The notes beneath the pieces were generated by a model. The model was given only the letters and a program-made list of their open reading frames with translations. It was not told the DNA's origin and searched no databases. Below are positions 1 to 53,949 of a DNA stretch of 53,949 nucleotides, piece after piece (within the stretch, counting starts at the first letter, position 1; the number at the start of each line of letters is the position of its first letter). The position numbers were made by a program, and so were the translations under genes. Source of the DNA: Candidatus Oscillochloris fontis (GTDB taxonomy: Bacteria > Chloroflexota > Chloroflexia > Chloroflexales > Chloroflexaceae); assembly GCF_004138135.1 (NCBI RefSeq), contig NZ_RYFD01000030.1, positions 1 to 53,949 of the forward strand, written 5' to 3'.

Positions 1-77
1 ATCGCTGCGGTTACGGCGTATTGGGCGAATCAGCCTGCCCCACAATTACTGCCTGCTGGGGGGGCGTGAACGGATAC

Positions 78-97
78 GGCTTCGGCAAACTCAGCCA
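78..97. repeat. Dispersed repeat fragment (GGCTTCG-CAAACTCAGCCA)
   Basis: GGCTTCGGCAAACTCAGCCA matches the repeat at about 50001-50020 (GGCTTCGACAAACTCAGCCA) with one difference, and resembles the hairpin at 43962-43988. It lies in the 326-base stretch before atpB, where I see no gene. The only open frame there (21-209) runs through this repeat and has no recognisable protein features. Confidence 0.6.
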
Positions 98-150
98 ACG
101 GCTGATAGTTGGTGCAAAACTTCTCGTGACATCCGATATTCACTCCTCGT

Positions 151-179
151 TTGCAGCGCCCATTGAGCTATGGTATACT
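151..179 (+). promoter_or_regulatory. Probable sigma70-type promoter of the atp operon
   Basis: TTGCAG (151-156) and TATACT (174-179) are separated by 17 bases, close to the housekeeping consensus. A start site near 186 would give a leader of about 140 nt before atpB. No other good promoter is visible between here and atpB, so this is the best candidate for driving the eight-gene operon. Confidence 0.55.
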
Positions 180-326
180 CCGGGCGATTTTCTGCTAGGC
201 ATCTCATAGGAATATCAACTGCTCACCCTCCCGACTAGCGGCGAACAGTTGACGTTTTTTTGTGCTTCAGGCAGAATGTTTGTGAAAGAGTTCTCAATTT
301 AATCAAAGGGAGAGGGGATCGCCACG

Positions 327-1361
327 ATGCGAAATCGGATCCTCACAGTCTTGGGAGTACTGGCGGTTGTTGGTGTCGTCATGTATTTCCTCGGCTTTCG
401 GATGACCAAGGAAGACCTACACATCTCTGCCGCCGCAGAACCACTCTTCTGCATCGGCGGCACGATTGAGGGTGAGCACTGTTCGGCGGGGACGATCTTG
501 CCCTTCACCAACGCAGTTTTGATGACGTTGCTGGTAGATGCTATTCTGGTCGGGATTGCATTTGGCATTGGTCAGCGGCTCCAGATGGTACCACGCGGGT
601 TCCAGAACATCATCGAGTTGTTAATTGAGTTCTTCTACGACTTTGTGCGTGGAGTGGACAAGAAGAACGTAGCGAAGTTCTTTGCTCTGCCGATGACCAT
701 CTTCCTCTTCTTCCTCTTTGGCAATATGCTCGCGCTAGTGCCAGGGGTTGGGAGCATCGGTGTCTGCCGCCCGTATGCAGCGGAAGAGAGCCACAACACC
801 GAGGCCACAGAGGGAAGCCACAGTACCGAGGCGGCCACTGAAGAGCACGGCAGCGGCACAATTGTTGATCTAGCCACCTTCCCCGGTGCGTGTGATCACA
901 ACGGCAACCTGATGGTTCCCTTCTTGCGCGCTCCGGCTGCCGACCTGAACGTCACCTTTGCCTTCGCCATTGTGGCGGTCTTTATGGTGGAGTTCTGGGG
1001 CTTCCAGGCGCTAGGGATTGGCTACCTAGGCAAGTTCTTCATTAACCCGGCCAAGGAAGGCGTGATCATGACCGTTGTGGGGCTACTTGAGCTCTTCTCC
1101 GAGATCATGCGTATTATCGCGTTCGCCTTCCGAATTTTCGGCAACATTTTTGGTGGTGAGGTGGTTCTCGCAGTGATGATCTTCCTCTTCTCCTATTTGT
1201 TGCCGCTGCCCTTCTACGGCCTTGAGGTCTTTGTGGCCTTCATCCAGGCCGTTATCTTCGCCGTGCTGACCGTCGTCTTCGCCGCGCTGGCGGTGCAGGC
1301 CCACGGTGGTGATCATGGTGATGACCACAGCCACGCTGGCAATGAGGCCAAGGCTCACTAG
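327..1361 (+). CDS. atpB: F1Fo ATP synthase subunit a
   Basis: Membrane stator subunit that forms the proton half-channels against the c-ring. The protein has 344 residues and several hydrophobic helices. The hallmark segment FRIFGNIFGGE carries the essential arginine at about residue 269. The start ATG follows a purine-rich AAAGGGAGAGGGG. It is longer than the usual 240-280 residues. The extra length is an N-terminal extension, a polar loop at about residues 148-190 rich in Glu, His, Ser and Thr with repeated SH.TEA units, and a His/Asp-rich C-terminus (HGGDHGDDHSH). This is the first gene of the operon and is followed by subunit c, the standard bacterial order. Identity is secure; the role of the polar insert and tail is unknown. 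Confidence 0.97.
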   Translation: MRNRILTVLGVLAVVGVVMYFLGFRMTKEDLHISAAAEPLFCIGGTIEGEHCSAGTILPFTNAVLMTLLVDAILVGIAFGIGQRLQMVPRGFQNIIELLIEFFYDFVRGVDKKNVAKFFALPMTIFLFFLFGNMLALVPGVGSIGVCRPYAAEESHNTEATEGSHSTEAATEEHGSGTIVDLATFPGACDHNGNLMVPFLRAPAADLNVTFAFAIVAVFMVEFWGFQALGIGYLGKFFINPAKEGVIMTVVGLLELFSEIMRIIAFAFRIFGNIFGGEVVLAVMIFLFSYLLPLPFYGLEVFVAFIQAVIFAVLTVVFAALAVQAHGGDHGDDHSHAGNEAKAH

Positions 1362-1403
1362 ATCGCGTTTTTCGTTGGGGGCGATCCGCCACTCTCATCT
1401 TGA

Positions 1404-1682
<279 letters not shown>

Positions 1683-1701
1683 TTGTATCCGACCAGACCC
1701 A

Positions 1702-1731
1702 CCCGTTGGTGACCTTTATGGTGGCAACGGG
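1702..1731 (+). promoter_or_regulatory. Intercistronic stem-loop between atpE and atpF
   Basis: CCCGTTG (1702-1708) pairs with CAACGGG (1725-1731), with an inner ACC/GGT pairing across a small internal loop. It ends about 20 bases before the GTG start of atpF. There is no T-tract, so it is unlikely to be a terminator. Confidence 0.5.
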
Positions 1732-1750
1732 CGTAAATGAGGAGTAAACA

Positions 1751-2245
1751 GTGGACAAGTTGGGTATCAATTGGGGCTTGTTGATAGGACAGCTCTTCAA
1801 TGTGATCTTCCTGGTCTGGCTGCTCGGTCAGTTCCTCTACAAGCCGGTGCTGAACATGCTCAGTGAGCGCACCCGGCGCGTACAGGATAGCTTGGCTGAG
1901 GCGGATCAAGTGAAGCAGCAACTCGCCAATGCGAAGAAGGACTACGAGGCGGAACTGGCCAAGGCACGCCAGGAGGCCGCTGGGATTGTAGCGCAGGCCC
2001 ACGAACGGGCCAAGGTGCAGGAGGTCGAGATTATTGCCCAGGCCCGCCGCGATGCTGATCGCATCCGCGAAGAGGCTCGTGCTAATGCATCCCAGGAGCG
2101 CGATACGCTGCTGAGCGATGCGAAGGGCAAGATCGCCGAACTGGTGACGCTCACCGCTTCGCGGGTGATCGGCGCTGAGTTGCAGGCCAAGGGCCACGAT
2201 AAGCTGATCGCCGAGTCGCTCTCCGCCCTGGATCGCCGGAACTAG
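1751..2245 (+). CDS. atpF: F1Fo ATP synthase subunit b
   Basis: Peripheral stalk subunit linking Fo to F1 through the delta subunit. The 164 residues begin with one hydrophobic helix (about 8-28, [18 protein letters not shown]) followed by a long charged helix rich in Ala, Glu, Gln, Lys and Arg, typical of the dimeric b coiled coil. The start is GTG at 1751, eleven bases after GAGGAG. Only one b gene is present, so the stalk is probably a homodimer, unlike the b/b' pairs of cyanobacteria. Confidence 0.95.
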
Positions 2246-2269
2246 CGGGCTTTGTCCACCTGGAGGCTG

Positions 2270-2295
2270 ACGAAGGGGGGGCTAACTCCCTTCGT
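2270..2295 (+). promoter_or_regulatory. Intercistronic stem-loop between atpF and atpH
   Basis: ACGAAGGG (2270-2277) and CCCTTCGT (2288-2295) form a perfect 8-bp stem around a 10-base loop. It lies just before the atpH start region, so it could affect initiation there. Confidence 0.5.
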
Positions 2296-2318
2296 TCTGC
2301 CAATGGGTGGCAACCCTC

Positions 2319-2819
2319 ATGGATAACGATATGGCAACCACAGTTGATGCCAAGGCGATTGCGGGGACACTCTACGACGCGCTATTCGGCGCGGCCCTTG
2401 AGCAGTTGCAGGCGGCGGCGACCAAAATCACCGCTCCCTCTGGTGATGTAGCACAGCAAATCAATGCTGCGCTGCCCGCCGATGCACTGCCGCAGGTACG
2501 TAACTTCCTGCTTGGCCTAGCAAAAGAAGGACTGATCGATCGGGTCGTTGATGTGGCCCAAGCATTCAGCACCCTCGCCGCCAATCCGTCCGCCCAGGCG
2601 CTTACCGCCGTTGTTACCAGTGCTGTTGCCCTGAGTGTCGAGCAGCAGGCCACCATTGTTGCCGACCTGCGCACGCGCTATGGGAGTGATTTGAGCGCTA
2701 CCTTCGCGGTTGATGAGTCGCTGATCGGCGGTCTGATTATCCGCGTTGGCGACCGAGTGCTCGATAATAGCCTACGTACACGCCTCAGCGCCATTCAGCG
2801 GAATATGATCACCAGTTAG
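2319..2819 (+). CDS. atpH: F1Fo ATP synthase subunit delta
   Basis: Connects the peripheral stalk to the top of the alpha3beta3 head. The protein is about 166 residues, mostly helical in its first two thirds, with the conserved C-terminal pattern of the family (ESLIGGLIIRVGDRVLDNSLRTRL). The start is uncertain: GTG at 2307, ATG at 2319 and ATG at 2331 are all in frame. ATG 2319 is chosen because a weak GGGTGG lies eight bases upstream; ATG 2331 gives the N-terminus most typical of the family. Family sequences diverge strongly, but the position between b and alpha supports the call. Confidence 0.92.
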   Translation: MDNDMATTVDAKAIAGTLYDALFGAALEQLQAAATKITAPSGDVAQQINAALPADALPQVRNFLLGLAKEGLIDRVVDVAQAFSTLAANPSAQALTAVVTSAVALSVEQQATIVADLRTRYGSDLSATFAVDESLIGGLIIRVGDRVLDNSLRTRLSAIQRNMITS

Positions 2820-2821
2820 GG

Positions 2822-2906
2822 GATAGGGAACAGGGGACAGGTTCGGAGGGGCGTATGTGCTCAATGACCAGAACTGTTTATTGGACCCTGTCCCCTCTCT
2901 CCTATC
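2822..2906 (+). promoter_or_regulatory. Long-range inverted repeat between atpH and atpA
   Basis: GATAGG (2822-2827) pairs with CCTATC (2901-2906), and AGGGGACAGG (2832-2841) pairs with CCTGTCCCCT (2887-2896), enclosing a loop of about 45 bases. The arms fill most of the 111-base gap. The sequence (ATAGGGAACAGGGGACAGG) resembles short dispersed palindromic repeats rather than a terminator. Confidence 0.55.
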
Positions 2907-2930
2907 ACTTCACTCAGGAAGATTTACTCT

Positions 2931-4496
2931 ATGACTATCACTGAAGACCTTATCTCCCGGCTTAAGGCCGGGATTACTGCGGGCGTCGATCTCAAGCCGC
3001 GCCAAGTAAATGTCGGCACGGTCGCCTCTGTTGGTGACGGTGTCGCACGTATCGAGGGGCTAGAGAATGTCGTCGCGTCCGAATTGCTGGAGTTCCCAGT
3101 CAAGGCTGGACGTAACGAGCCGATCTTCGGTATCGCCCTCAACCTCGAGTCGGATAATGTCGCCGCGATCATCCTCGGTGAATCCGTATCAATCGAAGAG
3201 GGTGATCAGGTCAACTCCACCGGGCGCGTCATCTCGGTACCGGTCGGCCAGAGCCTGCTCGGTCGTGTCGTGAATCCGCTCGGCCAGCCTGTTGATGGTA
3301 AGGGGCCGATTAAGAGCGATACGCTGCGCCCGATTGAGCGCATCGCCCCTGGCGTCATCACCCGTAAGTCGGTTGATATGCCTGTCCAGACTGGTATCGT
3401 TGCAATTGATGCCCTCATCCCGGTTGGTCGTGGTCAGCGTGAGTTGATCATTGGCGACCGCCAGACAGGGAAGACGGCGGTGGCGCTCGACACCATCCTC
3501 AACCAGAAGGGTGAGGGGATGGTGTGTATTTATGTCGCCATCGGCCAGCGCCGTGCTCAGGTCGCCCAGGTTGTGGGTGTGCTAGAGAAGTATGGTGCCC
3601 TCGACTACACCATCGTCGTCTCCGCCTCGGCCTCCGAGTCGGCGGCACTCCAGTATATCGCCCCCTACGCCGGTTGTGCGATGGGTGAGGAGATTATGGA
3701 GAACGGGGTCATGGTGGACGGCAAGTTGGTCAAGGATGCGCTGATCGTCTATGACGACCTCAGCAAGCACGCCGTGGCCTATCGCCAGGTTTCGTTGCTG
3801 CTGCGTCGCCCCCCCGGACGCGAAGCCTACCCCGGCGACGTCTTCTACCTGCACTCGCGTCTGTTGGAGCGCGCTGCGCGCCTCAACGCCGAGAATGGTG
3901 GCGGTTCGCTGACCGCGCTGCCAGTCATCGAGACCCAGGCCAACGACGTGTCGGCCTACATTCCGACCAACGTGATCTCGATCACCGACGGCCAGATCTA
4001 CCTCGAATCTGACCTCTTCAATGCTGGCCAGCGCCCCGCGCTGAACGTCGGTATCTCGGTCTCCCGCGTAGGTAGTGCGGCACAGACCCGTGCGATGCGC
4101 TCGGTGGCCGGGAAACTGAAGGGTGAGTTGGCCCAGTTCCGCGACTTGGCGGCCTTCGCCCAGTTTGCCTCGGATCTGGACGCCACCACCAAGGCCCAGA
4201 TTGACCGTGGTCAGCGGCTCCAGGAGTTGCTCAAGCAGCTCCAGTACAACCCGCTACCAGTGGCTGATCAGGTAGCAATGCTCTATGCAGCCAACAACAA
4301 CTACCTTGAGGATGTGCCAGTCGCCAAGATTACCCAGTGGCGTGACGACTTCATCGCCTTCCTCAAGACGGCCCGCCCCGAGGTGCGCAAACTCATTGAT
4401 GACAACAAGCTGGATCGCAAGTTCCCCAGCGATGAAGTCAAGAACGCCCTCGAGTCGGCAATCAAGGAGTTTAAGGCCACGAGCAACTACAACTAA
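2931..4496 (+). CDS. atpA: F1Fo ATP synthase subunit alpha
   Basis: Non-catalytic nucleotide-binding subunit of the F1 head. Its 521 residues match the usual length. The P-loop GDRQTGKT is at about residues 175-182, and the ATP synthase alpha/beta signature PAVDP-like segment appears as [16 protein letters not shown] near residue 367. The N-terminal beta-barrel, nucleotide-binding and helical C-terminal regions are all present. ATG at 2931 follows CAGGAAGATTT. No anomalies are seen. Confidence 0.98.
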
Positions 4497-4505
4497 TTGG
4501 AGATG

Positions 4506-4546
4506 GTAGATGATAGATTGTAGGCAGTCTACAATCTATCATCTAC
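4506..4546 (+). promoter_or_regulatory. Perfect 18-bp hairpin between atpA and atpG
   Basis: GTAGATGATAGATTGTAG (4506-4523) and its exact reverse complement (4529-4546) are separated by GCAGT. It fills nearly the whole 70-base gap between the two genes. No T-run follows, and the genes downstream are needed in the same complex, so mRNA processing, stability or translation control is more likely than termination. Confidence 0.75.
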
Positions 4547-4566
4547 GGTCTGCAATGGAGTGACAT

Positions 4567-6901
<2,335 letters not shown>

Positions 6902-6910
6902 GGGTGCGCT

Positions 6911-6937
6911 CTAGGGGTGGCACATGGCCACCCCTAG
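6911..6937 (+). promoter_or_regulatory. Perfect 11-bp hairpin between atpD and atpC
   Basis: CTAGGGGTGGC (6911-6921) and GCCACCCCTAG (6927-6937) enclose ACATG. It lies in the 57-base gap between beta and epsilon and has no T-tract after it. Confidence 0.7.
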
Positions 6938-6958
6938 CCCACCACAAGGAATACATCT

Positions 6959-7372
6959 ATGCCCATGCATCTTGAGATCGTGACCGCAGAGAAGGTCGTC
7001 CTCTCCGAAGAGGTTGATCAAATCAACGCCCCCACCCGCGATGGGCAGATCGGCGTGCTGCCTCGTCACGAGCCGCTGATGACCATCCTCAAGCCGGGAG
7101 AGATGACGATCATTAAGAATGGTGAGCGCATCCCCTTTGCCGTTTCGGGCGGCTTTATGGAGGTGTTGTCAAACCGGGTCATCATTCTGGCCGATACGGT
7201 TGAGCGCGCCGATGAGATTGACGAGGCCCGTGCTGAGCGTTCACGCGCACTGGCCGAAGAGCGGCTGAAGAATGCGCAGACAGATCGTGATATTGCGATG
7301 GCTGAAATCAAACTGCGTAAGGAGGTCGTGCGCCTCCAAGTCGCCCAGATGAAGAACATCCGGCGGCAGTAG
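6959..7372 (+). CDS. atpC: F1Fo ATP synthase subunit epsilon
   Basis: Rotor-associated regulatory subunit. The 137 residues show the N-terminal beta-sandwich (LEIVTAEKVVLSEEVDQINAPTRDGQIGVLPRHEPL) and a C-terminal helical hairpin rich in Ala, Glu and Arg. The start ATG 6959 follows CACAAGGA. This is the last gene of the operon. A multi-hairpin element begins five bases after the stop. Confidence 0.96.
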   Translation: MPMHLEIVTAEKVVLSEEVDQINAPTRDGQIGVLPRHEPLMTILKPGEMTIIKNGERIPFAVSGGFMEVLSNRVIILADTVERADEIDEARAERSRALAEERLKNAQTDRDIAMAEIKLRKEVVRLQVAQMKNIRRQ

Positions 7373-7376
7373 ACTG

Positions 7377-7487
7377 TTTTTGTTATTGTTTGGTGGCTTC
7401 GCCACCAAACAATAACAAAAAAGATCTTCGGGGGCAACTTGCTGCCCCCACCCCCCAACGGGCGAGAGGGCAACCTCTCGCCCGTTG
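7377..7487 (+). repeat. Multi-hairpin element, copy A
   Basis: Three successive hairpins follow atpC. The first is a perfect 21-bp stem (7377-7397 with 7401-7421) ending in GGTGGC-TTC-GCCACC. The second is GGGGGCA with TGCCCCC (about 7430-7449), after the core AAGATCTTCGGGGG. The third is a perfect 14-bp stem (7456-7469 with 7474-7487) with a GCAA loop. The first two belong to a dispersed family with copies near 9630, 11215, 30346, 37350 and 40341. It may also act as a transcript 3' end for the atp operon. Confidence 0.75.
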
Positions 7488-7492
7488 TGGTG

Positions 7493-7498
7493 TATAAT
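7493..7498 (+). promoter_or_regulatory. Candidate -10 box for mreB
   Basis: A perfect TATAAT lies about 76 bases before the mreB start, immediately after the third hairpin of copy A. No convincing -35 element is seen 16-18 bases upstream. Confidence 0.4.
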
Positions 7499-7573
7499 GA
7501 CGCCTGCTCTGCCAATCATGGCACCACGACACAACACGCAGGCGCATACGTCTGTACGAATATAGAGGGATAT

Positions 7574-8584
7574 ATGGCGCGGAAGATCGGGATTGACCTG
7601 GGTACAGCCAATGTGCTGGTATATGTCAAGGGGAAGGGGATCGTCCTCTCGGAGCCATCGGTGGTGGCGCTCTCCAAGCGCGATAGCCGGGTGAAGGCGG
7701 TGGGCGCGGATGCACTGGCGATGCTAGGACGTGAGCCGGAGAGCATCGAGGTGGTACGTCCGATGCGCAACGGGGTGATCGCCGATTATGAAGTGACTGA
7801 GGCGATGCTGAAGTACTTCATCGGGCGAGCCACCGGGCGTTTCCGCTTCTCCAAACCTGAGGTGATGATTTGTATCCCCGCCGGGGTCACCAGCGTGGAG
7901 ATGCGAGCGGTGCGTGATGCCGCGCTGGAGGCCGGGGCGTCGCGGGCGTGGTTGATCCGTGAGCCACTGGCAGCCGCGATTGGGGCCAATATCCCGGTGG
8001 CGCAGCCATCGGGCAATCTGATCATTGATATTGGCGGCGGCACCACTGAGGTCGCGGTGATCTCCCTGAATGATATTGTGGTCAGTACTTCGGTGCGTGT
8101 GGGTGGCAATAAGTTTGATGAGGCGATTGCGGCCTATATCAAGCGCAAATATAACATGCTGATTGGTGAACGGACTGCTGAGAGTGTGAAGATCGAGATT
8201 GGCTCGGCCTTGCCGCTTGAGCGCCCGTTAACCGCCCAGGTGCGTGGGCGTGACCAAGTGGCGGGGTTGCCACGCACTATCGAGGTAGATAGCAACGAGA
8301 TCACCGAGGCCATCCAGGAGCCGCTGGAGGCAATTGTGAGTGCGGTGCGCGCCGTACTGGTCGAGACGCCGCCAGAGCTCTCCTCGGACATTATTGATAA
8401 GGGCATGGTGATGACCGGTGGTGGCTCGATGCTGCGCCGGATTAACGAGTTGCTCACCGAAGTGACGGCGGTTCCCTGTTATGTGGCCGATCAGCCCGCC
8501 TCGTGTGTGGCGATTGGTACCGGCCTAGCTCTGGAGAATATTGACATCCTGCGCGATAGCCTCAGCGGGGATGACCTGAACTAA
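7574..8584 (+). CDS. mreB: Rod-shape-determining protein MreB (actin homologue)
   Basis: Bacterial actin that polymerises on ATP under the cytoplasmic membrane and guides lateral cell-wall synthesis or cell elongation. The protein has 336 residues, the family's usual size. It begins [21 protein letters not shown] (phosphate-1 loop), with phosphate-2 [16 protein letters not shown] and the adenosine motif [16 protein letters not shown] 7574 is chosen because upstream in-frame codons run through the hairpin element and the predicted promoter; GAGGGA precedes it. A methyltransferase gene follows two bases after the stop. mreC/mreD are not adjacent, as in other filamentous Chloroflexota. Confidence 0.95.
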
Positions 8585-8586
8585 CT

Positions 8587-9285
8587 ATGAAACAGAAACT
8601 CAATCCCCCCGCGACTGGGCTGGTGTTAGAGATTGGCAGCGGCGACAACCCCAATCCGCGTTCGAATGTGCTCGTGGATCGCTTCCTTGGCTCCGACAAC
8701 CGCGAGCGCGGTGGCGACTTAGTGGTGGATCGCCCGTTTGTGGTGGCCGATGCACACCATTTGCCGTTTAAGGACGGGGCATTCGCGTATGCGATCTGTT
8801 CGCACATCCTGGAGCATATGGATGAGCCGGTGCAGTTCGCCAATGAGCTTCAGCGCACCTGCAAGGCGGGCTACATCCAAAGCCCCTCCGAGATTGCCGA
8901 GCGGCTCTTCCACTGGTCGTTCCACCGCTGGTATGTGAACCTGGAGGGCGAGACGCTGGTGTTGCACCCCAAGGAGCCGGAGGAGCCATTCGGCGAGCTC
9001 TTCGACTACCTCTACGAGTATAATCCGGCCTACTACTTCTTCCAGCGTAGTATGCCCGATCTCTTTTGGATCGAGCGCGAGTGGCAGACGGGCAATCTGA
9101 AGGTGGAGGTGCGTGAGGAATCGCCGCTGCCACTGCGTGACCCCGAAGCGCTGCGCGCCCTCGTCGCGGCACGTAGCTCAACCCCCAAGTTGATCGGACT
9201 CTTCTTTGCGGCGCTGGCGGCGCGGGCGTTGCGCAGCGGGCCGCGCAAGTTGGTGCGGCGCTTGTTGAAGCGGAGTTATGTGTGA
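8587..9285 (+). CDS. Class I SAM-dependent methyltransferase
   Basis: Predicted methyltransferase of 232 residues; substrate unknown. The SAM-binding motif I is LVLEIGSGDNPNP (about residues 12-24), an acidic VVADAHHLPFKDGAF segment (motif II/III region) follows, and ICSHILEHMDEP corresponds to the post-motif region of methyltransferase type 11 proteins. The C-terminal third is Arg/Leu-rich. The start lies two bases after the mreB stop, so the two are probably co-transcribed and translationally coupled. Proteins of this class often act in lipid or sugar modification, but nothing here fixes the substrate. Confidence 0.8.
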   Translation: MKQKLNPPATGLVLEIGSGDNPNPRSNVLVDRFLGSDNRERGGDLVVDRPFVVADAHHLPFKDGAFAYAICSHILEHMDEPVQFANELQRTCKAGYIQSPSEIAERLFHWSFHRWYVNLEGETLVLHPKEPEEPFGELFDYLYEYNPAYYFFQRSMPDLFWIEREWQTGNLKVEVREESPLPLRDPEALRALVAARSSTPKLIGLFFAALAARALRSGPRKLVRRLLKRSYV

Positions 9286-9438
9286 GAAGGTTGGGGCTTA
9301 CCTTGATAAACACATCTGTTCCTGTTGACATATAGGTACAGGTCTGATACCATGGATCTACACTCCCCGCACCGCTTCGGTGGTGCGGCGCGAACCCTCA
9401 TCGGTACTCGATGGGGGTTCTGCTATATTGGAAAAACT

Positions 9439-9585
9439 ATGCGCACCATCATCTATGTTGACGGATTCAATCTCTAGTATGCCTCGTTCGTCAAACCAAT
9501 CCGCCAAAACATCCTCCGCAATAGCCAGTTCCCACCTTCACTTACTGACAGTGTTGGTACATTCCACAAACCAAAAACTTGGTAG
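9439..9585 (+). pseudogene. Remnant of a NYN/PIN-like nuclease gene, broken after 12 codons
   Basis: ATG at 9439 opens MRTIIYVDGFNL, which resembles the N-terminus of NYN-domain (PIN-like) ribonucleases that begin with a hydrophobic strand and the acidic VDGFNLY motif. The next codon is TAG (9475-9477) where a tyrosine is expected, then Tyr-Ala. The frame after the stop is not recognisable and ends again at 9585. This is read as a decayed or inserted gene fragment. The match is short, so confidence is moderate to low. Confidence 0.4.
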
Positions 9586-9626
9586 GTCTCGATAAAGATA
9601 GGGTATGGTGCAAAGCTATTGGGGCT

Positions 9627-9712
9627 GCGTCCCAAACTCGAATTTGTGTTGTTTTTTGGCGGCTGTTCCGTCAAAAAACAACACAAAAAGATCTTCCGGG
9701 GCAGATTCGCCC
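9627..9712 (+). repeat. Multi-hairpin element, copy B (degenerate)
   Basis: GGGGCTGCGTCCCA is followed by a 20-bp stem with one mismatch (about 9643-9662 with 9668-9687), then AAGATCTTCCGGGGC. The arrangement matches copies C, D and F but is more degraded. It lies between two convergent genes. The rest of the 440-base gap (9286-9725) holds only the NYN-like remnant. Confidence 0.65.
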
Positions 9713-9725
9713 ACCAAGGGCGCAT

Positions 9726-10724
9726 CTACTCCCCGCGTAGCACCTCAGGAATGACGCTCTGGGGCAATTTGAGCGGGTTGGGATCAGATTGATGGGCTAG
9801 GAGTTCATGGCGGATCTGGGCCATCTCGATCAGGTGGCCGCGCTCATGCTCGATAACCCAGTTACCCTGATGGGTGAGGGGAATCGTACCGAAGATCTCG
9901 TGGTAGCCAGTGCGATGCCACGCCGCCGGAGTGAGGCCGCGTAGCAGGTTGATCGTCTGGTGACGGCTCGTCTGGTAGGCTTCGAGCAGATCGGCAATCC
10001 GGTGATCGTTATAGGGCTTGGCACGCGCCAACGTGGGCGGATGGGCGCTAGGTAGGCGTGGGTTTTTGGTTTCGAGGATCAGCCAAGCCCGTTCGCGGAA
10101 GACCACATCCATATCGGTGAGGTGGCCAATCAACTCCTTGAGCGAATGGGTGATGGGGCGGTACGAGAGTTGGGCATCGTTCAAGCCCTCCACAATCGCC
10201 CGCAGGGTTGCAGCGGTCTGTTCCAAACGTCGCATGATCGTGCTGGGGCCAAAGACACCCATCGATTCGGCTGCGCTAAAGCGGATGAAGCCTTCGCGCA
10301 CCGTACCACAAATGGCGCACACATCTGGCAGATCGCCCTCGATCAACTCGCCACAGTTGCCACACACACCGAGGTCGCCGATCTCCTCGGCGGTAAGATC
10401 GCGCTGCTCGGCAAGGGCACGAGCCGCCCGACTCATCAGATCGCGTGAGAGCGGGGTTGTCCCCGTCACCGGGCCAGTTGCCACCGTCTCTGGCTCCAAG
10501 CCCTCTAGGGCGCGGCGGATGTTCTCCGTCGTCGTCCCTACCTCGCCGAGCGCCTCGAAGGCGCGTTCGGCGCGGATGCGCTTGACCATACTCGAAGCCT
10601 CAAAGATCCGGGCGATGTTATAGTACCGCTCACGACGTGCCTGGGTAGCCCAGACATGGTAGGCGGTATAGCCCAGACTCATACTACAGAGCAGGAGGCG
10701 ATTCTCATCTTGGTCGCTGGTCAT
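9726..10724 (-). CDS. Rubrerythrin-like / zinc-ribbon / DinB-like fusion protein
   Basis: A three-part protein of 332 residues. Residues 1-75 look like a ferritin-like rubrerythrin helix pair (YYNIARIFEASSMVKRIRAERAFEAL), but the usual Glu-x-x-His ligand pattern is not complete. Residues 121-139 form a rubredoxin-like ribbon with Cys121, Cys124, Cys136 and Cys139. From about 155 to the end it resembles the DinB/DfsB four-helix fold, with metal-ligand candidates His201 and His293/His297 (EHERGHL). A thiol- or metal-dependent redox or transferase role is possible. The start overlaps the epimerase stop by 4 bp, so the genes are coupled. Confidence 0.75.
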   Translation of the reverse strand: MTSDQDENRLLLCSMSLGYTAYHVWATQARRERYYNIARIFEASSMVKRIRAERAFEALGEVGTTTENIRRALEGLEPETVATGPVTGTTPLSRDLMSRAARALAEQRDLTAEEIGDLGVCGNCGELIEGDLPDVCAICGTVREGFIRFSAAESMGVFGPSTIMRRLEQTAATLRAIVEGLNDAQLSYRPITHSLKELIGHLTDMDVVFRERAWLILETKNPRLPSAHPPTLARAKPYNDHRIADLLEAYQTSRHQTINLLRGLTPAAWHRTGYHEIFGTIPLTHQGNWVIEHERGHLIEMAQIRHELLAHQSDPNPLKLPQSVIPEVLRGE

Positions 10725-11152
10725 GCGTGGGATTCCTCGTGGCTGGCCGACTGGTGCTGCACCAGTTCAACCAGAACACCCTGCCCGCCCGCCTTGGGGT
10801 GGACAAAGGCGACCAGGGTATTGTGAATACCGGGGCGGGCTTCGCGGTCTATCATTGGCACGCCTCGGCTACGCAACTCAGCCAGAGCAGCGGCAATATC
10901 ATCAACGCGATAGGCAATGTGGTGTATCCCCGGCCCCTTCTCGCGCAGGAACTTGGCAAAACTGGCATCTTCGGAGGTTGGGGCGATCAGTTCGAGGAGC
11001 GTGTCGCCCATCCGGGCCACGCCAATATCGGCGTGGCGTTCGGGCAGCGCAATGCGCTCCCACTCCATGATACCGAATGCCTGGCGGTAGTGCGCAATCG
11101 CCGCATCCACGTCGGCAACCACAAACCCAATATGGTCAATCAGTGTAAACAT
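10721..11152 (-). CDS. mce: Methylmalonyl-CoA epimerase (VOC family)
   Basis: Interconverts (2S)- and (2R)-methylmalonyl-CoA in propionyl-CoA metabolism, used in Chloroflexales by the 3-hydroxypropionate cycle or propionate breakdown. The 143 residues show two glyoxalase/VOC modules. Metal-ligand candidates are His7 in LIDHIGFVV, a histidine in GIHHIAYRV and the glutamate in GVLVELVQ. The ATG at 11152 is chosen because the open frame upstream runs through the repeat element of copy C. GGAGGCAGAGAC precedes it. The stop overlaps the next gene (ATGA). Confidence 0.9.
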   Translation of the reverse strand: MFTLIDHIGFVVADVDAAIAHYRQAFGIMEWERIALPERHADIGVARMGDTLLELIAPTSEDASFAKFLREKGPGIHHIAYRVDDIAAALAELRSRGVPMIDREARPGIHNTLVAFVHPKAGGQGVLVELVQHQSASHEESHA

Positions 11153-11177
11153 GTCTCTGCCTCCAAGGTGTAGCGGA

Positions 11178-11318
11178 TGGGTAAAGTCCTGGGGGCTACG
11201 CCCCAAACCCCAAAGTTTCTGATTTTTTGGCGGCTGCGCCGCCAAAAAATCAGAAACAAGAGATCTTCGGGGGCGGCTGCGCCGCCCCCGAACCCCCACC
11301 GGAGGTGGCTTTGCCCAT
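11178..11318 (+). repeat. Multi-hairpin element, copy C (complete)
   Basis: The clearest copy. Outer arms are ATGGGTAAAG (11178-11187) and CTTTGCCCAT (11309-11318), with one mismatch. Inside are GGGGGCTACGCCCC, a perfect 20-bp stem (11215-11234 with 11238-11257), the core AGATCTTC, a perfect 12-bp stem TTCGGGGGCGGC/GCCGCCCCCGAA (11266-11292) and CCACC/GGTGG. Folded, this gives a cloverleaf-like multi-branch structure. It sits between divergent genes, so it cannot be a simple terminator for either. Confidence 0.85.
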
Positions 11319-11448
11319 ACTCTAAGCGGATGCGGGTATTATACGCGCCGATAGGTTATTTCGGCAAGAATATGCGTTGAGGTTAGGGCTATGCGGGCAT
11401 ATCTTAGGATACAATAGACACGCACACCCTCTCTATAGGCTAGTAGCG

Positions 11449-13599
11449 ATGGCAATGCAGTCCGATCAATCGGTACAGGAATTGAGCCTCCTTCGTGATG
11501 TGGCGCGCCTCTTAGCGGCGGATGAGCCGTTACCCCTGCGACTGCACAACTTCTTTTTGGTATTGCGCGAGCAGATCCACTACCGTGATGCGCGGATCAC
11601 CTGCTGGCTGCAATCGGCGCGCCCAGGAAGTAGTCGGCAGCACTTCTACTCGCCCGATGCATGGCCCTACCCGTGGAACGACTCGTTGACACGGACGGTT
11701 GCGCGTGAAGATGCGATCACCCGCCGCATGATCGGGTTAGGGATCGGGGGCACGGCGGGAGCGCAGTTGCCCGCAGCACGGGCGGCCTATGTGGGGGTCG
11801 CCATCCGTTGGGGTGGGCGCTTGTGGGGGGTGCTCGAACTGCGCGCCGAGGATGCTGCGGATGTGCAGGTGGTCTCGGATGCGCTGATCCATGGCGTGGT
11901 GCCCCAACTTGCAGCGGCGATTGCGGCGGCGGGCGCACAGCCAGAGTACCTAGCGCGTACCGAACGGAGTAGTGATACGCCCACCGGAATCACCCTGCGC
12001 AGTGATGATAAACAGCGCCTGCTTGCGCTGCGGAGCAATCTGGATGCCGCGATTGACCTGCACGAGATGCTCAGTTTGCTGTTGCGGCAAGCAATGGAGA
12101 CCAGTGGGGCTGAGACGGGGGCGGTGGCGCTGGTGGATCACGAGCAGGATGAGTTGGTGTTGCATACCTTTGAGGGCTTTAGTGCTGAGGTGAAGCCGAC
12201 CCTTCAGAGTGACCCCCGGCAGCGCTGGAGTATCCATAACGGGCTGGCGGGGCAGGCGGCGATCAGCCAGCGCGCCTTGTTGGTGCGCGATGTGACGGTG
12301 GAGCCGGGGTTGCACGCGGCGAGCGCGGGCTTACACGCCGAACTGGCCGCACCGATCATCATCAATACCGCAACAGCGGCGGTGCTCATCCTGAGTAGCC
12401 CGCGCTCCGATGCCTTCGGTGAGGATGAGTTGGCCTTTGTGCGTGCGTTGTGTGCGCGTGCGGCGTTGCCGCTCAGTCGGGCGCTGCGCTACCAGGAGGC
12501 GATTGAGAACGCACTCTACTTAGGCCAGGTCTTTAGCAATCTGCCCACCGGCTTGGCACTGATTGACATCAACGGCAAGGTGCTGCGCTCCAACCCAGCG
12601 TGGGATCTGTTGTGGGGTCTGCACGGGGTGGCGCACCACGAAACCTTCCATGTCACGCTGGATCTGATTGAACATCTGCTACCACGACTGCAAGAGCCAC
12701 TCAAACTGACCGCTTTCTTCGATCAGATGCAGCGGACACCGGGCAATGATCTGCTCACGACGGTGCATCTGATCAGCCCGCGTCAAGATCTGGAACTACG
12801 TGCGGTACCGACCCGCGACAGCAAGGATCGTATCACCGGGCGGTTGTGGGCGGTGAGTGATGTGACCCGCGAACGCGAGGCGGATCGGCTGAAGAACGAG
12901 TTTGTCTCGATTGTCTCGCACGAACTACGCACTCCACTAACCTCGATCCTGGGCTACACCGAACTGTTGCGCACCCGCGAGTTTGCGCCGGAGGAGCGGC
13001 AACAATTCATTACCACCGTTTTTAATGAAGCCGAGCGGCTCTCGCAGTTGGTCGAAGATCTGCTCGGCATGTCGCGCATTGAGGCGGGCAAGGTCAAACT
13101 GAATCGCTGGGTGATCTCGCTGACCAACATTGTCTACGAACTAACCACCCAACTCAATACATCACTGATCAAACACCGCTTGCTGATTGACATTGTGGGT
13201 GAAATTCCACCAATCTATGCTGACCGCGACAAAGTGAAGCAGATCATCTTCAACCTACTGACCAATGCGATCAAGTATAGCCCGGAGGGTGGCGAGATCC
13301 AGTTGATGATCCGCGAGGCGCAGCGCCGCGATCTGCCGGAGGATCATCCGGTGGGGCAATGGATCGTGGTGAGTGTGCGTGACGAGGGAATTGGGATTGC
13401 GCCAGAGGATCTTCCACGCATCTGGGAGCGTTTCTACCGCGTGGATAACACCAATACGCGCAAGATTGGTGGCACCGGGCTAGGGCTGAGCATCAGTCGG
13501 GCGCTGGTGGAATTGCATGGTGGGCGGATTTGGGTGACGAGTACGTTGGGGCAAGGCTGTCGGTTCTTTTTCACCTTGCCGGTGGCGGGGATGGTATAA
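11449..13599 (+). CDS. Soluble sensor histidine kinase with GAF and PAS domains
   Basis: Two-component histidine kinase of about 716 residues without transmembrane segments, so a cytoplasmic sensor. Residues about 1-170 resemble a divergent GAF-like input, about 195-370 a second GAF domain, about 375-480 a PAS domain. The dimerisation domain has the H-box SIVSHELRTPL with phospho-acceptor His491. The ATPase domain has the N-box (NLLTNAIKYSPEGG), G1 (DEGIGIAPEDL), F-box (ERFYRV) and G2 (GGTGLGLSIS). ATG 11449 or 11455 is the likely start. No response regulator is adjacent. The next gene encodes a cyclase-ATPase protein 53 bases downstream. Confidence 0.88.
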   Translation: MAMQSDQSVQELSLLRDVARLLAADEPLPLRLHNFFLVLREQIHYRDARITCWLQSARPGSSRQHFYSPDAWPYPWNDSLTRTVAREDAITRRMIGLGIGGTAGAQLPAARAAYVGVAIRWGGRLWGVLELRAEDAADVQVVSDALIHGVVPQLAAAIAAAGAQPEYLARTERSSDTPTGITLRSDDKQRLLALRSNLDAAIDLHEMLSLLLRQAMETSGAETGAVALVDHEQDELVLHTFEGFSAEVKPTLQSDPRQRWSIHNGLAGQAAISQRALLVRDVTVEPGLHAASAGLHAELAAPIIINTATAAVLILSSPRSDAFGEDELAFVRALCARAALPLSRALRYQEAIENALYLGQVFSNLPTGLALIDINGKVLRSNPAWDLLWGLHGVAHHETFHVTLDLIEHLLPRLQEPLKLTAFFDQMQRTPGNDLLTTVHLISPRQDLELRAVPTRDSKDRITGRLWAVSDVTREREADRLKNEFVSIVSHELRTPLTSILGYTELLRTREFAPEERQQFITTVFNEAERLSQLVEDLLGMSRIEAGKVKLNRWVISLTNIVYELTTQLNTSLIKHRLLIDIVGEIPPIYADRDKVKQIIFNLLTNAIKYSPEGGEIQLMIREAQRRDLPEDHPVGQWIVVSVRDEGIGIAPEDLPRIWERFYRVDNTNTRKIGGTGLGLSISRALVELHGGRIWVTSTLGQGCRFFFTLPVAGMV

Positions 13600-13652
13600 T
13601 GGAAAAAGCTTTGTTACATCCTATACACTTCCATATACGCTAGGAACAAAAA

Positions 13653-16600
13653 ATGCAACCTGTTTCTCGGCCCACAGCGATACTGCGACGGCTGTTGAAC
13701 CAGGAACTATTCGCACATGTCACCTCCACGACGCCAACGCAAGAGGGAATTGCTGCGGCTATTACTCAATTAGAGCGTGAGATAGGTGCGCTGGCAACTT
13801 TTGTCCCCGAACCAGTCATCGTACAACACCTCAACACCCCAACCCCCGGGAACGTGAGCGGTGCCTTCTGGGAGGGCTCAATCCTCTTTGCCGATCTCTC
13901 TGGCTTTACGGCACTTTCAGGAACATTGAGCCGCTTAGGAAAACAGGGTGCAGAAGAGATCTCCAGTATTATCAATGCCCTCTTTGATGCGCTCGTCGTC
14001 GAGATAAGCATGCATGGCGGGGCATTGCTCAAGTTTGGCGGCGATGCACTAACCGCCTTCTTTGATGCACACACGCTTGGTGGCGATCATGCCCATCGAG
14101 CGTGTCATGCTGCCCTCTCCATGCAAAAGCGGATGACCCAATTTAGCGCCCTCGGCACCCGGGCGGGTATCTTTCGGCTACAGTTACGGATCGGTGTCCA
14201 TAGTGGACGTGTATTCGCGGCCCATGTCGGGGATCAGAGTCATATCGAACTGGTCATCACCGGGGAAGATGTTAATCGTGTAGCACTCGCGCAGGAGATT
14301 GCGAGAAGCGGTGAAATTGTAATCTCAGATGCAACACGATTACTGATCAATGATGCAGATCTGGCCGTTCGCCGCACGGGGTTCTTTCACCTGTGTGAGG
14401 TTCAAGGGCCAGTACCACCACCAATTGCTTCGACGAGCCGTAGCCTCATCGAGCAATGCGTACTGCAAGCCCATCATAGCGGCGTTGACGGGATCATTGC
14501 CCTTGCGGAGCGCATTGCCGCCCTCGAACCATACCTTCCACACAGCATGCCTCGGCGCTTTCTGTTAGCAACCGAGAGCTTGGTTGGTGAATTTCGCCCC
14601 GTCACAACCCTCTTTATCCATTTCTGGCCCTTTAGTGACATGCTCACCTTTCTGCGACACAATCCGAGCCTCGCAGCACAGATACTCAATACCTACTATC
14701 AGCGAGCACAAGAGGCTATTCATCAGTTTGGTGGAATTGTTAATAAAGTAGACATGTACACCCATGGTGATAAGCTCATGGCACTCTTCGGTGCGCCGTT
14801 TGCCCATGAAGATGATGCGGAACGTGCCGTGCGTGCCGCGCTCATCATGCGGCATGTCCTTGAGGCGGCCAATGCCGAGATTAGCCAGATATTGCCGGAA
14901 TGCCCGTTACACATACATCAGCGTGCCGGGATTAATACCGGCATCGTATTTGCAGGGCTGGTTGGGGGCACGATCCGACACGAGTATACGGTGATGGGGC
15001 AGGCGGTCAATCTCGCCGCGCGCCTGATGAGTAGCGCAAGTGAGCAGAGTGTCGTGATTTCACCCGCGACACGCCGCGCAGTTGAACACCGTTTTCTCTT
15101 GCACGAGTTACCACCTGTCAATCTCAAAGGGATTGAGCAACCCGTCGCGATTGCAGAAGTTGTGCGTCCGCTACTTGATGAGAAAGCCCCACAGCGGCGG
15201 ATTGGACTTAGCCATGATGTTGTTGGTCGAGTCAGCGAGCTTGCGCAACTGACCGCAGCCGGACAAGTGGCCCTTGGCGGCAGCGGGCGACTCGTAGTAC
15301 TCATTGGTGAAGCGGGTGTTGGTAAGACATGCCTGATTGATGCAACCTTACGCCGCTTGGCGCATCCATGCGACGATCCTGAGTCGTTAGAGTCACCCTA
15401 CCGCTTGTTACAGGTAGCAAGTGAAAGCTACAACCAGACAACACCCTTCAATACCCTACGCCAGTTGTTACGCTTAGTGTTAATTCCTGAAGCGTATGGG
15501 GCAACGATAGCCTCTATGGTGCAACAGGTTCATACACGAGTTACCGAACTTGTACCGGATCTGGAGCGTTTCATCCCATTGTTGGGTGAAATCCTGGGCT
15601 TACCAATCGTCGAGACGAGTCTGATCACGGCGTTGAGTGCCGAGCAACGCCGTGATCGTAGACGCGAAATGATTGCGGCGATTCTCCTTACTGCTGCCCA
15701 CCAGCGCCCGCACGTTATCATTCTTGATGATTTACATTGGATTGATGCCTCATCACTCGATCTCTTAGCAACAACCTTTGAACAACTTGCAACTGCACCA
15801 CTCTTGATTCTGGCTGCCCATCGTCCTGAGCCAACTATTCATGCAGTCTATCGTCATCTGGCCCAGTGTCTGATCTTAGAGATTGGTCTGCTATCAAGTG
15901 ATGAAGGGCGTGAGCTTATTCGGCGCATCCTTGGATCAGTACCACCACCAGAACTGGAAGAATTGCTGTTGGCAAAAAGCCACGGCAACCCCTATTTTAT
16001 TGAAGAGTTCCTGCATGGGCTACGCGATAACGGTGAATTGGTACGTACTGCCGAAGGCTACCATCTGAGTGTTCCCGCAAGCGCCATACGTATTCCCGAT
16101 AGTATCGAGGGGGTCATTACTGCACGGCTTGATCGCCTTGAGGAACAGACCCATGCCATTTTACAGGTTGCGTCGGTCATTGGGCAGCATTTCACCTATG
16201 CGATTTTAGCCCATCTAGTGAGCCGTGCGGACACGCTCTCCTATCAACTCGACCGGCTTGATCAGGCGGCCTTGATTGCGCACGAATCATCACATAGCGC
16301 CCTGGACTATCTCTTTCGCCACGCGCTGATCCGTGATGTCACCTATGAGAGCCTCCTCTTTACGCGGCGACGTGAGCTCCATCAGCGTATCGCTCAGATC
16401 ATCGAAGCGGCGGGGGGCGCAGATGCTGATGATCAATTAAGCCTGTTAGCACGCCATTACCTGCTTGCCGAACAGTGGTCGCAAGCCTTTACGTATCATG
16501 TGCGGGCAGGCCGCTTGGCTCAAAAGCGATTCGCAAACCGTGAGGCCATTACCTTCTTTACTGAAGCAATGAAGCTGCTTGATCAGCATGCGTCTGATAT

Positions 16601-17873
16601 TACACATGAGCATGCAGATTCGATAGATGATGTGGTTATTGAAGTTCATGAGCGTCTTGGTTGGTTATACAACTTGGTCGGTAATTATGATCTATCGCTA
16701 ACTCATTACGAAGTTGCACTGGCCATGCTGCATGCTACAGCACTGATTCCACAACTACGTCTATTCCACCATATCGCCCGTGTGCATGAGCAGCGTGCCG
16801 ATTATGAAACGTCCTTTGCATGGATTAGCCGTGCCGAAATACTCCCAGTGGCAGATACGCATCCAATCAAGGTGCGCTGTCTGTTACTAGGAGCGGGCAT
16901 GCATGCACGGCAGGGTCGCTATCAACAAGCGCTTGAACTCACCAATCGCGCATTGGAAGCAGCCGAACAGGACAACCATCAGCATAATCAAGCCCATGCC
17001 CTTAAACTGCTCGGAAATACATGGATCAACATGGGCGAAAATGGCCGTGCCCGTGAGGTGCTTGAACGAGCAGTAACGCTCTACCGAAGCGTTCATGATC
17101 TTAAAGGCTTGGCCGATGCGCTGAACGATCTAGCCACCCTGTACCATGAATTGGGCGAACTTGAAGCGGCGCGCACAACCTATGAAGAGGCTATCGAGTT
17201 AGCCCAGACGGTTGGTGATGTCTATAGTGAGGCCATGATCGCCAACAACTTAGGCGATCTCTTCAAATTGGTAGGCCGCTATGATGCCGCAGTAGAACAA
17301 TTTGAACGCAGTCTACGCCAGTTCACAAAACTAGGTTCGCAGTATGGTATTGCGGTTCTACAGCTCAATCTGGGCGCAACATGGCTGGATCACGGCGACC
17401 TTGCGCGCGCCGCAACCTATTTTGATCGTGCCGATCATCTCTTGACGGCCCAAGGTGCCGAGGATGTCCGCCCCGAACTTGAGCGCTATCGGGCGCAGTT
17501 GACGCTACAACAGGGTGATCTTGATGGTGCGCGGGTTGCAATTGAGCAAGCATTGGAGACGGCCCAACGCCTAGAGGCTCACGGTGAAGAAGGTATCACA
17601 CGCCGGATGTATGCGCAGATCTTGGCAACCTATGGTGATCACGCTACCGCTTGGATCGAGTTGGAACGTAGCTTGGCGCTACTACGTGAAGCAGATAGCG
17701 CCCACGAAATTTGTCGCACATTACTGATGCAAGCCGATCTCGCCCCCGTAATCGGGTATGCCCAACTAGGGCAAGGCGCACTTGATACAGCAGTAGCACA
17801 GCTTCATCTTATTGGCGCACGCCACGATCTAGACACGGCTGAACGTATCCGTACGCGGCACGGCTATCACTAG
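13653..17873 (+). CDS. Double class III cyclase - AAA/STAND ATPase - TPR signalling protein
   Basis: A multidomain signalling protein of 1406 residues. The first cyclase homology domain (about 70-240) keeps both metal aspartates: Asp81 in FADLSGFT and Asp131 in FGGDALTAFF. The second (about 310-500) has His323 where the first aspartate is expected (LFIHFWPFS) but keeps Asp373 and the VNLAARL segment. An AAA_16/STAND NTPase follows, with P-loop GEAGVGKT (552-559) and Walker B IILDDLHW (Asp692). The last 450 residues are TPR-like helical repeats. Nucleotide cyclase activity with ligand- or partner-controlled ATPase is inferred. The proteins of this architecture are common in Chloroflexota and Actinobacteria; targets are unknown. 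Confidence 0.85.
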   Translation: MQPVSRPTAILRRLLNQELFAHVTSTTPTQEGIAAAITQLEREIGALATFVPEPVIVQHLNTPTPGNVSGAFWEGSILFADLSGFTALSGTLSRLGKQGAEEISSIINALFDALVVEISMHGGALLKFGGDALTAFFDAHTLGGDHAHRACHAALSMQKRMTQFSALGTRAGIFRLQLRIGVHSGRVFAAHVGDQSHIELVITGEDVNRVALAQEIARSGEIVISDATRLLINDADLAVRRTGFFHLCEVQGPVPPPIASTSRSLIEQCVLQAHHSGVDGIIALAERIAALEPYLPHSMPRRFLLATESLVGEFRPVTTLFIHFWPFSDMLTFLRHNPSLAAQILNTYYQRAQEAIHQFGGIVNKVDMYTHGDKLMALFGAPFAHEDDAERAVRAALIMRHVLEAANAEISQILPECPLHIHQRAGINTGIVFAGLVGGTIRHEYTVMGQAVNLAARLMSSASEQSVVISPATRRAVEHRFLLHELPPVNLKGIEQPVAIAEVVRPLLDEKAPQRRIGLSHDVVGRVSELAQLTAAGQVALGGSGRLVVLIGEAGVGKTCLIDATLRRLAHPCDDPESLESPYRLLQVASESYNQTTPFNTLRQLLRLVLIPEAYGATIASMVQQVHTRVTELVPDLERFIPLLGEILGLPIVETSLITALSAEQRRDRRREMIAAILLTAAHQRPHVIILDDLHWIDASSLDLLATTFEQLATAPLLILAAHRPEPTIHAVYRHLAQCLILEIGLLSSDEGRELIRRILGSVPPPELEELLLAKSHGNPYFIEEFLHGLRDNGELVRTAEGYHLSVPASAIRIPDSIEGVITARLDRLEEQTHAILQVASVIGQHFTYAILAHLVSRADTLSYQLDRLDQAALIAHESSHSALDYLFRHALIRDVTYESLLFTRRRELHQRIAQIIEAAGGADADDQLSLLARHYLLAEQWSQAFTYHVRAGRLAQKRFANREAITFFTEAMKLLDQHASDITHEHADSIDDVVIEVHERLGWLYNLVGNYDLSLTHYEVALAMLHATALIPQLRLFHHIARVHEQRADYETSFAWISRAEILPVADTHPIKVRCLLLGAGMHARQGRYQQALELTNRALEAAEQDNHQHNQAHALKLLGNTWINMGENGRAREVLERAVTLYRSVHDLKGLADALNDLATLYHELGELEAARTTYEEAIELAQTVGDVYSEAMIANNLGDLFKLVGRYDAAVEQFERSLRQFTKLGSQYGIAVLQLNLGATWLDHGDLARAATYFDRADHLLTAQGAEDVRPELERYRAQLTLQQGDLDGARVAIEQALETAQRLEAHGEEGITRRMYAQILATYGDHATAWIELERSLALLREADSAHEICRTLLMQADLAPVIGYAQLGQGALDTAVAQLHLIGARHDLDTAERIRTRHGYH

Positions 17874-17937
17874 ACCCCCTATATACCAACGCTAACGGAT
17901 TAACAGCCTCGGCTGCTTATTGTCTAGGGAGGACAAT

Positions 17938-20900
17938 ATGGCAAAGCACTCTCTGTACCGTCATGGGATTGTCCTGCTGACAATCACCCTCGCTATGCTG
18001 CTCCTGGCACTCCTTTCCTCCCATAACGCTCATGCAGCTACATGTACCTGGACAGGCACTGTTAGTACGGACTGGAATACCCCAGCCAATTGGAATAATT
18101 GTGGTGGTGTGCCACTTGCTACCGATCAAGTAACGATTTTTTCCGCCACCAACCAGCCAGTAATCAATACCGATACAAGTATTACGGGTTTGTCGATCTC
18201 TACGTATGTAACGCTGACTATCGAGGCCAATGCGACCCTCACGGTATCTGGTAATGTTGGCATTGGTAGTATGTCAACGGTCACCGGCGCGGGGACGTTG
18301 GTCTTTCAGGGGGCCACCTTCAACAATAGTGGCAGCGTGGCAGTGGCGCAGACCCGCTTCAGTGGTGGTAATCAACTCCTAGCGAATGGCGAGTGGACGG
18401 GTGCAGTCGCTATCAGTGCAAGTTCCAATACGGGCCTTGAGAACGCCACCATACGCGACGACTTAACAATTGATGCCGGGGCAACCGCCTATACGAATTG
18501 GTATTGGAGTCTGCGCGGGGGCGGTCTGGATAGCACGCCTAGCTTCACCGTGAATGGCACCTTTGCCACCAGCCCGAATGGAACATGGCTGGATGTGATT
18601 CATGACATAGAGAGTCCGGCTCCAACCGTGATCGGCAACGGCTCGGTGCAGGGACACATCCGCATCTGGGGACAGGGTGAAGGCTATGCCCTGGCACGCG
18701 GGAGCCTCGGCCCGCTCTCGTTCTACCAGGGCGAACTGCGGCTGGCCGAACCGACGCTGACGATTCAGAATCTCATCGCAAATGGCTATGGCGGCACGCT
18801 CCGCATTGATAGTGGGCAGACTCTCACTGTCCCCGGTGACATCGCTCTTGATGCAAGCACGACCATCACCGGCGAGGGGACGTTGGTCTTTCAGGGGTCC
18901 ACCTTCAATAATAGTGGTAGTGTGGAAGTGGCGCAAACCCGCTTCAGTGGCGCTAATCAGTTACTCACGAATGGCGAGTGGAAAGGCGCGGTGTCTATCA
19001 GTGCAGGCTCCAATACGGGCCTCGAATATGCCACCATCCGGGGCGATCTGACGGTTGATGCCGGGGCCACCGCCTATGCGAATTACTACTGGAGCCTGCG
19101 CAGTGGTGGCCCGGATACCACACCCACCTTCACCGTAAATGGCACCTTTGCCCCTAGCCCGAATGAGACATGGCTAGATGTGATTCATGAGACCGAAGAC
19201 TCGCCCCCAACCGTGATCGGCAATGGGTCGGTGCAGGGACGCATTCGCATCTGGGGGCAGGGCGGCGGCTATGCCCTGGCGCGCGGGAGCCTCGGCCCGC
19301 TCTCGTTCTACCAGGGCGATCTGCGGCTGGCTGATTCATTAACCATCAATGGTGATCTGTATATAGACTCGATATCGTCTATTATTTCCGGAGGGGCAGA
19401 TGCCGATACCCTACGTTTTGATGGCATCAACTTCGATAATCATGGTTCAATTAATGTTTCCACGTTGCAATTCGGTGGTACCAATACACGGATCAATTCC
19501 CTCGGCTCCCTCATACTCACCAACCCGGTAACTATCTTGTCGGGAGCATATTTCAGCCTCGCAAACGATCTTACCCTGCCGCAGATGGTCGTAGATGCCG
19601 GTGGCACGCTCGATCTCAATGGTCGAACACTCACCCTTGATAGCCCGTCCAGCCCGCAAATGACGCTTGACGGAACGCTTCAGGGTACGGGCGTTTTGTC
19701 CATTAATGGTGGAAGTGGTGAGTTGCGTAATCGTTATGGCACGCTTGCGCCGGGGGGGGAGGGCATTCAACACCTTACGATCAATGCCAACTATGTCCAA
19801 CTGCCAAGTGCCGCTCTGGCGATTGATATTGGCGGACCTAGCCCGACACAACATGACCAACTGACAATCAATGGGCATGCCACACTTGATGGCAGCCTCT
19901 TTCTAACACTGAACAACAGCTTCGTTCCATCGGCAAGCGACCAATTCATCATCATCAATGCGACGACCCACTCTGGTGCATTTAGTACGACGATGAGCCC
20001 ATCAGAAGCGCTCCTCGTACCAAACTATGCTAATTCAAGCACGGTTGAGGTGGCAATTGGTACAGTTGATCCACCATCTGTACTGAATGAAAGTGAGCCG
20101 AACAATAGCATCGAAACCGCCAACCAAGCCATCTTAACGGCAAATCGGGCTGAATACCAGGGCCACATCGCTTCTGCTGACGATGCGGATATCTTCGCCG
20201 TGTTACTCCCCCCCGGCGCAACGATCAGTGCCAGCCTGACCAACCTTACAGCGGATTATGATCTCGCCCTGATTGACAGTAGTGACATCAGTGCGATGGT
20301 GAATGATGGGGTAAGCCTCGATCAGACCGGCGACAATACGGTCATTGATGAGCAGGGGAGTATCGAGAGCATCGCTCGTATCCGTTCGATTGCTCGCATC
20401 CGTTCGATTGCCCGTATCCGCTCGATTGCCCGTATCCGTTCGATTTCGGCCAACCCTGGCACATCCGACGAATCCATCGGTGCATTTTTACCCCGTGGTG
20501 GCCTCGTCTATCTGGTGGTTATCAGTGCTGAGGGCGCTGCTGGCCCGCCCTATACCCTCCAGATCCATGCCGAACCGGGCCTTATGGCTAATGCTGCAAT
20601 TCAGTCGGGGCAAGCTAGTCTCAATCATCCGAGCGATGCAACGGTACGCACGCTCTTTATTCAGCATACGACCCGGATGCAGCAGCAGTATGGTGCGCTT
20701 GTGGGTGAAAGTAGCGCCCTTACGAGCCTTGCTGATCTACTCAATCCGAATAGTTCATTGCTAACCGATAGTAACGGCGTAGTCATCAATCTGGCTACGG
20801 ATCTTGATCCAACAACTGCTAGCCGCCTTGCAGCACTCTATACACAGTGGGATAACCGACCACAGCAGCCAGCACGGGCGAATGCCATTGCCCGCCAGAT

Positions 20901-22941
20901 CTGGATGGTGATTGATGAGGCGATACAGGTACACTATCCGAATGTTACCGATATTGTCATTATTGGTGGCGATGAAGTCATACCCTTCTATCGCACGACA
21001 GATGAGACAAATATCGGTAACGAGAGCGCCTATATTGGGGATTTGGATTTTGAAAATGCCGGACTCAAGCGCGAGACGGCGTTGGGTGGGAGTCTCTTCT
21101 TCCGCAACGTGAAGACCGACAACTTCTATGCGGATCGTGAAACGACCGCATGGCGCGGGCGCGAGCTATTCGTCCCCGATCTTGGCATCGGACGCCTAGT
21201 TGAACGCCCATCCGATATTGTCACCTACCTACAGGCGGTGTTGAGCAACCCAGTTGCCACGCGCTACGTTATTCGTGCCGATACAAACAATCCGGCACTC
21301 GTTACAGGCTACGACTTCCTGACTGATTCGAGTACCCAACTAGCCGACAACCTGGTGCGCGCGGATGTTCCAGTGACGCGCTTGATTAACGATACATGGA
21401 ATGCCACCGATTTCACCAACACGTGGTTTGGTGGCCAATTCAACCAGATCGCCAATCAAGCAGCCTACAATGGCGCACATACACCCTATGCCCTGATGGT
21501 ACTGAACAGCCACTTTAGCCATGCCGAAGCCATTCCGGCAGACTACCTGACGCCCGGCGCGGGAGTGTTTGATGTTGCACCGCTCCAGAATGCCACTCCG
21601 GCTACTCCTGCCGCCGCCTACTTCCGCCGCAATGATCGTCCGACCCTCGTCTATTCGGTCGGCTGTCATTCAGGTCTGAATGCTACAGACACCTCGTTGA
21701 GTACCGCACAGTATCAGGCCGATTTTGCCAGTGCCATCCTACGCAACGGTGGCAATCTGATTGGCAATACTGGCTATGGGTATGGCGATGATGAGGTGGC
21801 CGGGTTTAGTGAACGGCTACAACTCTTATTCACGAGCCAGATCCTGCAACCAGGGCAGCCGACGATTGGTGCCGCGTTGGCGCAGGCGAAACAGCGGTAT
21901 CTGCGGGATCGTGGCATCACCAGCTTTAGCGTCTATGACGAAAAGGTGTTGAGTGAATGGGTTCTGTACGGGTTGCCATACCTGCGCGTCGAAGTCGCCA
22001 CACCACAGCCAGCGCATGAGGCCGGGCCACTCGTGTTGACTCCTATGCAGCTACAGGATATGACGATCCAGGCAGATCCGACCAGTGGTGAACCAACGTT
22101 CACCCGTTTGATTACGATTACGACCAGCTTCCAAGTTGAGAAGACCGACTTCGGCAGCCTCCTACACACGACGAGCACCATCGCCGATAGCCTACGCCCC
22201 GGCACAACCACCATCACGGGGGTAGATCAGACGGTACTGGGGCAACCGATATTGCCCGCGATCAGCTATGATGTCACCCTGCTTGCCGGAAGAGCAACTC
22301 CAGCCGAGCCGCGTGGTATCCGCATGGTGCAGGCTACGACCCTGCCAATCCTTACTGGCTTTGACCCCTATGTTACAACACCGATCATTCAAGAGAGTCG
22401 CACGCGGAGCAATGATCCAGCATTGACCATCCTACAATCCTGGCTGCCAGATCAGCCGTATGGCGTGCAACGAACCGTCAGCGCAGGGACACCGATAGAT
22501 ACACTGGTCGTTTCACCAGCACAGTTCCGTGCAACTGGATCACATGTGGGCGAAGTACGACGCTATGAACAAACGGTGCTGGAAATCACCTATGTTGATC
22601 CCAACTATGCCAGTGAGACATTAGTGGAAGATGTTCTACCGCCTGTGGTCAATGGTATCACTCTAACCCCAACATTAGGAAGGGTGACGATCACTACTGA
22701 GGCGTATGATGAGACGACTGCCGCCGCCTATCTACAGGTACAAGTCGCATGGACGAGTAATGGTACGACATGGCAGACCCAGAATCTGAACCACCTTCAG
22801 GATCGCCAATACTCGCAGCAGATTACGACGGGTATGGTGCGTGAACTCGTGGTGACGGCACGTGACGCCAGTGGCAATAGTAGTGAGGCTCGTTTAGTAA
22901 TCCCAAGCTATCAGGTATATCTACCACAGGTGAATCGCTAA
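17938..22941 (+). CDS. Large secreted protein with gingipain-like (C25) peptidase domain
   Basis: A 1667-residue exported protein. It begins with a signal peptide (cleavage likely after AHA at residue 33). The first half is a beta-rich solenoid with a tandem duplication of about 155 residues. A PPC-type domain follows from about residue 715 (ESEPNNSIETANQ), interrupted by four IARIRS-type repeats. The region about 960-1370 resembles C25 cysteine peptidases, with a catalytic dyad candidate His1192 or His1195 (NSHFSHAEA) and Cys1243 (VYSVGCHSGLN). It ends VYLPQVNR, an ending seen on many secreted Chloroflexota proteins as I know them. ATG 17938 follows AGGGAGGACAAT. Surface proteolysis or cell-envelope maturation is inferred. 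Confidence 0.8.
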   Translation: MAKHSLYRHGIVLLTITLAMLLLALLSSHNAHAATCTWTGTVSTDWNTPANWNNCGGVPLATDQVTIFSATNQPVINTDTSITGLSISTYVTLTIEANATLTVSGNVGIGSMSTVTGAGTLVFQGATFNNSGSVAVAQTRFSGGNQLLANGEWTGAVAISASSNTGLENATIRDDLTIDAGATAYTNWYWSLRGGGLDSTPSFTVNGTFATSPNGTWLDVIHDIESPAPTVIGNGSVQGHIRIWGQGEGYALARGSLGPLSFYQGELRLAEPTLTIQNLIANGYGGTLRIDSGQTLTVPGDIALDASTTITGEGTLVFQGSTFNNSGSVEVAQTRFSGANQLLTNGEWKGAVSISAGSNTGLEYATIRGDLTVDAGATAYANYYWSLRSGGPDTTPTFTVNGTFAPSPNETWLDVIHETEDSPPTVIGNGSVQGRIRIWGQGGGYALARGSLGPLSFYQGDLRLADSLTINGDLYIDSISSIISGGADADTLRFDGINFDNHGSINVSTLQFGGTNTRINSLGSLILTNPVTILSGAYFSLANDLTLPQMVVDAGGTLDLNGRTLTLDSPSSPQMTLDGTLQGTGVLSINGGSGELRNRYGTLAPGGEGIQHLTINANYVQLPSAALAIDIGGPSPTQHDQLTINGHATLDGSLFLTLNNSFVPSASDQFIIINATTHSGAFSTTMSPSEALLVPNYANSSTVEVAIGTVDPPSVLNESEPNNSIETANQAILTANRAEYQGHIASADDADIFAVLLPPGATISASLTNLTADYDLALIDSSDISAMVNDGVSLDQTGDNTVIDEQGSIESIARIRSIARIRSIARIRSIARIRSISANPGTSDESIGAFLPRGGLVYLVVISAEGAAGPPYTLQIHAEPGLMANAAIQSGQASLNHPSDATVRTLFIQHTTRMQQQYGALVGESSALTSLADLLNPNSSLLTDSNGVVINLATDLDPTTASRLAALYTQWDNRPQQPARANAIARQIWMVIDEAIQVHYPNVTDIVIIGGDEVIPFYRTTDETNIGNESAYIGDLDFENAGLKRETALGGSLFFRNVKTDNFYADRETTAWRGRELFVPDLGIGRLVERPSDIVTYLQAVLSNPVATRYVIRADTNNPALVTGYDFLTDSSTQLADNLVRADVPVTRLINDTWNATDFTNTWFGGQFNQIANQAAYNGAHTPYALMVLNSHFSHAEAIPADYLTPGAGVFDVAPLQNATPATPAAAYFRRNDRPTLVYSVGCHSGLNATDTSLSTAQYQADFASAILRNGGNLIGNTGYGYGDDEVAGFSERLQLLFTSQILQPGQPTIGAALAQAKQRYLRDRGITSFSVYDEKVLSEWVLYGLPYLRVEVATPQPAHEAGPLVLTPMQLQDMTIQADPTSGEPTFTRLITITTSFQVEKTDFGSLLHTTSTIADSLRPGTTTITGVDQTVLGQPILPAISYDVTLLAGRATPAEPRGIRMVQATTLPILTGFDPYVTTPIIQESRTRSNDPALTILQSWLPDQPYGVQRTVSAGTPIDTLVVSPAQFRATGSHVGEVRRYEQTVLEITYVDPNYASETLVEDVLPPVVNGITLTPTLGRVTITTEAYDETTAAAYLQVQVAWTSNGTTWQTQNLNHLQDRQYSQQITTGMVRELVVTARDASGNSSEARLVIPSYQVYLPQVNR
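18281..19332 (+). repeat. Tandem duplication inside the C25-like surface gene
   Basis: Two copies of a segment of about 465 bp (18281-18747 and 18866-19332) lie 585 bp (195 codons) apart. They share long identical runs such as GTLVFQG, YALARGSLGPLSFYQG and GNGSVQG. Differences are mostly conservative or silent, which points to a fairly recent or homogenised duplication. Confidence 0.85.
20371..20442 (+). repeat. Four 18-bp in-frame tandem repeats (IARIRS)
   Basis: Four copies of an 18-bp unit (for example ATTGCCCGTATCCGTTCG) encode Ile-Ala-Arg-Ile-Arg-Ser. They create a strongly basic, alternating segment inside the PPC-like domain of the secreted protein. Repeat number could vary by slippage without shifting the frame. 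Confidence 0.85.
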
Positions 22942-22950
22942 GCTCCGGTG

Positions 22951-22983
22951 AGCTTCCCGGAAGCATAAAGCTTCCGGGAAGCT
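22951..22983. terminator. Bidirectional terminator-like palindrome between convergent genes
   Basis: AGCTTCCCGGAAGC (22951-22964) and GCTTCCGGGAAGCT (22970-22983) form a perfect 14-bp stem around ATAAA. The right arm can instead fold with AGCATAAAGCTTCC in an overlapping second palindrome (22962-22990). It fills the 47 bases between the surface-protein gene and the convergent isoaspartyl peptidase gene. Confidence 0.7.
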
Positions 22984-22988
22984 TTATG

Positions 22989-23906
22989 CTACCCCTCCAC
23001 CTGATACGCATAGGCCATACGACGGGTATTCCATGCCATACCGATCTGGCCGTTGGGGGCGAGCAGGATACACCCACCGCTGCCGCCCAATGGCTGGCGG
23101 GCGAGGCTACGGATGGCGGATTCGGCGGCGGATTGGGGGGCGAGGCCACGTTCGAGGAGATCGATGGCTCGGCGAGCCAGGGCCACACGGGTGATCGACT
23201 CGCCCCAGCCAGTGCAGACAGCCGCACCGATCTGGCTATCGGCATAGAGGCCAGCTCCAATGAGGGCGGTGTCGCCAATGCGGCCAGGCAGTTTGAAGAG
23301 CGTACCACCCGTAGAGTTCGCGGCCACCAAGTTGCCATGCTGATCGAGTGCGATGACACCGACCGTATCGTGACCACCCACCTCGGAGGCATAAGGAGGA
23401 TCGGCGATCTGTTGGATGTTTCGGGGTTGCCCGTGGTGCAGAACAGCCCCACTTGCCTTCCAGGCTTCCCAAAGAGCACGTTCACGCTCGACAATCAGTT
23501 CGTGATTTTCGATCAGCGGAATCTCATGATCGATAGCAAACTGTTCGGCACCTTCACCAACCAACATGGTCGCTGGCCCTTCTAAGACCTTGCGCGCCAA
23601 TGAGATCGGGTTGCGAATACGGCGTAGATTAGCCACTGCCCCATAGCGAAGAGTGGTGCCATCCATCACCGCCGCGTCCAGTTCAACTGTACCCGCCGTC
23701 GTGAGCACCGAACCTATTCCCGCATCAAAGATCGGGTCATCTTCCATCACCCGCAAGGACGCTTCACAGACATCAAGCGCACTCGCGCCCTGGCGCAATA
23801 ACTGCCAACCAACTTTGAGCGCCGCTTGACAACCAGCGTGATGGGCTTCAACCTGATCATCAGGAATATCCCACGCACCGCCGTGAACAACAAGTGCAAT
23901 AGGCAT
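22989..23906 (-). CDS. Isoaspartyl peptidase / L-asparaginase (Ntn hydrolase, T2)
   Basis: Plant-type asparaginase precursor that self-cleaves to alpha and beta chains and removes beta-aspartyl or asparagine amide bonds. The 305 residues have the processing site GGHD-TVGVIALD with nucleophile Thr181, and GRIGDTALIGAGLYAD with the substrate-binding region downstream. The alpha chain begins IALVVHGGAW as in the family. It is transcribed divergently from the PfkB gene. Whether it prefers isoaspartyl dipeptides or asparagine cannot be told from sequence. Confidence 0.9.
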   Translation of the reverse strand: MPIALVVHGGAWDIPDDQVEAHHAGCQAALKVGWQLLRQGASALDVCEASLRVMEDDPIFDAGIGSVLTTAGTVELDAAVMDGTTLRYGAVANLRRIRNPISLARKVLEGPATMLVGEGAEQFAIDHEIPLIENHELIVERERALWEAWKASGAVLHHGQPRNIQQIADPPYASEVGGHDTVGVIALDQHGNLVAANSTGGTLFKLPGRIGDTALIGAGLYADSQIGAAVCTGWGESITRVALARRAIDLLERGLAPQSAAESAIRSLARQPLGGSGGCILLAPNGQIGMAWNTRRMAYAYQVEG

Positions 23907-23993
23907 AGATGACTACTCCATGCAGAGTGGTATGGTGAGCGTAGGAGATACACTCTACCACAAACCGTAGTTGGTAGCAACAAGGAACTTTGT

Positions 23994-24959
23994 ATGCTTT
24001 TGATCATCACACCCAACCCATCCATTGATCGCACCATGGTCTTTGCTGACCTCCATTTGGGCAGTGTCCAGCGCACCGACGAGGTATTGGTTGCCGCCGG
24101 GGGCAAGGGGCTGAATGTGGCGCGTGCGGCGCACACGCTGGGCCAGGCGGCGGTTGTGTGTGCGCCGCTGGGCGGACGCAGTGGTGCGCTGCTGGCCGAC
24201 CTCGCGGCGGCGGAGGGCATTCAGGGGCGTTGGAGCCAGCACCATGCCGGGGAGACGCGCACATGCGTCTTGCTCGTCAACCGTGCTGGAGGCGACGCCA
24301 CCGCGTTGAACGAGGCCGGGCCGATCCTGAGTGGGGCGGATTGGGCCAGCTTTGCTGCCTTGGTGGTGGAGGTGGCGGCAGAAGCCAGCCTATGCTTGGT
24401 TGCCGGGAGCCTACCACGCGGGGTGGCGGCGAGCCAGTTGGGAGCGTTGCTCCAGCACCTCCACGCAGCCGGGCGGCGGGTGATCGTGGATACTAGTGGC
24501 GAGGCGCTCCAGAGCGCCTTGGCAGCGCGCCCCTACGGGATCAAGGTCAATGCGAGTGAACTAGGAGCGGTCTTGGGGCGGCGCATCTACGATGTGGACA
24601 CAGCGAGCGCGGCGGTACTCCACCTGCGGAGCATGGGGATCGAACTCGCCGCCGTCTCACTCGGTGCGCAGGGGGCGGTCGCCGCCGACGCCAGCGGGGT
24701 CTGCTGGGTGAAAGCACCCGCGATTACGGTGGTGAGCACGGTGGGCAGCGGCGACTCGCTTTCGGCGGGGTTGGCGACGGGTTTGGTACGTGGGTTGGGG
24801 CTACACGAGGCGTTGCGCCTGGGGGTGGCGTGTGGTACTGCCGATGCGTTGACGATTGGTGGTGGGCGAATTGATCTGGCCGAGGTTTCTAGGTTGTTGT
24901 CCGCAGATTACGCAGATTTCGCAGATTATTTTTTGTTTTATCCTAAAAAATCTGCGTAA
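23994..24959 (+). CDS. PfkB-family sugar kinase (1-phosphofructokinase / tagatose-6-phosphate kinase type)
   Basis: Phosphorylates a sugar phosphate, most likely fructose-1-phosphate or a related hexose phosphate. The 321 residues start with LIITPNPSIDRT, carry the glycine-rich AAGGKGLNVARAAHTLG signature and the C-terminal VGSGDSLSAGLATG motif with catalytic Asp254. The last 19 residues (from Ser-Ala-Asp-Tyr) and the stop codon come from the repeat array that begins at 24899, so the native C-terminus has been replaced. No PTS gene is adjacent, so the exact substrate is open. Confidence 0.85.
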   Translation: MLLIITPNPSIDRTMVFADLHLGSVQRTDEVLVAAGGKGLNVARAAHTLGQAAVVCAPLGGRSGALLADLAAAEGIQGRWSQHHAGETRTCVLLVNRAGGDATALNEAGPILSGADWASFAALVVEVAAEASLCLVAGSLPRGVAASQLGALLQHLHAAGRRVIVDTSGEALQSALAARPYGIKVNASELGAVLGRRIYDVDTASAAVLHLRSMGIELAAVSLGAQGAVAADASGVCWVKAPAITVVSTVGSGDSLSAGLATGLVRGLGLHEALRLGVACGTADALTIGGGRIDLAEVSRLLSADYADFADYFLFYPKKSA

Positions 24960-25021
24960 TCTGCGTAATCTGCGGATAAAAAATAATCTGCGGATAAAAA
25001 AATAATCTGCGGATAAAAAAC
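24899..25021. repeat. CTGCGTAAT / CTGCGGATAAAAA repeat cluster with inverted arm
   Basis: CCGCAGATTACGCAGATT is inverted about 30 bases later as AATCTGCGTAATCTGCGG, then a unit ATAATCTGCGGATAAAAA recurs about three times. The left arm is translated as the end of the PfkB kinase. Its TAATCTGC core recurs at 53737-53790. The array ends about 49 bases before the M20 hydrolase gene. Confidence 0.8.
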
Positions 25022-25069
25022 ACCCCCCCACTTTATGGTAGACTAGCGGGAGTACAAGAGGAGGCTTCT

Positions 25070-26212
25070 ATGCACCCAGATCTCGCCGCAGAACTGACCC
25101 AACTCACCTGCGACCTCATCCGTATCGAGTCGATTGCCAGCCGCCCAGAGAATCTGAACGCGGTGATGGACTATGTCGCGGCGTACTTGGCCACGATTCC
25201 CGACATCTTTGTGGAGTACACGCAGGCGGGGGGCAAACCAGCGATTGTGGCGACGCTCCAGCCGACTCGTAGCCCGGCGCTGATGCTGAATGGCCACACG
25301 GATGTGGTGGTGGGTCGTCCAGCCCAGTTCATCCCGCAGGTGCGCGATGGGCGAATCTATGGCCGGGGTGCCCAGGATATGAAGGGGAGTGTGGCAGTGA
25401 TGCTGCGCCTTGTGCGCGATCTGGCGGCGCGGAGCGAACGCCCTGATGTGGGCTTCCAGTTTGTGAGCGATGAAGAGATTGGCGGCGAGTTGGGTACCGC
25501 TCGCCTGCTCCAAGAAGGCTGGCGCTGTGGTTTTATGCTCTGTCTGGAGCCGACCGATTTGGGCATCCTCTATGAGCATAAGGGCGCGATGTGGATTGAT
25601 ATGCGCCTGCGCGGTACGCCCGCCCACGGCTCGCGGCCCTGGGAAGGCCACAATCCGGTCTATGCACTGGCGCATGGCATTGCTAAACTTGAACGCCGCT
25701 TCCCACCACCTAGCGCCGATAGCTGGTGTACCAGTGTCTCACCGACGCTCATCCAGGTGGGCGATGGCTCGAACAACCAGATTCCTAGTTCGGCCACCTT
25801 CACCTTTGATGTGCGCTTCACCGCCGATGAGAGTGTCGAGTCGATCACGGCGATTCTCGAAGAGTACTTCCCGGATGCCGAGATCCTCTGCACCCGCCCG
25901 GCGGTTCCTCTTCGTACCGACCCCAACCACCCGCAGGTGCAGCGGCTGGCCAGCCTGATCGCGGAGCATACCGGCGCACCGGCGCGCTTCTACCGCGAGC
26001 ATTTTTCGACCGACGCACGCTACTACACCGACGCCGGGATTCCGGCGATCTGCTTCGGGCCAGTCGGCGCGGGCCTGCACTCCGATGATGAGTGGGTGGA
26101 TGTGGCCAGTTTGACCACCTTGTATCAGATTATTATGGATGTGATCGGCTACTATGATCTATGTACTCCAAACTATCCCCGGTCTGGGTCAACTCGCGTG
26201 GCGCGAAGTTGA
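25070..26212 (+). CDS. M20-family metallohydrolase (ArgE/DapE/ACY1 type)
   Basis: Zinc-dependent amidohydrolase or deacylase of 380 residues. The metal-site motifs are present in order: MLNGHTDVVV (His), GRGAQDMKGSVA (bridging Asp), SDEEIGGELGT (catalytic Glu and ligand Glu), CLEPTD and a late FSTDARYYTDAG with the C-terminal ligand region. ATG 25070 follows AGAGGAGG. Its 3' end overlaps the next gene by 59 bp in another frame, so the last 20 residues (LCTPNYPRSGS...) may be non-native. Acetylornithine or succinyl-diaminopimelate deacylation are possible; the substrate is not determined. Confidence 0.87.
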   Translation: MHPDLAAELTQLTCDLIRIESIASRPENLNAVMDYVAAYLATIPDIFVEYTQAGGKPAIVATLQPTRSPALMLNGHTDVVVGRPAQFIPQVRDGRIYGRGAQDMKGSVAVMLRLVRDLAARSERPDVGFQFVSDEEIGGELGTARLLQEGWRCGFMLCLEPTDLGILYEHKGAMWIDMRLRGTPAHGSRPWEGHNPVYALAHGIAKLERRFPPPSADSWCTSVSPTLIQVGDGSNNQIPSSATFTFDVRFTADESVESITAILEEYFPDAEILCTRPAVPLRTDPNHPQVQRLASLIAEHTGAPARFYREHFSTDARYYTDAGIPAICFGPVGAGLHSDDEWVDVASLTTLYQIIMDVIGYYDLCTPNYPRSGSTRVARS

Positions 26213-27320
26213 GAATACTATCCCCGCCGAGGACGAACGAAGCGCACCACGCCTGATGGCGTTGCGTGCGGTGCCTGGGCGTGACGATTTGGTCATCTTT
26301 GATATGCGTGCTGGCCCCAAGGCGCTGCTGAAGCTGCGGGTCAGTGAAGATGTGTTTGTCGTGGCGGCGCGTGGTTTTAAGGTCGCCTATGATGAGCGTG
26401 GGCTGCGCCAGATTCATGCTGCGGTGCGCAACTCCGAGGCGATCCAAGACGCCCTGAATATTTGGCGGCGCGCCACTGGGAGCAGCAAGCAGAATGGCAG
26501 CTTCCGCGTGATTGCGCGCACAGTAGGCAATCAGAAGTTTATGCGCCGCGATGTGGGCCGCGCTGTCGCTGATGCGGTGCGCGATGGCTGGCCGGGGCGC
26601 TGGCATCCGGTTGAGGAGGGCGAAGATCTGGAGATCTGGGCCACCCTGATTGAGAACGAACTTCTGTGTACGATCCGGCTCTCTGATGCCAGCATGCGCC
26701 AACGCGATAAGATCAAGCATCTACCTGCCTCGCTGCGCCCAGCTCTGGCCGCCGCAATGGTGCAACTCACCTATCCATCGGCGAACGATGTCTTTCTCGA
26801 TCCGATGGCGGGATCGGGGACGCTGCTCCTCGAACGCGCCGCCGCCGGGCGCTTCGCCGAGATACACGGCGGCGACATCAATGGCGATGCGTTGGCCGCG
26901 ATGCAGATCAATCTGCGCGGGACACGCGGTGAGATCAATCTGAGCCGTTGGGATGCACGCAAGTTGCCGCTGGAGGATGGTGAAGTGGACAAGGTGGCGG
27001 TCAATCTGCCCTTTGGCAAACAGATCGCCGATGAGTCGGTGCTGCCCACGCTCTACCGCGAGGTGCTCTCCGAGATTGCGCGCGTGCTGCGCCCCGGCGG
27101 ACGGGCGGTGGTGCTGGCGGGGAATGTGCGCGTCCTCGAATCGGCGCGCTATGGGGCGGCCCGTGTGCTGAAACCCCTCGATAAGCACCGCGTGATTGTG
27201 CTTGGTCAACCCGCCACAATCCAGGAGTATGTGCGCCAAGAAGGGCCAGTGCGACGGTATGTCGCCCCGCCAAAGACTCGCCCTAGCAACGATGATGACG
27301 ACGATGACTACGCCGCCTAA
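26154..27320 (+). CDS. THUMP-type RNA methyltransferase (TrmN/Trm14/RlmL-like)
   Basis: Likely tRNA or rRNA guanine-N2 methyltransferase. The 388 residues have an N-terminal THUMP-like half (about 1-165) and a C-terminal Rossmann methyltransferase with motif I FLDPMAGSGTLLLE, an acidic GGDINGDALAAM segment and catalytic motif IV NLPFG in place of the common NPPYG. The C-terminus ends in Asp repeats. It starts inside the 3' end of the M20 gene and its stop overlaps the MFS gene start region, so the three are tightly packed and probably co-transcribed. Confidence 0.85.
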   Translation: MIYVLQTIPGLGQLAWREVENTIPAEDERSAPRLMALRAVPGRDDLVIFDMRAGPKALLKLRVSEDVFVVAARGFKVAYDERGLRQIHAAVRNSEAIQDALNIWRRATGSSKQNGSFRVIARTVGNQKFMRRDVGRAVADAVRDGWPGRWHPVEEGEDLEIWATLIENELLCTIRLSDASMRQRDKIKHLPASLRPALAAAMVQLTYPSANDVFLDPMAGSGTLLLERAAAGRFAEIHGGDINGDALAAMQINLRGTRGEINLSRWDARKLPLEDGEVDKVAVNLPFGKQIADESVLPTLYREVLSEIARVLRPGGRAVVLAGNVRVLESARYGAARVLKPLDKHRVIVLGQPATIQEYVRQEGPVRRYVAPPKTRPSNDDDDDDYAA

Positions 27321-28527
27321 ATCGGTCGAAATGGGCTATTGGCGGATCATACTGCTGGGTTCGGTTCTCGCCCTGGTGCTGCTACCGGCAAGTTTTACCG
27401 CTGCGGCCCTGCCGCTGCTGCGCACCGACTGGAATGCCAGTAGCGCAGCTATCGGCTGGGTCTTTGCGGCCTACCAAGCGGGCTACGTGCTGAGTGTGAT
27501 CGTGCTGCTGCCGCTGACGGATCGTATTCCGATCCAGCGCGTGATCATCGGCTGTAGCATCGTGAGTAGCCTGGCCTTCCTCGGTTTCTCGTTCCTGGCT
27601 CGCGATGTCTGGAGTGCGGCATTCTTCCGCTTCTTCGCCGGGATCGGGCTGGCCGGAATCTACATGCCGGGGACACGGGTGGTGGCCTTCGCCGTCCCCG
27701 CCGAAAAGCGCGGGCTGGCGGTGGGCGCGTATGTCTCGGCCTTCTACCTGGGTGGGGCGCTCTCGCTCTGGAGCAGTGGGTTGCTGATTGCACGGGTAGA
27801 CTGGCCAACGGCGGCGCTCATCTTGGGCATTGTGGCGAGTAGTGCCATCCCCTTGGCGATCTATGCCACACGGGGTGCCAGTACCCCACCGGGGCGACGC
27901 GGTAGCCTGGATATGGGGGTGCTGCGCGATGGGCCGGTGATGCGGACGATTAGTGCCTACACCGGCCACTCCTGGGAACTGTATGTCTCACGCAGTTGGT
28001 TAGCGGCGTTCCTGGCCAGTGCGCTGCTCATCCACGGGATGGATGCGACAAGCGCCTCGGCTGAGGGCAGCCAGTGGGCCGCGCTGATGGCCGGGCTGGG
28101 GACCCCCGGCGTCTTCATGGGCGGCTGGCTCTCCGACCGCATGGGGCGGGCACGCGCCGCCCTGTTGATCGCCATCTCTAGTGGGGTCATCTCGCTGGGC
28201 TTCGGCTTCCTGCACACCTCACCCTGGCCACTGATCATCGTGGTCGGCTGCCTGCTCGGCCTACTCATGTCTGCCGACTCAGCGATCTACTCAACCGCGA
28301 TCACCGAGTGGTCGCCACCGGAACGGCTGGGGTCAGCCCAAGCCTTCCAAGCCTTCATTGGGTTTGGGGGCAGTATGCTGGCGCCGGTGGTCGCAGGGTG
28401 GATGCTCGACCACGGATCATCGTGGGGGGCGTTGTTTGCGGTCGGCGGGATCTTCTCGATCGGCATGGCGCTCCCGCTGATCCCCTTGATCCGCAAGCGG
28501 CGCGGGCGCACCGGACGTACCGTTTGA
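27292..28527 (+). CDS. Major facilitator superfamily transporter
   Basis: Inner-membrane secondary transporter with about twelve hydrophobic helices; about 411 residues. The MFS A-like loop DRIPIQR after helix 2 and GGWLSDRMGRARAA in the second half are visible. Possible starts are ATG 27292, 27295, 27304 and 27331. The first three overlap the methyltransferase 3' end; 27331 (MGYWRIILLG) starts right at helix 1. The stop codon TGA lies within the first bases of a GACGCAAAG repeat. Substrate unknown; the fold resembles cyanate/drug-type permeases. Confidence 0.85.
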   Translation: MMTTMTTPPKSVEMGYWRIILLGSVLALVLLPASFTAAALPLLRTDWNASSAAIGWVFAAYQAGYVLSVIVLLPLTDRIPIQRVIIGCSIVSSLAFLGFSFLARDVWSAAFFRFFAGIGLAGIYMPGTRVVAFAVPAEKRGLAVGAYVSAFYLGGALSLWSSGLLIARVDWPTAALILGIVASSAIPLAIYATRGASTPPGRRGSLDMGVLRDGPVMRTISAYTGHSWELYVSRSWLAAFLASALLIHGMDATSASAEGSQWAALMAGLGTPGVFMGGWLSDRMGRARAALLIAISSGVISLGFGFLHTSPWPLIIVVGCLLGLLMSADSAIYSTAITEWSPPERLGSAQAFQAFIGFGGSMLAPVVAGWMLDHGSSWGALFAVGGIFSIGMALPLIPLIRKRRGRTGRTV

Positions 28528-28623
28528 CGCAAAGGCGCAGAGACACAAAGGTTTTGTTGCAGGCTTTGCGCCTCTGCGTCTTTGCGTCAAAAACTGGAAG
28601 CTAGGAGAAGTGTGAACAGTTAC
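28524..28623. repeat. GACGCAAAG inverted-repeat element R1
   Basis: TTGACGCAAAGGCGCAGAG is inverted as CTCTGCGTCTTTGCGTCAA (ending at about 28591). The right flank GCTAGGAGAAGTGTGAACAG (from 28600) is the reverse complement of the left flank of R4. TGTGAACAGTTAC is repeated again at 28630-28645. The MFS stop codon lies in the left arm. Confidence 0.8.
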
Positions 28624-28655
28624 GACGGGGCCGTGTGAACAGTTACTACCTATCC

Positions 28656-29135
28656 TTACGCCCCGCGTAACAAGCCCAGTTCGGCCATGATTGCCTCTTC
28701 ACGCAGGCGCATCGTGGCAGCATCCTCCGGGCCACGCTCGTGGTCGTAGCCGAGCAGGTGCAGTGTGCCATGAACAGCCAGATAGACCAGTTCACGGGCG
28801 GGGCTGTGGCCATATTCAGCAGCCTGAGCCAGCACACGCTGGTAGGAGATCGCAATATCGCCCAGGTAGCGCGGGCCATCCCCGGCGACGACAAACGACG
28901 CCGGTGGGCCATCATCGGCGAAGGAGAGCACATCGGTGGGCGCGTCCACCCCGCGATAATCGCGGTTCAGCGTATGGATGTGGGCATCATCGGTAATCAG
29001 CACCCCCACCTCCAACGCCTGCGCCTCCGCTGCCAACACCGCCAGAATCGCCTGCTCCACCAGATCCAGATCCAGATCGGGCGGCAAGGTGCCTTCAAGC
29101 TGCTCGGCCAGTGAGACCTCGACCACATGCTGCAT
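28656..29135 (-). CDS. ybeY: Endoribonuclease YbeY (rRNA maturation factor)
   Basis: Metal-dependent RNase needed for 16S rRNA 3' processing and ribosome quality control. The 159 residues include the signature HGTLHLLGYDH with zinc ligands His122, His126 and His132, and the upstream LNRDYRGVDAPTDVLSF motif. It is the last of a minus-strand trio with Nudix and pyrophosphatase; a repeat (R2) separates it from the Nudix gene. Confidence 0.95.
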   Translation of the reverse strand: MQHVVEVSLAEQLEGTLPPDLDLDLVEQAILAVLAAEAQALEVGVLITDDAHIHTLNRDYRGVDAPTDVLSFADDGPPASFVVAGDGPRYLGDIAISYQRVLAQAAEYGHSPARELVYLAVHGTLHLLGYDHERGPEDAATMRLREEAIMAELGLLRGA

Positions 29136-29153
29136 GTATCACCTCAACATAGG

Positions 29154-29227
29154 ATTGACGCAAAGGCGCGAAGACGCAAAGTAGAGAACCTCCCCAAATC
29201 TTTGCGTCTTTGTGTCTCTGCGTCAAA
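29154..29227. repeat. GACGCAAAG inverted-repeat element R2
   Basis: TTGACGCAAAGGCGCGAAG, with GACGCAAAG, faces CTTTGCGTCTTTGTGTC and TGCGTCAA. It fills the gap between the Nudix gene and ybeY. It belongs to the same family as R1, R3 and R4 but lacks their TGTGAACAGTT flank. Confidence 0.8.
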
Positions 29228-29241
29228 AACCAATCTCGCCC

Positions 29242-29688
29242 CTACGCTTCACGCAACAGATCAGCTACCTTGATGATTACATCACGTTCACGTTCAAACG
29301 AGACGAGGCGCATGGCGTCATCGAGCGAAAACCAACGCGCATCATCAACCTCAGCCTCTTGCGGGCGCACCTCACCGCTGGCGTAGCGAATGAGGAAGAG
29401 ATCAACATACTTATGGATGCGCGACGATCCAGCCCGAAACCAGTACTCAATCGTCGTCAAATAGCTGACAATTTCGCCCGACAGCCCCGTCTCCTCAGCC
29501 ACCTCACGCAACGCCGCAGCCTCAGCCGTCTCGCCACGGTTCACATGCCCCTTGGGCAAGCCCCAGCGTTCGCCACGCTCGGTAGCGATGAGCGCAACCT
29601 CCACCTGTGAACCTACCATCCGATAGATCACACCGCCAGCGGAGTAGGCCGTGCGGTGGAGGCTTGGTCTATTGGCGCGTGAGGACAT
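29242..29688 (-). CDS. Nudix hydrolase
   Basis: Hydrolyses a nucleoside diphosphate linked to another group. The 148 residues contain a complete Nudix box running from Gly47 through Glu53 to the REVAEE segment at 61-66, ending TGL. Substrate is not predictable; the short single-domain form is common for housekeeping clean-up or Ap4A-type enzymes. It lies seven bases downstream of the pyrophosphatase gene, so the two are probably in one transcript. Both cleave phosphoanhydrides. Confidence 0.92.
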   Translation of the reverse strand: MSSRANRPSLHRTAYSAGGVIYRMVGSQVEVALIATERGERWGLPKGHVNRGETAEAAALREVAEETGLSGEIVSYLTTIEYWFRAGSSRIHKYVDLFLIRYASGEVRPQEAEVDDARWFSLDDAMRLVSFERERDVIIKVADLLREA

Positions 29689-29695
29689 GCCACCA

Positions 29696-30247
29696 TCAGG
29701 CTTTCTTAGGCAAGCGGCCAGCCCGCATGTCCCAGTAGGAATTTACCGCATAAAGGATGCGTTCCTTCGCCACATCAACATGCTCCCAGCCGAGTGGCTC
29801 GACGCGGCTACCTTCCAGATCCTTATAGACGGTGAAGAAATGCTCAACTTCCTTGAGGAAGTGGGCGGGCAGATCGGTATAGTCCTTAAAGTCCTGGAAG
29901 AAGGGATCGTAGTGCAAGACGGCAAGCACCTTATCATCATGCTCGCCCTTATCGAGCATTCTGAAGAGGCCCAGCGGGCGCGCCTCGACGATGCAGCCGG
30001 TAAAGGTGGGCAGATTGGTCATGACCAGCACATCGAGTGGGTCACCGTCGTCATAGTAGGTCTGGGGCATAAAGCCATAATCGCCAGGATACTGCACCGC
30101 AGAATAGAGCACGCGATCCAGCTTAAACGCACCAATGCGCTTATCAAACTCATACTTATTGCGTGATCCCTTAGGGATCTCGACCACAGCTTGGATGACA
30201 TCAGGAACATTCGGGCCGGGCTCCAGATCATGCCAATAGTTCTGCAT
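29696..30247 (-). CDS. ppa: Inorganic pyrophosphatase, family I
   Basis: Cytoplasmic hydrolysis of pyrophosphate to phosphate, pulling biosynthetic reactions. The 183 residues have the metal-binding DDGDPLD motif (Asp67, Asp69, Asp72), the substrate region EIPKGSRNKYEFD and YPGDYGF. Length is normal for the soluble Mg-dependent family. It is the first gene of the ppa-Nudix-ybeY run. Confidence 0.96.
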   Translation of the reverse strand: MQNYWHDLEPGPNVPDVIQAVVEIPKGSRNKYEFDKRIGAFKLDRVLYSAVQYPGDYGFMPQTYYDDGDPLDVLVMTNLPTFTGCIVEARPLGLFRMLDKGEHDDKVLAVLHYDPFFQDFKDYTDLPAHFLKEVEHFFTVYKDLEGSRVEPLGWEHVDVAKERILYAVNSYWDMRAGRLPKKA

Positions 30248-30303
30248 GAAAAACCTTCTCCTTCAAGAGAGCATAGTACCCGATGGCATTATAACATGTT
30301 AGG

Positions 30304-30456
30304 TAGCGAAGGCTGCGCTACATGGGGCTACGCCCCAAACCCTAATTTTTGTTGTGTTTTGGCGGCTTCGCCGCCAAAACACAACAAAAAAAGATCTTCG
30401 GGGGATGCGAAGCATCCCCCGAACCCCCACCGAAGGTGGCACCCCAAGCGTGCTAC
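30304..30456 (+). repeat. Multi-hairpin element, copy D
   Basis: GGGGCTACGCCCC, a perfect 21-bp stem (30346-30366 with 30370-30390), the core AAGATC, a perfect 12-bp stem TTCGGGGGATGC/GCATCCCCCGAA (30397-30423) and CCACC/GGTGG are in the same order as in copy C. GTAGC (30304) and GCTAC (30452) are the outer arms. It occupies most of the 250-base gap between divergent ppa and lpdA, and a TACAAT (30454-30459) at its right edge could serve lpdA. Confidence 0.8.
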
Positions 30457-30497
30457 AATAGCCACAGAGTGAGCGCTATGAGGAAAGGTGGCAATCA

Positions 30498-31910
30498 GTG
30501 AGCGATGCGCTGTACGATCTGGTCATCATCGGGTCAGGGCCGGGGGGGTACGTAGCTGCTATTCGGGCCAGCCAACTCGGTATGAAGGTGGCGATTGTCG
30601 AGTTCGCCGCGCTGGGCGGGGTGTGCCTGAATGTGGGCTGTATCCCGACCAAGTCACTGCTGCATGCCGCCGATGTTCTCGATGAGATCCGCGAGGCGAA
30701 ACGCTTTGGGATCAAGGTCGGCGATGTCAACTTCGAGTTGGCCGGGGCGATGAAGCATAAGGATGCGGTGGTCAAGGCCAGTACCGAGGGTGTGGCCTTC
30801 CTGATGAAGAAGAATAAGGTGGATGTAATCGCCGGGCGGGGCATGATCGCCGGGCGCGGGACGGTACGGGTGGAACTGAATGCGGGTGGCGAACAGACCC
30901 TCACCGCCAAACACATCCTCGTCTCGACCGGCGGACGCCCGCGCCCGCTGCCGGGGACGCCCTTTGATCGCCAGCGCATCCTCTCCTCGACCGACATGCT
31001 CAAACTGACCGAGGTGCCCAAAAATCTGTTGGCGATTGGGGCTGGGGCAATTGGGATCGAGTTTGCCTCCATGTTCCGCGCCTTTGGTGCCGAGGTGACG
31101 GTAGTTGAAGCATTGCCACGCATCGTCCCCAATGAAGATGAGGATGTGAGCGCGGAGCTGGTGAAGGCGTTTCAGCGCCGAGGTATCAAGACGCTGGCGG
31201 GGGCGAAGGTGGAGCAGATTGACTCCAGTGGCGAGCAAGTGTTGGTGACGGTGCAGGATAGCGCCGGTAAGACCCAGCAGATTGGGGCCGAGAAGGTGTT
31301 GGTCTCGATTGGCATTCTGCCCAACACCGCCGGAATCGGCCTGGAGGATGCCGGGGTCAACCTGGATGGCCGGGGCTATATTGTCACCGACGGGTTTATG
31401 CGCACCAGTGCCGAGGGCATCTACGCGGTGGGCGACTGCACCGCCAACACGCCCTGGCTGGCCCACAAGGCCAGCGCCGAGGGCATCCTGGCCGTCGAGC
31501 ATATTGCGGGCCACAGCGTCAACCCGATCAACTACGGCAAGATCGCCGGGTGTACCTACTGCACCCCAGAGATCGCCAGCATCGGGCTAACCGAAGCCAA
31601 GGCGCGTGAGAAGGGCTACGATGTGAAGGTGGGCAAGTTCCCCTTCTCGGCCAACGGCAAGGCGCGTGCCCTGGCCCAGAATCGCTTCGGTTTCGTTAAG
31701 ATCGTGGCCGAGCGCCAGTATGATGAGATCCTCGGCATCCACCTGATTGGCCCCAACGCCACCGAGATGATCGGTGAAGCCTCGGTGGCGCTGAGCCACG
31801 AAGCGACAGGCACGAGCCTGCTCAACACCATCCACGCCCACCCGACGCTGCACGAGGCGATTGGAGAAGCGGCGCATGCCTTAGAACATGGCACCCCGAT
31901 TCATCTTTAG
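30498..31910 (+). CDS. lpdA: Dihydrolipoyl dehydrogenase
   Basis: FAD enzyme (E3) that reoxidises dihydrolipoamide in 2-oxoacid dehydrogenase or glycine cleavage complexes. The 470 residues contain the FAD motif IIGSGPGGYVAAIRA, redox disulfide Cys43/Cys48 (GGVCLNVGCIPTKS), the NAD-binding IGAGAIGIEFA, the YAVGDC FAD motif and the C-terminal His-Glu pair (HAHPTLHEA). ATG or GTG near 30498 follows GGAAAGGTGGC. No E1/E2 gene is adjacent. Confidence 0.95.
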   Translation: MSDALYDLVIIGSGPGGYVAAIRASQLGMKVAIVEFAALGGVCLNVGCIPTKSLLHAADVLDEIREAKRFGIKVGDVNFELAGAMKHKDAVVKASTEGVAFLMKKNKVDVIAGRGMIAGRGTVRVELNAGGEQTLTAKHILVSTGGRPRPLPGTPFDRQRILSSTDMLKLTEVPKNLLAIGAGAIGIEFASMFRAFGAEVTVVEALPRIVPNEDEDVSAELVKAFQRRGIKTLAGAKVEQIDSSGEQVLVTVQDSAGKTQQIGAEKVLVSIGILPNTAGIGLEDAGVNLDGRGYIVTDGFMRTSAEGIYAVGDCTANTPWLAHKASAEGILAVEHIAGHSVNPINYGKIAGCTYCTPEIASIGLTEAKAREKGYDVKVGKFPFSANGKARALAQNRFGFVKIVAERQYDEILGIHLIGPNATEMIGEASVALSHEATGTSLLNTIHAHPTLHEAIGEAAHALEHGTPIHL

Positions 31911-31914
31911 AATT

Positions 31915-31954
31915 GGTGGTGTAGAGACGCAAGATCTTGCGTCTCTACACCACC
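31915..31954. terminator. 40-bp perfect palindrome between convergent genes
   Basis: GGTGGTGTAGAGACGCAAGA (31915-31934) is followed directly by its reverse complement (31935-31954), with no spacer. It starts five bases after lpdA and overlaps the last codons and TAG stop of the convergent decarboxylase. It is a likely bidirectional terminator. Its GTAGAGACGCAAGATC core is of a type known to me as a dispersed repeat in several phyla. Confidence 0.8.
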
Positions 31955-33354
31955 GCCTCGCGCATCAACGCCCACAGGGCCGCCACATCCTCGTGCTCGG
32001 TGGTGAGCGCCCCGATACTGATGCGTACCATCCAACGCCCATCGAGCAGCGCCGGAGTGAGAAAGGCCGCCCCTGAGGTGTTGATCTGATCCACCCAGCG
32101 CAGGGTGTGTTGATCCACCTCGGCAGCGCTCATGCCGGGTGGCTCGTGGCGTACACAGATCGTCTGGAGATGCACCGGAGCGAGGCGCTGCCAGTCTGTG
32201 GCGGCATCAATCTGCGTGGCGAGCCACTGGGCATGTTCAAGATCGCGGCGCAGACGCACCTGCAACCCCACCACGCCCTCCAGCCGGATCAGGAACCAGA
32301 GTTTGAGCGCCCGGAAGCGCCGCCCCAGCGGTAAGCCCCAGTCGCGGTAGTTGGTCACCTGACCATCAGCGGCGGTGCGCAGGTAGCTCGGATTGGTAGA
32401 CATCACCCGCACCAGATGGTTGGAATCACGCACATAGAAGAGTGAGCAATCGAAGACCACACCGAGCCACTTGTGCGGATTGAGCACGAGGCTATCGGCG
32501 GCTTCGATACCCTGCCACATCCAGCGGCATTCGGGCAGAATCATCGCTGAACCAGCCAGCGCACTATCAACATGCAACCAGAGGCCATACTCGGAGCAGA
32601 TCGCGGCAATATCAGTGATCGGGTCAATCGCAGTGGTGGCGGTAGAACCAACCGTGGCCACGACCGCACATGGGCGGCGTCCGGCCTCCAAGTCGGCGGC
32701 GATCAGTTGGGCCAGATGATCGGGGCGCATGGCATAGTTAGCATCCAGATCAACCTGGCGCACATTCTCGCGCCCAAATCCAGCCAACAGCGCCGCCTTC
32801 TCAACCGAGCTATGGCTCTGGGAAGAGGTGTAGACGAGGAGCGGAGCGGGTTCGGCCTGCAAACCACCACGCACCTGGCTATGGCCACTGGCACGTTCGC
32901 GGGCGCAGAGCAGCGCCACCAGCGTGCTGGTGCTGGCGGTATCCTGGATCACACCGCGCCAAGCGTCGGAGAGACCAAGCATCTGGCGCATCCAGTCGGT
33001 CATTAACTCCTCAAGCTCGGTGAGCGCCGGGCTAGAGGCCCAATTGAGGCCCAGTTGGCCCAATCCAGAACTGAGCATATCCCCTAGCACCGAGGCCAAA
33101 TGAGCATTGGACGGGAAATAACCAAAGAAGCGCGGGTGCTGTACGTGCGAAAGGCCGGGGCTGATCAAACGATCCAGATCGGCCATCAAGGCGGTAAACG
33201 GCTCCGCCTCAGTGGGTGGGGCAACCGGCAACGCCGCCCGCAACTCGCCGGGTTGGATGCTCGACCAGACCGGCAGATCGGCGATTCCTGCCCGGTAGCC
33301 CGCGATATAATCAACAATCGCATACCCGTAGCGACGGAACTCGTCGGGGGTCAT
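31945..33354 (-). CDS. Pyridoxal-phosphate amino acid decarboxylase (aromatic-L-amino-acid type, group II)
   Basis: Decarboxylates an L-amino acid, probably aromatic, to the amine. The 469 residues have PLP lysine Lys295 (LNPHKWLG), the ring-stacking His181 (SQSHSSVEKA) and Asp263 in HVDSALAG. N-terminal YRAGIADLPVWSSIQPGELR matches the family's domain-swap segment. The overall pattern fits tyrosine/tryptophan/DOPA decarboxylases; substrate choice is not fixed. Its last codons lie within the 40-bp palindrome. Confidence 0.88.
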   Translation of the reverse strand: MTPDEFRRYGYAIVDYIAGYRAGIADLPVWSSIQPGELRAALPVAPPTEAEPFTALMADLDRLISPGLSHVQHPRFFGYFPSNAHLASVLGDMLSSGLGQLGLNWASSPALTELEELMTDWMRQMLGLSDAWRGVIQDTASTSTLVALLCARERASGHSQVRGGLQAEPAPLLVYTSSQSHSSVEKAALLAGFGRENVRQVDLDANYAMRPDHLAQLIAADLEAGRRPCAVVATVGSTATTAIDPITDIAAICSEYGLWLHVDSALAGSAMILPECRWMWQGIEAADSLVLNPHKWLGVVFDCSLFYVRDSNHLVRVMSTNPSYLRTAADGQVTNYRDWGLPLGRRFRALKLWFLIRLEGVVGLQVRLRRDLEHAQWLATQIDAATDWQRLAPVHLQTICVRHEPPGMSAAEVDQHTLRWVDQINTSGAAFLTPALLDGRWMVRISIGALTTEHEDVAALWALMREAVV

Positions 33355-33372
33355 TCAACAAACTCCTCTAAC

Positions 33373-34683
33373 TCAACTGGGTTCCCCGTGCAGATCCCAG
33401 ATCTTCACTGAAGCATCAAAACTACCACTCGCCAGAGCCTTCCCATCGGGGCTATAGGCCAGTGAGGTCACACCTTCACCATGGGCATTGATATTATGGA
33501 TCAGGGTTCCATCAATGACACGCCACAGACGCACCGAACGATTATAATCACCACTCGCCATCGTCATACCATCGGGGCTAAAGGTGACACTAAAGACCGC
33601 CCCGCTATTGCCTTGCAGCACATAGAGCAGCGAACCATCGGCCACTCGCCAGAGCCGAATCGAGCCATCCGTCCCCGCACTGACCAAGAGCCGTCCATCA
33701 GGGCTAAAGGCAACACTAAAGATCGCATCAGTATGGCCCTGGAGCGTATTCAGCAATGTTCCATCAGCCACGCGCCAAATACGCACATTGCGGTCGTGGC
33801 TACCGGTAGCAATCAGACGCCCAGTGGAACTAAACGCGACACTATTCACCGCCCCGGCATGGTCGGTAAAGCGGCGGACGGGCTGCTTATCAATCAGGTT
33901 CCAGAGACAGACCGTATGATCCCAGCTCCCACTCACCAGATTCAGCCCATCGGGGCTAAAGGCAACACTAAAGACCGCCCCGCTATGCCCACCCGGCCCC
34001 TGAAGGCGATAGAGTGGTGAGCCATCGCCCACCCGCCATGCTTGCACCACCTGATTGCGCCCCGCTGCGACCAACACGCGCCCATCGGGGCTGAAGTTCA
34101 CACTATTAACCTCACCCAGATCGGCATGCAGTGTATGGAGCAAATAGCCATCTTCGGCCCGCCAAATGCGCGCCATCCCATCCCACGAACCAGTTGCCAA
34201 ATACTGACCATCACGACTATACGCAATACTATTGACCCAACTCTTAACGGAGATGGTGCGGCGTTGGACTGGATGGAGTGTCTGAGCGGGAGGCAACGGG
34301 TTCACCGCCGACGAGCGATTGGCCATCTGGCGGAGATTAAAGCGCCGGTAATGCGCATCAAGTAACTGGCGGCTACAACGCATCGTCATACGTGCCGGCT
34401 GGCGTAACGTCTGTTGGCTCAACGTCGCATATTCGGGAGCCGCAGCAACCTCAGGTGCAACTGCAACCTTCAGATTAATTGCATCAACTGCTATCAGACC
34501 GGCACGAAAAAGACGACAGAGATCGGCACGCAGCAGCAGCGCATTACTTGTTTCGGCAGGTGCCTTGGGGTCAATCAAGGTCACATCCAACGCCTCTGCA
34601 ACCGCACAACCGGTGATCGCACACTGACCCTCGTAGGCGGTTACTAACGCCTCACGCAGCAAACTCTGATCAGGCTGCGACAT
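33373..34683 (-). CDS. Degenerate HNH-like domain fused to a seven-blade WD40 propeller
   Basis: A 436-residue protein. Residues about 8-110 resemble HNH_2-type nuclease domains (REALVTAYEGQCAITGC ... SNALLLRADLCRLFRAGLIAV). The histidine expected after the alanines is replaced (VTLID) and the one in the RADxHxLFD motif is Cys, so nuclease activity is unlikely. From about 145 to the end there are seven WD40 repeats of about 42 residues (VFSVAFSPDGRLLVSAG...IRLW). ATG 34683 has GGGAGGA six bases upstream. A scaffold or sensing role is inferred. Confidence 0.82.
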   Translation of the reverse strand: MSQPDQSLLREALVTAYEGQCAITGCAVAEALDVTLIDPKAPAETSNALLLRADLCRLFRAGLIAVDAINLKVAVAPEVAAAPEYATLSQQTLRQPARMTMRCSRQLLDAHYRRFNLRQMANRSSAVNPLPPAQTLHPVQRRTISVKSWVNSIAYSRDGQYLATGSWDGMARIWRAEDGYLLHTLHADLGEVNSVNFSPDGRVLVAAGRNQVVQAWRVGDGSPLYRLQGPGGHSGAVFSVAFSPDGLNLVSGSWDHTVCLWNLIDKQPVRRFTDHAGAVNSVAFSSTGRLIATGSHDRNVRIWRVADGTLLNTLQGHTDAIFSVAFSPDGRLLVSAGTDGSIRLWRVADGSLLYVLQGNSGAVFSVTFSPDGMTMASGDYNRSVRLWRVIDGTLIHNINAHGEGVTSLAYSPDGKALASGSFDASVKIWDLHGEPS

Positions 34684-34854
34684 GGCATCCTCCCGCTCCT
34701 GCTCTGATATGACCGTGGGGGGAAACGCACCCATACCAAGCACTTTCCGTGAATAGCGCATACACACTGTTACGACAGCATATCCTATCGTACTACAACA
34801 TGCCACATAATAGCTAGTTACGACACTACCTCGTTAGTTAACAGTTTTATCATT

Positions 34855-35997
34855 TTAACCTTTCACCGGTACCCCCAGAGTTGGCGTCGGCCCAGGTGTG
34901 GGCTGGAATGTATCTTGCGTGCGGGGATGGTGTAGCGTAGTGAAGATAAAGACCGCAAGCAAGATTGTTACCAGTGATGCAATGGTAATAGCAATAAACG
35001 GCCAAGATTGGTAGCTTGGAGTATGCGATGGAGCAACCTGATTGAGCAAGGGAGAAGCGGCAGCATGCGCGCGTGCTGTGGACTTGGGCAGGGTACGGAG
35101 TTGGAGAGAGTCTACGGCCACGGCTTCAAGATTAGCAATGCGGCGGGTTGTTGAGGGATGGGTAGGCTGTTCATACCAGGGAATCGTCACATCAGTCAAG
35201 ACTTCGGTCTCAAAAAACGCGATTAGATCATAAGCATAGCCCAACGACGCCGCGAAGGCATCGGCGACATATTCACGCTCAATAAAGTAAGAGCGCCATG
35301 CTGATCCCAGCAACGCCGAACCGACACCACCCACCCCAAAGATGATCAGCATCCGCATGATTTGGATACTCATCCCAAAGATCCATCCGATGATCCAGCT
35401 TAGATTCATGCGCAACATGGCGAAGATCAGGGTCAGCAGCGCTCCGAGCAGCCACGCAATTGCGTGGGCCAGCCAGCGCAGCAGGTGGAGCAGAAAGCCA
35501 GCCATCACAAAACCGCCGGGGATCGTCAGAGCACGAATAGCCAGCATCAGACGCCCATCAAGTGAGGTGTAGTGGCCCAATTCGTGGGCAATCACCCCCG
35601 CCAAGAAGCGGCTCGCAAAGAGGTCGCGGTGAATGTAGAGGGTACGGCCAGAGATAGCGGCATTCAAGCCCTCAGTATCCAAGGCAAAGACATGCTTAGG
35701 GAAGGTCAGCCCCTGGGCTTGCATCGGGGCCACAGCGGCGGCAAGTTGCGCCTGCTCAGAGCGAGTGAGTGGGCGGGCCGCCAAGTTGCGCCGGATGAGG
35801 ATGTGGCCACTCGGAATGCCCGCCAACACCAACAACGAGTAGATTACTGGAGCCAGCCCAGCCAGAATACCCACCCCCACACCAATCTGTCCACCAGCAA
35901 TGAGAGTCACCAGCGCACTCACCAGAGCGAAGCGCACTAGAACGCTCAGCAACTCCAACCCCAACGTGACGATATAGAGGATGATCCCGGCCATCAC
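34855..35997 (-). CDS. M48-family (HtpX/Ste24-like) membrane metallopeptidase
   Basis: Zinc protease of the membrane, expected to clear misfolded membrane proteins or process small substrates. The 380 residues begin with two hydrophobic helices. The HEXXH motif is IAHELGHYTS (His138, Glu139, His142) and the third-ligand segment is EREYVADAFAA. Two more hydrophobic stretches lie between, and another near the C-terminus (FIAITIASLVTILLAVFI) before a Pro/Thr-rich tail. The family often responds to envelope stress. Confidence 0.9.
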   Translation of the reverse strand: MMAGIILYIVTLGLELLSVLVRFALVSALVTLIAGGQIGVGVGILAGLAPVIYSLLVLAGIPSGHILIRRNLAARPLTRSEQAQLAAAVAPMQAQGLTFPKHVFALDTEGLNAAISGRTLYIHRDLFASRFLAGVIAHELGHYTSLDGRLMLAIRALTIPGGFVMAGFLLHLLRWLAHAIAWLLGALLTLIFAMLRMNLSWIIGWIFGMSIQIMRMLIIFGVGGVGSALLGSAWRSYFIEREYVADAFAASLGYAYDLIAFFETEVLTDVTIPWYEQPTHPSTTRRIANLEAVAVDSLQLRTLPKSTARAHAAASPLLNQVAPSHTPSYQSWPFIAITIASLVTILLAVFIFTTLHHPRTQDTFQPTPGPTPTLGVPVKG

Positions 35998-36033
35998 TTG
36001 GCTCCTCGTAGCGTACCTATCCTAGCATCCCGG

Positions 36034-36140
36034 TTTTGACGCAAAGACGCCAAGGCGCAAAGCCTTCAGAATAAAACCCTAATCAAACCCTTTGCGTCTT
36101 TGCGTCAACCAAAGGTTTTGGCTACCCCATGCATGTATGA
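36034..36140. repeat. GACGCAAAG inverted-repeat element R3
   Basis: TTTTGACGCAAAGACGC is inverted as GCGTCTTTGCGTCAA (ending at 36107). ATGTATGAACAGTTTTAC follows at about 36131, related to the TGTGAACAGTTAC flank of R1 and R4. It sits between the M48 gene and the downstream end of the lipoprotein gene. Confidence 0.75.
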
Positions 36141-36157
36141 ACAGTTTTACCTCGTAC

Positions 36158-37294
36158 CTACTCCACTGGCCCCCAGGCAAGATCGCCAATCCGCTGCTTG
36201 GTGTTGGGCAAAGCCACCGCTGCCCCATGCACCGGCATCCAGCGCAGATCAAGCACCTGATCCTCAGGAGCCACTACCGTCATCGCGCCACTACCATCAA
36301 CCGCCCACAAGACTTGCCCCAGCGGTTCGTGGAAGATCGGCCCGATCATGGTGGGCGTTCCCTGCGACTGCGCGATCTGCGCCAAGGCAAACTGCAACTT
36401 CCCTTGGCCCCCCTCACGTGAGGCCCAGATAAAACGCAGCCCCCCATCGGGCAACCAGAGCGGCGCACGCGCCAGAACGTTCGTAGTCGCCAAGGCGGTC
36501 ATCGCCCCGGTCTGCGCGTCTGCCTGCCAGAGCTGCGGCCCAGCGCCATCGCCGGCCAACAGCGCAACGCGACGTGCATCCGCACTCCAGTCGGCGTCGC
36601 CACAATAGATCACCAAGCCATCCGGCGGACTCAAATGCAGAAACGCACTGCCATCACTCGGCAAGATTCCCAATGTACAACTATTCTGGGTTAGATCATC
36701 AATCTCGACCAGCAGGCGGCTGCTATCAGGCGCGATCTTGAATGGATGATACTCGTGCGCCATTTGCATTGAATTGGCCGCATCAGGGAGCGGATCATCC
36801 GCGAGCAGCAGTTCCAGAGGGCCACCGGCAGCCTCCATACGGTAGATACCACTGGGAATATCGGGCGGATCGAGGTTGTTCAACAGGCGCAAGTAGATCT
36901 GGCTGCCATCGGGCGACCAGACAATATCACTCAGTTCATGGCCCTCAGCCTCGTAACGAATGCGGCGATCTTCACCCTTCGGCCCGCTCAAGACAAGCCG
37001 ATCCGCTTTCAGATCACCAACCACAAAGGCGAGGTTGCCTTGGGGTGAGATGCCAAAGGTGGCTACCGGCGGGAAACCCTGAACCTCAATGGTTTCAGAT
37101 GTCACCAGCGCACGGCTCACACCATCACGCTCAATCCGCGCAATCTGACCGTTGTCGAGCACATAGAGCGGAGCGGGCAATTGCGTACTACCCGCAGCAC
37201 CTAGTGTTGGGGTAGTCGCATTGGGGGCGGTAGAACTACATGCCGCGAGGAGAAGCAGGAGGAAAACGAGGATGGTCGCAGATAATCGCTTCAT
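36158..37294 (-). CDS. Lipoprotein with TolB/WD40-like beta-propeller repeats
   Basis: Exported lipoprotein of 378 residues. The signal peptide MKRLSATILVFLLLLLAAC ends in lipobox LAAC, with a Ser/Thr/Pro-rich linker after it. The mature part has PD40-like blades (DIVWSPDGSQIYLRLL, DADWSADARRVALLAGDG, APLWLPDGGLRFIWA) of a TolB-type propeller. Ligand and partner are unknown. It would sit at the outer face of the cytoplasmic membrane or in the envelope. A multi-hairpin element lies just upstream. Confidence 0.82.
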   Translation of the reverse strand: MKRLSATILVFLLLLLAACSSTAPNATTPTLGAAGSTQLPAPLYVLDNGQIARIERDGVSRALVTSETIEVQGFPPVATFGISPQGNLAFVVGDLKADRLVLSGPKGEDRRIRYEAEGHELSDIVWSPDGSQIYLRLLNNLDPPDIPSGIYRMEAAGGPLELLLADDPLPDAANSMQMAHEYHPFKIAPDSSRLLVEIDDLTQNSCTLGILPSDGSAFLHLSPPDGLVIYCGDADWSADARRVALLAGDGAGPQLWQADAQTGAMTALATTNVLARAPLWLPDGGLRFIWASREGGQGKLQFALAQIAQSQGTPTMIGPIFHEPLGQVLWAVDGSGAMTVVAPEDQVLDLRWMPVHGAAVALPNTKQRIGDLAWGPVE

Positions 37295-37315
37295 GTGTAT
37301 CCAATGGTATCAAGG

Positions 37316-37434
37316 TATAGGGATGGGAGCGTACAAAGTCCTTGGGGCTGAGGCCCCAAACCCCAAAAAAATATCTTCGGGGGCGGCACAGCCGCCCCCG
37401 AACCTCCACCGGATGTATATATCCCATCCCTATA
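37316..37434 (+). repeat. Multi-hairpin element, copy E (no variable A/T stem)
   Basis: Perfect outer arms TATAGGGATGGGA (37316-37328) and TCCCATCCCTATA (37422-37434) enclose GGGGCTGAGGCCCC, the core TATCTTCGGGGGCGGC, its inverted GCCGCCCCCGAA and CCACCGGA. The long A/T-rich stem of the other copies is missing (only a short A-run remains). The outer arms have no sequence similarity to those of copy C but are perfectly complementary to each other. Confidence 0.8.
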
Positions 37435-37451
37435 TGGCGGTATCCTACCGC

Positions 37452-37847
37452 CTATTGTACCACCGGGCGAAACTTGTACCCATAGACCAGCACCCCATCG
37501 GCACCCGTATCCACCAGTTGGCGGGTGACCATCTCGACCGGCATGCCGATCTCCAGATCGGACTCGGCGCAATCGGTGAGTTGGGCGGTAATCAGGGCAC
37601 CTTCGGCGAGGCGCACCAGGGCAATCGGGTAGGGCGCGAAGGGTTCGTAGCCTTCAGGAACTTGGCGTAGCATACTGAAGCTGTAGATCTCGCCACGCCC
37701 GCTGAGGGTCAGGGTTTCCCAGGTATCGGAGGTCTCACCCAGCGCCAGCGGCTGCATCGGCACCCGCACCTCACCCGTAGCCCGGTTGCGCTCCCCCTGG
37801 AGGCGATAGCGGGCCGGGTGGCCACGCCAGTGTCGTGCGATATCCAT
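37452..37847 (-). CDS. DUF35 / OB-fold acyl-CoA-associated protein without zinc cysteines
   Basis: A 131-residue relative of archaeal DUF35 proteins, which bridge acetoacetyl-CoA thiolase and HMG-CoA synthase. The OB-fold part is well kept (LSGRGEIYSF, APYPIALVRL, ITAQLTDC, VYGYKFRPV). The N-terminal zinc-ribbon region (GERNRATGEVRVPM...) has none of the four cysteines usual there. It lies 23 bases downstream of the thiolase-like gene in the same direction, so it is probably the last gene of the cluster. A scaffold role is inferred from the family. Confidence 0.85.
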   Translation of the reverse strand: MDIARHWRGHPARYRLQGERNRATGEVRVPMQPLALGETSDTWETLTLSGRGEIYSFSMLRQVPEGYEPFAPYPIALVRLAEGALITAQLTDCAESDLEIGMPVEMVTRQLVDTGADGVLVYGYKFRPVVQ

Positions 37848-37870
37848 ATCTCTCTCCTCTGGTGGAATTG

Positions 37871-39052
37871 CTACTCTTCGCCAACCAGCACCGTCGTCGC
37901 CGCCGTCACCCCCACCCCACCGAGCACCTGGGCCAGCGCCACCCGCGCCCCGGCCACCTGGCTCGGCCCGGCCTTGCCGGTGAGCTGGCGCACCAACTCA
38001 ACCACCTGATACATGCCACTCGCCCCGGCGACATCGCCGCGTGCCTTGTAGCCACCCGCAGTTGCCAGCGGCGTGCGCCCGGTCGGGCTGATCGCGCCAT
38101 CGGCAGCCTCACGCGGGGCAGTGCCGCGCTCATAGAAGCCCATGGATTCCAGCGCCAACACGGCGGCAATCCCGTGCGGGTCGCAGAGTTCGAGCACCTG
38201 CACGTCATTCAAACTGAGTTGAGCCTGGGAAAGCGCAACCTGCGCACTGGTGCGAGCCGCCACGAGATCGAGCGGATCGCGCCGCGCACCGAGCGTGGGC
38301 GTATCGGTAGCGACCGAGGTACCGGCGACACGGATACGCGGGCCGGGGAGTTCACGCGCAATCGCCTCGGAGGCCACGATCACCGCCGCCGCACCATCCG
38401 CCACGGTCGAGCAGTCGAGCATATTCAGTGGCGAAGCAATCGGATTGGCCTTGCGGTACTTATCGGCACTGATCGCAAAGCGGTAGAGCGCCTGGGCATT
38501 CTTGGCCGCATTGGCATGTGCATTCACCGGGAAGGGCGCGAAGGCATCCATGCTATAGCCGTGCTCGTGCATATAGCGACGCATCAACAAGGCCCACTGG
38601 CCAGTGAGGGTAATCCCGTGAATCCCCTCCGACTCGGCATCGGCGGCCAGTGCCAACCCGGCCTCCAGCGGCGCATCGAGGCGATCCGTCACCTTCTCCG
38701 CCCCGATCACTACTGCAACGGCGCACGCCCCCGACTGAACCGCCTGCACCGCTTGGTGCAACGCTACCCCACTACTCGCCCCGGCTGCTTCGATCCGCAG
38801 CGCGGGCACCCCCACGAGGCCCGCCGCAGCGGCGAGGTAGGGGCCGAGTTGGCTCTGGCTGGCCATCGTCTCAGCCAACGCATTCGCAACATAGACCATT
38901 CCAACATGCTGAGCATCAAGCTGAGGTGCATGGGCAAAGGCCGCCCGCACCGCCTCACTCGCCAGATCGGCGAGGCTGCGTACAAAATGCTCGCCTACCT
39001 GCGTGGCTCCCACCCCAATGATATAGGCATCCATAGATGTCTTGCTCATCAT
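37871..39052 (-). CDS. Thiolase-family protein lacking the catalytic cysteine (pseudo-thiolase)
   Basis: A 393-residue archaeal/SCP2-type thiolase fold. The segment normally written EAACASG reads EAAGASSG, with Gly91 in place of the nucleophilic cysteine. The late GHPxGATG motif reads GDVAGASG (Asp340 for His), and the HDAF-like motif reads CDPH. The C-terminal GGVG loop lacks the second cysteine. Activity as acetoacetyl-CoA thiolase is therefore doubtful; a scaffold or substrate-holding role with HMG-CoA synthase and DUF35 is more likely. ATG 39052 is chosen; an in-frame GTG at 39058 overlaps the synthase stop. Coupled to the upstream gene. Confidence 0.85.
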   Translation of the reverse strand: MMSKTSMDAYIIGVGATQVGEHFVRSLADLASEAVRAAFAHAPQLDAQHVGMVYVANALAETMASQSQLGPYLAAAAGLVGVPALRIEAAGASSGVALHQAVQAVQSGACAVAVVIGAEKVTDRLDAPLEAGLALAADAESEGIHGITLTGQWALLMRRYMHEHGYSMDAFAPFPVNAHANAAKNAQALYRFAISADKYRKANPIASPLNMLDCSTVADGAAAVIVASEAIARELPGPRIRVAGTSVATDTPTLGARRDPLDLVAARTSAQVALSQAQLSLNDVQVLELCDPHGIAAVLALESMGFYERGTAPREAADGAISPTGRTPLATAGGYKARGDVAGASGMYQVVELVRQLTGKAGPSQVAGARVALAQVLGGVGVTAATTVLVGEE

Positions 39053-39054
39053 TA

Positions 39055-40104
39055 TCACCCCATCACCAGTTTACCGACCCACTTGGCGTAGACGGCATAA
39101 TCAATAAAGACCGACCGAGCCAGATACGCTGCCGTCAACGGGGCGCGTTCACGTCGTTCGAGCAACGCCTCAGTAACGGTGAGTGCATAGGCATCCGAGC
39201 CAGCCCCACTGCCATACGAGGTCACGAAGATGGTGTCGCCGGGCTTGGCCACATCCAACGTCGCGCACAGACCAGAGAGCGCCGCGCCCGAATAGGTGTT
39301 GCCAATTTTTGGCGAGAGCAGGCCAGGCGCAATCTGGGCATCGCTAAAGCCGAGCCGCTTGGCCACCGCCTGGGGAAACTTGGCATTCGGTTGGTGGAAG
39401 ACCGCATAGGTGAAATCCGTCGCAGTGCGCCCCAAGTCATCGAGCAGACGCTTGGCCGCCGACTGAATCGTGCGGAAATAGGCCGGTTCGCCGGTGAAAC
39501 GGTTGCCGTGGCTCGGATAAGGGCGCTCAGCACGGCGGAAGAAGTCGGGTGTATCGGTGACAAAAGAGACGGTCGCATCAATGGTCGCCAGGGCTTGATC
39601 AGCCGGGCCAACCAGCAATGCCGCCGCCCCTGCCGAAGCGGTATACTCCAGTGCATCACCGGGACGACTCTGGGCCGTATCGGCCCCAATCGCCATCACA
39701 TAGTCGGCCATGCCACTGCCCACCATCGCCATACCCGCAGTAAGCGCTTCACTCCCCGCCTTACAGGCAAACTCCCAGTCACCCGAACTGATCCAGGGTG
39801 ACGTACCCAACGCCTCGGCCACAATCGTACCGGAGGGCTTGACGCTATAGGGATGGCTCTCGGAACCGATCCAGACCGCACCGAGTTGGTCAGCCTGGAT
39901 TCCCGCCCGCGCCAGCGCACTCCGCGCCGCCTCGATAGACATCGTCACCGTATCCTCATCGGGGCCGGGGACACTCTTGGCCTCCACCGGCACAGGCCCG
40001 TGGCCATCGGTCCAGATGCGAGCGATCTCCTTCGCAGCGATCCGGTAGCGTGGCACATACACCCCATAGCCAATCAGGCCGACAGGGCGATTCGGCTTCA
40101 TCAT
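39055..40104 (-). CDS. Hydroxymethylglutaryl-CoA synthase, archaeal type
   Basis: Condenses acetyl-CoA with acetoacetyl-CoA to HMG-CoA, the committed step into the mevalonate pathway. The 349 residues have the acylated Cys114 (WEFACKAGSEAL), Glu82 (GSESHPYSVKPSG) and His237 (VFHQPNAKFP), so the site looks intact. The IGNTYSGAALSG loop and short length match archaeal synthases rather than eukaryotic or Gram-positive ones. It is followed within a few bases by the thiolase-like gene. The upstream gap holds copy F and other hairpins. Confidence 0.9.
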   Translation of the reverse strand: MMKPNRPVGLIGYGVYVPRYRIAAKEIARIWTDGHGPVPVEAKSVPGPDEDTVTMSIEAARSALARAGIQADQLGAVWIGSESHPYSVKPSGTIVAEALGTSPWISSGDWEFACKAGSEALTAGMAMVGSGMADYVMAIGADTAQSRPGDALEYTASAGAAALLVGPADQALATIDATVSFVTDTPDFFRRAERPYPSHGNRFTGEPAYFRTIQSAAKRLLDDLGRTATDFTYAVFHQPNAKFPQAVAKRLGFSDAQIAPGLLSPKIGNTYSGAALSGLCATLDVAKPGDTIFVTSYGSGAGSDAYALTVTEALLERRERAPLTAAYLARSVFIDYAVYAKWVGKLVMG

Positions 40105-40286
40105 GCGGCATCTCCTTCTGGGTTACGAACCAAATGACGGGTATGAGCAAGCTAGGCACTACCATATAAGCGCCCAGGGCAGGGAATCAAGGGCATAGCA
40201 AACACAGGCTTACAGGTTGCAAGCTATTGTCTGAGATTATGGAACATATCCGATGGAGTTTTTGGGGCGGCTACGCCCATTGACAT

Positions 40287-40441
40287 GAACTTTAGGGCTA
40301 ACGCCCTAAAACCCATGTTGGGGCTGCGCCCCAGACCCGCTTTTTTCTCTGTTTTTGGCGGCTTCGCCGCCAAAAACAGAGAAAAAAGTTCTTCGGGGGA
40401 GGCGAAGCCTCCCCCGAACCCCCGCCGGGAGGCGTAAGTTC
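40287..40441 (+). repeat. Multi-hairpin element, copy F
   Basis: GAACTT/AAGTTC outer arms, TTGGGGCTGCGCCCC, a perfect 22-bp stem (40341-40362 with 40366-40387) ending GGCGGC-TTC-GCCGCC, then a perfect 12-bp stem TTCGGGGGAGGC/GCCTCCCCCGAA (40392-40418). The first arm bases also form TTTAGGGCTAACGCCCTAAA. It lies in the 359-base gap between HMG-CoA reductase and synthase and would be transcribed as its reverse complement if the genes form one operon. Confidence 0.8.
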
Positions 40442-40463
40442 CTATTAAGGGGCGGCTGTAGCG

Positions 40464-41753
40464 TTAGTGATGCAGTTCAGCAACCAACTCTTCGGCACGG
40501 GCAGGCTTAATATTGCGCTCCTGCACCATACGGCGAGCGACCTCATCAACCAAGTGGCCGTGGGCACCAGCGGCCATGGCGATCTGGCGGGCGTGCAGGC
40601 CCATGTGGCCCTGCTGGATGCCCTCGGTGGCCAAGGCGCGCATCGCGGCCAAGTTGGAGGCCAGACCGGCACAGACACAGACCTCGGCGAGATCGTTGGC
40701 CGACGTGACGTGGAGCAGCTTAAGTGCCGCCTGGGCTGCCGGGTGAACCTTGGTGGCCCCACCGACAATCCCGACCGCCATGGGCATCTCTAGTGTTCCC
40801 ACCAGATTACCATCGGCATCGCGCTCCCACGTACTGAGCGAGGTATAGGTACCACTGCGCGAAGCATAGGCATGCGCACCGGCCTCAATCGCGCGCCAAT
40901 CGTTGCCAGTCGCGACGATCACCGGGTCAATGCCGTTCATAATGCCCTTGTTATGGGTCGTGGCGCGATAGGGATCAACCGCCGCAAAGGCATAGGCCCA
41001 CATAATCCCCTCAGCCACCGCCTCACCGGAGAGGCCGTCGCGCTCAAGAGCCGCAACCGGCACCACACAACGGGCACGGGCCAAGCGACGGTCGCTCAGG
41101 TTGGAGAGGATGCGCAGATAGGCGCGCCCACCGGAGATCTCCTCCAGCAACGGCGCAATCGCCTCGCACATACTATTGATCGCGTTAGCCCCCATCGCAT
41201 CGCGGCAGTCCACCACAAGATGCACCACCAGCATCGGCCCCATGGGGCTAGTAGGGAAGATATGCACCTCAACGTCCTTCGCACCGCCACCCAAGGTGAT
41301 CAGCGAGCGACTCTGGGCGTTAGCCAACGTGAGGATCTGCTGCTTACGAGCCAAAATATCGTGACGCACACTGTGTGGTGCAGCAACATGAACCAACTGA
41401 ACCTGACCGATCATCACCGGATCGGTGCTATCCGCACTGAAGCCGCCACCCGCCCGTACCATACGTGCTGCATAGCTGGCCCCAGCCACAATAGATGGCT
41501 CTTCAACCACCATCGGGATCAGGTAGTCCTGACCGTTAATGCGGAAGTTGGTTGCAATCCCCAGCGGCAGATTGTATGTGCCGACCACATTTTCAATCAT
41601 CTTGTCAGCGCGCTCAATCGAGAGTACGCCATGTCCACCGTGGAGCGCCTTCAGGTCTTCATCGACCAGGCCGTCGAACGACTTGACCATCTGGAGCCGC
41701 TCAAAAGGATTGAGCTGGTAGAACCCTTGCAGCCGGGAATTCTTGGTGCCCAT
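40464..41753 (-). CDS. mvaA: Hydroxymethylglutaryl-CoA reductase, class II
   Basis: Converts HMG-CoA to mevalonate (or the reverse). The 429 residues and motifs ENVVGTYNLPLGIATNF and EEPSIVAGASYAARM mark class II enzymes, as does GHMGLHARQIA with the catalytic histidine. A GMNMxxK-like and the DAMGANAINSM segment for HMG-CoA binding are present. Class II enzymes often use NADH and are known in bacteria and some archaea. It is the first gene of the mevalonate cluster, about 360 bases upstream of the synthase, which puts mevalonate synthesis as the likely direction. Confidence 0.92.
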   Translation of the reverse strand: MGTKNSRLQGFYQLNPFERLQMVKSFDGLVDEDLKALHGGHGVLSIERADKMIENVVGTYNLPLGIATNFRINGQDYLIPMVVEEPSIVAGASYAARMVRAGGGFSADSTDPVMIGQVQLVHVAAPHSVRHDILARKQQILTLANAQSRSLITLGGGAKDVEVHIFPTSPMGPMLVVHLVVDCRDAMGANAINSMCEAIAPLLEEISGGRAYLRILSNLSDRRLARARCVVPVAALERDGLSGEAVAEGIMWAYAFAAVDPYRATTHNKGIMNGIDPVIVATGNDWRAIEAGAHAYASRSGTYTSLSTWERDADGNLVGTLEMPMAVGIVGGATKVHPAAQAALKLLHVTSANDLAEVCVCAGLASNLAAMRALATEGIQQGHMGLHARQIAMAAGAHGHLVDEVARRMVQERNIKPARAEELVAELHH

Positions 41754-41907
41754 AGTGTATGACTATCCTCCATCAGTCCTTATAACGAGATTATGGTGAC
41801 GTACCGCTCGGACACTTGTGAGGATTTTAGCACAGCATGGTCTTTCAATGGCTTGGAAAAGCTCTCAAAACCTATCAAGCCGCTGTCTCAGGCTACCAGA
41901 TAGGTGC

Positions 41908-41913
41908 TATAAT
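41908..41913 (+). promoter_or_regulatory. -10 box placed for a leaderless lipoprotein mRNA
   Basis: A perfect TATAAT ends six bases before the ATG at 41920. Transcription starting six or seven bases after a -10 box would begin at or next to that ATG. No ribosome-binding site is visible. The -35 region (GTCTCA at 41885-41890, 17-base spacing) is weak. Confidence 0.45.
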
Positions 41914-41919
41914 AGGCTC

Positions 41920-42624
41920 ATGCGCTGGTTTTTTGCTCTGTTCATCCTGATAGGGCTTGTGGGTTGTAGCGCTCCTCCAGCCACCACGAGTACCACACCA
42001 ATTCCCCAGCCAACCGTCCCCGGCTTGGCGGAGGTACTTGAGCGTCCGCCAAAAGAGGCGATCCAGACGATTGGGTATCTGATACCAATGGATGGTGGAG
42101 CGGCTCTTATAGGTGGGCTGAGCTTTGCGCATGGCGAATCGCCGCAAGCGCTTGAAATTGCCGGGAGTATCTGGTTACCGGAGCCTCTGGTGATCCCCGC
42201 CGCAAACCCGCAGGCCGCCGCGTGGCAACTTGTCCAAGCCAGTGGCACACTGAGTGCAGTGGGCAACTACGGCCCCAATGGGGGCTATCCCTACCAATTG
42301 GAGCAGATTCAGCTCAAAGCACTGGAGATCAGCGATCTGAATATTGAGCAACTACTCAGTAACACTGGGGGGTATATCAATCAGGCGGTACGCATCCGCG
42401 CCCAGATCCTGATCAGCGAGTCCTCGGCGCTCTTGGTCGAAACACTGGGCAGCGGTGGGGTTCCCGATGCGAATGCACGCCAGATCAAACTGAGTGGCCC
42501 GGTTGAACGCGGTGCGCTGCTGGATCAACTGAATGCGAGTGGCAATACCCACTTTGGTGCGGTTGAGGTGGTGGGCATCTGGCACGGGCAGAGTCTGTAT
42601 GTGCTGAGTATCAGGGCGGAGTAA
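41920..42624 (+). CDS. Small lipoprotein of unknown function
   Basis: Exported lipoprotein of 234 residues. The signal peptide MRWFFALFILIGLVGC ends in a lipobox (LVGC), followed by a Thr/Pro-rich linker (SAPPATTSTTPIPQPTVPG). The mature domain (about 45-234) has no motif that I recognise; parts of it read like an OB-fold protein (AVRIRAQILISESSALLVETLGSGG, FGAVEVVGIWHGQSLYVLSIR). ATG 41920 is chosen because only this start gives a signal peptide. Upstream in-frame codons have no ribosome-binding site. Confidence 0.8.
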   Translation: MRWFFALFILIGLVGCSAPPATTSTTPIPQPTVPGLAEVLERPPKEAIQTIGYLIPMDGGAALIGGLSFAHGESPQALEIAGSIWLPEPLVIPAANPQAAAWQLVQASGTLSAVGNYGPNGGYPYQLEQIQLKALEISDLNIEQLLSNTGGYINQAVRIRAQILISESSALLVETLGSGGVPDANARQIKLSGPVERGALLDQLNASGNTHFGAVEVVGIWHGQSLYVLSIRAE

Positions 42625-42644
42625 GACTAGCCATCGTGCGCCTG

Positions 42645-42855
42645 CGGGGGTTCGGGGGCGGTGCAGCCGCATACGTGTTCGGTTACGCCCCAAGGTAGCA
42701 CCGGCTTCCTGCCGGTCGGTGGCGCATCATAACCGGCTGGAAGCCGGTGCTACCCTGTGCCTGTGTAGGGGCGCGTCGTGACGCGCCCTCCGGTGCGATG
42801 ATCGCAGCGACATACGGCGTGGGTACGCCTGGGGCGCGTCGTGACGCGCCCCTAC
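42645..42855. repeat. Composite of palindromic repeats, including a reversed fragment of the multi-hairpin element
   Basis: The 296-base gap before the oxidoreductase gene is filled with repeats. GGGGGTTCGGGGGCGG (from about 42646) is the reverse complement of the CCGCCCCCGAACCCCC end of the multi-hairpin element. GTAGCACCGGCTTCC (42695-42709) pairs perfectly with GGAAGCCGGTGCTAC (42739-42753). TAGGGGCGCGTCGTGACGCG (from 42766) recurs inverted at about 42831-42855. Confidence 0.8.
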
Positions 42856-42920
42856 GCGGTATTCCTTAACCGAATGCCTATGCGGCTGCGCATTATCTGT
42901 CGCAAGATAGGAGCAGCGAG

Positions 42921-43802
42921 ATGAAAATCGGCCTACAGATTCCGAGTTTCACCTGGCCCGGCGGCGATGCCGCGATTGGCCAGCACCTTGCCGAGATTGG
43001 CCAGCGCGCCGATGAGGCTGGCTTCGCCAGCCTGTGGGTGATGGACCACTTCTTCCAGATCCAGTTCGCTGGGCCGGCTGAAGACCCAATGCTGGAGGGC
43101 TACAGCGCACTAAGTTTTCTGGCCGCCGTCACCCGGCGCGTCACACTCGGCACGCTGGTCACGGGTGTGATCTATCGCTACCCCGGCATCCTCGCCAAGA
43201 CAGTGAGCACCCTGGACGTGCTATCGGGCGGACGCGCATGGCTGGGAATCGGGGCGGGTTGGTACGAACGTGAGGCGAAGGGGCTGGGCACGCCCTACCC
43301 GCCGCTTAAGGAGCGCTTCGAGCAGTTGGAGGAGGCACTACAGATCGTACTCCAGATGTGGGCGGGCACGGTAGCGCCCTTTGAAGGCAAGCACTTCCAT
43401 CTGGCCGAAACGCTGAATCAGCCCCAGCCAGTACGCAAGCCACGTCCGCCGATCATGGTGGGCGGCACAGGCGAACAGAAGACCTTGCGCATGGTGGCCC
43501 AGTATGCCGACGCCTGTAACCTGTTCGACCGCATGGGTGCCGACACGATCCGCCATAAGCTCGACGTACTCAAGCGCCACTGTGAGCAACTGGGGCGGCC
43601 CTACGAGGAGATCGAGGTGACCACCCTCGGCACGGCCCACATCGCCCCCGGCGCACAGAGTGCGGACGACATCATCACCCACTGTAAATCTCTGGCCGCC
43701 CTCGGCGTACACCACGCCATCTTCAACATGCCGAACGTCTCCGAGTTGGCCCCGCTCACGGTCTTCAAGGAGCAGATCATCCCCGCTGTCGCCGACCTAT
43801 AG
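42921..43802 (+). CDS. Luciferase-like (LLM) F420- or flavin-dependent oxidoreductase
   Basis: Bacterial luciferase-superfamily oxidoreductase of 293 residues. The TIM-barrel pattern is clear: MKIGLQIPSFTWPGGD, SLWVMDHFFQ, VTLGTLVTGVIYRYPGILAKTVSTLDVLSGGRAWLGIGAGWYE and the RPPIMVGGTGEQKTLRM segment near the phosphate site. The pattern follows F420-dependent Rv-type proteins, but F420 versus FMN cannot be settled here. Substrate unknown. ATG 42921 follows AGGAGCAGCGAG. Confidence 0.85.
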   Translation: MKIGLQIPSFTWPGGDAAIGQHLAEIGQRADEAGFASLWVMDHFFQIQFAGPAEDPMLEGYSALSFLAAVTRRVTLGTLVTGVIYRYPGILAKTVSTLDVLSGGRAWLGIGAGWYEREAKGLGTPYPPLKERFEQLEEALQIVLQMWAGTVAPFEGKHFHLAETLNQPQPVRKPRPPIMVGGTGEQKTLRMVAQYADACNLFDRMGADTIRHKLDVLKRHCEQLGRPYEEIEVTTLGTAHIAPGAQSADDIITHCKSLAALGVHHAIFNMPNVSELAPLTVFKEQIIPAVADL

Positions 43803-43831
43803 TCCATACTAGCGGTGGGGATGCGGGGGCG

Positions 43832-43959
43832 GTAACAGTTCACACTTCTCCTAGCCTCTAGGTTTTGACGCAAAGACGCAAAGCCTGCAACAAAACCTTT
43901 GCGTCCTTGCGCCTTTGCGTCAACACGAGGTTTCTTTTACCCCAAGTGTGAACAGTTAC
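43832..43959. repeat. GACGCAAAG inverted-repeat element R4 with terminal inverted repeats
   Basis: GTAACAGTTCACACTT (43832-43847) faces AAGTGTGAACAGTTAC (43944-43959) with a single mismatch. Inside are TTTTGACGCAAAGACGC and GCGCCTTTGCGTCAA. This is the most complete copy and looks like a small non-autonomous element; no transposase is present. Confidence 0.8.
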
Positions 43960-43961
43960 GA

Positions 43962-43988
43962 CGCTGGCTGAGCTTGTCGAAGCCAGCG
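43962..43988. repeat. GGCTTCGACAAGCTCAGCC repeat hairpin
   Basis: CGCTGGCT and AGCCAGCG pair around GAGCTTGTCGA. It is a copy of the dispersed GGCTTCGACAAGCTCAGCC family also seen at 78-97 and about 49998-50095. Confidence 0.7.
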
Positions 43989-44001
43989 CGGATGGTGTAC
44001 T
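43974..44001 (+). promoter_or_regulatory. Possible promoter of hsdR-hsdS, partly within a repeat
   Basis: TTGTCG (43974-43979) and TGTACT (43996-44001) are 16 bases apart. The -35 hexamer lies inside the repeat hairpin at 43962-43988. The match is moderate. Confidence 0.3.
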
Positions 44002-44047
44002 ATGGAGAGCTAGAGGGCCATCTATCTGTAGTCACTGAGCATTGCCC

Positions 44048-47002
44048 ATGAACGAGCAGCACATCGAAGCAGATTTGATCGTCAAGCTCCAGGATCTCAA
44101 ATATACCTACCGCCCGGATATCCGCGACCGCGCCGCGCTAGAGCGTAATTTCCGCGCGAAGTTCCAGGAACTCAATCGGGTCACGCTCACCGATAACGAG
44201 TTCCAGCGGCTGCTGGAACAGATCGTTACGCCCGATGTCTTTATGGCTGCCCGTACTCTGCGCGAGCGCAACAGCTTCGAGCGCGACGATGGCACGCCCC
44301 TTTTTTATACCCTGGTCAATCTCCGCGACTGGTGTAAGAACACCTTTGAGGTGGTCAACCAGTTGCGCATGAATACCGACAACAGCCACCATCGCTACGA
44401 TGTGTTGCTGTTGATCAATGGCGTGCCGGTGGTGCAGATCGAGTTGAAGAACCTGCCGATCAGTCCGCGCCGCGCTATGCAGCAGATTGTTGATTATAAA
44501 AACGACCCCGGCAACGGTTACACGAGAACCTTGCTCTGCTTTCTGCAACTCTTCATCGTCAGCAATCGTAGCGACACATGGTACTTCGCCAATAATAGCG
44601 AACGCCACTTTAGCTTCAATGCCGATGAGCGCTTTCTGCCGCTCTATCAGTTCGCTGGTGTAGATAATCAGAAAATCACCCAACTCGATAGCTTTGCCGA
44701 GCAGTTTCTGGCCAAGTGTACGCTGGGCGAAATGATCAGCCGCTATATGGTGCTGGTCGCCAGCGAGCAAAAGCTGCTGATGATGCGCCCCTATCAGATC
44801 TATGCGGTCAAAGCGATTGTTGAGTGTATCCACCACAATGCGGGTAACGGCTACATCTGGCACACCACCGGCAGCGGCAAGACGCTGACCTCCTTCAAGG
44901 CGTCCACGCTGCTCAAGGATAACCCCGACATCGAAAAATGTCTGTTTGTGGTTGATCGCAAAGACCTCGACCGGCAGACCCGCGAAGAGTTTAATCGCTT
45001 TCAGGAGGGTTGTGTCGAGGAGAATACGAATACGGCGGCGCTGGTGCGGCGGCTGCTCTCCACCGATTATGCCGACAAGGTGATCGTGACCACCATCCAA
45101 AAGCTCGGCCTCGCGCTCGATGAGAGCAATAACTACACGGCGCGGCTGGCAGCACTGCGCAACAAGCGCATCGTCTTTATCTTCGACGAATGCCACCGCT
45201 CGCAGTTTGGCGAGAACCATAGGGCGATCACGGGGTTCTTTCCCAACGCCCAGCTCTTCGGCTTTACTGGCACGCCGATCTTTGAACAGAACGCGACCTA
45301 TCAGCAGATTGATGGCCAGCAGGCTTCCTATAAGACCACCGCCGACATCTTCCAGCGGCAGCTTCATGCCTACACCATCACCCATGCGATTGAGGATCGC
45401 AATGTGCTGCGCTTTCATGTGGACTACTACAAGCCCAGTGGCATGCAGGCGCTCACGCCGGGGCAAACGCTGGCGAAGCAGGCGATTGTCGCAGCGATCC
45501 TTGAGAAACACACCGCCGCCACCGCTGGGCGACGCTTCAATGCGCTGCTGGCCACCAGTTCGATCAACGACGCGATTGAGTATTATGATCTCTTCACGCA
45601 GCTTCAGGCCGAAAAACAGGCCGCCGATGCCTCCTTCCTGCCCTTGAACGTCGCCTGCGTCTTCTCACCCCCCGCCAACGGCAACAAGGATGTGCAGCAG
45701 ATTCAGGAAGATCTGCCGCAGGAGAAGGCTGACAATACGGTTGATCCCGACCAGAAACAGGCGGCACTGAAGGCCATCATTGCCGACTACAACCGGCGCT
45801 ACAGCACCAACCACAGCCTGAACGAGTTCGATCTCTACTATCAGGATGTGCAAAAACGGATCAAAGATCAGCAGTACCCCCTACAGGATGTGCCGCACGC
45901 GCAGAGGATTGACCTGGTGATTGTGGTGGATATGCTGCTCACCGGCTTCGATTCCAAATACCTGAATACGCTCTATGTAGATAAGAATCTCAAGTACCAC
46001 GGGCTGATTCAAGCCTTCTCGCGCACCAACCGCGTGCTGAACGACACCAAGCCCGATGGCAATATCCTCGATTTCCGCCAGCAGGAAGATGCGGTCAACG
46101 ATGCCATCGCCCTCTTTTCCGGCGAACATCTTGATCGCGCCAAAGAGATCTGGCTGGTCGATCCGGCCCCGGTGGTGATTGACAAGCTGGCCGCAGCCGT
46201 CCAGAAGCTCGATCTCTTCATGCAGTCGCAGGGGCTGGCCTGCGCACCCGCAGCCGTGTCCAACCTCAAGGGCGACGCCGCACGCAGCGTCTTTATCGAA
46301 CGCTTCAAAGAGGTGCAGCGCCTCAAGACCCAGCTTGAGCAGTATACCGACCTGACCGCCGAGCATACCGCCAGCATCGAGCAGATCATCGCCCGCGATC
46401 AGTTGCAGGCATTCCGGGGCGTCTACCTGGATGTCGCCCAGCGCCTGAAGGCCAAGCAGGACAAGGCCACCACCAGCAAAGAGGTGCAGCAGCTTGATTT
46501 CGAGTTTGTGCTGTTTGCCTCGGCGATCATTGACTACGACTACATCATGAAGCTGATCGCCCACTACACCGAGGCCAAACCGGGTAAGCAGACCATGCAG
46601 CGCGAGGAGCTGATCGGCCTGATCTGCGCCGATGCCAAGTTCCTCGACCAGCGCGAGGATATTGCTGCCTATATTGACACACTCCAGCCCGGCCAGGCGC
46701 TGAACGAACGCGAGATCCGCAGCGGCTACGAGACCTTCAAGGCCGAACAGGACGCCCGCCAGCTTGCCGCCGTTGCCGACAAACACGGTATAACTAGCGC
46801 CGCACTGCACACCTTTGTTGATGGCATCCTGCACCGCATGATCTTCGATGGCGAGCAGTTGAGCGACCTGCTGGCCCCGTTGGGGCTGGGCTGGAAGGTG
46901 CGCACCCACAAGGAGTTGGCGCTGATGGACGACCTTATGCCCCTGCTCAAGAAGCGCGCCGCTGGGCGCGAGATCTCTGGGTTAGGTGCCTATGAGCAAT
47001 AA
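44048..47002 (+). CDS. hsdR: Type I restriction enzyme R (HsdR) subunit
   Basis: Motor and nuclease subunit of the type I R-M complex; 984 residues. The PD-(D/E)xK nuclease site is Asp118 with Glu132 and Lys134 (VQIELKN). The SF2 translocase has P-loop HTTGSGKT (272-279) and motif II DECHRS (Asp380); VDMLLTGFD and QAFSRTNRV match motifs V and VI. ATG 44048 is chosen; a TTG six bases upstream is also in frame. The 3' end overlaps hsdS by 11 bp. No hsdM is adjacent; it lies five kilobases downstream. Confidence 0.93.
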   Translation: MNEQHIEADLIVKLQDLKYTYRPDIRDRAALERNFRAKFQELNRVTLTDNEFQRLLEQIVTPDVFMAARTLRERNSFERDDGTPLFYTLVNLRDWCKNTFEVVNQLRMNTDNSHHRYDVLLLINGVPVVQIELKNLPISPRRAMQQIVDYKNDPGNGYTRTLLCFLQLFIVSNRSDTWYFANNSERHFSFNADERFLPLYQFAGVDNQKITQLDSFAEQFLAKCTLGEMISRYMVLVASEQKLLMMRPYQIYAVKAIVECIHHNAGNGYIWHTTGSGKTLTSFKASTLLKDNPDIEKCLFVVDRKDLDRQTREEFNRFQEGCVEENTNTAALVRRLLSTDYADKVIVTTIQKLGLALDESNNYTARLAALRNKRIVFIFDECHRSQFGENHRAITGFFPNAQLFGFTGTPIFEQNATYQQIDGQQASYKTTADIFQRQLHAYTITHAIEDRNVLRFHVDYYKPSGMQALTPGQTLAKQAIVAAILEKHTAATAGRRFNALLATSSINDAIEYYDLFTQLQAEKQAADASFLPLNVACVFSPPANGNKDVQQIQEDLPQEKADNTVDPDQKQAALKAIIADYNRRYSTNHSLNEFDLYYQDVQKRIKDQQYPLQDVPHAQRIDLVIVVDMLLTGFDSKYLNTLYVDKNLKYHGLIQAFSRTNRVLNDTKPDGNILDFRQQEDAVNDAIALFSGEHLDRAKEIWLVDPAPVVIDKLAAAVQKLDLFMQSQGLACAPAAVSNLKGDAARSVFIERFKEVQRLKTQLEQYTDLTAEHTASIEQIIARDQLQAFRGVYLDVAQRLKAKQDKATTSKEVQQLDFEFVLFASAIIDYDYIMKLIAHYTEAKPGKQTMQREELIGLICADAKFLDQREDIAAYIDTLQPGQALNEREIRSGYETFKAEQDARQLAAVADKHGITSAALHTFVDGILHRMIFDGEQLSDLLAPLGLGWKVRTHKELALMDDLMPLLKKRAAGREISGLGAYEQ

Positions 47003-48227
47003 TAACAGCGACCCCAACGAGACGCCATACGAACTACCACGCACAGCGACACCCCGCCTGCGCTTCGCGGAGTTTCGGGATGCGGGGGAGTGGGAGGAGA
47101 AATCTTTAGGTGGTATCGCTTCTTTTTACAAAGGGAAAGGCATTTCGAAGGCAGATATCAACTTAAAAGGAGAAACTCTATGTATTCGTTACGGAGAACT
47201 TTACACGATTTACAATGAGATTATCAACGAAGTTATCTCAAAAACAGGTTTACCTGCATCTGAACTTTTTCTCAGTCAAAAGAATGATGTGTTAATTCCA
47301 TCATCAGGGGAAACAAAGTTGGATATCGCAAGAGCATCTTGTGTCTTGCTTGATGGTGTTGCTCTAGGTGGTGATTTGAACATTCTCAGGACAAACGAGA
47401 ACGGCATCTTTTTGAGCTATTTGCTAAACGGTTCACTTAAGATAGAAATTGCAAAAAAAGCCCAAGGCGATACTGTTGTTCATTTGTATGCGAACCAGTT
47501 GAAACTACTCAAAGTGTTAATTCCCAAACCACTTGAACAACAGCGCATCGCCGACTGCCTCGACTCCCTTGATGAACTCATCGCTACGCAGAGCCAGAAG
47601 CTCGACGCGCTCAGGGTGTACAAGAGCGGGCTGCTGCAACACCTCTTCCCCGCCGAGGGCGAGACGGTGCCGCGCTTGCGATTTCCGGAGTTCCAGGAGG
47701 CGGGGAAGTGGGAGATCAAAGAAGTTGGAGAAGTTTTCAAGGTCACTCGTGGCGAAGTTCTTTCTATGAATTTAGTACAAGATACAAAGACAGAAAAAAT
47801 ACCATATCCAGTCTATTCATCTCAGACAAAAAATAATGGATTAGCAGGTTTTTACTCGAAGTATCTCTATGAAGATGCTATTACATGGACGACTGATGGC
47901 GCAAATGCCGGTGATGTAAATTATCGGCTAGGCAAATTTTTTTGCACAAATGTTTGTGGGGTTTTAATAAGTGAAGATGGTTTTGCTAACGCTTGCATGG
48001 CTGCCCTAATTAACAACGTTTCAAGAAATCATGTTTCCTATGTCGGAAATCCGAAGCTTATGAACGGGGTAATGAGCAAAATAGAAATTCCTTTCCCATC
48101 ACTCCCCGAACAACAACGCATCGCCGACTTCCTGACCTCGCTCGACAACCTCATCGCCGCACAGGTTCAGAAGGTGGATCTGCTCAAGGCGCACAAAAAA
48201 GGCTTGATGCAGCAGATCTTTCCTTAA
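46992..48227 (+). CDS. hsdS: Type I restriction enzyme specificity (HsdS) subunit
   Basis: DNA recognition subunit of 411 residues. Two variable target-recognition domains (about 30-165 and 245-360) are followed by conserved helical spacers with matching sequences: EQQRIADCLDSLDELIATQ... and EQQRIADFLTSLDNLIAAQ. The TRD-coding DNA is visibly AT-rich compared with the spacers, as expected for domains exchanged between alleles. ATG 46992 overlaps hsdR, so the two are translationally coupled. The target sequence is unknown. Confidence 0.93.
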   Translation: MSNNNSDPNETPYELPRTATPRLRFAEFRDAGEWEEKSLGGIASFYKGKGISKADINLKGETLCIRYGELYTIYNEIINEVISKTGLPASELFLSQKNDVLIPSSGETKLDIARASCVLLDGVALGGDLNILRTNENGIFLSYLLNGSLKIEIAKKAQGDTVVHLYANQLKLLKVLIPKPLEQQRIADCLDSLDELIATQSQKLDALRVYKSGLLQHLFPAEGETVPRLRFPEFQEAGKWEIKEVGEVFKVTRGEVLSMNLVQDTKTEKIPYPVYSSQTKNNGLAGFYSKYLYEDAITWTTDGANAGDVNYRLGKFFCTNVCGVLISEDGFANACMAALINNVSRNHVSYVGNPKLMNGVMSKIEIPFPSLPEQQRIADFLTSLDNLIAAQVQKVDLLKAHKKGLMQQIFP

Positions 48228-48254
48228 CAGAACTACATGATATGAAGGCGCAGC

Positions 48255-49166
48255 ATGGATTTTGCAATCGAAACAAGCGGATTATCAAAATCCTTCGGTC
48301 ACGTATGCGCGGTTGAATCGGTCAGTCTGCGCGTGAGACACGGAGAAATCTACGGCTTTCTCGGACTCAACGGCGCAGGTAAGACCACCACCATCCGCGC
48401 CTTGTTAGGCATGATCCGTCCAAGTGCGGGGTCGGTCAAGGTACTAGGGCAAGTCATCGGGCCAAATGAGCGCGGGCCATGGCGGCAGGTCGGTTATTTG
48501 GTCGAGAGTCCTGCTGCCTATCCTGAATTGAGCGTTCGGGAAAACCTAGAGATCGCCCGCTGCCTGCAAGGGATTTCGAGCAGGAACGCCACAACCCATG
48601 TCATCGAGCGCATGGGGCTTACCCCTTATGCAGATCGAAAAGCGGGCACACTTTCGACAGGTAACCTGCAACGCCTGGGCCTAGCGCGCGCGTTATTGCA
48701 CGAACCAACGTTGCTGATCCTCGACGAACCCGCCAATGGCCTCGACCCAGCAGGCGTAGTCGAGATTCGTGAACTGCTGGCGAGTCTCGCCCACGAAAAA
48801 GGCGTGACCGTATTCATGTCCAGCCACATCCTAACGGAGGTGAACCGCCTCGCCACGCGCATCGGCATCATCCACAAGGGGCGTTTGATCGAGGAGCTCG
48901 ATGCAGAGAAACTGGAAGAAATGCGATTGCAGCGCCTTGAAATCAAAACGCGCAATCTTGAAGCCGCACAAAGCACATTGACTCAGGCCGGCTTCACCGT
49001 AAAGATCAGCGACACCACGCTTATCTTGAACGAAGAGCGCGCCATAAACGCACCGGAGGAGGTGGCAAGCATTCTTGTCAACGCAGGAATACCGCCATTC
49101 AGGCTCGCTGTGGAACAGGAGGATCTGGAAGAGCATTTCCTGCGGTTAACAGGAGAACGGAAATGA
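48255..49166 (+). CDS. ABC transporter ATP-binding protein (ABC-2 type)
   Basis: ATPase of an ABC-2 exporter, 303 residues. The P-loop LNGAGKTTT is near residues 38-46, followed by signature LSTGNLQRLGLARALL (a variant of LSGGQ) and Walker B LLILDEPANGLDP. A C-terminal extension of about 80 residues has a regulatory-domain look (DLEEHFLRLTGE). It overlaps the permease gene by 4 bp. It sits 27 bases after hsdS in the same direction, so read-through from the hsd promoter is possible. Cargo is unknown; similar pairs export lanthipeptides or drugs. Confidence 0.9.
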   Translation: MDFAIETSGLSKSFGHVCAVESVSLRVRHGEIYGFLGLNGAGKTTTIRALLGMIRPSAGSVKVLGQVIGPNERGPWRQVGYLVESPAAYPELSVRENLEIARCLQGISSRNATTHVIERMGLTPYADRKAGTLSTGNLQRLGLARALLHEPTLLILDEPANGLDPAGVVEIRELLASLAHEKGVTVFMSSHILTEVNRLATRIGIIHKGRLIEELDAEKLEEMRLQRLEIKTRNLEAAQSTLTQAGFTVKISDTTLILNEERAINAPEEVASILVNAGIPPFRLAVEQEDLEEHFLRLTGERK

Positions 49167-49951
49167 ACACTTTCCTTGCTGCTTTTTGGGCCGAGACACT
49201 CAAAGCACGCCGATCCAAAGTCGCTCTGCTAACAGCCGCCGGATTCTTGATCCTTCCCATCGTAGACGGACTATTCATGTTCATCCTGAAAGACCCGGAG
49301 CGTGCGCGGACGATGGGATTGATCGGCGTAAAAGCACAGATCACCGCAGGTGTGGCCGATTGGCCCACATTCTTTCAAATGCTCTTACTGGGAACTGCTA
49401 CTGGGGCAGGCATCCTATTTGCATTCATTACGGCGTGGGTCTTTGGCCGTGAGTTTTCCGATCACACCGTGAAAGAACTACTAGCCCTCCCCACCCCACG
49501 CGGGATCATCGTCGGCGCAAAGTTTGTAGTGATTGCCCTTTGGATGCTAGGACTCACCCTCATGATCTTCGTGATCGGACTTGGGATTGGAACGGTCGTC
49601 ACTATTCCCGACTGGTCTCCCGAATTACAATGGGCATCATTTTGGTCGCTTATGCTCATCGTTCTCATAACCTCTATGCTCGTGCCGTTTGTCGCTTTGT
49701 TTGCCAGCGCGGGACGCGGCTACATGCTTCCGCTTGGTTGGGCCATTCTCACGATGGCACTTGCCCAAATCGCCATCGTCATGGGTTGGGGAGATTGGTT
49801 TCCGTGGTCTGTGCCAGGGCTGATAGCTAGTCTCAGTGGGGCGAGCACCGAGCGTATTGAATTGCACAGTTATATTGTGGTATCGCTCGCTTTTATCGTA
49901 GGGATTGCGGCAACCTTCGCGTGGTGGCGGAATGCAGATCAAGCGCAATAG
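49163..49951 (+). CDS. ABC-2 type transporter permease
   Basis: Membrane partner of the preceding ATPase; 262 residues with about six hydrophobic helices (for example VALLTAAGFLILPIVDGLFMF, ALWMLGLTLMIFVIGLGIG and YIVVSLAFIVGIAATFAWW). FGREFSDHTVKELLALPTPR matches the conserved cytoplasmic loop of ABC-2 permeases. Translationally coupled through ATGA. A GACGCAAAG half-repeat and other repeats follow the stop. Confidence 0.87.
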   Translation: MNTFLAAFWAETLKARRSKVALLTAAGFLILPIVDGLFMFILKDPERARTMGLIGVKAQITAGVADWPTFFQMLLLGTATGAGILFAFITAWVFGREFSDHTVKELLALPTPRGIIVGAKFVVIALWMLGLTLMIFVIGLGIGTVVTIPDWSPELQWASFWSLMLIVLITSMLVPFVALFASAGRGYMLPLGWAILTMALAQIAIVMGWGDWFPWSVPGLIASLSGASTERIELHSYIVVSLAFIVGIAATFAWWRNADQAQ

Positions 49952-49956
49952 CTATT

Positions 49957-50100
49957 GTTGACGCAAAGACGCCAAGGTTTTATGAGGCGGCGGGGTGGCT
50001 TCGACAAACTCAGCCAGCGCAGGCTCAGCCAGCGCAGGCTCAGCCAGCGCACCGAAGCCACCGCACCGTTGGCTGAGCCTGTCGAAGCCATACGGTGCGC
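49957..50100. repeat. Composite repeat between ABC exporter and defence cassette
   Basis: TTGACGCAAAGACGCCAAGG (49958) is a half-copy of the R family. TGGCTTCGACAAACTCAGCCA (about 50000) is inverted as TGGCTGAGCCTGTCGAAGCC (about 50072), and CAGCCAGCGCAGGCT is repeated in tandem between the arms. The block may mark the left boundary of the inserted AAA-DUF4276 module. Confidence 0.7.
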
Positions 50101-50130
50101 CCGAAGGGTAGCACCGAACGCCTATTATGA

Positions 50131-50136
50131 TATAAT
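50131..50136 (+). promoter_or_regulatory. Candidate -10 box of the AAA-DUF4276-hsdM operon
   Basis: A perfect TATAAT lies 34 bases before the AAA gene. The A/T-rich leader contains TAGGAGGG seven bases before ATG 50171. A -35 element (GTAGCA) is weak, so the exact start is uncertain. Confidence 0.4.
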
Positions 50137-50170
50137 CAGGGCAAATAATTTAGTATAGGAGGGCATTTAT

Positions 50171-51283
50171 ATGGAACGGCTTACATCGTTAAGCCTACAA
50201 GGCTATAAATCTATCGAAAAAATAGACAACTTAAAACTAGATACGATCAATATTCTGATAGGAGCTAATGGTTCAGGAAAGTCTAATCTTATTTCTTTTT
50301 TTAAACTCTTAAATTGGATGACCCCATCACCAGGAAATTTACAGTTCTTCCTTGGTCGAATAGGAGGAGCAAATGCGCTACTGCACGATGGTGCGGCAAT
50401 AACTCCGCAAATCAGCGCCAATCTCACATTTCAGACAAAAGAAGGAATAAACGAATACTACTTCCGGCTGTTTCATGCTGCAACAGATACACTAATTTTT
50501 GCAGAAGAGCGTATTAGATATACCCCGAATACATCAACAGATGCAAGGAATTGGATATCTTTGGGAGCAGGACACAGAGAGGCAAATATCATATTAAAGG
50601 CTGAGCAAGGAGATCGGACAGCCCGAAAGATTCTGTCCCTTATGAAACAGTGTGTTGTTTATCAATTCCACAATACCTCCGAAACTGCACGTATCAAACA
50701 GAAATGGAACATCAATGATAATCGTTTCTTGAAAGAAGATGGAGCAAATATTGCGCCATTATTACTAAGATTAAGAGATAGCAATCCAAAATACTATATA
50801 CGAATTGTCGAAACCATTCGACAAGTAGCACCTTTTTTTGCTGATTTCGTCCTAGAACCGGTAAATGATACTGTAATCCTTCAGTGGCGCGAGAAAGATA
50901 CCGACATAGTTTTCGGACCACATCAAGCTTCTGATGGCACATTGCGAATAATGGCGCTTATCACACTGTTATTACAACCAGAGAATGAACTTCCAATGGT
51001 AGTCATTCTTGATGAACCAGAATTGGGATTACACCCGTATGCAATTAGCATCCTGGCAGGAATTCTACAAAGTATCGCGACACACACCCAAATTATTTTA
51101 GCAACTCAGTCAATGACGTTAATTGATCATTTTTTACCAAACCAGATAATTGTTGTAGATCGACCGCGAAGATCTTCTGAATTCAGACGATTAAATGAAG
51201 ACAAGCTAAAGGATTGGTTAGAGGAGTACTCAATTGCTGAACTTTGGGAGAAAAACGTCATTGGAGGAAAGCCTGCACAATGA
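50171..51283 (+). CDS. AAA_21/OLD-like ATPase of a defence module
   Basis: An ABC/SMC-type ATPase of 370 residues. The P-loop is GANGSGKS (31-38), the Walker B segment VVILDEPELGLHPYAI has Asp281/Glu282, the signature region is ASDGTLRIMAL and LATQSMTLIDHF is the switch region. It has no fused TOPRIM domain, so it corresponds to the ATPase half of an OLD-type system (compare AriA of PARIS or AbiLi). The DNA is clearly AT-rich relative to flanking genes, pointing to transfer. Its 3' end overlaps the DUF4276 gene by 4 bp. Confidence 0.85.
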   Translation: MERLTSLSLQGYKSIEKIDNLKLDTINILIGANGSGKSNLISFFKLLNWMTPSPGNLQFFLGRIGGANALLHDGAAITPQISANLTFQTKEGINEYYFRLFHAATDTLIFAEERIRYTPNTSTDARNWISLGAGHREANIILKAEQGDRTARKILSLMKQCVVYQFHNTSETARIKQKWNINDNRFLKEDGANIAPLLLRLRDSNPKYYIRIVETIRQVAPFFADFVLEPVNDTVILQWREKDTDIVFGPHQASDGTLRIMALITLLLQPENELPMVVILDEPELGLHPYAISILAGILQSIATHTQIILATQSMTLIDHFLPNQIIVVDRPRRSSEFRRLNEDKLKDWLEEYSIAELWEKNVIGGKPAQ

Positions 51284-51972
51284 TCAGATTGCATTTTATT
51301 GTCGAAGGCCAGACAGAGGAGACCTTCGTGAATCGTGTACTGTCACACTTTCTCGGTCAGTACATGATTTCTGTTGATGTTCGGCGTATAGAAACTAGCA
51401 GAAGAAGTGGAAAAATTTATCGTGGTGGAATAACAGAGTACATAAAAATAAAAAAAGACGTTACTTTATGGATGAAAGAAGATCAAAATAATGACGCCTT
51501 CTTTACTACAATGTTTGACTTATACGCATTACCCAATGACTTCCCGGAATTTACTTTAGCAAAGCAATCAAACGATGCGTATGATCGAGTAGAAATTATG
51601 GAACAAGCCTTTGAGAAAGATATTTCAGATCCTAGATTTATTCCATATATACAGTTACACGAATTTGAAGCACTTATTCTTTCAGATCCTCGTTGCTTTG
51701 ACTGGGAGTTTATCAACCATAATAAAGCAATATCCCAACTTATTGAGGTCTGTTCACAGTTTGACAGTCCTGAATTAATCAATGACAACCCAAACACCGC
51801 ACCTTCAAAACGGATCATTCAACTCATACCGGAATATCAAGGTCGTAAAAGTTCAGCAGGCTCGCTGATTGCAGAAAAAATTGGTATTCCATCAATAGCA
51901 GCAAAATGCCCCCACTTTGCTGCATGGCTCAAAAGACTCGTGGCATTATCTACAGAGATACCAGATCTATGA
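51280..51972 (+). CDS. DUF4276 (TOPRIM-like) effector of a defence module
   Basis: A 230-residue DUF4276 protein. Its first strand ends VEGQTEE with Glu9, followed by TTMFDLYALP with Asp80 and IQLHEFEALILSD, matching the acidic pattern of TOPRIM-like nucleases. The pair AAA + DUF4276 resembles AbiL and, more broadly, PARIS, in which the TOPRIM partner is the toxic nuclease. It overlaps both neighbours by 4 bp (ATGA at 51280-51283 and 51969-51972), so the three genes are translated in step. AT-rich like the AAA gene. Confidence 0.82.
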   Translation: MIRLHFIVEGQTEETFVNRVLSHFLGQYMISVDVRRIETSRRSGKIYRGGITEYIKIKKDVTLWMKEDQNNDAFFTTMFDLYALPNDFPEFTLAKQSNDAYDRVEIMEQAFEKDISDPRFIPYIQLHEFEALILSDPRCFDWEFINHNKAISQLIEVCSQFDSPELINDNPNTAPSKRIIQLIPEYQGRKSSAGSLIAEKIGIPSIAAKCPHFAAWLKRLVALSTEIPDL

Positions 51973-53579
51973 CCGATAAGAACCACCAACAACTGGGCAA
52001 AACCCTCTGGGCAATTGCCGACCAGCTACGCGGCGCGATGAATGCCGATGACTTCCGCGACTATATGCTGGCGTTCCTCTTCCTGCGCTACCTGTCCGAT
52101 AACTACGAAGCGGCCACCAAGCGCGAGTTGGGGACGGATTACCCATATCCGCAGGCCGATTCCAACGCGCCGCCACTGATGCTCTGGTACAAGCATAACC
52201 CCGACGACATCAAAGAATTTGAAAAGCAGATGCGCCGTAAGGTGCATTATGTCATCAAACCCGAATATCTCTGGGGCAGCATTGTCGAAATGGCGCGCAT
52301 CCATGATAGCGAACTGCTGAATACCCTGCACGATGCTTTCAAATATATCGAAGAAGAATCCTTCGCCAGTACGTTCTTGGGTCTGTTCTCCGAAATCAAT
52401 CTGAATTCGGAAAAACTTGGTAAACGGTATGAAGATCGCAATGCGAAGCTTTGTGCTATCATCACCAAGATTGCTGAGGGGTTAGCGCAGTTCTCCACCG
52501 ACAGCGACACCCTGGGCGACGCCTACGAATACCTGATCGGTCAGTTTGCGGCTGGCTCCGGCAAAAAGGCCGGTGAGTTCTACACCCCGCAGCAGATCTC
52601 TAGCATCCTGTCCGGCATCGTCACACTCGACAGCCAGGACCCCAGCACCGGCCTCAAAAAGCGCCTCGAAAGCGTCTTCGATTTCGCCTGCGGCTCCGGT
52701 TCGCTCCTGCTGAATGTGCGCAACCGGCTCGGTGCGCACGGCATCGGCAAGATCTACGGCCAAGAGAAAAACATCACCACCTACAACCTGGCGCGAATGA
52801 ACATGCTGCTGCACGGTGTCAAAGACTCGGAGTTCGAGATCTGGCATGGCGACACCCTGCTGAACGACTGGGAGATGCTGCGCGAAGATAACCCGGCCAA
52901 AAAGCCGCAGTTTGCTGCGGTGGTCGCCAATCCGCCCTTTAGCTACCGTTGGGAGCCAACCGACACGCTGGCCCAGGATGTGCGCTTTAAGAACCACGGT
53001 CTGGCGCCTAAATCCGCCGCCGACTTCGCCTTTTTGCTGCACGGTTTTCACTACCTCGCGCAGGAAGGCACCATGGCGATCATCCTGCCACACGGCGTGC
53101 TGTTCCGTGGCGGCGCAGAGGCACGCATCCGCCAGAAACTCTTGAAAGACGGCCACATTGACACCGTGATCGGCCTGCCCGCCAACCTCTTCTACTCCAC
53201 CGGCATCCCGGTCTGCATTCTGGTGCTGAAAAAGTGCAAGAAGCCCGACGATGTGCTGTTCATTAACGCCAGCGAACACTATGAAAAAGGCAAGCGCCAG
53301 AACAGCCTATCGCAGGCGCAGATCGCCAAGATCATTGACACCTACCAGTATCGCAAAGAAGAAGATCGCTACTCGCGGCGCGTCACGATGGAAACCATCG
53401 CGGCGAATGACTACAACCTGAACATCTCGCGCTACATCAGCACCGCCGTGTCGGATGCGGAGATTGATCTGGACGTGGTCAATGCCAATCTGGTTGAGCT
53501 AGAGCAGAAGATCGCGGCGTCAACCCAGCAGCATAACAAGTTCCTCAAAGAGCTTGGCCTGCCGCTTTTGCCGGAGTAA
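51969..53579 (+). CDS. hsdM: Type I restriction enzyme M (HsdM) subunit, N6-adenine methyltransferase
   Basis: Modification subunit of 536 residues. The helical N-terminal HsdM_N domain (about 1-140) precedes the catalytic part, with GEFYTPQQIS (from 202), motif I DFACGSGSLL (Asp238) and motif IV NPPF (Asn321). A C-terminal coiled segment follows. ATG 51969 sits inside the DUF4276 stop (ATGA). GC content is higher than in the two genes upstream and similar to hsdR, which suggests hsdM belongs to the old R-M locus and the AT-rich pair was added in front of it. No hsdR/hsdS follows in the window. Confidence 0.92.
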   Translation: MTDKNHQQLGKTLWAIADQLRGAMNADDFRDYMLAFLFLRYLSDNYEAATKRELGTDYPYPQADSNAPPLMLWYKHNPDDIKEFEKQMRRKVHYVIKPEYLWGSIVEMARIHDSELLNTLHDAFKYIEEESFASTFLGLFSEINLNSEKLGKRYEDRNAKLCAIITKIAEGLAQFSTDSDTLGDAYEYLIGQFAAGSGKKAGEFYTPQQISSILSGIVTLDSQDPSTGLKKRLESVFDFACGSGSLLLNVRNRLGAHGIGKIYGQEKNITTYNLARMNMLLHGVKDSEFEIWHGDTLLNDWEMLREDNPAKKPQFAAVVANPPFSYRWEPTDTLAQDVRFKNHGLAPKSAADFAFLLHGFHYLAQEGTMAIILPHGVLFRGGAEARIRQKLLKDGHIDTVIGLPANLFYSTGIPVCILVLKKCKKPDDVLFINASEHYEKGKRQNSLSQAQIAKIIDTYQYRKEEDRYSRRVTMETIAANDYNLNISRYISTAVSDAEIDLDVVNANLVELEQKIAASTQQHNKFLKELGLPLLPE

Positions 53580-53636
53580 GGAACCGAGCGAGTTGCACGT
53601 AGCGGACTCTAGAGATTAACCGCAGAGAACGCAGAG

Positions 53637-53699
53637 GACACAGAGGACACAGAGGACACAGAGGACACAGAGGACACAGAGGACACAGAGGACACAGAG
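53637..53699. repeat. Seven perfect GACACAGAG tandem repeats
   Basis: A 9-bp unit GACACAGAG is repeated seven times without change, flanked by CGCAGAGAACGCAGAG on the left. The length is a multiple of three, so it gives long open frames that are not genes. It follows hsdM by about 58 bases. Confidence 0.9.
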
Positions 53700-53736
53700 G
53701 ACGCACAGAGAAGAAGCGCCCTCTCGCTCCTTGCTT

Positions 53737-53790
53737 CATAATCTGCATAATCTGCATAATCTGCATAATCTGCATAATCTGCATAATCTG
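53737..53790. repeat. Six perfect CATAATCTG tandem repeats
   Basis: A second 9-bp unit, CATAATCTG, is repeated six times plus a partial copy. The TAATCTGC core is shared with the array at 24899-25021. The two arrays are separated by only 37 bases. Confidence 0.9.
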
Positions 53791-53842
53791 CATAACTCAC
53801 CTTACGCACCCAGAAAATCAGGGATATGCTACAATCTGAACT

Positions 53843-53949
53843 ATGAAAAACGATGAACTGTTCGACCTCTATAGTGATTATCTCATTAGCTCCTTCGGTC
53901 AAACGACGGCAACCGGGTTGTCCGCATTGATGGAAGGGGAAATCAGTCA
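53843..53949 (+). mobile_element. 5' end of an IS transposase gene (cut by window edge)
   Basis: ATG 53843 opens 35 codons (MKNDELFDLYSDYLISSFGQ...) that run off the window. The N-terminus with LFDLYSDYLISSFGQTTATG is typical of DDE transposases of a group common in Cyanobacteria and Chloroflexota. A TACAAT box is eight bases before the ATG. The left inverted repeat of the element should lie around 53791-53840 but cannot be paired without the right end. Confidence 0.75.

Follow-up and report, generated by a model that had tools for sequence, protein, structure and literature searches.

Archaeal-type HMG-CoA synthase encoded with a thiolase-like protein and a DUF35 protein that have lost catalytic and zinc-binding residues

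In the window, the whole stretch of 53,949 nucleotides of Candidatus Oscillochloris fontis DNA analysed here, an archaeal-type HMG-CoA synthase (HMGS) with an intact catalytic triad is encoded together with a thiolase-like protein whose sequence lacks the residues for Cys-based Claisen chemistry and a DUF35 protein whose zinc site is lost. The pseudo-thiolase and the zinc-free DUF35 protein probably persist in an HMGS complex as structural subunits that contribute to the CoA site, while the substrate comes from a separate thiolase. A thiolase partner that was formerly catalytic thus seems to have been retained for a structural or binding role. The features of the locus are listed in Table 1; the coordinates and frames of the three genes, first assigned from the DNA letters by an earlier sequence-only reading, were correct on re-check.

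Table 1. Positions of the genes and key sites in the window
Feature	Coordinates	Strand	Details
Archaeal-type HMG-CoA synthase (HMGS)	39055..40104	-	349 aa; TIGR00748 479.7 bits; 6esq_I E 1.8e-118
Thiolase-like protein	37871..39058	-	395 aa, GTG start at 39058; no nucleophile, neither catalytic His
Gly93 codon, thiolase nucleophile position	38780..38782	-	alignment
Thiolase codons 292-295 (CDPH) at HDxF motif	38174..38185	-	alignment
Asp342 codon at thiolase GHP His	38033..38035	-	alignment
DUF35 (OB-fold) protein	37452..37847	-	131 aa; PF01796 78.4 bits; 6esq_E 3e-23
DUF35 zinc-ribbon loop, 0/4 Cys	37737..37787	-	aligned to Asn21, Thr24, Ala35, gap after Gly37
HMG-CoA reductase (HMGR), upstream of HMGS, same orientation	40464..41753	-	TIGR00532 447.5 bits (cut-off 259.95)

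The thiolase frame, read from its GTG, overlaps the HMGS stop by 4 bases; an alternative ATG start at 39052 is possible. Of 154 loci with the two genes on the same strand, 143 have the thiolase frame no more than 500 bases downstream of HMGS; the gap widens to 611 to 1,644 bases in 6, the frames overlap in 3, and the thiolase lies on the other side in 2. In genome G034, thiolase and HMGS are on separate contigs. HMGR stands beside HMGS in 53 of the 69 stretches fetched from the window's order and in none from families f2 and f3. The HMGS of the window scores over the TIGR00748 cut-off (353.35 bits) and has the catalytic residues Glu82, Cys114 and His237, as the sequence-only reading had stated; the Glu/Cys/His triad is intact in 155 of 156 aligned rows, and the remaining row is a fragment reading --H.

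By alignment to solved chains, the thiolase nucleophile motif EAACASG is changed to EAAGASS with Gly93 at the nucleophile position, the HD[C/A]F motif is changed to CDPH (Cys292, Pro294 and His295), and GHA/GHP is changed to GDV, so that Asp342 replaces the catalytic His. The nucleophilic Cys is present in both 6esq_A and 7yvy_A. In the 58 Cys-intact rows of the alignment, which comprise 13 of the phylum, 41 archaeal rows, 2 distant paralogues and 2 PDB chains, the His of HDxF is kept in all and that of GHP in 57. The comparison with archaeal and phylum homologues that had been proposed as a check thus upheld the claimed loss of the nucleophile, the His and the HDAF motif, and the Cys is missing in 68 of the 69 thiolase rows of the window's order (67 Gly, 1 Thr; 1 unreadable), so that neither chance nor a sequencing error can be its cause. 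The loss of a "second cysteine", also offered as evidence, is not diagnostic, since column 378, the C-terminal Cys of canonical thiolases, is Asn in 56 of the 58 Cys-intact rows; likewise, column 294, the Cys of HDCF, is Ala in 15 of them. The protein also scores below the model for the acetoacetyl-CoA thiolase of the HMGS complex (NF053570; 270.2 bits vs a cut-off of 600). The fold, on the other hand, appears to be kept: the AF2 model (pLDDT 94.7) is matched best by 6et9_C/6esq_A in a VIA search (Z 62.4, 1.3 Å over 384-385 residues; 385 for 6esq_A), and Foldseek places 7yvy first and 6et9_C/6esq_A fourth and fifth.

The zinc cysteines of the DUF35 protein are likewise absent as claimed, as none of the four remains in any of the 67 rows of the order, among them that of the window; the fragmentary row L186, although scored as having no Cys, was treated as unreadable. 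The OB domain is present (PF01796 cut-off, 27.1 bits), and the best Foldseek match of the AF2 model (pLDDT 85.7) is 6esq_F. Trp7, Arg8, Tyr122, Phe126 and Pro128 are kept in 37 of 37 aligned rows, zinc-bearing and zinc-free. In CtSal, as described in PMC12329534, DUF35 wraps its N-terminal helix and its OB domain around a helix of its thiolase-fold partner.

All of the operon genes are under strong purifying selection. In 29 hand-picked pairs of close relatives within the order, one of them without a value, the median dN/dS was 0.066 for the thiolase and 0.045 for DUF35 (23 pairs each), 0.030 for HMGS (23 pairs) and 0.032 for HMGR (18 pairs), and the range was 0.03 to 0.10. The thiolase value is about twice that of HMGS. 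Pseudogene decay or an assembly error is hardly credible as an explanation: four matches in the order are flagged with an internal stop (G070, G073, G081 and G021), draft assemblies among them, but the Cys is lost in 68 of 69 rows across four families, the dN/dS values are low, the frame is open in the window, and the model is predicted with high confidence. Decay or artefact was therefore rejected.

The dead active site also has residues that are both new and fixed in the order. Eleven thiolase columns hold residues that are fixed in the order and that are rare in, or new relative to, the Cys-intact relatives; four of them fall in the catalytic motifs (Gly93, Pro294, His295 and Asp342), and two more, Ala60 and Trp155, may lie near the active site. 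All 68 full-length rows of the order have His295, and position 342 is Asp in 64 and Asn in 4. It is very unlikely that the protein is still an acetoacetyl-CoA thiolase that works with another nucleophile or by a non-covalent mechanism. A nucleophilic Cys elsewhere in the subfamily, which the sequence-only reading had named as contrary evidence, was looked for, and none of the 11 columns is Cys. Cys216 would be the candidate, as 60 of the order's 68 rows have it, but it is Ser or Thr in the other 8 and is equally a residue of the Cys-intact relatives (43 of 58 rows), and it was rejected on this ground. In addition, both catalytic His positions are changed, and His is found at column 292 in only 2 of 68 rows.

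The new residues in the dead site make a binding role plausible and seem to point to more than a passive scaffold needs. The proposal that the two partners keep a scaffold role thus stands in part: the loss of chemistry and zinc read from the alignments, the purifying selection and the predicted fold favor it, whereas the new fixed residues point beyond passive scaffolding. Two other functions of the pocket were considered. It is rather unlikely that the dead pocket is a ligand-sensing site that binds CoA or acyl-CoA and regulates the attached HMGS. Such a site would account for the fixed residues under strong purifying selection, and there is a parallel in the thiolase-like TbSLP, which has low activity on thiolase substrates according to PMC12329534 and which was crystallised with acetoacetyl-CoA and malonyl-CoA according to entry titles (5ab6 and 5ab7); however, the conservation of the residues could serve structure. 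A new catalytic activity in the rebuilt pocket, for example retro-aldol, hydrolytic or decarboxylating on acyl-CoA in the manner of Ltp2 or Sal, is unlikely, too, and slightly more so. The 11 fixed columns, with four in catalytic motifs and perhaps Ala60 and Trp155 nearby, would suit such an activity, and thiolase-fold aldolases with DUF35 partners exist, as PMC12329534 describes. The YDxx motif given there for the Sal/Ltp2 Tyr is CDPH in the window, and across 68 rows of the order the Tyr site of Sal is Thr in 39, Ser in 25, Cys in 2 and His in 2, whereas the Cys304 site is Pro in 64 and Gln in 4. A Sal/Ltp2-type aldolase was rejected, as the catalytic Tyr and Cys of Sal are replaced in all 68 rows. 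Against new activity in general, the gene context is mevalonate, and the residues at the lost sites vary outside the order, as with relaxed catalysis: Gly in 14, Asp in 13, Glu in 2 and Gln in 1 of 30 rows.

The loss of the Cys is wider than the sequence-only reading supposed, extending to other families of the phylum and to archaea. Of the other operons typed in the phylum, 24 of 37 have a Cys-less linked thiolase, as do 6 of 47 readable archaeal operons (from 50 of 156 matching genomes, namely the 30 best matches and 20 picked down the list). Within the order, 74 genomes have an HMGS match; besides the window's own, G001, G021, G026, G029 and G072 were not included, and the stretch fetched from G061 contains no thiolase. 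Outside the order, 55 genomes of the phylum have a match, of which 39 were fetched and 37 counted; G371 and G498, whose HMGS shows 33-35% identity and whose thiolases keep the Cys, were left out as distant paralogues, and so was a second locus of G222, also a distant paralogue. A scan of genome contigs with the window's thiolase retrieved 14 distant, mostly proteobacterial relatives. A literature search by titles and the starts of abstracts, covering few subscription papers, yielded no description of a Cys-less thiolase beside HMGS.

Candidates for a separate source of acetoacetyl-CoA, which the scaffold proposal had called for, are present. The genome itself encodes three canonical thiolases with CSSG/CGSG, NEAF, GHP and C[IL]GGG motifs that could supply it. 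Another thiolase of family PF02803, which takes in biosynthetic and degradative thiolases alike, is found in 63 of 64 Cys-less vs 7 of 13 Cys-intact genomes of the phylum; this survey covered 77 of 106 typed genomes, with 29 near relatives in the order omitted and no Cys-intact genome dropped, and the count omits unlinked SCP2-like thiolases outside the class. In archaea, the corresponding numbers are 6 of 6 and 6 of 41. The sole Cys-less genome without a PF02803 thiolase, G071, is 92% complete, and all 8 of its congeners searched have a thiolase over the TIGR01930 cut-off. In G638 and G561, the other thiolase belongs to the same broad type and keeps the Cys (SACASA/SACCSS and GHPVGATG). With four or five losses on the tree, the pattern is consistent with an association between Cys loss and a second thiolase but is not significant; the independent-pairs test gave 2 to 4 pairs, none contrary, which is too few for significance. 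The trait columns 93, 292-295 and 345-346 were dropped from the tree alignment; column 342 stayed in, with no effect on the tree expected. Since 7 of 13 Cys-intact genomes have a second thiolase, its presence alone does not bring about Cys loss. A search of the window's genome for DXR gave no match, and a divergent mevalonate-diphosphate-decarboxylase relative scored under its cut-off; the mevalonate route is therefore probably the only isoprenoid route in this genome.

Based on these results, we propose that the locus encodes an archaeal-type HMGS complex in which HMGS would be the only subunit doing its original chemistry. The pseudo-thiolase would dock on HMGS via DUF35 and give part of a CoA-binding surface that is common to both subunits in the archaeal complex, so that HMGS could not do without it. 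In that complex, as described in PMC12329534, the CoA site is shared by thiolase and HMGS. Acetoacetyl-CoA would come from a separate canonical thiolase and enter from solution. As a likely order of events, a second thiolase may have made the linked one redundant; the Cys would then have been lost, followed by drift of the His in several lineages; and zinc would have been lost too, in the window's order and one other genome. A more specific version, possible but on balance doubtful, is that the rebuilt pocket of the order (Gly93, Pro294-His295, Asp342 and perhaps Ala60 and Trp155) is a receiving site for CoA or for acetoacetyl-CoA from the separate thiolase, which it passes or gates to HMGS via the shared CoA site; what was once a channel between two enzymes would thereby serve a single enzyme and have a regulatory entrance. 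The repeated loss of catalysis in one partner, in bacteria as in archaea, would make the complex a natural series of pseudoenzyme evolution.

The rationale given for the archaeal thiolase/HMGCS/DUF35 complex in PMC12329534 is that acetoacetyl-CoA is not released to solvent. The genes persist in a probably mevalonate-reliant order though the thiolase lacks the residues for the channelled reaction, which argues that the partner has another, selected use. Natural variants (intact; Cys-less with zinc; Cys-less and zinc-free) are at hand and could serve to separate channelling from assembly. Labelling such genes "acetyl-CoA acetyltransferase" would be wrong in some archaea and for a large number of genomes in one bacterial phylum, with consequences for pathway reconstruction and engineering.

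Among known systems, the acetoacetyl-CoA thiolase/HMGCS/DUF35 complex of Methanothermococcus thermolithotrophicus (6ESQ, 6ET9) has the same three subunits as the window. Among solved structures it ranks first by sequence for HMGS and DUF35 and second for the thiolase; by structure, it is the top match of the DUF35 model and, in the VIA search, also of the thiolase model. Compared to it, the proteins of the window have lost the nucleophile and the two catalytic His of the thiolase as well as the zinc cysteines of DUF35. The best solved sequence match of the thiolase (252.5 bits), which is also first in Foldseek, is Pyrococcus furiosus PFC_04095 (7YVY), which keeps EAACASG, HDAF and GHP, unlike the window's protein. 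The Ltp2-ChsH2(DUF35) and Sal-Shy(DUF35) steroid aldolases (6OK1, 9MYR) similarly combine a thiolase fold, a DUF35 partner and a non-thiolase active site; however, the catalytic Tyr and Cys of Sal are absent in the window, the context is mevalonate rather than steroid breakdown, and the aldolase DUF35 binds zinc, as stated in PMC12329534. Finally, PhlACB of Pseudomonas protegens (5M3K) is a homologous assembly and a mirror image of the proposed complex, with the HMGS-like subunit dead and the thiolase-like subunit active, in a pathway and with a product different from those of the window. According to PMC6392133, the acylated residue of PhlC is Cys88; the Gly at the nucleophile position in the window probably corresponds to it, going by the shared family. 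In the same paper, PhlA is HMGS-like without the Cys (Gly115) and the Glu, and PhlA and PhlB are very likely needed for a properly folded, functional complex and not for acyl transfer itself, so that a Cys-less (Gly) condensing subunit is held necessary for that complex.

In the window, the GTG start of the thiolase-like gene overlaps the synthase stop by 4 bases. In the family search, the synthase well exceeded the archaeal-type family cut-off, the thiolase-like protein fell far below the cut-off of the archaeal-complex thiolase family, and the DUF35 protein was assigned to the OB family. Alignment with solved relatives placed Gly93 at the position of the nucleophilic Cys of the thiolase-like protein and Cys292 and Asp342 at its two catalytic His positions, and found none of the four zinc-ligating Cys residues in DUF35; Glu82, Cys114 and His237 of the synthase are retained. 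The sequence-only reading, which held that the thiolase had lost its nucleophile and catalytic His and DUF35 its zinc cysteines next to a synthase with intact catalytic residues, is borne out. The palindromes in the gap between the reductase and synthase genes resemble repeated hairpin elements. The stretches fetched from families f2 and f3 of the order do not contain HMG-CoA reductase.

Operon genes and intergenic features of the window
Feature	Position	Strand	Remark
HMG-CoA reductase (HMGR)	40464-41753	minus	Above the cut-off of TIGR00532, a model named degradative, yet adjoins HMGS
HMGR-HMGS gap	40105-40463		Several short G+C-rich palindromes, e.g. GGCGGCGAAGCCGCC between A/T runs
Archaeal-type HMG-CoA synthase (HMGS)		minus	
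Thiolase-like protein		minus	
DUF35 protein		minus	

At a threshold of E<=1e-40, the synthase was found in 75 of 158 genomes of the class, 74 of them from the window's order. The 69 stretches fetched from 68 genomes of the order gave, with the window, 69 thiolase rows, of which 67 have Gly and one has Thr at the nucleophile position, one is unreadable and none has Cys. As a positive control, six family f13 thiolases of this broad type, whose fetched stretches contain no synthase gene, all have Cys. G089, a single genome from another family of the class, has Glu. Across the phylum, 94 of 400 genomes carry the synthase, and the 37 operons typed outside the order comprise 13 with Cys and 24 without (14 Gly, 7 Asp, 2 Glu and 1 Gln). 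The synthase also occurs in 156 of 196 genomes of an archaeal phylum (that of genome G504, locus L044), where 47 of the 50 genomes examined were readable, with 41 Cys and 6 Asp. Since the synthase triad ECH is kept in 155 of 156 rows and the remaining row is a fragment, the catalytic loss in these rows always lies in the thiolase partner and never in the synthase. One partner of a channelling complex has genuinely lost catalytic residues, a conserved and recurrent change. One genome, G003, holds two diverged operon copies, both Cys-less (contigs C55 and C558; L079 and L083), which represent either a second copy or an assembly mixture.

The tree of 124 rows implies at least five changes at the nucleophile position, and four over 111 rows when unlinked paralogues and rows without counts are excluded. 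If Cys is ancestral and was never regained, these changes are losses: a large clade of 60 rows in the phylum (SH-aLRT 84) accounts for one, others lie in single rows, and archaea add one or two, a count that depends on the unresolved base of the archaeal part of the tree. DUF35 Cys counts, sorted by thiolase type, show that zinc loss is nested within Cys loss. All 23 scored DUF35 rows beside Cys-intact thiolases, as well as the solved archaeal complex 6esq, have four zinc Cys residues, as do 15 of 17 rows beside Cys-less thiolases outside the order (of the other two, G089 has none and L186 is an unreadable fragment); within the order, 0 of 67 rows have any. This nesting suggests, at the sequence level, that the thiolase Cys was lost first and DUF35 zinc later. 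Zinc was bound in every DUF35 structure known to the authors of a 2019 paper (PMC6996347), and the sites are described as Cys4 or Cys3His in a 2025 paper (PMC12329534); a zinc-free DUF35 is therefore itself unusual.

Within the order, pairwise dN/dS has medians of 0.066 (thiolase), 0.045 (DUF35), 0.030 (HMGS) and 0.032 (HMGR). Outside the order, three thiolase pairs lacking the Cys give 0.078, 0.126 and 0.133, and two pairs retaining it give 0.061 and 0.044. For the thiolase-like protein, AlphaFold2 produced a model with a mean pLDDT of 94.7. The top VIA match of this model is 6et9_C/6esq_A (Z 62.4; 384-385 residues superposed at 1.3 A), and Foldseek ranks the Pyrococcus furiosus thiolase 7yvy first, with 6et9_C/6esq_A among the entries that follow. 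In the DUF35 model (pLDDT 85.7; best matches 6esq_F, E and G), two strands are still predicted around the former zinc loop, and Trp7, Arg8, Tyr122, Phe126 and Pro128 are invariant across 37 rows, zinc-bearing and zinc-free.

Eleven columns are near-fixed in the 68 full-length thiolase rows of the order and rare in Cys-intact rows: Ala60 (66/68), Gly93 (66/67), Trp155 (68), Pro294 (64), His295 (68), Asp342 (64), Leu127, Thr152, Phe194, Ala299 and Ala332. Four of them fall in catalytic motifs, and the same four are variable in relatives that lost the Cys elsewhere. In the thiolase fold, Ala60 and Trp155 presumably lie near the pocket. The near-fixation of these columns is the strongest sign that the thiolase-like subunit may do more than fill space. 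Some of the eleven may be mere lineage marks, columns 299 and 332 being common to other Cys-less rows. Three Cys-less thiolases of the phylum (L174, L175 and L188; G222, G264 and G168) read YDAY, YDVF and YDDF at the catalytic-Tyr site of the steroid aldolases Sal and Ltp2, whose Tyr is described within a YD motif (PMC12329534).

The supply of acetoacetyl-CoA by another thiolase, as had been proposed, is feasible, with three canonical thiolases in the same genome bearing all motifs. One is probably degradative, because it adjoins a reading frame that we take to be a 3-hydroxyacyl-CoA dehydrogenase. A search of this genome for DXR gave no match, and one divergent mevalonate diphosphate decarboxylase relative scores below the curated cut-off. 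The DXP pathway is reported absent from the class Chloroflexi, and an alternative mevalonate pathway is reported as demonstrated with Roseiflexus castenholzii enzymes (PMC3857490). Another PF02803 thiolase occurs in 63 of 64 Cys-less versus 7 of 13 intact-partner genomes of the phylum (Fisher p 4.6e-5) and in 6 of 6 versus 6 of 41 in archaea (p 8.6e-5), kinship being ignored in both; a kinship-aware test leaves 2 to 4 pairs, too few for significance, and none in the opposite direction. The sole Cys-less genome without another thiolase, G071, has probably lost the gene from its assembly, since each of the eight congeners searched has a thiolase above the TIGR01930 cut-off. Conversely, six Cys-intact genomes have no thiolase above that cut-off in a search excluding unlinked SCP2-like thiolases, and their linked thiolase may be the sole source.

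Four genomes of the window's family (G024, G037, G001 and G029; L153-L156) encode an unlinked thiolase-like paralogue reading EAATATGA, with Thr for Cys; HDAF is kept, as is GHP where readable (3 of 4), making it another Cys-less thiolase with intact His. In L196 and L198 (G371 and G498), HMGS and DUF35 both match a single reading frame of about 480 aa, a probable fusion judging from these matches, with a Cys-bearing thiolase close by; such a locus is a different member of the same complex superfamily.

In the archaeal complex, thiolase and synthase are described as held together by DUF35, with a CoA site common to both (PMC12329534; PMC6996347). The best reading of the thiolase-like subunit is a scaffold and CoA-site role: in this lineage, assembly of the synthase would depend on the thiolase fold, which would also provide part of the synthase CoA site. 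The sister system is the Pseudomonas protegens acyltransferase PhlACB, whose synthase-like PhlA lacks the Cys and Glu and for which an assembly role is held very likely (PMC6392133). The two are mirror images: the dead partner is the synthase-like PhlA there and the thiolase-like subunit here.
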